Assembly (NCBI GenBank): GCA_944323275.1
Contig: CALUSA010000015.1
Coordinates: forward strand, 1 to 34,359
Direction of reading: 5' to 3'
Source of the DNA: Candidatus Gastranaerophilales bacterium
GTDB lineage: Bacteria; Cyanobacteriota; Vampirovibrionia; Gastranaerophilales; Gastranaerophilaceae
Length of the DNA stretch: 34,359 nucleotides
Below, in pieces: positions 1 through 34,359 of the stretch. Within the stretch, counting starts at the first letter, position 1; every line of letters begins with the position of its first letter. Below the pieces are notes generated by a model. It searched no databases, was not told where the DNA came from, and saw nothing but the letters and a program-made list of their open reading frames with translations. A program made the translations under genes and the position numbers.

Positions 1-221
1 GGCAAGTTCATGGCAGCAGCCTGTTTATTTAAAGCATTTTGCATTCTTTGTGAAACAGCCGGAGCCGGTAAATAACCTGCGACTTGTGCTGCAGCCGGTG
101 CCTGTCCAGGGGCAAGAGGTGTTGTTATGACATTACCAGAGGAAGGCAAGTTCATGGCAGCAGCCTGTTTATTTAAAGCATTTTGCATTCTTTGTGAAAC
201 AGCCGGAGCCGGTAAATAACC
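1..221 (-). repeat. 144-bp in-frame tandem repeat inside the Pro/Ala-rich gene
   Basis: Bases 1-77 recur identically at 145-221, and the following bases are similar. The period is 144 bp (48 codons), so the frame is kept. More copies may lie beyond the window edge. Confidence 0.85.
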
Positions 222-953
222 AGCTATTTGTGTTGCAGCCGGTGCCGTTGCCGTTGCTGCGTTAGAAGCGGCAGGAAGTACAATAGACGGACCCTGAGCC
301 TTAAGCAAATCTGCTAACGGAGGAAGATTCGGCTTAACCGGAGCGGGTGTGGTTCCTGTAGGTGCCGGTGTAGTGCCTGTCGGGGCAGATGCTGTTACTA
401 CCGGTGCAGGAGCAGCGGCTGTCTGAGCCGGAGCCGGTGCTGTTACTGCCGGAGCAGGAGCAGTCTTAGCCTGCGGTGCAGCAGAAGACGGAACAACTGT
501 GCTGCTGCCTGTAGGTCTTATCGGAGGATTTGTTGTTCCTCCGCCTGCAGGAGGCGGTGTTATAGGCGCACGCCCATTACCCGGTACTCGTCTGAATTTA
601 CCCTTAGCCATTGCAGCTATTAAAGCAGCCGTACCTAAAGCTGTGCCTAATATACCTAATATTGTACCTGTATCATTTTCTTTCTTATGAGCGGCAATAG
701 GTCTTGCGTAATAGTTATTCATCTGATCTTCACCTTGAAGCAGATAGTTGGCATTGAATTGACCGACTCCGATATTAGCCATCGGACCCATTGCATACAT
801 CCCCATCATTGCAGGGTTCATATAACCGCCGTAAATACCGGCACCTGCTCTGCCAAAGCCGCCTGCGCCCATCATATAATTAGCATTGACATTATACATC
901 GGCTTCATTAAGCTTTGAAAACTTGTGCTGTATGTGTCAAAATTCATAGCCAT
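1..953 (-). CDS. Pro/Ala-rich repeat protein, 3' end outside window
   Basis: This open - strand frame starts at 953 and runs without a stop to base 1, giving about 317 residues. A GGAG lies 8 nt before the ATG; a second ATG follows two codons later. Residues 1-80 are rich in Met, Gly, Asn and Tyr. A short hydrophobic stretch (GTILGILGTALGTAALIAA) near residues 97-115 may be a membrane segment. The rest is a Pro-Ala-Thr linker, with repeated APAP and TGTTPAP runs. Near the edge lies a 48-residue repeat present twice (bases 1-77 match 145-221), containing VSQRMQNALNKQAAAMNLP. This looks like a cell-envelope or surface protein with a flexible stalk. No family is recognised and there is no clear signal peptide. 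Plus-strand frames here are shadows. Confidence 0.75.
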   Translation of the reverse strand, partial: MAMNFDTYSTSFQSLMKPMYNVNANYMMGAGGFGRAGAGIYGGYMNPAMMGMYAMGPMANIGVGQFNANYLLQGEDQMNNYYARPIAAHKKENDTGTILGILGTALGTAALIAAMAKGKFRRVPGNGRAPITPPPAGGGTTNPPIRPTGSSTVVPSSAAPQAKTAPAPAVTAPAPAQTAAAPAPVVTASAPTGTTPAPTGTTPAPVKPNLPPLADLLKAQGPSIVLPAASNAATATAPAATQIAGYLPAPAVSQRMQNALNKQAAAMNLPSSGNVITTPLAPGQAPAAAQVAGYLPAPAVSQRMQNALNKQAAAMNL

Positions 954-1156
954 ACCTAAAACTCCAACCTATTTATTTCTAACCTTACATTTATAAAAAC
1001 AATCACTTCTGTAAAATTGCCTGAAAAATAATTAAATATTAAGAATTGTTACACAAGTAACCATATATACTCTGTTCATTTAATTGTCAGCAAGTAGAAT
1101 AGATATAGTGTATAAATTTTTTATATAATACTTGATATTTTTTAGAGGAGAAGCAG

Positions 1157-2542
1157 ATGTTAGAATTTAACTGCAAGAATGTCAGTGCCGAAAGACTTGG
1201 TGAAGGCAACGGATTAAATCTTGAAGAAGAATTCAACAAATATAATGACAAAATCGCTAAAATTATTAGCGATATGAACTCTAAAAAAGATAAGCCCGGT
1301 CAATGGCTGCAATGGATGAATCTTGGCTACAGTGAAGAAACTGTCTGGTTTGTAAAAGAATATGCGGCTATGACGCATGGACGTTTTGAAAATATTCTTG
1401 TACTGGGTATAGGCGGCTCGGCATTAGGCGGTATGGCTGTATGCGAAGCACTTTTAAAGCCTTATTGGAATTTACTTTCCAATGAACAGAGAAACAATCT
1501 GCCCAAAATCTTCTTTTTAGACAATATTGACCCTGACCAGATGAACGGGCTTTTAGATGTTTTGGATTTGAAAAAAACTCTAGTGAACGTAATCACAAAA
1601 TCCGGCTCCACAGCCGAAACAATGTCACAGTTTATGGTTTTAAAAAGCAGGCTGGAAGCAGAACTCGGCGATGATTACAGAAAACACATTGTTGCAACTA
1701 CAGACCAGATAACGGGTATTTTAAGACAGATTTCCAATGAAGAAGGCTATAAAACATTTGTAATCCCCGATGATGTCGGCGGACGTTTTTCTGTATTTTC
1801 CGCAGTAGGTTTGCTGCCGTTTGCGCTTGTCGGTATTGATATAGAAGAACTTATGCAGGGTGTCAAAGACATGGATCTTGCACTGAAAAATACTGACATA
1901 AGACACAATATTGCAGCACAGAATGCTCTTATCCATTATTTAATGGACACACAAAAAGGCAAAAATCTTGCGGTAATGATGCCATATTCAAGCAGGCTTA
2001 AATATGTTTCCGACTGGTTTGTACAAATCTGGGCAGAAAGCCTCGGAAAAAACAAAAACCTCGACGGCGAGCCTGTATGCGTGGGTCCTACACCGATAAA
2101 AGCAGTAGGAGCAACAGACCAGCACTCGCAAATTCAGCTTTATAACGAAGGACCTAACAATAAACTGATTACCTTTATACGGGTAAAAGAGTTTGATTCG
2201 TCAGTAGAAATACCAAAGATATTTGAATATACAGGTATCGGATATCTGGGCGGCAAAACAATAAACGAACTTCTTAATGCTGAAGCGGATGCAACACGTG
2301 TCACACTGGTTGATTACCAGCGTCCTAACGTAACCATTACAATAGACAACATATCACCTTACAATATAGGACAACTGCTTTATATGCTTGAAGTACAAAC
2401 CGCAATAACCGGTGCGCTGTATCATATAAATGCTTTTGACCAGCCAGGGGTAGAACAGGCTAAAAATTACACCTACGCACTCATGGGCAGAGCAGGTTAT
2501 GAAGAATCAGCAGCTGTTCTGCAAAAAAAATTATCACTGTAA
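1157..2542 (+). CDS. pgi: Glucose-6-phosphate isomerase
   Basis: Interconverts glucose 6-phosphate and fructose 6-phosphate in the cytosol (glycolysis/gluconeogenesis). At 461 residues it fits the shorter bacterial PGI form. Visible family motifs are GIGGSALGG (84-92) and TKSGSTAET (147-155) of the two SIS folds, DVGGRFSVFS (206-215, PGI signature 1), WAESLGK with the likely catalytic Glu294, DQHSQ with His323, and GALYHINAFDQPGVEQAK (419-436, signature 2, ending in Lys436). GAGGAG lies 6 nt before the ATG. It sits alone between a divergent envelope-type gene and a coiled-coil gene 115 bp downstream. All key residues are present. Confidence 0.96.
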   Translation: MLEFNCKNVSAERLGEGNGLNLEEEFNKYNDKIAKIISDMNSKKDKPGQWLQWMNLGYSEETVWFVKEYAAMTHGRFENILVLGIGGSALGGMAVCEALLKPYWNLLSNEQRNNLPKIFFLDNIDPDQMNGLLDVLDLKKTLVNVITKSGSTAETMSQFMVLKSRLEAELGDDYRKHIVATTDQITGILRQISNEEGYKTFVIPDDVGGRFSVFSAVGLLPFALVGIDIEELMQGVKDMDLALKNTDIRHNIAAQNALIHYLMDTQKGKNLAVMMPYSSRLKYVSDWFVQIWAESLGKNKNLDGEPVCVGPTPIKAVGATDQHSQIQLYNEGPNNKLITFIRVKEFDSSVEIPKIFEYTGIGYLGGKTINELLNAEADATRVTLVDYQRPNVTITIDNISPYNIGQLLYMLEVQTAITGALYHINAFDQPGVEQAKNYTYALMGRAGYEESAAVLQKKLSL

Positions 2543-2543
2543 G

Positions 2544-2594
2544 CCCTTTGCAACAAAGGGGAGGATTAAATCATGTAACAGAAAGTTACATTTT
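2544..2594 (+). terminator. Weak hairpins after pgi
   Basis: Two small stems follow the stop codon. CCCTTTG/CAAAGGG (2544-2550/2554-2560) has no T tract. TGTAAC/GTTACA (2574-2579/2585-2590) is followed by TTTT. Together they may act as a weak terminator between pgi and the coiled-coil gene. Confidence 0.35.
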
Positions 2595-2656
2595 ATACAT
2601 GTAGTTTTGAGTTTGCTACAATTAACTAAGGAGCTTTAACCAGAGAGTAATCTTAT

Positions 2657-5305
2657 ATGACAGAAAATAATACATATTTTGAAGTTATACAAAACAGACT
2701 TGATACTTTAGTCGATAAAATTGTACAAAAAGAACAAACCGACGAGGATTTCCGTATTACTTACGCACAAATCCTTGAGAAAATTAACACAAAGATGGAT
2801 TTGTTCTCAAATAATGACTCCAGCGAAGAAATTAGAGCTCTCGGTCAGGAAATGGGACAGCTGCTGCAAAGCAGGCAGGAGATTCTTGATGCAAAATTTA
2901 TTGCAATAAAGTCGGAATTCGACAATATAAATAAACTTTTATTTGAATCTTTAAAAACACCCGAGTTATTGGCTGCTTTCAACAAAATCCATAATCAAAT
3001 ACACTACCTTACCGAAGGTCAAGAAAGCCAGAAAGAAAGCTATAACGCTCTGGTATCTCATTTAGAAAATTTCGGCACACTACATGACACCAATGAACTT
3101 ATTGTCAATGATTTTGCAATAATCAACGAACAAAACACTACCATCAAAAATTTGATAGATGAACTGATTCAATTTAACAAAGAAGTCGAAATAAACAACA
3201 AAAAACTGTTAGAAGAAATTGCTTCGGTTGTATTCAAAGTTCAAGAACTGTCAACTAAAACTTCTGATCAGACTGATGACATAAAAACTTTTGTAGCCGA
3301 CAAAGTAGACTCTATAATAACCAAACTGCAGGAATCCGATGCAAGTTTGGAAATTATGAATAATAACATAAACACTCTTATTGAAGTGGTCGGCAACATA
3401 TTTGATGATGAAGCTTTTGATGAATTAAGAACAGATATTGCCGATATTTTTAAAAAGTCTGAATTGATTTCCGCAACATTAAAAGAGCTTGCAACTAAAG
3501 AAGACTTTTTACAAAATGCCGAAAACAACAAAGAAGAAATCAAAAAGAATTCGCTGGATTTGATAACACAGCTTGAATCAAATATATTTACGAGATTGAA
3601 TGTGGCTGATATAGCCGATATCAAAAATTATGCGGAAAAAATCTTCTTTCAGGGAACAGAAGTTCTTAAAGAAGAAATCTGGAGCATCAAAGATACAGTT
3701 AAAAATATTGATGAAACAGTACTTAAGCAAGAAATCTTTGAAAAGAACCTGCAAAATGCAAAAGAAGATATTATTGATATGATATCGGAAGAAAGTGTTG
3801 CGGCAACTCAACAGGTTAAAGAACTTTCAGACAATATCGAAATATTAAATAAAAATTTATCAGACAGCATTTCAACTGATATTAACAGCTTAAAATCGGA
3901 TATAACGGATATTATTGCGGAAGACTCAGGCGCAACCTCTGACCAAATAAAAAATGTCGTAAAACAAATCGACGACTTAAAAGAAGATATAACCTACCTT
4001 ATTTCGGGGGAAAGCGTTGCCTCTGCACAGCAAATAAAGCAAATTTCAAATTCTCTTGAAAATTTAAAAACAGAATTAAATAATCTGATACTTAACGAAC
4101 AGGGGCAGCAAATTGAAATCGCCCTGCAAAATTTGCAGACAAAATTTGTTACGCAGCTTGTACAGGTTGCCGACAACATATCGTTTGATGAGCAGTCAGA
4201 TGATATTAACGAAAACATCACAACCTCTGCTGAGGAAATTAAAGACGAATTGTCGAACACTTCGGCTAAAATTACTGCTGACTTAAGCGAGTTAAAAAAC
4301 AATATCGTAAAACTGCAATCTCAAACAGAAGCCGATAATCAGGACTTTACAGACAGTATTGACAAAATAAATGAAACATTAAAAGCTAATGTATCAGAAG
4401 AAATCGGAAATCTGGCTTCTAAAATAAAACTCTTAACAAACGGCTTTAGAGAAGACAATGATATCTCTTACACCATGCCGGATGTTGAGTCTGATATTGC
4501 AAAAATCAGAACGGATTTAAGCAATATCCAAAAAACGTTAATTAATCCCGACAGCCTTACGGTTGACCATAGCATTGATATTGCGACAAGATTAAATGAC
4601 CTGAAGGAAGCCGTACAAAAAATGCAGGACAGCCCGATTACACATGAAGTCGGGGAAATTAAAGAAATGTTCGGCGGACTAAGCGAAGATATTGCCAGCA
4701 TAAGCAAAAGAACCAACAAACTTATCATATCTTCCGATGAAGTTACTAAAAAGCTTTTGTCAAACATAACTGCATTTACCGCTTTGATTAATACTTTTGA
4801 AAAACAGAGCAAAGCTTTTTATAACTCTGCTTTTCTGAAAGATATTAACAAAAAAGTAGATACAATAACCAAAGGCACTGAGGCAATTGTTAAATCAAAC
4901 AATGCCATAAACGAAGCCTTTGTATATATGGGAGAATGGATAGACACTGCCAGCGACTCTTTTGACAATCTTCAAAGTGATATCGGCAAAATCAAAAAGA
5001 CTCTGCTTTCGGACGAAGAAAATACTGCTCAAAAGCTTGAGTCTGAGCTTGTTAATATCAATCAAAAACTCGAGGAACAACAAGCACAAATCAACCGGAT
5101 TGTGGAACAGCAGGCAGATTCTCAAGAATTAAAATCTTTGCTCGAATTTGTAGCATCTCAGGTCAGCATTACAAATGAAAAAATGATAGAAAACGAACAG
5201 CTGACACAAAAAATATTAAACATGGAAAAACAACTCAAAAAAATAGAAAAAAATATCGCCATAATTACCGAATACATTGATGAAGACGATAACTATGACG
5301 AATAG
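2657..5305 (+). CDS. Large acidic coiled-coil protein (882 aa), unknown function
   Basis: An 882-residue protein made almost wholly of heptad-like, Glu/Asp/Lys/Asn-rich helix, with no signal peptide or membrane segment, so probably a long cytosolic coiled coil. Around residues 370-475 there are three or four degenerate repeats of the type DI-x2-(I/L)I-x-E(D/E)S-x-A-x2-Q(Q/I), each followed by a helix with ILN/LK spacing. The start is fixed by an in-frame stop three codons upstream (2648-2650). GAGAG lies 9 nt before the ATG, while a better AAGGAG (2628-2633) is too far away to serve. No catalytic motif is seen. A structural, SMC-like or cytoskeletal role is possible, but no family is recognised. 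Frames on the opposite strand are shadows. Confidence 0.85.
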   Translation: MTENNTYFEVIQNRLDTLVDKIVQKEQTDEDFRITYAQILEKINTKMDLFSNNDSSEEIRALGQEMGQLLQSRQEILDAKFIAIKSEFDNINKLLFESLKTPELLAAFNKIHNQIHYLTEGQESQKESYNALVSHLENFGTLHDTNELIVNDFAIINEQNTTIKNLIDELIQFNKEVEINNKKLLEEIASVVFKVQELSTKTSDQTDDIKTFVADKVDSIITKLQESDASLEIMNNNINTLIEVVGNIFDDEAFDELRTDIADIFKKSELISATLKELATKEDFLQNAENNKEEIKKNSLDLITQLESNIFTRLNVADIADIKNYAEKIFFQGTEVLKEEIWSIKDTVKNIDETVLKQEIFEKNLQNAKEDIIDMISEESVAATQQVKELSDNIEILNKNLSDSISTDINSLKSDITDIIAEDSGATSDQIKNVVKQIDDLKEDITYLISGESVASAQQIKQISNSLENLKTELNNLILNEQGQQIEIALQNLQTKFVTQLVQVADNISFDEQSDDINENITTSAEEIKDELSNTSAKITADLSELKNNIVKLQSQTEADNQDFTDSIDKINETLKANVSEEIGNLASKIKLLTNGFREDNDISYTMPDVESDIAKIRTDLSNIQKTLINPDSLTVDHSIDIATRLNDLKEAVQKMQDSPITHEVGEIKEMFGGLSEDIASISKRTNKLIISSDEVTKKLLSNITAFTALINTFEKQSKAFYNSAFLKDINKKVDTITKGTEAIVKSNNAINEAFVYMGEWIDTASDSFDNLQSDIGKIKKTLLSDEENTAQKLESELVNINQKLEEQQAQINRIVEQQADSQELKSLLEFVASQVSITNEKMIENEQLTQKILNMEKQLKKIEKNIAIITEYIDEDDNYDE

Positions 5306-5337
5306 AAAGTTTCTGCTTTTATTGTAGTTATTTGTAT

Positions 5338-5541
5338 TTAATTGTTGCTTGTTACAAGTTTAAGTGCGGACAGATTTTTTACTGCAAACATCTTTGTCTG
5401 CATATTCTGCTCCTTATTGATTTCAAAAATTCTTATAATACGTTGAATTTCTGCAAGATTTTTTCTTGAAGAAATATCATATACATTTTTTATCGGGTCT
5501 GAAACTACGTCCATTATTGTATTTAATTCATGTTCTTGCAT
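5338..5541 (-). CDS. Small hypothetical protein (67 aa)
   Basis: A 67-residue - strand frame with AGAGGA about 10 nt before its ATG. The middle is helical and charged (SSRKNLAEIQRIIRIFEINK), and there is no membrane segment. It is convergent with the coiled-coil gene, with 32 bp between the stops. The ribosome site and lack of overlap favour a real gene; no family is recognised. Confidence 0.5.
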   Translation of the reverse strand: MQEHELNTIMDVVSDPIKNVYDISSRKNLAEIQRIIRIFEINKEQNMQTKMFAVKNLSALKLVTSNN

Positions 5542-5762
5542 ATTTTCTATTCCTCTATGGCTCTATATTTTTATAAAGTGAACGAGGTTAAAAAAATTGC
5601 CTAAATTGTTTTGAAATGTTAAGAAATATATACAATTTATTTAAAAAATATATAATAACTCAGTTTTAATGCATTTTTCCAATATATACTAAAAATAGTT
5701 GATAAAATTATAAAGTTTTAGTATATAATAAAATACATAAATTATGATATAAGGAGAGGTCA

Positions 5763-6017
5763 ATGTTACCTATAGTTACCGAAGAACACACATCGCTTGC
5801 ATTTGCGGAAATTTTTCAGGATGTGCATGGCTGGCGCAAAAAAATGATTCATTATATAAAAGATGAAAATCCGGAAATAAACAGCGCAATAATAGAAGCC
5901 GCAAACAACACTGACTTAGATCCAAAAGCTGTTGCTCTCGGTGCTTATATGACATATATATTAATCGAAATGGCTGCAAAAGATGATGCCGGCATGAATT
6001 TTGAAATTGAAGAATAA
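5763..6017 (+). CDS. Small hypothetical protein (84 aa)
   Basis: An 84-residue acidic protein with a textbook AAGGAG 6 nt before the ATG. It is predicted all-helical (for example SAIIEAANNTDLDPKAVALGA) and ends in an acidic tail. There is no signal peptide. It lies alone, convergent with the signalling pair to its right (23 bp between stops). The AT-rich 220 bp before it must hold its promoter. No family is recognised, so function is unknown. Confidence 0.75.
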   Translation: MLPIVTEEHTSLAFAEIFQDVHGWRKKMIHYIKDENPEINSAIIEAANNTDLDPKAVALGAYMTYILIEMAAKDDAGMNFEIEE

Positions 6018-6040
6018 AGCAGCAAACGCATTGATTTAAT

Positions 6041-6400
6041 TTATTGTACGATTTTTACCTTAAAATTTTGTATAGGCTGGTTGGTTAGAAGCTTTTTCTG
6101 ATTTTCAAGGTTGTTTTTTATAGCAAAAATCCAGCCGGTTTTAGGATTAACAAACAAAAAGAAAGCAGCCTGACTTTCCAAAAGCTTTTGTCTGTTATCT
6201 ATAACAAGCTCGCCTTTATCAGACAGAGGAAAAACGGTAAAGGACAGAGGTGTAGTCAAGTTGCTGTCAAGGTAAGCGTCGAACTTTGTATTTTTTAATC
6301 TTGTTGTATCCTTTAAAACAGCCTGATCTTTATAAGTTGTACACCACCTGTACAGTTTTGTTATAATTTCGTCTGTCTTATCCTGATTGTTTGCGCTCAT
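6041..6400 (-). CDS. Hypothetical protein (119 aa) coupled to the GGDEF/HD-GYP gene
   Basis: A 119-residue soluble protein whose ATG lies 23 bases inside the end of the upstream GGDEF/HD-GYP gene. The two are therefore almost certainly translated together. It has a helical N-terminus and then a beta-rich part with aromatic runs (QAAFFLFVNPKTGWIFAIKNN). No known domain is recognised. The tight overlap suggests a partner or regulator of the signalling protein, by context only. Confidence 0.72.
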   Translation of the reverse strand: MSANNQDKTDEIITKLYRWCTTYKDQAVLKDTTRLKNTKFDAYLDSNLTTPLSFTVFPLSDKGELVIDNRQKLLESQAAFFLFVNPKTGWIFAIKNNLENQKKLLTNQPIQNFKVKIVQ

Positions 6401-8294
6401 GCATTAATCTCACAAATTCGTCCGTAAGTTTATCGTTCCATTTTTTACCTGATTCCTGCTTTATTATTTCTAAAGCCTCATCGCTTGTTTTTGCATCTCT
6501 GTACGGTCTGTTTTGAATAAGTGCAAAATAAGAATCGATTAACAAAATAATTTGAGAAGACAAAGGAATTTTATCCCCGCTCAATTTGTTCGGATAACCG
6601 CTTCCGTCCCAGTTTTCATGATGGGCTTCTATTATCGGAACAATGTCAGCAACATTGCTGATAGGTTTAAGGATTGTTCTGGCAGCAATCAGCGGATGTT
6701 CTTTTATTTTTTGTTTTTCTTCATCGGTCAAAGGTTCTTTTTTATTTAATATTTCCTCCGGTATTGTTAATTTGCCTATATCATAAAGCATCATGGCTAT
6801 TTTAAGCTTATCAATATCTTCTTTAGACAGCTCCATTTTTTTAGCAAGCTCTATTGCAAGTGACACCTTCTCTTTTGTAATACCTTTTTTGTACTGTGCA
6901 TTATAAGTTTGGGCAATGGTATCGGCAACAGAGAACAATGTATCTTTTGTAGTCGAAGAATCAATTGATTTGAGTTTAGAGGTAATTTCTTTTGCTGCTT
7001 TATCAGGTATAGGCACCTTTTGTTTTGTAAGTATATCCATAAACGCCCCGAAGGCAACCTCTTGCCATTCAGCTTCATCTTCAACACGTTTAGCGAGGGT
7101 AACACGATTTCTTCCGTTTATTTTCGACTTATACATAGCCTGATCAGCCATATCAAGAAGTTCATCGAGTTTTGAAGAATGTTCAGGGAAAGTGGCAACG
7201 CCGACGCTTGCAGTAACATGTCCTATAGTATCAAGCTCCTGCGCCTCAATAGCAGAACGAATTCTTTCTGCGGCTATCATTGCACCGGAAGAATCAACAC
7301 CCGGCAAAAGAACAGAGAATTCTTCACCGCCAAGCCTTGCCGGAACGTCTATAGAACGTGCATTTTTCTTTAAAATATCAGCAATAGTCCTGATAGCAAG
7401 ATCACCGAAAAAGTGCCCGTAGGTATCGTTAATTTTTTTCAGATAGTCCAAATCAAGGCTGATTATTGAAAAATGCTGCTGCAGACGCTGTGCACGTTCT
7501 AACTCTTTTTGCAAAGCCTGATTAAAATACCTTCTGTTATAAAGCTCTGTTAAGGAATCAGTAACGGCTTCTTTTTTCAGATTTTCAAACAGATTTGCAA
7601 TTGTTATTGCCATTTCCACCTGATTTGCAAACAGGGTAAGGAAGTTAAGCTCTTTATCCGTAACTTCTTCTCTCGGTGAAAACACCATCATTACCCCGAA
7701 GGGCTTGTTGGAAGGGGCAAGAGGAATACAGATAACACTTTTGCTTACTCCGAGTTTGCAGATTGTGTCTATATTTTCAGGAGTAAAGTCGTACAAAAGT
7801 TTAGTTATAACCTCCATATAGTCCGTGGAATGGAGTATGGAGCGTTCCTCTATTGCTCTTGTGATAAGCATTTTTGCATCATATTTAAGATGATATTCGT
7901 GTATATCAATCTTTTTTTCCTGAAGGAACTGCTCAATTTTTTTTAATATAGGGCTTTGCGAAAAAGCTTTAATCCTGTAATACTTGCCTTTTTCGTCATC
8001 ACAAACCTGCAAAATAGTACTGTTTATATAGCCCATTTCACCGTGCAGAGAGTTGACTAGTTTTTGCAAAACACTCGAGAGAGGCTCCGAGGAATTCATC
8101 AATTCCCACACATGTTTCAAGGTTAAAAACGCTTTATTAGCCTGATCAAGCTCCTGTGTACGCTGGACTATCTCTTTTTCAAGGGCAAGATTGCGCTCGT
8201 ATATTTCCAGAAACTCTTTTTTATTGCTGGAAATATTATATTCAAGCTCATTTACTTTATTTGTATAATCTTTAATTTTTTTAAAAAAATCCAT
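6378..8294 (-). CDS. GAF-GGDEF-HD-GYP signalling protein
   Basis: A 638-residue cytosolic c-di-GMP-type protein. Order: coiled coil (1-60), GAF-like sensor (about 60-235), GGDEF diguanylate cyclase domain (about 240-400), helical linker, HD-GYP-like domain (about 480-635). The cyclase active site is intact as GGEEF (322-326). An inhibitory RxxD site (R313-D316) lies exactly five residues before it, so feedback control by c-di-GMP is likely. The HD-GYP domain keeps HHENWDGSGYP (558-568) and RPYRDA, but the HD pair is Tyr504-Asp505 (YDIGK instead of HDIGK). The usual second metal Asp in the VADVYDAL motif is Phe (LIDSYFAL). The phosphodiesterase half may therefore be inactive and serve as a sensor or binding module. 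There is no membrane segment. The ribosome site is a weak GGA. Confidence 0.92.
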   Translation of the reverse strand: MDFFKKIKDYTNKVNELEYNISSNKKEFLEIYERNLALEKEIVQRTQELDQANKAFLTLKHVWELMNSSEPLSSVLQKLVNSLHGEMGYINSTILQVCDDEKGKYYRIKAFSQSPILKKIEQFLQEKKIDIHEYHLKYDAKMLITRAIEERSILHSTDYMEVITKLLYDFTPENIDTICKLGVSKSVICIPLAPSNKPFGVMMVFSPREEVTDKELNFLTLFANQVEMAITIANLFENLKKEAVTDSLTELYNRRYFNQALQKELERAQRLQQHFSIISLDLDYLKKINDTYGHFFGDLAIRTIADILKKNARSIDVPARLGGEEFSVLLPGVDSSGAMIAAERIRSAIEAQELDTIGHVTASVGVATFPEHSSKLDELLDMADQAMYKSKINGRNRVTLAKRVEDEAEWQEVAFGAFMDILTKQKVPIPDKAAKEITSKLKSIDSSTTKDTLFSVADTIAQTYNAQYKKGITKEKVSLAIELAKKMELSKEDIDKLKIAMMLYDIGKLTIPEEILNKKEPLTDEEKQKIKEHPLIAARTILKPISNVADIVPIIEAHHENWDGSGYPNKLSGDKIPLSSQIILLIDSYFALIQNRPYRDAKTSDEALEIIKQESGKKWNDKLTDEFVRLMHERKQSG

Positions 8295-8334
8295 GTTTTT
8301 CCGAACAAGTTAAATAACAAACAACTATTACGAC

Positions 8335-8364
8335 ATTATACTACTATTTATAGTGATATGTAAA
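8335..8364 (-). promoter_or_regulatory. Putative sigma70-type promoter of the GGDEF/HD-GYP gene
   Basis: Read on the - strand: TTTACA (8364-8359), an 18-bp spacer, and a perfect TATAAT (8340-8335). The predicted transcript starts about 34 nt before the ATG at 8294. Confidence 0.45.
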
Positions 8365-8522
8365 ACTGTTAACAGCACCAATACCATACAAAAGATTTAC
8401 GCTTCTTAACGTTTTTTACTTTTTTTGGTGGATTCAAAAAAGTTATATAAATATTATTATGGGAACGTTGAAATCGTCTAAATTTAAGACACCCGACTAT
8501 TATATTTATTAAAGGATACATA

Positions 8523-8771
8523 ATGAGCAGTCACAAGGCGCAAAAACTTCGTCAAGCGATATTAAAATACAATACGGAAATGTCTAAACTGAAAGATGAA
8601 CTGGTTTATTCTGCCGAAGCTAATTTAAAATACAACAAACTTGTTATACAAAAGGCGATATGCAAAAACGAGCTTGCAAAACTCAAATGCACTTTCTGGC
8701 ACAAAATAATGAAAAAATTACACATGAATAATACAAAAGATAAGCTGATTTGTGACTATTTTAAGTCTTAA
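8523..8771 (+). CDS. Small basic helical protein (82 aa)
   Basis: An 82-residue Lys-rich protein with AAAGGA 6-7 nt before the ATG. Heptad-like leucines suggest a short coiled coil (residues 5-55), followed by a basic tail. It contains three Cys but no CxxC. It is divergent from the GGDEF gene across a 228-bp AT-rich spacer and convergent with tdk (7 bp between stops). It could bind nucleic acid or a partner protein; nothing specific is recognised. Confidence 0.65.
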   Translation: MSSHKAQKLRQAILKYNTEMSKLKDELVYSAEANLKYNKLVIQKAICKNELAKLKCTFWHKIMKKLHMNNTKDKLICDYFKS

Positions 8772-8778
8772 GGTATTA

Positions 8779-9393
8779 TTATTTTGTAAAATTCAACAGC
8801 CTGAAAGTTTTTTTCTTATCCTCGGCAGCTTTATCCGGCAGCTCATAGCAGTTAATGCAACGTGCCTCATAAGTTTCATCCCCGCCTATCATAATCAACG
8901 GCGAAGATTTATCCGCAGGAAAACCGTTTATTAGCCGCTGGGTTCTTGTGGCATGGTCAGAGCCGCATTTCATACAAACAGCAGTGAGCTTATCAACTTT
9001 ATCGGCAAGGCATAATAACTCGGGCATAGCTCCGAAAGGTTCTCCTTTAAAGTCCAAATCAAGACCCGAGGCAATAACCCTTTTTCCATGTTCAATAAGC
9101 TTTCTTACAACAGAAACTATCTCCATATCAAAAAATTGAATCTCGTCTATTGCAACGACTTCATCATCAGGTGATATACAGGCAAGTATATCTCTGGCAT
9201 TTTTTACATTAATCGCCTCAAGCCATAACCCGTTTCTTGATTCAATATAATCGCCTTTGGCTCTTGTGTCCATCTCGGGTGAAATAACTTTAACTTTCTT
9301 TTGAGCAATAATACATCTTTTTATTCTTCTTAAAAGTTCCTCTGTTTTGCCGCAGCTCATCGGACCTGTTATCACTTCAAACGAGTAAGCCAT
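8779..9393 (-). CDS. tdk: Thymidine kinase (type II)
   Basis: Phosphorylates thymidine with ATP in the pyrimidine salvage pathway. It is 204 residues, usual for the small tetrameric type II enzymes. GPMSCGKT (10-17) is the P-loop, and DEIQFF (83-88) holds the Walker B Asp and the likely catalytic Glu84. The lasso zinc site is C140-x2-C143 with C179-x2-C182. The YEAR segment before the second Cys pair belongs to the thymidine-binding loop. GGGGAG lies about 6 nt before the ATG. It is a single gene with its own promoter upstream. All key residues are present. Confidence 0.96.
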   Translation of the reverse strand: MAYSFEVITGPMSCGKTEELLRRIKRCIIAQKKVKVISPEMDTRAKGDYIESRNGLWLEAINVKNARDILACISPDDEVVAIDEIQFFDMEIVSVVRKLIEHGKRVIASGLDLDFKGEPFGAMPELLCLADKVDKLTAVCMKCGSDHATRTQRLINGFPADKSSPLIMIGGDETYEARCINCYELPDKAAEDKKKTFRLLNFTK

Positions 9394-9471
9394 ACAATCT
9401 CCCCAACCTCACTCAAAATATTTTCCATTATCTGTAAAAAAGTTTTATATAAAATTTCCTCCATCTTTTAT

Positions 9472-9480
9472 ATTATAACA
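9472..9480 (-). promoter_or_regulatory. tdk: Extended -10 promoter of tdk
   Basis: On the - strand the bases read TG-T-TATAAT, an extended -10 element, with no convincing -35. The transcript would start near 9465, about 70 nt before the tdk ATG. Confidence 0.4.
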
Positions 9481-9655
9481 AAAATTCAAAATCCGCCAGA
9501 TAAAAAGCAAGTGATTTATATACAACTTTACACCAAATATGCTCAAATATAGCTATAATGTCATTTAGAACCTGTTTTGGAATCCGTCCATTTGTAACCC
9601 TCGAAACAAGTTCAGTGGGTCAATTTTAGCATTTTTTATCATAAACTGTGATATC

Positions 9656-9690
9656 AAAAACAACTCCGGCTGATAATTCAACCGGAGCTG
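9656..9690 (-). terminator. Intrinsic terminator of adhE
   Basis: On the - strand CAGCTCCGG (9690-9682) pairs with CCGGAGTTG (9669-9661) across a 12-nt loop; one pair is G-U. TTTTT follows (9660-9656). It lies 26 bp after the adhE stop. The rest of the 9394-9715 gap holds the tdk promoter and nothing else I can support. Confidence 0.8.
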
Positions 9691-9715
9691 CAAGGATCTT
9701 ATTTCACAATAAGAA

Positions 9716-12358
9716 TTATATTCTTCCGTAGTATGCATCAAGATACATTTGTTTGATTTCTTCAAACAACGGATATCTCGGGTTTGCACCTGTGCACTGG
9801 TCGTCGAATGCGAGTTCAACCATTTCATCCAGTTTTTCGAGGAATTCGTGTTCTTCAATACCGAATTCTTTAATAGACATAGGCAAACCAAGGTCTTTTT
9901 TCATCTGAACGAGAGCCTGTTGCAGCAATTCAACTTTTTCATCGTCATTCTTACCGCCCAAGCCTAATTCGTCAGCAATTTGACCGTATCTTGCTTTAGC
10001 ATTCGGGAATTTATACTGCGGGAAGGCTGCCTGTTTAACAGGTTTATCAGTTGCGTTGAATTTGATAACCTGATTGATTAACAATGCGTTAGCCATACCG
10101 TGCGGTACATGGAACATAGCACCCAATTTGTGAGCCATAGAGTGGCAAACACCTAAGAATGCGTTAGCAAACGCCATACCTGCAATTGTTGAAGCATAGT
10201 GAACTTTTTCTCTTGCCTGCGGATCGTTTGCACCGTTATCGTAAGAACGTTTCAAGTATCTGAACAACAGCTTCAAGGCTTCTAACGAGTTAGAGTTTGT
10301 GAAGTTTGTAGCCATTGTAGATACATAAGCTTCGATTGCGTGTGTAATAGCATCGTAACCTGATACTGCTGTTAAGCCTTTAGGCATTGTATCAACAAGG
10401 TTCGGGTCAACGATAGCTACGTTAGGAGTCAATGCGTAATCAGCGATTGCATATTTTACACCTGTCTGATCATCAGTGATGATTGCAAACGGAGTAACCT
10501 CGGAACCTGTACCTGATGTTGTCGGTACACAAACCATTTCAGCTTTTTTACCGAGCGGCGGAATCATGCAGATTCTCTTTCTGATATCCATAAATCTCAT
10601 TGCGATATCTTCAAATACCGTATCAGGTTGTTCGTACATTAACCACAGAATTTTAGCTGCGTCCATAGATGAACCGCCGCCTAATGCGATGAATACATCA
10701 GGTTCGTAAGCTTTAACCATCATCATTGCATCATTAATTGTAGACAATGTCGGATCCGGTTTAACGTCAAAGAAGATCTGGTAATCAACACCGATTTCAT
10801 CTAATGTGTTGGTAATTGCATTAGTCATGCCTGAATTAAACAGGAATCTGTCTGTAACAATAAAGGCACGTTTTTTGCCTTGCAATTCTCTGAGAGCCAA
10901 ATCCAAAGCCCCTCTTTTGAAATATACTTTAGCAGGAACCTTGTACCAAAGCATGTTCTCTCTCCTTTCAGCAACTGTCTTGATGTTCAGTAAGTGTTGA
11001 GGTCCGACGTTTTCGCTTACAGCGTTGCCACCCCAAGAACCACAGCCCAATGTCAATGACGGATTGAGTCTGAAGTTATACAAGTCACCTATACCGCCCT
11101 GTGAAGAAGGAGTATTAATCAAGATTCTGCAGGTATGTAATTTTACACCGAATTTTTCAATTCTTTCAGAATCTCTTTCATCTGTATAAAGAACAGATGT
11201 GTGACCTGCACCACCAAAGTCTACCAAATCATAAGCTTTTTGTACAGCATCTTCAAAATCTTTAGCTTTGTACATTGCTAATACCGGAGAAAGTTTTTCG
11301 TGTGCAAACGGTTCTTCTTCGCAAATATCAGTTACTTCGCCGATAAGAACTTTTGTATCGGGTTCAACTGTAATACCTGCCATTTCTGCAATTTTTGCAG
11401 CCGGCTGACCAACGATTGCAGGGTTAACTCTGCCGTTTTGTATTACCAGCGAGCCAACTTTTTCTCTTTCTTTGTTGTTAAGAATATATGCACCTCTTAA
11501 AACAAATTCTTTTTTAACTTCATCATATACATCTTTAACAACAACAACTGATTGCTCAGAAGCACAAATCATACCGTTGTCAAAAGTTTTTGACATAAGT
11601 ACGGAAGAAACTGCCATTTTGATATCTGCTGTTTCGTCAATAACTGCAGGAGTGTTGCCGGGTCCTACACCCAAAGCCGGTTTACCTGAAGAATAAGCGG
11701 CTTTAACCATTCCGGGACCGCCTGTTGCAAGAATCATATCGATGTCTTCGTGGTGCATCAATGCGCCGGAAAGTTCAACAGAAGGCTCATCAATCCATGC
11801 GATAAGTCCGTCCGGTGCGCCTGCTTTAACAGCAGCTTCAAGAACGATTTTTGCAGCTTCAATTGTACATTTTTTAGCTCTCGGGTGCGGTGAAAATACA
11901 AGAGCGTTACGTGTTTTTAATGCGATTAAAGATTTAAAAATAGCAGTTGAAGTCGGGTTTGTAGTAGGGATAACACCTGCAAGAACACCGATAGGTTCTG
12001 CCACTTTTTTGATACCGTTAGCTTTATCTTCAAAGATAACTCCTGCGGTTTTCATATTTTTATATTTGTTATAAATATATTCAGCAGCAAAGTGGTTTTT
12101 GATAATTTTATCTTCCATAACGCCCATGCCTGTTTCTTCAACAGCCATTCTTGCGAGAGGAATTCTCATTTTATCAGCTGCGGTAGCTGCTGCTTTAAAA
12201 ATTTTGTCAACCTGTTCCTGTGAGAAGGTTGCATAAATCTTTTGTGCTTTTTTAGCTCTTTCGATAATTAATTTTAAATCATCGTGAGTTTTTACCTCGG
12301 TTGATTTGTTGAAAGCCTTTTCTAACTTTTCAGTTTCGGCTTGTTTTTTTGTTGCCAT
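9716..12358 (-). CDS. adhE: Bifunctional aldehyde-alcohol dehydrogenase
   Basis: Reduces acetyl-CoA to acetaldehyde and then ethanol with two NADH, the main NAD+-regenerating step of mixed fermentation. It is 880 residues (the family is about 870-890). The N-terminal CoA-acylating aldehyde dehydrogenase has catalytic Cys265 in NGMICASEQ and an ATGGPGMV turn. The C-terminal iron alcohol dehydrogenase has GGGSSMDAAK (560-569). Its metal ligands D669, H673, H739 and H753 have the same spacing as in E. coli AdhE. An upstream in-frame ATG would add 22 residues. The start at 12358 is chosen because AAAGGAG sits about 9 nt before it and MATKKQ looks like a normal AdhE N-terminus. It is monocistronic, with its own terminator and two Rex-like operators upstream. 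Family members form long helical filaments (spirosomes). Confidence 0.97.
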   Translation of the reverse strand: MATKKQAETEKLEKAFNKSTEVKTHDDLKLIIERAKKAQKIYATFSQEQVDKIFKAAATAADKMRIPLARMAVEETGMGVMEDKIIKNHFAAEYIYNKYKNMKTAGVIFEDKANGIKKVAEPIGVLAGVIPTTNPTSTAIFKSLIALKTRNALVFSPHPRAKKCTIEAAKIVLEAAVKAGAPDGLIAWIDEPSVELSGALMHHEDIDMILATGGPGMVKAAYSSGKPALGVGPGNTPAVIDETADIKMAVSSVLMSKTFDNGMICASEQSVVVVKDVYDEVKKEFVLRGAYILNNKEREKVGSLVIQNGRVNPAIVGQPAAKIAEMAGITVEPDTKVLIGEVTDICEEEPFAHEKLSPVLAMYKAKDFEDAVQKAYDLVDFGGAGHTSVLYTDERDSERIEKFGVKLHTCRILINTPSSQGGIGDLYNFRLNPSLTLGCGSWGGNAVSENVGPQHLLNIKTVAERRENMLWYKVPAKVYFKRGALDLALRELQGKKRAFIVTDRFLFNSGMTNAITNTLDEIGVDYQIFFDVKPDPTLSTINDAMMMVKAYEPDVFIALGGGSSMDAAKILWLMYEQPDTVFEDIAMRFMDIRKRICMIPPLGKKAEMVCVPTTSGTGSEVTPFAIITDDQTGVKYAIADYALTPNVAIVDPNLVDTMPKGLTAVSGYDAITHAIEAYVSTMATNFTNSNSLEALKLLFRYLKRSYDNGANDPQAREKVHYASTIAGMAFANAFLGVCHSMAHKLGAMFHVPHGMANALLINQVIKFNATDKPVKQAAFPQYKFPNAKARYGQIADELGLGGKNDDEKVELLQQALVQMKKDLGLPMSIKEFGIEEHEFLEKLDEMVELAFDDQCTGANPRYPLFEEIKQMYLDAYYGRI

Positions 12359-12375
12359 GTGTAATATCTCCTTTA

Positions 12376-12393
12376 TCGTGAAATAATTCACTA
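12376..12393 (-). promoter_or_regulatory. Proximal Rex-like operator in the adhE leader
   Basis: A palindrome GTGAA-N4-TTCAC (12378-12391) matches the core of the Rex consensus TTGTGAA-N4-TTCACAA. It lies about 20 nt before the adhE ATG and just before the ribosome site, so a bound repressor would block transcription or elongation. Confidence 0.45.
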
Positions 12394-12533
12394 TTAATAT
12401 TGCACATAAATAAGAAAATTTCAAGTGTTGTTTTTACAATTATTAAAAATTATGAACGATTAAAAATCTTTTGTAGCAATGATTACAAATATATATAGCG
12501 TATATGATATTTAAACAGGAAGTAAAAAACAAA

Positions 12534-12551
12534 CTGTGATTTTTTTCACAA
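12534..12551 (-). promoter_or_regulatory. Distal Rex-like (or CRP-like) operator upstream of adhE
   Basis: The + strand reads CTGTGA-N6-TCACAA, an 18-bp near-perfect palindrome about 180 bp before the adhE start. It fits the Rex consensus with two mismatches, and also the CRP-family TGTGA-N6-TCACA exactly. The adhE context and the second GTGAA-N4-TTCAC site nearer the gene favour the NADH sensor Rex. The remainder of 12359-12808 is AT-rich, with no further gene seen. Confidence 0.55.
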
Positions 12552-12808
12552 TTAATATTTACTTTATATAAATAATTATAACATGCCCCGAAGAATTCCC
12601 CAAAGCTCCAGAGCGAAAAACTTACGGAACGAAGCCAAAATTATTGTTACGATATGTTGCACTAAAAAAATTAAAATAGCAAAAAATTATCTGGACAAAC
12701 TTTTAGCTATTGAAGGGTTTTAGTTACATTATTAAAATAAGTTAAAAATTATTTGTAATGGATTGAAAAACCTTCATGATTGTGCGAAAGTACAAATGGG
12801 CAGGAAAA

Positions 12809-15658
12809 ATGATAGTAAATCAAAAACCGAACATTATACAAAGCAATCGACTTAGTCACAAGAAAAAGTCATTTGTGACAAAAGATAAGCTTTCTAAAAA
12901 TATTTATGATAATAAGCAAACGCCTTTAATGAGAGAGTCAGTTAATTCTTCCTTTAAAGGCGTTTCTTTTAAAGGATTATCCGCAGCACAGATTAAAAAA
13001 TCTTTTGCTCTTTACAATGAGCACAAATACAATCTGGCAGATAATTTGCACATGCTGAAAAAATATATCGGTAATGCACCTGTTGAGCTGGAAGCAAATA
13101 CCAGTCAGTGGCGTGAGATAAGCCAACATATTATAAAAGCCGAAAAAGACTCCACTGTTGTCATCAAAGAAAAAAATTGGACAAAACAGCTTATAGACGC
13201 AATGGCGTCACCGGTTACCGATTTGCCTTTCCGCATATTCAAAGCTTTAAAAAAATCTTTTCTGGGCAAGGACACTAAAAAAGCAGCAGAAGAAGTATCC
13301 GAACAGGTATTAGAACAAATATCCGGACAAGAACCTGTTAAAAAACAAAACTTTATCAAAAAGAAAATGAACTCAATTGACAACCCTGATATTGTCAATT
13401 CTTTTATCGGATACATGGACTCCGCTCAAAAATATAAATATGACGGCGATAAAACACGTTCAGCAGGGTTAATGTCCAACGCATTAAAAATGTTCGACCC
13501 GAAATCGGGTAACTACAATGCGGTGCACGAAAGAGCTCTTACAAGAATAGTTACGGGTTTTATACCCGCATATTTTCTTGCTAATGATGCATATAATCTG
13601 TCAAGGCTTTGTGATGACGATCCGCAAAAGGCAGAACATGAAAGAAAGCTGCGTTTTAATCAGGAAACAAAACGTGTATTATCCAACGCTTATTTACAGT
13701 TAATTACCCTCGGGGCACTGTCAAAATGGATTAACAAAAGCAAGGCTACTTTTGTCGGGGTAACTGCGTTAAGCGTACTCATTACAGAGGCTTTTTCCAG
13801 ATTATCGAACGGTAAAAAAATCCACATGATAAGCAAGGAAGAAGCTATTGAAATGAACAAAAAAGAAGGTTTGCTTCCTGCAGATTACAAACCGCCGAAA
13901 GACAGTAAATCAGAGGACAAAACATCAGCTTATATTCCGGCATTTAAAAGTTCACAAGTATTCCATACCTTCGGTGTAACGGACATGCCGCTTGCACAGA
14001 TGAGCACTGTTAATATGACGGGCAAATCTGTTGATGAAAAGCTCAAGGCAGTTAATGAATCAAAACCTCTGTTAACTTTTTCAACGCTTGTAAAATGGTT
14101 TGCAGGTACGATTATTTTAGGCTTCGGGCTTAAACATGCCAAGAATATAAAAATTGCAAAAAATGTTAAGATAAATGACTATTTTAAAGTTTTATCCAAC
14201 AAATACGACAAATTATTTAATTCATTAACAAGAATGGATTACAAAATTTCCAAACAGGAATACGACAAAATCATTAACAAATTAAAAGAATATGATGATG
14301 TTGTAGGCAATTATTTTGAAACCGTTATTCAGAATTATCAAAAATCAAACAAAGTTATGTCGGTTTCAAAAGACTTTGCAGGAGTTTTGAAAGAAGCGGG
14401 ATTAAATAATTACGCAAAAGCATTTGAACATCTTTCAAACTTAAAACTCAAAAATTCTTTCAAAGATGTCGGGTTGTACAATGACGCACAGGGCTTTATT
14501 TCTTCAAGAAACAAAGCTGTTATAACCAAAAACCTTGAAGAACTCTTTGAAACAATGAAGGCTGACAACCTTGAAAGTCAGGCTCAGCAATTAAGAGCAA
14601 TTATATTTGACAAGAACGGCAAAGTTGTTACTTCAAATTACAACAAGGCTAAAAAGTTTATTAATGAAAACGCCAAAAATTATGCATTTACTTTTGATAA
14701 CAGATTTAAAGTAGACGAAGGTGCTGAAAATCTCAAGCTGTTTGAAAGTGCAATAAAAGCATTAAAAGAGGTTAACCCGCAAAAGGCAGAAGATTATAAA
14801 AAAATTATTAATGACACGGTAAATGCCGACACTATTTATCTCGGCAAAAAAGGTATTCCGATTGTTAAAGAAGTTGCTGATTTTATTACCGAGCCGTTTA
14901 AATTTATGTGGGGAACAATCACACTCCCGTACAAACACATTGCAAAACCGATATCAAAATTAATTAATCCTGATGTGAAACTTCCTCAGTGGCCTAAAGA
15001 AAATGAAATGGTTGCCGCTGCGGTAAAAAGAATGAACAAAAAGCCTTTTATCAAGCTTCCGGCTATGTTTGGCTCGCATCAGGGCATTGCAAAAATTGAT
15101 TACAGCAAAGAAGATTTTGCGAAATATATGAATTTGCAGTTCAACAAAGGCTTTAACACTGCAACAATGTCAAGCTTGTCTAACTCAGACCTTTCAGCCC
15201 TTGCTAAAAACACTTCAACAGCAGCTACGGCGTGGTTCTTGATGACAGACAACCACAATATGGTTATGCAAAAATCAAACGGTGAAAACAAACAGGGTGC
15301 CGTATTAAAAGCAAAAGAAAGAGCCGTTCAGGAAACTTCAAGGCAGTTCTACAATGTAATGTTTATATCACTGTTCAACAACACCTTTAGAAACCTCTAC
15401 AACTCTAGTCTGTTCGGTGCACAAACCGTTAACACAGCCTCGACTCTTGTCGGTGAATATGTAAACAGAAAAGCCATCGGCATGTCGGTTACACCGCAAA
15501 CCAGAGATGAAATTCTTGAACATGAATACAAAAATGTTACAAGGAAAGGGCTTTTAGGCGATTTCTTCAGATTTATGTCACGGTTGACCGGTAAAAAAGT
15601 ATTATCACAGCGCACACCGCAAAAAGCCGCAAATAACGAACAAGAAATTAAAAAATAA
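12809..15658 (+). CDS. Large orphan membrane protein with N-terminal SFKG motif
   Basis: A protein of 949 residues from the ATG at 12809 (AGGA close upstream), or 960 from an ATG at 12776 that has no ribosome site. The N-terminus is polar and basic and holds two copies of SFKG (SSFKGVSFKGLS), a motif type shared with other orphans in this window. Several hydrophobic stretches are visible, counted from 12776: about 255-275 (VTGFIPAYFLA), 305-340 (LQLITLGALSKW and FVGVTALSVLI) and 438-452 (WFAGTIILGFGL). Long Lys-rich helices lie between them. The C-terminal 150 residues are conserved-looking, with NTSTAATAWFLMTDNHN and a hydrophobic helix near 855-895. There is no known domain. It ends at a shared bidirectional terminator opposite trxA. 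Confidence 0.85.
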   Translation: MIVNQKPNIIQSNRLSHKKKSFVTKDKLSKNIYDNKQTPLMRESVNSSFKGVSFKGLSAAQIKKSFALYNEHKYNLADNLHMLKKYIGNAPVELEANTSQWREISQHIIKAEKDSTVVIKEKNWTKQLIDAMASPVTDLPFRIFKALKKSFLGKDTKKAAEEVSEQVLEQISGQEPVKKQNFIKKKMNSIDNPDIVNSFIGYMDSAQKYKYDGDKTRSAGLMSNALKMFDPKSGNYNAVHERALTRIVTGFIPAYFLANDAYNLSRLCDDDPQKAEHERKLRFNQETKRVLSNAYLQLITLGALSKWINKSKATFVGVTALSVLITEAFSRLSNGKKIHMISKEEAIEMNKKEGLLPADYKPPKDSKSEDKTSAYIPAFKSSQVFHTFGVTDMPLAQMSTVNMTGKSVDEKLKAVNESKPLLTFSTLVKWFAGTIILGFGLKHAKNIKIAKNVKINDYFKVLSNKYDKLFNSLTRMDYKISKQEYDKIINKLKEYDDVVGNYFETVIQNYQKSNKVMSVSKDFAGVLKEAGLNNYAKAFEHLSNLKLKNSFKDVGLYNDAQGFISSRNKAVITKNLEELFETMKADNLESQAQQLRAIIFDKNGKVVTSNYNKAKKFINENAKNYAFTFDNRFKVDEGAENLKLFESAIKALKEVNPQKAEDYKKIINDTVNADTIYLGKKGIPIVKEVADFITEPFKFMWGTITLPYKHIAKPISKLINPDVKLPQWPKENEMVAAAVKRMNKKPFIKLPAMFGSHQGIAKIDYSKEDFAKYMNLQFNKGFNTATMSSLSNSDLSALAKNTSTAATAWFLMTDNHNMVMQKSNGENKQGAVLKAKERAVQETSRQFYNVMFISLFNNTFRNLYNSSLFGAQTVNTASTLVGEYVNRKAIGMSVTPQTRDEILEHEYKNVTRKGLLGDFFRFMSRLTGKKVLSQRTPQKAANNEQEIKK

Positions 15659-15696
15659 AAAATAAGGATAGCTGATTTTAGCTATCCTTATTTAAT
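15655..15696. terminator. Bidirectional terminator between the orphan membrane gene and trxA
   Basis: A perfect 13-bp stem (15661-15673 with 15680-15692) has a 6-nt loop, flanked by an A run on the left and TTT on the right. It can stop transcription from both convergent genes. Confidence 0.9.
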
Positions 15697-15710
15697 TCTT
15701 GCATTCCGTA

Positions 15711-16034
15711 TTACAAATGTTTATCGATATTAGAGGTTATAGTCGATTTGGGAACAAGCCCCACAAGTCTTTCAACCGCTTTACCTTCCTTAAAAATCAA
15801 CAAAGTAGGCAAACCGCTAACAGAATATTCTTTAGCTGTTTTAAGATTTTCGTCTGTATTTAATTTAACGATTTTTAACTTGCCTTCATAATCCTTGGCA
15901 ACCTCATCTAAAACAGGACCTAATTTTCTGCAAGGACCGCACCACGGTGCCCAAAAATCAACAACAGTTAACTCTGAAGAATTAATAACTTCAGATTCAA
16001 ATGTTGAATCATTAATATCTAATGCATTTGACAT
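15711..16034 (-). CDS. trxA: Thioredoxin
   Basis: A 107-residue cytosolic disulfide reductase, the standard thioredoxin length. The active site WCGPC is at 31-35, preceded by DFWAP. The cis-proline loop SGLPT has Pro76, and a conserved FKEGK turn follows. AAGGAGG lies about 8 nt before the ATG. No thioredoxin reductase gene is in the window. The gene is single, convergent with the orphan membrane gene. All key residues are intact. Confidence 0.96.
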   Translation of the reverse strand: MSNALDINDSTFESEVINSSELTVVDFWAPWCGPCRKLGPVLDEVAKDYEGKLKIVKLNTDENLKTAKEYSVSGLPTLLIFKEGKAVERLVGLVPKSTITSNIDKHL

Positions 16035-16128
16035 GTCATCTCCTCCTTAAACCATATTATAAATGTATAATGTAATTTTAGCAAAAAGTCAATTAATAGA
16101 ATAGATTAGTAAAATTTATAAAAAAATA

Positions 16129-16156
16129 TTGACTCAAAATATTCTTTTGATATTAT
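16129..16156 (+). promoter_or_regulatory. Promoter upstream of the tRNA-Phe repeat array
   Basis: TTGACT (16129-16134), a 16-bp spacer and TATTAT (16151-16156) make a good sigma70-type promoter. Transcription would begin near 16163 and pass through three 90-bp repeats before reaching tRNA-Phe. Confidence 0.55.
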
Positions 16157-16170
16157 TAAGTAACGGGGAT

Positions 16171-16440
16171 TCATTTACCACATTAGCCCCGGTGGAGAGT
16201 AACGAAACATTTTTAAATTAAAGTAGAGCTTGCTCTACCAACTCCACAAAACAATTGAATAATACGCCACGTTAGCCCACAGTGGAGTGCAACGGAACGG
16301 TTTTAAATTAAAGTAGAGCTTGCTCTACCAACTCCACAAAACAATTGAATAATACGCCACGTTAGCCCACAGTGGAGTGCAACGGAACGGTTTTAAATTA
16401 AAGTAGAGCTTGCTCTACCAACTCCACAAAACAATTGAAT
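16171..16440 (+). repeat. Three 90-bp tandem repeats carrying tRNA-Phe sense and antisense pieces
   Basis: The units are 16171-16260 (diverged), 16261-16350 and 16351-16440 (identical to each other); the tRNA gene follows in the same register. Each identical unit begins with the tRNA-Phe 5' end GCCACGTTAGC. Each of the three carries the palindrome GTAGAGC-TT-GCTCTAC and CTTGCTCTACCAACT, the exact reverse complement of the tRNA D arm (16459-16473). GTGGAGT and ACTCCAC in each identical unit can pair around this. The units end in AATTGAATAAT. No protein is encoded. Confidence 0.93.
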
Positions 16441-16445
16441 AATAC

Positions 16446-16521
16446 GCCACGTTAGCTCAGTTGGTAGAGCAAGGGACTGAAAATCCCTGTGTCCTTGGTT
16501 CGATTCCGAGACGTGGCACCA
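16446..16521 (+). tRNA. tRNA-Phe (anticodon GAA)
   Basis: A full cloverleaf. The acceptor is GCCACGT with ACGTGGC, the D stem GCTC/GAGC, and the anticodon stem AGGGA/TCCCT around CTGAAAA (anticodon GAA). The T arm is CTTGG-TTCGATT-CCGAG. The discriminator is A (16518) and CCA is encoded (16519-16521). This is the only complete copy at the locus; the flanking copies lack half the molecule. Confidence 0.97.
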
Positions 16522-16528
16522 CTTTTTT

Positions 16529-16556
16529 AAAGCTCTCATTTTTTGAGAGCTTTTTT
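16529..16556 (+). terminator. Terminator of tRNA-Phe
   Basis: AAAGCTCTCA pairs with TGAGAGCTTT around a 5-nt T loop, followed by a T run. The same terminator is repeated in the tRNA 3'-half copies at about 16654 and 16779. Confidence 0.9.
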
Positions 16557-16586
16557 ACTGAAAATCCCTTTATGTCCTTGGTTCTC

Positions 16587-16632
16587 ACCTCTCATAAAAC
16601 AAGACATTTAGTCTTGTTTTACTCGGCAGAGT
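16587..16632 (+). repeat. Hairpin element copy 1
   Basis: ACCTCTCA border, a perfect 11-bp stem (16595-16605 with 16611-16621) with loop ATTTA, then a TCGGCAGAGT border. Outer TCTCAC/GTGAGA bases can extend the stem. Confidence 0.85.
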
Positions 16633-16711
16633 GAGACGTGGCACCACTTTTTTAAAGCTCTCATTTTCTGAGAGCTTTTTTACTGAAAATCCCTGTGTGT
16701 CCTTGGTTCTC

Positions 16712-16757
16712 ACCTCTCATAAAACAAGACATTTAGTCTTGTTTTACTCGGCAGAGT
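16712..16757 (+). repeat. Hairpin element copy 2
   Basis: Identical to copy 1, 125 bp downstream, in the second tRNA-Phe 3'-half unit. Confidence 0.85.
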
Positions 16758-16832
16758 GAGACGTGGCACCACTTTTTTAAAGCTCTCATTTTTTGAGAGC
16801 TTTTTTACTGAAAATCCCTTTATGTCCTTGGT

Positions 16833-16897
16833 ACCTCTCAAGAAAAATGCCACAGGCATTTTTCTTTCGGCAGAGCCTCTCATAAAACAAGACATTT
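16833..16897 (+). repeat. Hairpin element copy 3 and a truncated fourth copy
   Basis: 16833-16875 has the same borders but a different stem, AAGAAAAATGCC paired with GGCATTTTTCTT around loop ACA. It is followed at 16876-16897 by the left half only of a copy-1-type element (CCTCTCATAAAACAAGACATTT), which ends abruptly. Confidence 0.8.
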
Positions 16898-17008
16898 CGT
16901 AGGTTGTGATAAATTTTAATTTTTATTGTGTTAATTTATTTTTGTGCAGCAAAAATATTTTTTAGAGGTTTTATATGCTATGTTATGATTACTATTTATT
17001 AAATAAGA

Positions 17009-17014
17009 TATAAT
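17009..17014 (+). promoter_or_regulatory. -10 box directly before the HExxH gene
   Basis: TATAAT ends 8 nt before the ATG at 17023, and there is no Shine-Dalgarno. The -35 is weak. The mRNA may be leaderless. Confidence 0.35.
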
Positions 17015-17022
17015 TTATTATT

Positions 17023-17751
17023 ATGATATATATAGATAACAGATTTAATGTAACTGATAAAAATATTAAAACAGTTTCTTTCGGAAAAATTAAAAAAACT
17101 GCAGAGGTTTCGGTTCCGCTAAAATCCCTTTCTGAGCCCGGGGATATTGAAAATTTAAAATTTAAAAATCATATAAAGTTTGTATATAATCACATTTGCA
17201 ATCAAATTAATTTGAACGAACAAATCAGACCTAAATTAGAATTTACAACAATGGGAGTCGGAGCTGCCGGTGGATTTGATAATTTAGAGGGTAAAATTTT
17301 TTTTGATGATAAATTTTTAAAGCAGCTATCGGATAAGACTATTGTTTTTGCAATAAGACATGAACTTCAACACGTAAAACAATTTCATAATATGGTGAGT
17401 ATGCTCGGGATTAAAAAATTTGTGAAACTGATGGCTTGCAAGGATGAAAATTGTTCGGAAAATAAATCTCTTAATTTTGAAAAAATCAATATTGAATACT
17501 ATCGCAAAGTTGAGCGAGTACTGGGCAAAATTAATAAAGATTCTCCGGAAGGTGTTCTCACTCAAAAATATATTGATGCATATAAAAAATATCCTGATTT
17601 AATTAAACTTTGGCAAAGGACAGATATATGCATGGTTAAAAAGATATGTATTTTAGCAAAAGAATTGATTTGTAACTACAAATTTAATTTTTTAGAAGTT
17701 GATGCCAATAAAGCTGCAAAAATATTTTTGAAGACTTTTAAAACAGTGTAG
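17023..17751 (+). CDS. Putative HExxH zinc metallopeptidase (242 aa)
   Basis: A soluble 242-residue protein with FAIRHELQHVKQF, a HExxH zinc motif at H113-E114-H117. About 110 residues later LEVDANKAAKIF (E225-D227-A228) resembles the third-ligand helix of gluzincin peptidases (E-x-D-A-x2-A). The N-terminus carries VSFGK, similar to the FKG-type motif of other orphans here. There is no signal peptide. It has no Shine-Dalgarno but a TATAAT 8 nt upstream. It follows the tRNA-Phe array and stands alone. A peptidase role is inferred from the motif only; the family is not identified. Confidence 0.75.
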   Translation: MIYIDNRFNVTDKNIKTVSFGKIKKTAEVSVPLKSLSEPGDIENLKFKNHIKFVYNHICNQINLNEQIRPKLEFTTMGVGAAGGFDNLEGKIFFDDKFLKQLSDKTIVFAIRHELQHVKQFHNMVSMLGIKKFVKLMACKDENCSENKSLNFEKINIEYYRKVERVLGKINKDSPEGVLTQKYIDAYKKYPDLIKLWQRTDICMVKKICILAKELICNYKFNFLEVDANKAAKIFLKTFKTV

Positions 17752-17949
17752 GGTGCATTGCAGCCTGTAGGTTGTATGGTAAATCCGTGATTTAGCGAAA
17801 AAAACGCAAATTAATACTTACATTATTTGTGATAACAATGGTTGTTTGTAATAAAAGTTTACATAAACAATAATATCAAGGCAATTATGGAGATAGCTAC
17901 GCTTTTAATAAAATATAGGTAAGTAGGTAAAATGTTAGGAAGGAATATT

Positions 17950-19236
17950 ATGGTTGCAATAAATCCTGAAAATGTTCAAAGTGTGCTAAAATCAGCAGAA
18001 AATGTTTTGAAAAAGAAAACCCTTGGCGGTTTTTCAGCGGAAAGTACACAGGAAGCCTTAAAAAAAGTGGCAGACGGGGTAAAAGAATTGGCGGATAATG
18101 CAGTGGGAGCTGTTCAAAAAGAGTTGCAGGCATACAAAAACAAAACAGCACAGGAAATGGCTGATTTAACCTCACAAAAAGATGCAGTAATTTTAAGTAA
18201 AGATAAACAGATTGCAGAAATTAAAGAAGAAGCCGCACAACAGCTAAAAGCCGTAAAAGCTGCCAAAGCCGTTAAAACAGGTAAAGCCAGAACACTTCCA
18301 AACGGTAATACGGAAACAGTAAAAGTTAATAAAAACGGTGCAAGAATGACTACAGAAACTACACCCGAAGGTAAAAAAATTAACGTTACTGTAGAAACAA
18401 TAGACGGAGATATTCGCAAAACCAAGTACGATGCGCAAACAGGCAAACCTGTCCAAACATTTACCAATGTTAACGGTGATAAAGTTTTGAATTATTCGGA
18501 CGGTAAATTGGAAAAAGCAGCAGATGTAAATATCAAAAAAACAAAACCGCAAAAGCCGGAACTTATCTCTGACAAAGTTATTAGAGAAGAATCCACTGTG
18601 CAGACAATCAAAAAGTCATATTCTGACGGCTCGTATGAAACATTCGAATACGTGCCAATGTACGGCAAAGTTTACTCAGGAGAAAAGTTTAACGCACAGG
18701 GACAGAAAACTGAATATTTTAAGAAAAATTCCTTTAAGGATAAAGAAATGACAGAAACAGTTAAATTAAATCCTCAAACAGGTAAAAAATCAGAATATTA
18801 TCTAAAATCTTCTGATGGATCTTATACACGCATACTTTATAACGATGCAGAAGTTGGGTACAAAAAAATTGAAAAAACACAACAAGGATTAAAACGTATT
18901 ATTACCTGTGATATTGACAAATACGGTAATGTCGACACATACCACCCTAAAATGAAATACATTTACCCGAAAGACTCACCTATTAAGAATACAAAAATAA
19001 AATTGGCACAAAATATCTATGAGTCAACTGAAGAAATAATGAAGATGAAAGACGGTTCAACCGTAGCACTTAAACTAGATGGATTTTACAATCCTTATCA
19101 TGTAACGATTATGCGAAAAGGTCAGGAACCTCAAGTTTTAAACAGAAATGAAGGAGAAGCTTTCCTCGACAAAATCGGCAAAGTCGGATATCGTGAAGAC
19201 CGGAACTATTACAATAACATTATTGTGAATCAATAA
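17950..19236 (+). CDS. Orphan repeat-rich protein (428 aa)
   Basis: The start is set at the ATG at 17950, behind AGGAAGGA; an in-frame ATG six codons earlier lacks a ribosome site. Residues 1-110 are helical and Ala/Lys-rich, probably an amphipathic coiled coil. Residues from about 115 to the end are beta-rich, with loosely repeated units of the kind (N/D)G-x-(T/Y)-x-T/K and YD-x-x-TGKP, like YD- or MORN-type repeats of surface proteins. There is no signal peptide or membrane segment. It carries a strong terminator. The - strand protein at 25735-26376 has a similar beta-rich DG-repeat style. Function is unknown. Confidence 0.82.
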   Translation: MVAINPENVQSVLKSAENVLKKKTLGGFSAESTQEALKKVADGVKELADNAVGAVQKELQAYKNKTAQEMADLTSQKDAVILSKDKQIAEIKEEAAQQLKAVKAAKAVKTGKARTLPNGNTETVKVNKNGARMTTETTPEGKKINVTVETIDGDIRKTKYDAQTGKPVQTFTNVNGDKVLNYSDGKLEKAADVNIKKTKPQKPELISDKVIREESTVQTIKKSYSDGSYETFEYVPMYGKVYSGEKFNAQGQKTEYFKKNSFKDKEMTETVKLNPQTGKKSEYYLKSSDGSYTRILYNDAEVGYKKIEKTQQGLKRIITCDIDKYGNVDTYHPKMKYIYPKDSPIKNTKIKLAQNIYESTEEIMKMKDGSTVALKLDGFYNPYHVTIMRKGQEPQVLNRNEGEAFLDKIGKVGYREDRNYYNNIIVNQ

Positions 19237-19242
19237 AAACCA

Positions 19243-19270
19243 AAAGAGGAACCGATTGGTTCCTCTTTTT
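19243..19270 (+). terminator. Strong intrinsic terminator
   Basis: A perfect 11-bp stem (19243-19253 with 19258-19268) with loop GATT, followed by T residues, just after the repeat-rich protein gene. Confidence 0.92.
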
Positions 19271-19444
19271 CTATAATGGCTTACCCGCAGATTTTGAATC
19301 GCACACCATTATAAATTATGAATAATGAATACGAAGGTGTTAAAAAATAATCTTTTAAAAAAAGTAAATATTATTCTGATAAACAACCCAATTTTTCTTA
19401 TTTTTCGATATATTTATAAAAGTATCAGGTCTGTTGGAGTTTAT

Positions 19445-19969
19445 ATGGAAAAAGCAATTTTAAGCAAAAAATTTTTATCTGTTCTGATAATCGGGATTTT
19501 GTTAATCAGTTCTTGTTTTAGTGCAGAGTGTTTTGCCGCAAACAAAGGTCATCACAACAAAAAGAAACCGTTTTTTGAGCGTGTATTTAAACGTAATAAC
19601 AATGCCCAAAAGCCGGCAAATCACAAAAAAGCCCCTGTAAAAAAACATACGATAAAAAAACACAAACAGGAACACAAATGGGTCGGCTGGCACAAAGACA
19701 AGCCTGCCGCAAAAAAACACAAGCAAAGCAAAAAACAAATTAAATGGTTCCAAAAAAATAAAAAACAATCTGTAAAAAATCACAAACAGGAACACAAATG
19801 GGTCGGCTGGTGCAAAGACAAGCCTGCCGCAAAAAAACACAAGCAAAACAAAAAACAAATTAAATGGCTTCCAAAAAAGAAAAAACACACAGTAAAAAAA
19901 CAGCCTAAAAAGTCCAAGAAATTCTTTAACTTCAAAAAAAGAAAAAACAGCCCACGCAGACATAGCTAA
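19445..19969 (+). CDS. Exported, extremely basic Lys/His/Trp repeat protein (174 aa)
   Basis: The start at 19445 is chosen because GGAG lies 6 nt before it and a signal peptide begins there; the frame also extends 40 codons upstream with no ribosome site. The N-terminus is KAILSKKF, then LSVLIIGILLIS, then SSCFSAECFA-AN. It could be cut after CFA, or lipidated at Cys24 (ISSC). The mature part is very basic. It holds two 40-residue repeats (bases 19661 and 19781) with HKQEHKWVGW and KKHKQxKKQIKW. No fold is recognised. An envelope or cell-wall anion-binding role, nucleic acid binding or antimicrobial action are all possible. The next gene follows closely. Confidence 0.72.
   Translation: MEKAILSKKFLSVLIIGILLISSCFSAECFAANKGHHNKKKPFFERVFKRNNNAQKPANHKKAPVKKHTIKKHKQEHKWVGWHKDKPAAKKHKQSKKQIKWFQKNKKQSVKNHKQEHKWVGWCKDKPAAKKHKQNKKQIKWLPKKKKHTVKKQPKKSKKFFNFKKRKNSPRRHS
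19661..19867 (+). repeat. 120-bp in-frame repeat within the basic exported protein
   Basis: About 87 bp starting at 19661 recur at 19781 with few changes. The 40-codon period keeps the frame. Confidence 0.88.
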
Positions 19970-20006
19970 TGTGATAAAAAAATCGCAGAGTATTAAGGAA
20001 GGCACA

Positions 20007-20588
20007 ATGAAAAAGCTAATTTTACTTCTGACAATGATAAGTCTAATCCAATTCCCGGTGATTGCCGCAGCAGACCACCCGCCAATATTTCAAATCGGAG
20101 TTGAACAAGATACAGAAGTAAAAGCAATGCCACCAAAAGATGTACTTGTTTCTGCCGATATAGAAAAAGCTTTAAAAAGCTATTTAACCAACAGTCTGGA
20201 TTTTCCTGACGACTGTATCATTACTTTCGGATTTTATTACAATAAAAAAGGAGTTATCGGCGATATCATAACAACAGCAGTAAAAGAAAACTCAAAAGAC
20301 GATAATTATCAGACAATGTACGGGGATTTTATGCTGGAACCTGCTGCCGGCAGGGTATATGCAGGCAAATATTCCTATCTGAAAAACGGGGCTTCCCAAA
20401 GTAATTACTCTATGATGCCTGCTAAAGATGCAATGTGCGGAGAATTTTTAGTAAAGCTTTATGATGCAATAAAACGGCTGGGTAAAACTCATACAAAAGG
20501 TATTTCCGTTAAAGCAAATGACGGCTCTTACAAACATGTCCAGGGATTGTATTCCAACAGTGTTTTATACATATATCTCGCTAAATAA
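20007..20588 (+). CDS. Exported hypothetical protein (193 aa)
   Basis: The start at 20007 has AAGGAAGG just upstream and opens a typical signal peptide (MKKLILLLTMISLIQFPVIAA, probable cut near A20-A22); an earlier in-frame ATG does not. The mature protein is mixed alpha/beta, with DCIITFGFYYNKKGVIGDI and a C-terminal VLYIYLAK strand. It resembles the small periplasmic beta-rich domains seen in TonB-C-like proteins, but this is only a visual impression. It lies 37 bp after the basic repeat protein and is probably co-transcribed. Confidence 0.78.
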   Translation: MKKLILLLTMISLIQFPVIAAADHPPIFQIGVEQDTEVKAMPPKDVLVSADIEKALKSYLTNSLDFPDDCIITFGFYYNKKGVIGDIITTAVKENSKDDNYQTMYGDFMLEPAAGRVYAGKYSYLKNGASQSNYSMMPAKDAMCGEFLVKLYDAIKRLGKTHTKGISVKANDGSYKHVQGLYSNSVLYIYLAK

Positions 20589-20635
20589 AGTCATTCGACA
20601 CTTATCACAGCGGGTTACAAATCACATCGCCAAAA

Positions 20636-21016
20636 CTAATACAGCCACATTATTAAAAGTTTTCTGCCAAAGAGCATAAGTCCGATTAAGATACTTGTCA
20701 TTGCGGCAATAAGCACGACACCAGCGGACAAATCCTTTGCCATTTTAACCATTTTTGAATACTTGTTTTTATACAAAGCATCAAGCGCAAACTCTATAAC
20801 AGAATTAAACAATTCAGCAGTTATAACAAAACTTATTGATAAAATCAAAACGCAATACTCGATGCATTTAAAATTCAGAATAATTCCGCCGACAATCGCC
20901 AGAAAACCAATCAAAAGGTGAAATCTGTAATTTCTCTGCGACTTGTATGCAACACTGAGCCCCTGCAGCGCATAGGACAAACTTTTCTTATAACCGCTTG
21001 ATGTAAATTTTGACAT
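20636..21016 (-). CDS. dgkA: Diacylglycerol/undecaprenol kinase (DgkA family)
   Basis: A small integral membrane kinase of 126 residues with a short N-terminal cytosolic part and three membrane helices (about 34-48, 52-68, 96-116). The family signature is AELFNSVIEFALD (67-79), with catalytic Glu68 and Glu75, followed by KMAKDLSAGVVL. In Gram-positive relatives this form phosphorylates undecaprenol. It lies 8 bp after ybeY and is surely co-transcribed. The order pgpH-ybeY-dgkA is also seen in Bacillus. Its ribosome site is weak, consistent with coupling. Confidence 0.93.
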   Translation of the reverse strand: MSKFTSSGYKKSLSYALQGLSVAYKSQRNYRFHLLIGFLAIVGGIILNFKCIEYCVLILSISFVITAELFNSVIEFALDALYKNKYSKMVKMAKDLSAGVVLIAAMTSILIGLMLFGRKLLIMWLY

Positions 21017-21024
21017 AGTTTTTA

Positions 21025-21552
21025 TTACTCTTTACAGGAACAAATCATTTTTTGCTGGATATTCCACATTTGAGCAAGTGTTTCTTCATCCTGATGGTCA
21101 TACCCTAACAGATGTAGTATACCATGAGCAATTAAAAAATATAATTCTTTATTAAAAGAGTTGTTACCATGCTGCTGTTCAGTTGATTGTAAAAGAGTTC
21201 GGTCGAGCGAAATTATTATCTCTCCAAGATTTATTTCATTATCAAAAATAAACCGCTCATCTTCACTGCTGTCAGCAAATATGGCAAAGGTTATAACATC
21301 TGTCGGCGCATCTTTTTTGCGGTATTCACGGTTAATTTCGTGTATTTTTTCGTCAGTACAAAGTACTATATCAAAATACAAAAGTTTAAAATCATAACCG
21401 CTCAAACATGAGTTTTCCACCCACTGTTTATTTTCCAAAAAAGTATTGACCATTGCCACTGCATCGGTTGTAATTTGAGGCAAATCCAAAGTTTGAGAAA
21501 AAGTTTCATAAGTATTTTCTATAAAAATGTTAATTTCTTTAGTTTTACTCAT
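21025..21552 (-). CDS. ybeY: Endoribonuclease YbeY (rRNA maturation factor)
   Basis: A 175-residue metal-dependent RNase involved in 16S rRNA 3' processing and ribosome quality control. The zinc motif is HGILHLLGYDH, with His143, His147 and His153. The upstream segment YRKKDAPTDVITF matches the family. Its start overlaps the end of pgpH by 8 bp, so the two are translationally coupled, and dgkA follows at once. All metal ligands are present. Confidence 0.96.
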   Translation of the reverse strand: MSKTKEINIFIENTYETFSQTLDLPQITTDAVAMVNTFLENKQWVENSCLSGYDFKLLYFDIVLCTDEKIHEINREYRKKDAPTDVITFAIFADSSEDERFIFDNEINLGEIIISLDRTLLQSTEQQHGNNSFNKELYFLIAHGILHLLGYDHQDEETLAQMWNIQQKMICSCKE

Positions 21553-23812
21553 TGTTGTTACTTGTATCTTTTTCGCTTTCAGAGTTTTCAGCTTCTTCTT
21601 TCAGTGCAATTTCTTCGGTCTTTTGCAAATGTTTTTGTATTTTCTTTTCGATTTTTTCTTCGTCGTCCGTATTTATTTTATCCGGTGCAACAAATTTCTT
21701 TTTGAGTGCCTTTTCTTCAAGCTCCTGAATAATATTTTCGTGATATTTGATTCTCTGGTGGTGTGCGGCACGAAGGTTTTTGCTAAACACTGACGCTATT
21801 GTTTTCAAATCTTTAAGCGTTAACGGACTGTCAGAAAGCTGCCCGTCATTAAGCTTTGTCTGAATAATTTTGTTAATCATCGAGTCAAGTTCTTCCTGCG
21901 AATGGTCTTTGAGTGTTCTTGCAGCGGACTCAACAGAATCGGCAATCATCAGTATTGCGGTTTCTTTCATATTTGGACGTGGACCGGTATAGCGGAATTG
22001 TTCCTCAGTTACCTTATCTTCGCCTTCTTCGAGCTTTGCCTGATTATAAAAATAACTTGCGACCGAGTCACCGTGGTGCTGAATTATAAAACTCTGCACT
22101 ATTTGCGGAAGCCCGTACTCTTTTGCCAAATCAATACCGTCTTTAGGGTGTGCGGTAATAACCATTTTGCTTAATCTCGGATTAAGCTTGTGGTGAGGGT
22201 TTTCAATTCCGAAATAAGTCTGGTTTTCTACAAAGAACAAAGGTCTTTTTAACTTGCCGATATCATGATACAACGCCCCGACTCTTGCAAGAACAGGGTT
22301 TGCACCGATTGCTTCGGCTGCAGATTCACAGAGGTTTGCAACCATCAGGCAGTGTGCAAAAGTTCCCGGAGCTTCAAACTGCAGACGTTTTAACAAAGGC
22401 TGGTTATTGTCGCCGAGTTCGGCAAGACCGTAAGGCGTAACAAGTTTAAACAGATTTTCAAACAACGGAATAATGCCGAGTACAATAATACCGCTTAAAA
22501 GTCCGTTCACTGTACCGATTAAGGTATTTGTCCACACAATGGCGGAATCTATCGGGTTGATTGAATTTTCAATTAAAAAGATTATTAAAATAGCAAACAA
22601 CATTGACACACCGACTTCACCGCCGATTTTTATAAGGTCAAATCTGCGGGAGTATCTTATTTTAGAGGTAGCAATAGCTGCTATAATACAAACAATTATA
22701 AATACGGAAGCGGGTTGTATGGGAATTTGTTCGGACAGAGAGATTACAGTAATCAAAATAATTGTCGCTATTACAGAAACTCTCGGATTGGTTACGACAG
22801 CCAGAAGCACCGCTATTGCAGGAAACGGCAAAAAGTAAAAAGATGAACCGGTAGGCAAAACTGTTGCAAGCCCCGCCATCAATACCGCCAGTATAGCCAG
22901 TACGGACAAATAGTTTTTTGTAACATACTGCTTTTCATAATACATAAGGTAATAAATAAGAGTTAACACACCCATTGAAACAAGTGCGATTATCCCTACA
23001 ACGCCTTTTGGATTAAGTTCAAGTATATTGTATCCGGCTTTTTGCAGAGCATCTTTTTTTACTCTTGTTACAGGCTCGCCGGCAAAAACGATTCTGTCGC
23101 CTTTTTCAAATTTAACAACCGTCGGTGCTACCGAGTTTATTGCATTTCTTTTAGCAAGCTCAGTTGCAGTTTCATCAAACACCATGTTAGGGACTATAAC
23201 CTGTTCAAGCAGTGCAGAAATAACTCTTATTTCCCCTTTTGAGGTTTCAAAGTGAGAGTTTCTCAATATCATGGTATTGAGATTATTTTTTTCAAAATCT
23301 TTTTCTGTAACACCCTGATTCAAAACATTACCGAGGGTCTTTTTTGCTTTAGATAACGTACTTTGCAGGTGTGCATCCGAGGAATTTATCAAATAATTCA
23401 ACACAAAATCACGGTTATAATCGCCGTCAAAGTCAAAAAGAAGCATCATATCTTCTTTTTTCTGGTTATACGTAACCTCTTTGGCTCTAACTGTTTCTAT
23501 TGCTTTGACAAGTGTGGCAAAATTGTTTTTTATGTAAGTATCTTCTGCAGGAGTCAGTATAGGCTCAACTTTTTGTGCAATTTCTTTTTTATTTTGTTCG
23601 GTTTTAAAAGTATCAACAACTTTTATTGTTTTAGGTGCAATAATCTCCTTTTTGCTGGTGCCGTCATCGGCAATAATGCTTTGAAAAAGGTAATACCTTG
23701 CACCCAGAGTCGCAGTCATCAACAGAACAAACAGCACAAACGCAACCAAGTTTATAACTTTTGAAGACGTAAATGTGTCTGCTAAAAGATTCATAATTTC
23801 AATTTTTTTCAT
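21545..23812 (-). CDS. pgpH: PgpH-type 7TM-HD cyclic-di-AMP phosphodiesterase
   Basis: 755 residues from the chosen ATG at 23812. The frame extends 44 codons further, but a promoter lies inside that extension. Order: one N-terminal membrane helix (about 19-43), an extracytoplasmic 7TMR-HDED-like domain (45-270), then about seven membrane helices (272-450). A cytosolic HD domain follows (His487, His516-Asp517 in YHDIGK, His555, His579-His580, Asp625), and a charged acidic tail (700-755). Known PgpH enzymes cleave c-di-AMP to pApA. The HD residues are intact, so it is probably active. It heads the operon with ybeY and dgkA, as in Bacillus. There is no diadenylate cyclase in the window. Confidence 0.93.
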   Translation of the reverse strand: MKKIEIMNLLADTFTSSKVINLVAFVLFVLLMTATLGARYYLFQSIIADDGTSKKEIIAPKTIKVVDTFKTEQNKKEIAQKVEPILTPAEDTYIKNNFATLVKAIETVRAKEVTYNQKKEDMMLLFDFDGDYNRDFVLNYLINSSDAHLQSTLSKAKKTLGNVLNQGVTEKDFEKNNLNTMILRNSHFETSKGEIRVISALLEQVIVPNMVFDETATELAKRNAINSVAPTVVKFEKGDRIVFAGEPVTRVKKDALQKAGYNILELNPKGVVGIIALVSMGVLTLIYYLMYYEKQYVTKNYLSVLAILAVLMAGLATVLPTGSSFYFLPFPAIAVLLAVVTNPRVSVIATIILITVISLSEQIPIQPASVFIIVCIIAAIATSKIRYSRRFDLIKIGGEVGVSMLFAILIIFLIENSINPIDSAIVWTNTLIGTVNGLLSGIIVLGIIPLFENLFKLVTPYGLAELGDNNQPLLKRLQFEAPGTFAHCLMVANLCESAAEAIGANPVLARVGALYHDIGKLKRPLFFVENQTYFGIENPHHKLNPRLSKMVITAHPKDGIDLAKEYGLPQIVQSFIIQHHGDSVASYFYNQAKLEEGEDKVTEEQFRYTGPRPNMKETAILMIADSVESAARTLKDHSQEELDSMINKIIQTKLNDGQLSDSPLTLKDLKTIASVFSKNLRAAHHQRIKYHENIIQELEEKALKKKFVAPDKINTDDEEKIEKKIQKHLQKTEEIALKEEAENSESEKDTSNNNE

Positions 23813-23849
23813 ATTTAATAAATTCTCATAATATTTTTTTATTAAAGAT

Positions 23850-23877
23850 ATTTTAATACTTATAATAATATTTGCAA
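23850..23877 (-). promoter_or_regulatory. Promoter of the pgpH-ybeY-dgkA operon
   Basis: On the - strand: TTGCAA (23877-23872), a 16-bp spacer and TAAAAT (23855-23850). The transcript would start about 30 nt before the ATG at 23812, which supports that start over the longer frame. The rest of 23813-24122 holds only the dut promoter. Confidence 0.5.
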
Positions 23878-24086
23878 TCCTTCCATAGGAGGAACACAAT
23901 AACATATACGCCTGAAACGCAACCAACGGGCAGGACATTATCAAAATTGTTAGTTATTAAAATTCGATTATAGCTTTATTTCCCCTCCTTCTTTGGCGCA
24001 AAGAACAAGGTTCGCTCAGACAATTTCCGGCTGCGATTTTGGATTCATCAACGCAACCCATATAAAAAATTCCGGCTGCTTAATCA

Positions 24087-24115
24087 TTGTCAAAAGTATC
24101 AAGATACACTATAAT
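24087..24115 (+). promoter_or_regulatory. dut: Consensus promoter giving a leaderless dut mRNA
   Basis: TTGTCA (24087-24092), exactly 17 bp, then a perfect TATAAT (24110-24115). Only 7 nt separate the -10 box from the dut ATG at 24123, so the predicted first base of the mRNA is at or next to the start codon. Confidence 0.75.
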
Positions 24116-24122
24116 ATACAGA

Positions 24123-24590
24123 ATGGAAAAAGTAATTGTAAAATTTCAAAAACTGGATGAAAACGTCAAGCTTCCCTGTTACCAAACAGAGGGGGCTGCA
24201 GGTATGGATTTATGTGCATTTTTAAAAGAGCCTGTTACCTTACAGCCTCTTGAACGCCAGCTTATACCAACCGGTTTAAAAATGGAGCTTCCGGCAGGTT
24301 ACGAGGCACAAATCCGCCCACGTTCCGGCATGGCAATAAAACACGGCATCACTCTTGTTAATTGCGTCGGAACTATCGATGAAGATTACAGGGGGGAATT
24401 ATGTATTCCCGTTATAAATCTTTCTAACGAGGAATTCACTATTTTAGACGGTGACAGAATTGCACAGATGATTATTTCGCCTGTAACAAAAGCCAATATC
24501 GAAACAGCAGTTGAACTCTCAAATACTCAAAGAGGCGAAGGCGGTTTCGGTTCAACAGGAATAAGCAATGAGCAAACTTGCTGTTTTTGA
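24123..24590 (+). CDS. dut: dUTP diphosphatase
   Basis: Hydrolyses dUTP to dUMP and PPi, keeping uracil out of DNA and feeding dTMP synthesis. It is 155 residues from the chosen ATG, normal for the trimeric enzyme. All five motifs are seen: AGMDL (26-30), PRSGMAIKHG (66-75), GTIDEDYRGE (83-92, catalytic Asp), GDRIAQM (110-116) and the P-loop-like RGEGGFGSTG (137-146). A start 12 codons earlier would lie inside the promoter. There is no Shine-Dalgarno. serB begins within its last 23 bases. Confidence 0.96.
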   Translation: MEKVIVKFQKLDENVKLPCYQTEGAAGMDLCAFLKEPVTLQPLERQLIPTGLKMELPAGYEAQIRPRSGMAIKHGITLVNCVGTIDEDYRGELCIPVINLSNEEFTILDGDRIAQMIISPVTKANIETAVELSNTQRGEGGFGSTGISNEQTCCF

Positions 24591-25200
24591 TTTTGATTCC
24601 ACATTAATGGACGGCGAAACAATAGAAATCATCGCCTCATGCATCGGACTGCAAAAAGAAGTAGCCTGCATAACCAAACGAGCGATGGAAGGAGAGCTGG
24701 ATTTTTTTGACAGTCTGACTTACAGAGTATCCCTGCTTAAAGGAATAAAAGAAGAAAAAGTTAATGAAATCTGCGCAAATCTGCCTTATATGACAGGCGC
24801 AAAAGAAACAATTTCAGAATTGCGAAAAAGAGGATTTAAAGTAGTCTGTTTTTCCGGCGGGTTCAAAAATGCAACAGCTTATGCAAAAAATATTCTGGAA
24901 TATGATGCGGATTTTTCAAACATATTACACACAAAAGACGGCATTTTAACCGGTCAGGTCGGCGGTGAAATGATGTTCTCGGACAGCAAAGGGCAGATGC
25001 TAAAAAAACTGCAGTCACTGCTGGGAATAACGCCTCAAGAAACCATAACAATAGGCGACGGAGCAAATGACCTGAGCATGTTTAAGTATGCGGCAGTGAG
25101 GGTTGCTTTTTGCGCAAAAGAATGTTTGAAAAAAGAAGCTACAATATGTCTTGAACAAAAAGATTTGAGGCTGCTTTTAGATAAATTACCGGCATTTTAA
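24568..25200 (+). CDS. serB: HAD-family phosphoserine phosphatase
   Basis: A 210-residue haloacid dehalogenase phosphatase of the SerB type. Motif I is DFDSTL (nucleophile Asp8, acid/base Asp10). Motif II is FSGGF (Ser96). Lys141 is motif III, and GDGANDLSMF (163-172) is motif IV. The cap contains the RAMEGELDFFDSLTYRV segment typical of SerB. The likely reaction is the last step of serine synthesis from phosphoserine; a related small-molecule phosphatase role cannot be excluded. AGGA lies about 7 nt before the ATG. The 23-bp overlap with dut implies one mRNA. Confidence 0.88.
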   Translation: MSKLAVFDFDSTLMDGETIEIIASCIGLQKEVACITKRAMEGELDFFDSLTYRVSLLKGIKEEKVNEICANLPYMTGAKETISELRKRGFKVVCFSGGFKNATAYAKNILEYDADFSNILHTKDGILTGQVGGEMMFSDSKGQMLKKLQSLLGITPQETITIGDGANDLSMFKYAAVRVAFCAKECLKKEATICLEQKDLRLLLDKLPAF

Positions 25201-25373
25201 CGCCGGCAAATGTGTGCGGTACGGATAATTTCATATAGTCAACAGCCCCCGATAACTTATTGAACGGATGCATAAAACAAGTTCAACCGTCATCTTATAC
25301 ACCAGCACCCAAGGACTCCGTTCAAAAGTTGACTAAATGTCAAATTTTGAATGGAGGAAAGTACATGGGGTCT

Positions 25374-25413
25374 ACCTCTCAGAAACAATACTTAATTGTT
25401 TCTTCGGCAGAGT
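25374..25413 (+). repeat. Hairpin element copy 4
   Basis: ACCTCTCA border, stem AGAAACAAT/ATTGTTTCT (25381-25389 with 25395-25403), TCGGCAGAGT border. It lies inside the candidate structured RNA. Confidence 0.82.
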
Positions 25414-25443
25414 CGTAAAATGCTAGACTCGGTGCCACTCGCT

Positions 25444-25485
25444 ACCTCTCATAAATATGCCACCGGCATATTTATTCGGCAGAGT
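25444..25485 (+). repeat. Hairpin element copy 5
   Basis: ACCTCTCA border, stem ATAAATATGCC/GGCATATTTAT (25451-25461 with 25465-25475) around loop ACC, TCGGCAGAGT border. It is the second copy in the structured RNA. Confidence 0.82.
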
Positions 25486-25655
25486 GTGTACCACTCCTAG
25501 CCTGAGATAAGAACTCTGTTCAAAACGATTGAGTATCGTTTTGAATAGAGGCAGGCTAAGTGAAAAACGAAGTTTTTCCGTACCGTATAAAAATTTACGA
25601 GCCATACATATCAGGATGCCCTCGGGTACAAGCGAGGTCCCACTCAGACATTTAA

Positions 25656-25687
25656 TAAAAGAAAAACCGGACATCAGTCCGGTTAAT
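25656..25687 (-). terminator. Terminator of the 25735-26376 gene
   Basis: On the - strand ACCGGAC pairs with GTCCGGT around a 4-nt loop and is followed by TTTTCTTTT. It lies about 50 bp after the stop codon. Confidence 0.85.
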
Positions 25688-25734
25688 TCTCTGTAAATCA
25701 GAGTCAGTAGTGCTTGTTATAGGTTAGGTTGAGG

Positions 25735-26376
25735 TTAGGTATTAGGAACCGAAAGTTCTTCGGTTTTAGAAAAGGAATACTTTTGTACGGGTGTTTTCCC
25801 CGAATAATCAACACAGCTTGTTGCAGTTGTTACACTATTGCCGTTTCGGGTATAAACATTAATTAACTGTTCATCCAGCTTTGATTTTGCATTTTTTGTC
25901 GGGATAGACATTCTGCTTACGATATTTTTGGTAACATTACCGTCTTTGTCATAAAAGACAGTGTATCTTTCATGATTTTGAAAGTCATGTATTGTTTGCG
26001 CATGTTTTTTCCCGTCTTTATCAAAATGTGTTTTTACGGATTTAACAAGCTGGGTGGTTGTAGTACCGTCAGGATTTTTAACCTTTGTTTTAACAAGCCT
26101 TGTTGTCAGTTTGCCGCCATCGTTTGTTGCTTTTTCAAAATTCTGAATAATCGGCTTTAGTGCTTGTGCGTTTCTGTAGCGGATTAACCCGAACGTAATT
26201 GCCCCCAGTGCAGCAAGTGTCAAAACCGTTTTTGCTGCGAAAGATTTTTTTTGAGTTTCCTGAGTGCTGTTTGTTTCAGCAATGCCGGCCGCTGCAGGCT
26301 GTTGAAGGTTTTGTAAATTTTTAGCTGCAAAAACTACAGGTGTGCCTGCAGTATTGCTTACACCGTAAACTGCCAT
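25735..26376 (-). CDS. Orphan single-pass membrane protein (213 aa)
   Basis: The start is at 26376, with AAGG 8 nt upstream; an in-frame ATG eight codons earlier is less likely. Residues 1-45 are polar and Ala/Gln/Thr-rich. One membrane helix (about 47-65, TVLTLAALGAITFGLI) is followed by basic residues. The remaining 145 residues are beta-rich, with DG turns (NPDGTTTT, DKDGKKH, DKDGNVT). This style resembles the orphan protein at 17950-19236, but no clear homology is visible by eye. There is no cleavable signal peptide. Function is unknown. It ends at its own terminator. Confidence 0.78.
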   Translation of the reverse strand: MAVYGVSNTAGTPVVFAAKNLQNLQQPAAAGIAETNSTQETQKKSFAAKTVLTLAALGAITFGLIRYRNAQALKPIIQNFEKATNDGGKLTTRLVKTKVKNPDGTTTTQLVKSVKTHFDKDGKKHAQTIHDFQNHERYTVFYDKDGNVTKNIVSRMSIPTKNAKSKLDEQLINVYTRNGNSVTTATSCVDYSGKTPVQKYSFSKTEELSVPNT

Positions 26377-26690
26377 AATAACTACCTTTCCGTATTTCAC
26401 ACGTTGCTCTTATACTATATTAAAAACTTTTTTTAATCAGAAATTGCGCAGAAAAGTGCATGCCAAAAAATATTGTTATTACTGAGTTTTAAGCCATTGT
26501 ATAAAATACACGGGCATGCCGTTTTTATAAAACAAAAAAATTGGCATGGTCACAAAGCCGAATATAATAACGTTTTACGGGAGTACGGCAAAATATTTTA
26601 GAGTATTTTATATATTTGTAACAAAAAAGGCATGGTCTAAAACAGCAGCAACTAAAGGATATTAAGCATATAATAAAAAATTTAAAATAA
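26377..26690. other. AT-rich intergenic stretch
   Basis: No gene is supported here. The sequence is AT-rich and has several GCATG/CATGC words (for example 26460, 26514, 26544, 26630) of unknown meaning. It should contain the promoter of the 26376 gene. A 65-codon - strand frame at 26525-26722 overlaps the flotillin terminator and lacks a ribosome site. Confidence 0.5.
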
Positions 26691-26720
26691 AAAAAAGCGG
26701 AAAATATAACAATTTTCCGC
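26691..26720 (-). terminator. Terminator of the NfeD-flotillin operon
   Basis: On the - strand GCGGAAAAT (26720-26712) pairs with ATTTTCCGC (26705-26697), followed by a long T run. It lies 28 bp after the flotillin stop. Confidence 0.92.
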
Positions 26721-26747
26721 ATGGTACATATATGAAATTACCATCTA

Positions 26748-28334
26748 TTATTCTATTCCATTATCTTTCATTTCGGAAGGTTTTTCAACTCCTGTATTAA
26801 CATTTGCAACAGAATTTTCAATTTCTTTTTCTCCTGCAACCTTACCGAGTATCTGAGGAAGCTCAACTCCAGCCTGATGAGCAAGGTCATGCATAGCCGG
26901 CAATGCCTTAATCAAATCACGCATAAAATTTGCAGTGGTACTGCCGTTAGCCGAACCCGAGCCGCCGTCCCAGACAGTAATTTTATCAAATTTGATATTT
27001 TTAATTGCGTCAACCTGTTTTGCAACAATATCCTCAATTTTTTCTATCATAAGGAAGCTTGTTGCAATCTCCGGTCTGTTATTGCTGATTTTAACGAGTT
27101 CTTCATAACCTTTTGCCTTAGCCTCGAGCACTGCTTTAACCCCTTCGGCTTCTGCAAAATATTTTGCTCTTATAGCATCAGCTTCACCGAGAGCAATACG
27201 TCTTTGTCTTTCTGCTTCGGCATCAGCTTCTACCTGAATTTTAAGTTTTTCAACTTCCTGTCTTGCAAGTTCTTCTTTCTTTAATCTTGCTTCTTCCTGT
27301 TCTTTTTGAGCCATTAAAACATCACGTTCGGCGTTTGCTTTTGCAACTTCACCCAGTTTTAAAGCTTCTGCCTGTTTAACGGCAAGTGTAGCATTGTAAT
27401 CGGCAATATTTGCTTTAGCAATGTTTTCACCTTCAACAGCCTGAGCTTCAAGGTTAGCGGTTTGAATACGCTGGTCTTTCATTGCTTCTGTTTTACCGAT
27501 AGCTGTCAATGCCTGCTGTTCCGCTACCTGAACTTCTCTTATCTTAGCGGCTTCGGCTTCACCGATAACTGCGGTTGAATTGATATTAGCAGTTTGAACA
27601 CGCTGTTCTTTTTCAGCATTTGTTTTACCGATTAAAGTCTGGGCTGTTTGTTCTGCCACTTGAACTTCTTTTTCTTTATTGGCAGATGCCTCGCCGACTG
27701 CACCGAGTTTTTCCTGCTGTGCAACTTCAACTTTAGCTTTATTTATAGCTTCTGCAGCGGCTTTTTTACCGATTGCGTCAATATAGCCCGATTCATCAGT
27801 AATATCTTTTATGTTAACGTTAATAATTTCAAGCCCGATTTTATTAAGCTCTGTGTTAACGTTAGCGTTAATCTGTTCAAGGAATTTTTCTCTGTCCTGA
27901 TTTATTTCTTCAATAGTCAAGGTCGCAATTGCAAGACGCAGCTGACCGAGAATAATATCACTTGCCTGAGTGATTATATCCGCTTTTGACAAGCCGAGCA
28001 GACGTTCTGCAGCATTAATCATAATGCGTTCATCCGTTGAAATACCGAAGGTAAATGTGGAAGGCACGGCAACACGAATATTACCTTTTGACAAAGCACC
28101 TTTCAGGTCAATGTCCGTTGTCATCGGTTCCAGAGGCAGAACACCGTAATCTTGAATAAGCGGGATTATAAAAGTACCGCCGCCGTGAACACATTTTGCG
28201 GTTTTATCACCGCCGGTTTTACCGTAAACAACTATAATTCTGTTGGAAGGACACCTTTTGTACTGATTGGCAATGAAGATAAGCAATGCCAGAACAATTA
28301 ACAGAGGAATACCGAAAAATATCAGTGTTGTCAT
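26748..28334 (-). CDS. Flotillin-like protein
   Basis: A 528-residue membrane scaffold of the flotillin/SPFH family, which organises membrane microdomains. There is an N-terminal membrane anchor (about 4-23, IFFGIPLLIVLALLIFIAN) and an SPFH/band-7 domain (about 25-190). A long Ala/Glu-rich coiled coil follows (about 190-430), with a repeating (V/I)Q-x-A-(N/E)...IG-x-T/A-(N/E)A pattern, then a Gly/Ser linker and C-terminal helix. AGGA lies about 8 nt before the ATG. It lies 17 bp after the NfeD-like gene. This is the same arrangement as B. subtilis yuaF-floT, which favours the FloT type over FloA. Confidence 0.93.
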   Translation of the reverse strand: MTTLIFFGIPLLIVLALLIFIANQYKRCPSNRIIVVYGKTGGDKTAKCVHGGGTFIIPLIQDYGVLPLEPMTTDIDLKGALSKGNIRVAVPSTFTFGISTDERIMINAAERLLGLSKADIITQASDIILGQLRLAIATLTIEEINQDREKFLEQINANVNTELNKIGLEIINVNIKDITDESGYIDAIGKKAAAEAINKAKVEVAQQEKLGAVGEASANKEKEVQVAEQTAQTLIGKTNAEKEQRVQTANINSTAVIGEAEAAKIREVQVAEQQALTAIGKTEAMKDQRIQTANLEAQAVEGENIAKANIADYNATLAVKQAEALKLGEVAKANAERDVLMAQKEQEEARLKKEELARQEVEKLKIQVEADAEAERQRRIALGEADAIRAKYFAEAEGVKAVLEAKAKGYEELVKISNNRPEIATSFLMIEKIEDIVAKQVDAIKNIKFDKITVWDGGSGSANGSTTANFMRDLIKALPAMHDLAHQAGVELPQILGKVAGEKEIENSVANVNTGVEKPSEMKDNGIE

Positions 28335-28351
28335 AAATTAATCCTTTCTAA

Positions 28352-28897
28352 TTATTCTTTTACAATAAAAATCTTTTTATCTTCCACCCTGTTCACTTTA
28401 ACCGGAGTAAAAGATTCTATCTGTTCGTCAGTGTCGTTAAATACTGTTATTACGGACAGTTTATCTTTAACTGTTAATTCAGCCTGTCCTTGCGCATGCG
28501 GAGCTATCCTTGTATAAGCTTTGCCTGTTGCGCAAAGATAATCGGAATCCTTTGTGACAGGTGTTTCATCAAGTTTTTTTACACAAAGCATTAAAAATGC
28601 ATACATTACGGCAAAAAACACACCGAAGACAACTGCACCGAAAATACCGAACCATAACGGCAAATCCCAGCTATGATAAAACACATAGCCGACCCAGCCA
28701 AACCCCATAAAAAACGACAGTATTGCTTCTATGGACAGAAAATTAAACGAGGTGTCAGTTTCGGCGATTGTATTAAAATCTATAGACAACTCTGAAAGTC
28801 CGCCAGCCGTAAAATACACTACCATTTTAATAACAAACAGTACGGTAGAAACAATACCTAACCATAAAAATATGTCCGAAAAACTCATAGTCTGCAT
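28352..28897 (-). CDS. NfeD/YuaF-like membrane protein
   Basis: A 181-residue partner of the flotillin gene. It has three or four membrane helices (about 8-30, 54-74, 80-108) and a C-terminal beta-rich OB-like domain (about 118-181: ATGKAYTRIAP...). The OB domain and the flotillin partner define the NfeD family. YuaF in Bacillus has the same short, protease-free form. AGGA lies 10 nt before the ATG. It is the first gene of a two-gene operon. Confidence 0.85.
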   Translation of the reverse strand: MQTMSFSDIFLWLGIVSTVLFVIKMVVYFTAGGLSELSIDFNTIAETDTSFNFLSIEAILSFFMGFGWVGYVFYHSWDLPLWFGIFGAVVFGVFFAVMYAFLMLCVKKLDETPVTKDSDYLCATGKAYTRIAPHAQGQAELTVKDKLSVITVFNDTDEQIESFTPVKVNRVEDKKIFIVKE

Positions 28898-28982
28898 AAT
28901 TCAAAATTCCTATATAATAACCACCTGAAGCATATTATAAAGCTCAAACCCGCACATCATACGTATAAAGTATTATGCAAAA

Positions 28983-29639
28983 CTATTTCACCAGTTCGTC
29001 AAAGTTATCCGCCGCATACTTATACAAATCGTTAAGAGCTGTTTCTACTTTTTGACGCAAATTTTCTGCTTCTTCTTTTGAACAATCTGCAGGTATATAT
29101 ATAGGCTCGCCATACACGGCAATAGTTTTTACCCCCAGAACAGGAAAACGGAATTCATCCCATGTATTAAATTTTAACAGCCATTTTGAAGGCGAATACC
29201 ATGTCATTGGAACAATAGGCACACCGGTAAGTTTGGCAATATTAATAACACCGTCTTTTACTTTCCCCTTGGGACCTCTCGGACCGTCGATTGTAATGGC
29301 TGCATTTTCGCCCTGCTCAAGCTTTTCTATCATAGCTAATGAAGCGGACGCACCCGCTCTTTTATAAGAGCCTCTAACTACTCTTATCCCCATGTGCTCT
29401 GTTGCTGCAGCAATAATATCACCGTCATTTGACTTTGAAATCATTACATTCAGACTTCCTCTGTCTTCATTTGCATACAATGCGCACTGATGGGCATGCC
29501 AAAGGGCAAATATGACCGGTTTATCTTTTGGATAATTTATATTTTTGCAGTTATAAAAAAGGCTCTCAAAAGCATAGAACCACTTTACAATGAAAGATAA
29601 AGCACTAACCAGATATTTTTTGTCTATTTTTTTAAACAT
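28983..29639 (-). CDS. DUF374 lysophospholipid acyltransferase-like protein
   Basis: A 218-residue protein of the DUF374/LPLAT-like family. The family motifs are ALWHAHQ (45-51), in place of the classic HxxxxD, and TIDGPRGPKGKVKDG (116-130), followed by IAKLTGVPIVPM. The N-terminus has one hydrophobic helix, so it is probably membrane-associated. Members are related to lipid A and phospholipid acyltransferases, but the substrate is not known from sequence. There is no Shine-Dalgarno. TATAAT (29654-29649 on the - strand) ends 9 nt before the ATG, another possible leaderless start. The gene stands alone. Confidence 0.88.
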   Translation of the reverse strand: MFKKIDKKYLVSALSFIVKWFYAFESLFYNCKNINYPKDKPVIFALWHAHQCALYANEDRGSLNVMISKSNDGDIIAAATEHMGIRVVRGSYKRAGASASLAMIEKLEQGENAAITIDGPRGPKGKVKDGVINIAKLTGVPIVPMTWYSPSKWLLKFNTWDEFRFPVLGVKTIAVYGEPIYIPADCSKEEAENLRQKVETALNDLYKYAADNFDELVK

Positions 29640-29854
29640 AATACTTATATTATATTAAAAAAATTTTTTTAGTAATATATCAGGTTCCGAATTTATATTC
29701 AAACAGCTAAAATCGTCACCGCAAAATTGTTAAAACTTTTCATTTACTATAAAAAACACGTTACATTTTTAATAAATTTTGGATTTTCTGTCAATTATTC
29801 CTGACATTACGCTTTTATATTATTATGTAGTGTTTTGTGAAGCAGGAATATTTT

Positions 29855-32608
29855 ATGATAGACAGGTTAAACTACCCCCCTAACATCAACGGCAAATGTG
29901 AAAAAAAAACCGCCGTACAGGAAAATAATATTTGTACTTATACCCCGCAGCATAACAATGTAAAAATTCCTGCGGAAACTTACCGTGCATACAGCGTTAT
30001 AAACTTTAAAGGCAGGTCTGATAAGGATGTTCCTGATTGCAGAAAGCTTCTGGAATCCGGCTATACGGGAATAAAAAACTCATCGCCTTCGGACCCGGCA
30101 ACAGTTGCAGAGGCAGTGGAAATTTTAAAACCTTTAAAGCTAACGGAAAAGAAACTGTTAGACTATCTTATGGCATGTTCTTTTGACTCACATGACGAAA
30201 ACGTTACAATAAACAAGCAAGCACTTTATTACACAATGCTGCTGCATGGAAAATTCAGAGATGTGCCGTCTGCCAAAATACCTAATATAATTGCGTCTTC
30301 TATGGATAATGAAAACAAATGTTTTTCCGAAACTAAATTTGAAGCTTTATTCGACGCTGCAGGCAGGCTGCGTATGAGCAAAAGAAACTCGCTTAAACGT
30401 CCGAGGGAAGACAATTATACCAATGCAAGAAAACTTGCGCTTATTCACAAATCAAAGTTAACTGAAGCACTGGCAGAAATTTTAAAAGAAAATCCTGTTC
30501 AAAAGGAATATCCCTTCTCTCCTGAAGATTTATTTGATATTGACATAAAAAAAGAAAAACAAGACCTGTTAAACACGGTTGATATGCTTAAAGCAGAAAA
30601 GAAAATACCTGAAGAACTCGCTCAAAGTATGAAATCGGCACTGGAGAAAAATAATTTTGACATAAAAACAATATTTTCAAACTATTACTCTTTGCTCAAC
30701 GAGTGCAAAACATTAGAAGATGTCAAAGAATTTTATCCTGAGATAGAAATCCCCGTGCTAAATTTGGAAAATAACGGTTTTAAAAAAGTTTTAAAAAGCA
30801 GGCTCGCCAGAGAAGATATGGACAAAATCGGGCTTGATATATTGAAAAAACTTTATATCGACTTAAAACCCGCTGCCAATATCGTAGTCAATTTGGATAA
30901 CAGCTATCCGACGACTTATCAATCCATGATTAACGCAGGATTAGGCTTTGGCAAAGTCGATAAGGATATTTGTGCCGTGATTGACAAAACAGACCGTTTA
31001 AAAGAGCAATTTAAAGGAATAAAGGAACTTGACGACAAAGAGCTTGAGTTTTTAATAAGAAAAAATGCCACAAAAGAAAGCCGTATCTGGGCAGAATATA
31101 TTGGAATTACAAACAAATACTGGCATCCGGTACGTGCTATTGCGCACAAACAAAAACATCCCGTAACCTCATATTACCAAACAGACAAGCTTGTTAACGG
31201 TTATTTGTTCTATCTTTTCAAATATCAAAACAAGGCTGTTACCTCTAAAAATCCGCTGGAACAATACACTGACGGAAAGGCTTTTAACAAAGAAAAGAAA
31301 GCTGCTCTCGATAAGATTTATTTTTTATACAGAAATAATTACAATCCGCAAATCAACAGTAAGGAATTTCTCGAGTTTAAAAAGAATTTTGATTTAGAGG
31401 CAATGGAGAAATCCCTGACAAAACTCGAACGCCACTATAAAAATACTTTTGCTAACTGGTTTATGACACCGCAGCGCAGACAAAACTACGAAAAAGCTCT
31501 TGAAAATTCCTACAGGCTTATTCTTGAAAAAATGGATATCTACGACCAATCGCACAAAAAACATGATATTGACGTATCTGCCATTATTGAAGACAAACTC
31601 TCTAACGAAGAACTCGTTGATTACATTGCGGAAACAGAAGATGACGAAACCAAAAATCTGCAAAAAGATTTTAACAGATTAAGAAATATTGTTAAAAACT
31701 CATATAATCCTGATTTAATTAATATGTTCAACAGCTACGTAGGCTCAAATTCCGCAGACATAGACTGCGAAAACTATTTGTTATACAAACCGCTTGTAGA
31801 AGCCTGTATCGAAAACAATCAAATAACAAACCCGCTCAAACTGGTTGCTCTGTTCAAGCTGCATGATTCTTATTTGAATTACTTATTTAAAACCGAAAAT
31901 TCAGACCTGAGCTTTGAAACCTACACTGCGCAGGTCGAGGCAAAACATACAAAAAATGATGGTGATGTGGATTACAAAGCAATAATACTGGAAACAGATA
32001 TCGAAAAAGAATATACAATGCTTTCCGACAATCCTGACAGCAACGAAATAGCTGAACTGATTAAAATTTTAGACTCAAAATTTGTTGCGGACGGAAAAAA
32101 TGACTACAAATCAGCTTTAGCATTAATAAAAATGTACAACAATCTGCCGGAAATGTTTAAAAACAAATTTTACACACTTGCAGAAAATACCTACAAAATT
32201 AATGACACAATATTTGTACGGCAGTTGACTGATATGTATGAAAAAATAGCCTCGTGGAATCTTGATAAACCTGAAATAATTACAATGGACGCTGACAAAA
32301 TCCCTCAGAAAGTAGTTATTACGCCGGAAGCAAAATACGAACTTTTAGAAGACTGCAACGGAAACATTGAGCGTTTTGATACGATTTTGAATAAATTCTA
32401 TTGCGCAGCCCAAAAAAGAGTAGGCAGCAAACAGGGACAGGGGGTTAAAGTTCTGAGTGAAAATGTTAAATATGCTGCAGAACTTAAGATACAGGGAGCT
32501 CAGGCAATAGGCAGCAAAAGACTGTACGCCAGAGAAGCCTGTGCAGAAGACATAAAAAAATACGGCAATGTCAAATATGTTTTTGACACGCTTGATGAAC
32601 ATTTATAA
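29855..32608 (+). CDS. Large orphan protein (917 aa) with N-terminal NFKG motif
   Basis: The start at the ATG 29855 has AGGA about 8 nt upstream; a GTG six codons earlier has none. The first 60 residues are polar and look disordered, then come YSVINFKGRSD and a long, mostly helical soluble protein. There is no signal peptide, membrane segment or known catalytic motif. It is rich in Lys, Asp and Asn. It is followed 11 bp later by a CheR-like methyltransferase, surely on the same mRNA. The methyltransferase may act on it or with it, by context only. Confidence 0.85.
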   Translation: MIDRLNYPPNINGKCEKKTAVQENNICTYTPQHNNVKIPAETYRAYSVINFKGRSDKDVPDCRKLLESGYTGIKNSSPSDPATVAEAVEILKPLKLTEKKLLDYLMACSFDSHDENVTINKQALYYTMLLHGKFRDVPSAKIPNIIASSMDNENKCFSETKFEALFDAAGRLRMSKRNSLKRPREDNYTNARKLALIHKSKLTEALAEILKENPVQKEYPFSPEDLFDIDIKKEKQDLLNTVDMLKAEKKIPEELAQSMKSALEKNNFDIKTIFSNYYSLLNECKTLEDVKEFYPEIEIPVLNLENNGFKKVLKSRLAREDMDKIGLDILKKLYIDLKPAANIVVNLDNSYPTTYQSMINAGLGFGKVDKDICAVIDKTDRLKEQFKGIKELDDKELEFLIRKNATKESRIWAEYIGITNKYWHPVRAIAHKQKHPVTSYYQTDKLVNGYLFYLFKYQNKAVTSKNPLEQYTDGKAFNKEKKAALDKIYFLYRNNYNPQINSKEFLEFKKNFDLEAMEKSLTKLERHYKNTFANWFMTPQRRQNYEKALENSYRLILEKMDIYDQSHKKHDIDVSAIIEDKLSNEELVDYIAETEDDETKNLQKDFNRLRNIVKNSYNPDLINMFNSYVGSNSADIDCENYLLYKPLVEACIENNQITNPLKLVALFKLHDSYLNYLFKTENSDLSFETYTAQVEAKHTKNDGDVDYKAIILETDIEKEYTMLSDNPDSNEIAELIKILDSKFVADGKNDYKSALALIKMYNNLPEMFKNKFYTLAENTYKINDTIFVRQLTDMYEKIASWNLDKPEIITMDADKIPQKVVITPEAKYELLEDCNGNIERFDTILNKFYCAAQKRVGSKQGQGVKVLSENVKYAAELKIQGAQAIGSKRLYAREACAEDIKKYGNVKYVFDTLDEHL

Positions 32609-32619
32609 AGGTAAACACA

Positions 32620-33420
32620 ATGAATATAACCGCCTTTGTTCCTGTAAATAATAAAAACACATACACAAAATTACCCTCCTTTAAATCAAATTCCAGAAGT
32701 TATACTCAGTGGAATTTGGATACAATGAACTGTACTACCTGTATGTTTCGTGATGATTTGAACTGGAGAGGCTTTAGCAACTTTGTCCTAAAAAACTTCA
32801 ACGACAAAGATAAAGTAAATATTGTCATGTTTGCAGCATCTGACGGTTCCGAAGCATATACAACAATTATTTCGCTTCTTGAAAATTCCGATGACAAAAA
32901 ATGCAGCGTAAAAAAATTTTTCCCTATCAAGGCTTATGATATAGATGACGAAATTATCAATGCCGCAAAAAGCGGGTATATCAACACAAGAAGCTTTGAA
33001 CGTATGAATTTGCTGACAAATTGCGATAATTATTATAAATATTTCAGCAATGCAGACAGACCTCTTGTTATTAATTCCGACCCAGCAAGTATGAATTTAA
33101 ATAACGGCGGCTATTGTGATTTAAAAACTCTTAAAGCAAAAAGAATTTTAACCGACAATGTAAAATTTGATTATGGAGATATGATTTTAAAACTGAGAGA
33201 ACTCAAGGACGACTCAAACACCGTGCTGATGTGCAGAAACGTACTGGGGTATTTTGAAAACGACAAAATAGAAGATTTTGTAAAATTAGCCTCGAATAAA
33301 TTAAAAAAAGGGAGCATTTTTGTTATAGGTCAGCACGATTCCGTATTGTTTAATATAGACGAATGCCTGAAACAAAACGGTTTTGAAAAAATAATGACTA
33401 ATGTTTATAAAAAAGCTTGA
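32620..33420 (+). CDS. Diverged CheR-like SAM methyltransferase with N-terminal motif
   Basis: 266 residues with AAAGG about 8 nt before the ATG. The catalytic layout matches CheR: TCMFRD (40-45, like TxFFRD), VNIVMFAASDGSEAY (66-80, SAM loop, like ACSTGEEPY), AYDIDDEIINAAKSGYI (105-121), and CRNVLGYF (205-212, like CRNVLIYF), followed by LKKGSIFVIGQHDSV. The N-terminal 28 residues precede the fold and contain LPSFKSNS, resembling the FKG-type motif. No chemoreceptor, CheA, CheB or CheW is in the window, so the substrate need not be a chemoreceptor. The SAM loop departs from the consensus (SDGSEAY), but the acidic position is kept. Confidence 0.8.
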   Translation: MNITAFVPVNNKNTYTKLPSFKSNSRSYTQWNLDTMNCTTCMFRDDLNWRGFSNFVLKNFNDKDKVNIVMFAASDGSEAYTTIISLLENSDDKKCSVKKFFPIKAYDIDDEIINAAKSGYINTRSFERMNLLTNCDNYYKYFSNADRPLVINSDPASMNLNNGGYCDLKTLKAKRILTDNVKFDYGDMILKLRELKDDSNTVLMCRNVLGYFENDKIEDFVKLASNKLKKGSIFVIGQHDSVLFNIDECLKQNGFEKIMTNVYKKA

Positions 33421-33476
33421 AAAAAGATTATTATTTGATATATTTTTATTACTGACATTAGTGTCACTCAAGGCGG

Positions 33477-33520
33477 ACTCTGCCGAACAAAACAGTCCTG
33501 TGAATTGTTTTAGGAGAGGG
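33477..33520 (-). repeat. Hairpin element copy 6 (reverse orientation)
   Basis: ACTCTGCCGA border, CAAAACAGTCC stem arm with one G-U and one mismatch, GAGAGGG border. Outer GACTC/GAGTC closes it. Confidence 0.78.
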
Positions 33521-33614
33521 GAGTCAAGTGGTTAAGACCTCGCCATATTGAGATTAGTGTTCCGATACAGGAACCGCAATAAAAAATTTAAAATTGAATA
33601 AAGTAACGTGGCGG

Positions 33615-33658
33615 ACTCTGCCGAGCAAAACAATCCTGTGGATTGTTTTGGGAGAGGG
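33615..33658 (-). repeat. Hairpin element copy 7 (reverse orientation)
   Basis: ACTCTGCCGA border, perfect stem CAAAACAATCC/GGATTGTTTTG around TGT, then GAGAGGG. The same stem as copy 8. Confidence 0.83.
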
Positions 33659-33760
33659 GAGTCAAGTGGTTAAGACCTCGCCATATTGAGATTAAGTTCC
33701 AGTTGAGGAAACTCAATAAAAAAATTTAAAATTGAATAATCAAAAATAAACATGTGGCGG

Positions 33761-33804
33761 ACTCTGCCGAGCAAAACAATCCTGTGGATTGTTTTGAGAG
33801 AGGG
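33761..33804 (-). repeat. Hairpin element copy 8 (reverse orientation)
   Basis: Almost identical to copy 7, in the unit next to the intact tRNA-His. Confidence 0.83.
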
Positions 33805-33893
33805 GAGTCAAGTGGTTAAGACCTCGCAATATTGAGATTAGGGTTCCGATACAGGAACCGCAATGAAAAATTTAAAATTGAATAATGTAACGT

Positions 33894-33970
33894 GGCGGGT
33901 ATCGTCAAGTGGTTAAGACCTCGGATTGTGGTTCCGATATACATGGGTTCGAATCCCATTACCCGCCCCA
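33894..33970 (+). tRNA. tRNA-His (anticodon GTG)
   Basis: The extra 5' G typical of tRNA-His is at 33894 and pairs with C73 (33967). The acceptor is GCGGGTA/TACCCGC. The anticodon loop TTGTGGT sits in stem TCGGA/TCCGA, giving GTG. The T arm is ATGGG-TTCGAAT-CCCAT. CCA is encoded (33968-33970). The overall sequence is close in style to cyanobacterial tRNA-His. Confidence 0.96.
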
Positions 33971-33981
33971 TTTTTAAGAAT

Positions 33982-34002
33982 AGACCCAGATGGGTCTTTT
34001 TT
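33982..34002 (+). terminator. Terminator of tRNA-His
   Basis: AGACCC pairs with GGGTCT around AGAT, followed by six T residues. Confidence 0.9.
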
Positions 34003-34056
34003 GTTGCAAATATTGAATTTCAGAGTTCGAGCATTTTTTAAAAAATGTAGTAACCT

Positions 34057-34230
34057 CTAATGGGATTCGTCATTTGGAGCATTATTTTTCACTAAATTAT
34101 CAATGTGACCTTCAACTAAAAATTTCAATAAATTCATTAAAGCTAAACTTTGTTCTTCCTTAGTTGATTCACTGTCCTCTATTTCTATATCAACAGTAAT
34201 TCCATCGATTTCACATCTTTTTATTAACAT
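34057..34230 (-). CDS. Small acidic protein (57 aa)
   Basis: A 57-residue - strand frame beginning MLIKRCEIDG and ending NAPNDESH. It is predicted as two short strands and a helix (EEQSLALMNLLKFLVEGHIDNLV). There is no Shine-Dalgarno. On the - strand TTGATT, 16 bp and TATACA lie 5 nt before the ATG, which would again give a leaderless or very short-leader mRNA. No family is recognised. The 129 bp to its right show no further gene. Confidence 0.5.
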   Translation of the reverse strand: MLIKRCEIDGITVDIEIEDSESTKEEQSLALMNLLKFLVEGHIDNLVKNNAPNDESH

Positions 34231-34359
34231 ATTATTGTATAATGTTTTTTAAAAATAAATCAATTTGAACATTGAATGATTCAACACAGGGTAAAAGATG
34301 CCTTTTCTATGGAAACTGACTGACATTTTTAATTAGACTTTCGGGTTAGTTCCCGACTA

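Follow-up and report, generated by a model that had tools for sequence, protein, structure and literature searches.

Rickettsia palindromic elements are small palindromes that insert at many places, RNA genes included, and that are found in-frame within protein genes. RAYT/Y1 transposases act on hairpins of single-stranded DNA and leave no target duplication. REP sequences, also small palindromes, lie mostly at gene 3' ends and in the gaps that separate convergent genes (PMC3733652). Together with MITEs, these are the closest kinds of element to a repeat system encountered in a Candidatus Gastranaerophilales gut MAG, from which a stretch of 34,359 nucleotides, hereafter the window, was analysed. 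One region of the window had been taken, in a sequence-only reading, for a new structured RNA of about 370 nt; we are confident that it is instead a composite of mobile repeats.

Like MITEs and other small mobile repeats, such as enterobacterial RU-1/RU-2 (PMC2759123), the underlying repeat (the base element) is short, non-coding, multi-copy, intergenic and apparently non-autonomous, and it is dispersed, with 36-44 left ends in its own genome and about 150 in a congener. In contrast to MITEs, it has no terminal inverted repeats and no detectable target-site duplication, and no parent IS was found at the left-end loci examined. The GTAG- and CGTC-tagged palindromes of the REP type (PMC3733652) resemble the present system in being small, in their placement at 3' ends and between convergent genes, and in the occurrence of Y1 genes in some of the genomes. 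However, a REP/RAYT system comprises a palindrome of 20-40 bp with a GTAG or CGTC tag and a cognate Y1 gene, whereas the hairpins described here are untagged (the one that we call hairpin A reads ACTCTGCCGAA-stem-TGAGAGG(TA)), the base element is a 177-bp sequence with a multi-helix fold, and its genome has no Y1 gene. The likeness to Rickettsia palindromic elements is one of description: these too are small palindromes with many insertion places, including RNA genes, but the hairpins here lie within a different repeat and within partial copies of tRNAs. The inverted termini and target duplication that define MITEs, and the tag and cognate gene that define REP/RAYT systems, were looked for and not found. 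The open-access papers searched contain no description of the system, which would seem to be a repeat family, new to the literature, of a gut lineage not yet in culture.

A base element with nested inserts

The base element is a non-coding, dispersed repeat of about 177 bp (176-178 bp) whose two ends, TTTCATATAGTCAACTGAC and ...CTCAGACA, are each conserved and share no resemblance. Its own genome contains 36 left ends at no more than one mismatch (44 at no more than two) and 30 right ends. In the copy at 25229-25650 of the window, five palindromic inserts are nested (Table 1). When these were taken out and replaced by the 5-nt stretches of uninterrupted copies, 173 of 176 bases were identical to the copy on contig C120. 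In other copies, the stretches that correspond to 25225-25310 and 25414-25442 of the window are separated by about 24 nt, against 104 nt here, and a search of the same genome returned 68 matches, with individual parts of the query matching on their own. At the roughly 50 places read, the number of hairpin inserts per copy ranged from none, one or two up to five. The hairpins that had been likened to insertions in the peripheral loops of a large RNA are, then, insertions in the literal sense, present in some copies and missing from others. Many base-element copies, including that of the window, are truncated or mismatched.

Table 1. Components of the base-element copy, in window positions
Feature	Position	Strand	Description
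Left arm of the proposed closing helix	25217..25228	undefined	Host flank; absent upstream of other copies
Whole base-element copy with five nested inserts	25229..25650	+	Left end TTTCATATAGTCAAC, right end CCCACTCAGACA
Base element, segment 1	25229..25310	+	Left end; contains GCCCCC (arm of the GACCCC/GGGGTC helix) and GGATGC (arm of the covarying helix)
Insert 1	25311..25358	+	Hairpin AAGGACTCCGTTC...GAATGGAGGA; GCAAC at the same place in other copies; present or absent among copies of its own genome
Base element, segment 2	25359..25372	+	AAGTACATGGGGTC
Insert 2 (hairpin A)	25373..25413	-	ACTCTGCCGAA-stem-TGAGAGGTA on the minus strand; ACTTC at the same place in other copies
Base element, segment 3	25414..25442	+	
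Insert 3 (second hairpin A)	25443..25485	-	Different apical stem, ATATGCC/GGCATAT; ACTCC at the same place in other copies
Base element, segment 4	25486..25499	+	GTGTACCACTCCTA
Insert 4	25500..25628	+	GCCTGAG...CTCGGGTA; 53 nt where uninterrupted (copies L040 and L038); split here by insert 5
Insert 5 (within insert 4)	25509..25593	-	Double hairpin, CTCTGTTC...GAATAGAG plus a second small hairpin; minus-strand tail TACGGTACGG; replaces GTTGGCGAG
Base element, segment 5	25629..25650	+	Right end CAAGCGAGGTCCCACTCAGACA

The insertion site is intergenic, between a serB-like gene and a convergent ORF of 221 aa. In 11 congeners the same gene pair is separated by 11-157 nt and holds no element, against 534 nt in the window, and these empty orthologous sites indicate that the insertion is specific to the window's lineage. 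As had been noted from the sequence, the region contains no protein frame worth keeping; the only one to mention is an 83-aa minus-strand ORF at 25423-25674, which is not convincing as a protein frame.

Apparent 'long' elements, considered as candidates for an autonomous parent, resolved into adjacent copies or large internal insertions. At L163 (2008-2198), a base element has its interior, from the GACCCC arm to the GGGGTC arm, in reverse orientation, so that two left ends face each other, an arrangement that we read as recombination across the stem arms.

The apparent 370-nt RNA

The stable nested fold with strong inverted repeats, on which the RNA candidate was founded, is real: a 383-nt stretch folds on the plus strand at -134 kcal/mol (z = -9.6 against dinucleotide-preserving shuffles). 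It does not hold as a single unit, since its pieces occur separately and the minus strand does equally well (-140.3 kcal/mol, z = -8.4), as is to be expected of palindromes. An uninterrupted base-element copy shows a modest excess over chance (z = -2.3), from which it follows that the inserted hairpins account for most of the excess stability. A fold of about 370 nt is what stacked palindromes produce of themselves. Within it, the hairpin at 25514-25550 is paired at 15 of 16 positions. The closing helix exists as a pairing (11 of 12 positions between 25217-25228 and 25574-25585) but not as a feature of the element, for one of its strands is host flank and the other belongs to the innermost insert. 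The boundaries of 25216-25586 consequently fail at both ends: the left arm is host flank, and the feature ends at 25650.

Searches with the Rfam 15 covariance models, at gathering and relaxed thresholds, matched no known RNA family; nothing reached the gathering score, and the best relaxed hit (E = 0.17) was to a microRNA model. ARAGORN found no tmRNA in the window, and the RNase P RNA of the genome, about which the sequence-only reading had asked, is encoded elsewhere (C94:5586-5936, RF00010, 246 bits). A strong fold without an Rfam match would suit a discrete new structured RNA gene of about 370 nt. Nevertheless, the pieces are separate repeats that occur dozens of times in the same genome, 11 orthologous sites are empty, half of the closing helix lies outside the element and the opposite strand folds as well, so that such a gene may be very nearly discounted. 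As a unit, the 370-nt 'RNA' is an artefact; it is real as a nest of mobile palindromes. A false discovery of a large RNA was thereby averted, and the case shows that stacked palindromic repeats can mimic the fold of a big ribozyme, including its peripheral-loop hairpins and a high fold z-score.

The host flank at 25217-25228 (GCGGTACGG) resembles the tail of the insert-5 type (TACGGTACGG) and is perhaps the remnant of an older, insert-5-like insertion.

Selection and strand in the base-element fold

Homologues with covariation, which the RNA candidate had called for, do exist, although for one helix of the 177-bp element and not for the 370-nt unit. In an alignment of 21 uninterrupted base-element copies, with 500 shuffles as control, the compensatory changes fall in one 6-bp helix. 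Columns 38-84 read G-C in 11 copies, C-G in six, A-U in two and U-A in two, and columns 39-83 read G-C in 12, U-A in seven and A-U in two. Cells with a two-sided change number 20 against 5.3 expected, a value reached by none of the 500 shuffles. The number of pairs so changed, three, stands out less, as 40 of the 500 shuffles attain it. The alignment thus indicates that part of the base-element fold is under selection, either as RNA or as single-stranded DNA. In the window copy, this helix contains an A.C mismatch within segment 1 and is therefore decaying there.

The two internal wobble pairs, 25369-25429 and 25518-25546, are present as described (G-U, or G-T in DNA), but the plus-strand polarity that had been predicted from them is not supported. 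The second sits in an insert type that occurs in either orientation, and the helix that holds G25369 (GGGTCTA/TAGACTC) spans an insert junction; judged from the alignment, the GGGGTC arm of that helix has TGACCCC as its partner in other copies. The wobbles of the base element itself lean towards the minus strand. Its consensus forms 38 pairs (-33.85 kcal/mol), that of the plus strand 27 (-24.39 kcal/mol), and it also contains more conserved G-U pairs, several of which would be A.C on the plus strand. This lean is not decisive, because a predicted structure itself selects G-U pairs, and one pair, columns 20/100 (C-G in 14 copies, U-G in seven), favours the plus strand.

The covarying helix and the better minus-strand consensus with its conserved G-U pairs raise the possibility of a functional structured RNA, specified by the base element and not by the composite, most likely on the minus strand, which spreads as a repeat; a guide- or bridge-type transposon RNA or an RNA parasite would be examples. 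We consider this unlikely. Two-sided changes affect only three pairs, a number matched by 40 of 500 shuffles on the plus strand and 78 of 500 on the minus strand. Furthermore, the pair at columns 20/100 points to the other strand, many copies are truncated or mismatched, that of the window included, and Rfam offers no match. Orientation with respect to neighbouring genes is random (11 co-directional, 13 opposed).

Distribution and possible mobilization of the base element and its inserts

Within the order, 17 of 286 genomes and three of 50 genera contain the left end at no more than one mismatch; copy number reaches about 150 per genome within the genus, and the element is nearly absent from most other genera. 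Base elements are mostly intergenic and near the 3' ends of genes, with convergent gene pairs as the commonest setting (19 of 51); nine of 52 share sequence with an ORF of 100 aa or longer. No match to the base element was found in phage and plasmid records, nor to its left end in IMG/VR viral contigs. Among about 60 pairs of flanks no shared target duplication was detected, the sites having only A/T-richness in common, and in the nested copy L053 the interrupted sequence, AAGT/ACATTTTTT, allows a duplication of 1 nt at most. Left ends seldom occur as inverted pairs, and internal inversion or derivatives explain those that do.

No recurring ORF or autonomous IS was found at the approximately 190 left-end loci examined. 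The window's genome also contains no Y1 transposase gene, and IS110 transposase and reverse-transcriptase domains are absent from it and rare in the genus. Mobilization of REP-like repeats by RAYT/Y1 tyrosine transposases might nonetheless be considered: Y1_Tnp genes are present in eight of 23 congeners, one of them (G098) has a Y1 gene abutted by a base element on each side, and the preference for the 3' ends of genes is that reported for REPs (PMC3733652). Yet the genomes richest in the element (G156, G155 and G161, with 150, 83 and 37 copies, respectively) lack a Y1 gene just as the window's genome does, most of the Y1 genes examined are bounded by different palindromes, of which several are GTAG-type (GTAGGTTGGG/CCCAAC), and the base element carries no GTAG tag. 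We regard this explanation as improbable. Mobilization of the IS200/IS605 or RAYT type was rejected on the missing Y1 gene of the window's genome and on the lack of correlation with copy number across the genus.

The mode of mobilization that we favour over these, while holding it to fall somewhat short of probable, is as follows. The element of about 177 bp, having inserted at this site in the window's lineage, would be non-autonomous, with an enzyme supplied in trans, and not encoded within it, that may recognize a folded single strand, either single-stranded DNA or minus-strand RNA, and insertion would leave no detectable target duplication. The smaller hairpins would be separate and still smaller mobile palindromes that land in loops, replacing about 5 nt, or 9 nt in the case of insert 5. 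Besides the failure to find an autonomous partner or mobilizing gene, two points count against this scheme. The replacement of 5 nt at insert sites fits no ordinary transposition chemistry that we can name, and the covarying fold could, alternatively, reflect function as RNA.

The replaced stretches are about 5 nt at hairpin A (ACTTC or ACTCC) and at insert 1 (GCAAC), and 9 nt at insert 5. Inner stems of hairpin A differ wholly between copies and are always self-complementary, and the hairpin of insert 1 is also found elsewhere in the family. Of 386 genomes sampled across the phylum, 130 contain the pattern ACTCTGCCGAA-N12-30-TGAGAGG, and every one of these belongs either to the family of the window or to a single further family of its order; in the same sample the pattern had no match in other orders or classes, and a reversed control gave none. 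A broader reading, speculative and in our view rather doubtful, is that Gastranaerophilales carry order-wide mobile palindromes with fixed outer arms and freely rewritten, self-complementary inner stems. Their targets would be loops in sequences that code for folded RNA (partial tRNA copies at the position of the D-loop, fragments resembling 5S rRNA, a second mobile element), where they would substitute for a few bases, and structure, not sequence, would guide insertion. By replacing about 5 nt, nesting within one another and occupying partial tRNA copies, the small hairpins make structure-guided insertion without an obvious transposase a testable question.

Several further observations concern the hairpins outside the base element. 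In many Gastranaerophilales, intact genes for Val, Pro, Met, Leu and other tRNAs have just upstream of them tandem partial tRNA copies (leader plus 5' half) that carry hairpin A where the D-loop would be. Four partial units of 84 bp precede a tRNA-Val (L251, about 1240-1610, reverse strand), two precede a tRNA-Pro (L245, 1501-1652), and in the window's own genome hairpin A lies in partial copies before a tRNA-Met (L057, on contig C16); further loci of this kind are L256, L020, L033-L036 and L164. The intact tRNA is retained in the complete cases read. Hairpin A also occurs in two IMG/VR viral contigs (L293, 5765-5808; L294, 1788-1818). Genes of the Y1/RAYT type were located at L280 and L291 (G098) and at L281 (G072), and one such gene lies inside a hairpin A, with GTAG-type palindromes of its own at its ends. 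Finally, a hairpin of the insert-1 type is found in tandem units of about 246 bp (L018, 1-600) whose 3' part resembles 5S rRNA, as identified by eye, and there, too, it replaces 5 nt (TTGCG).
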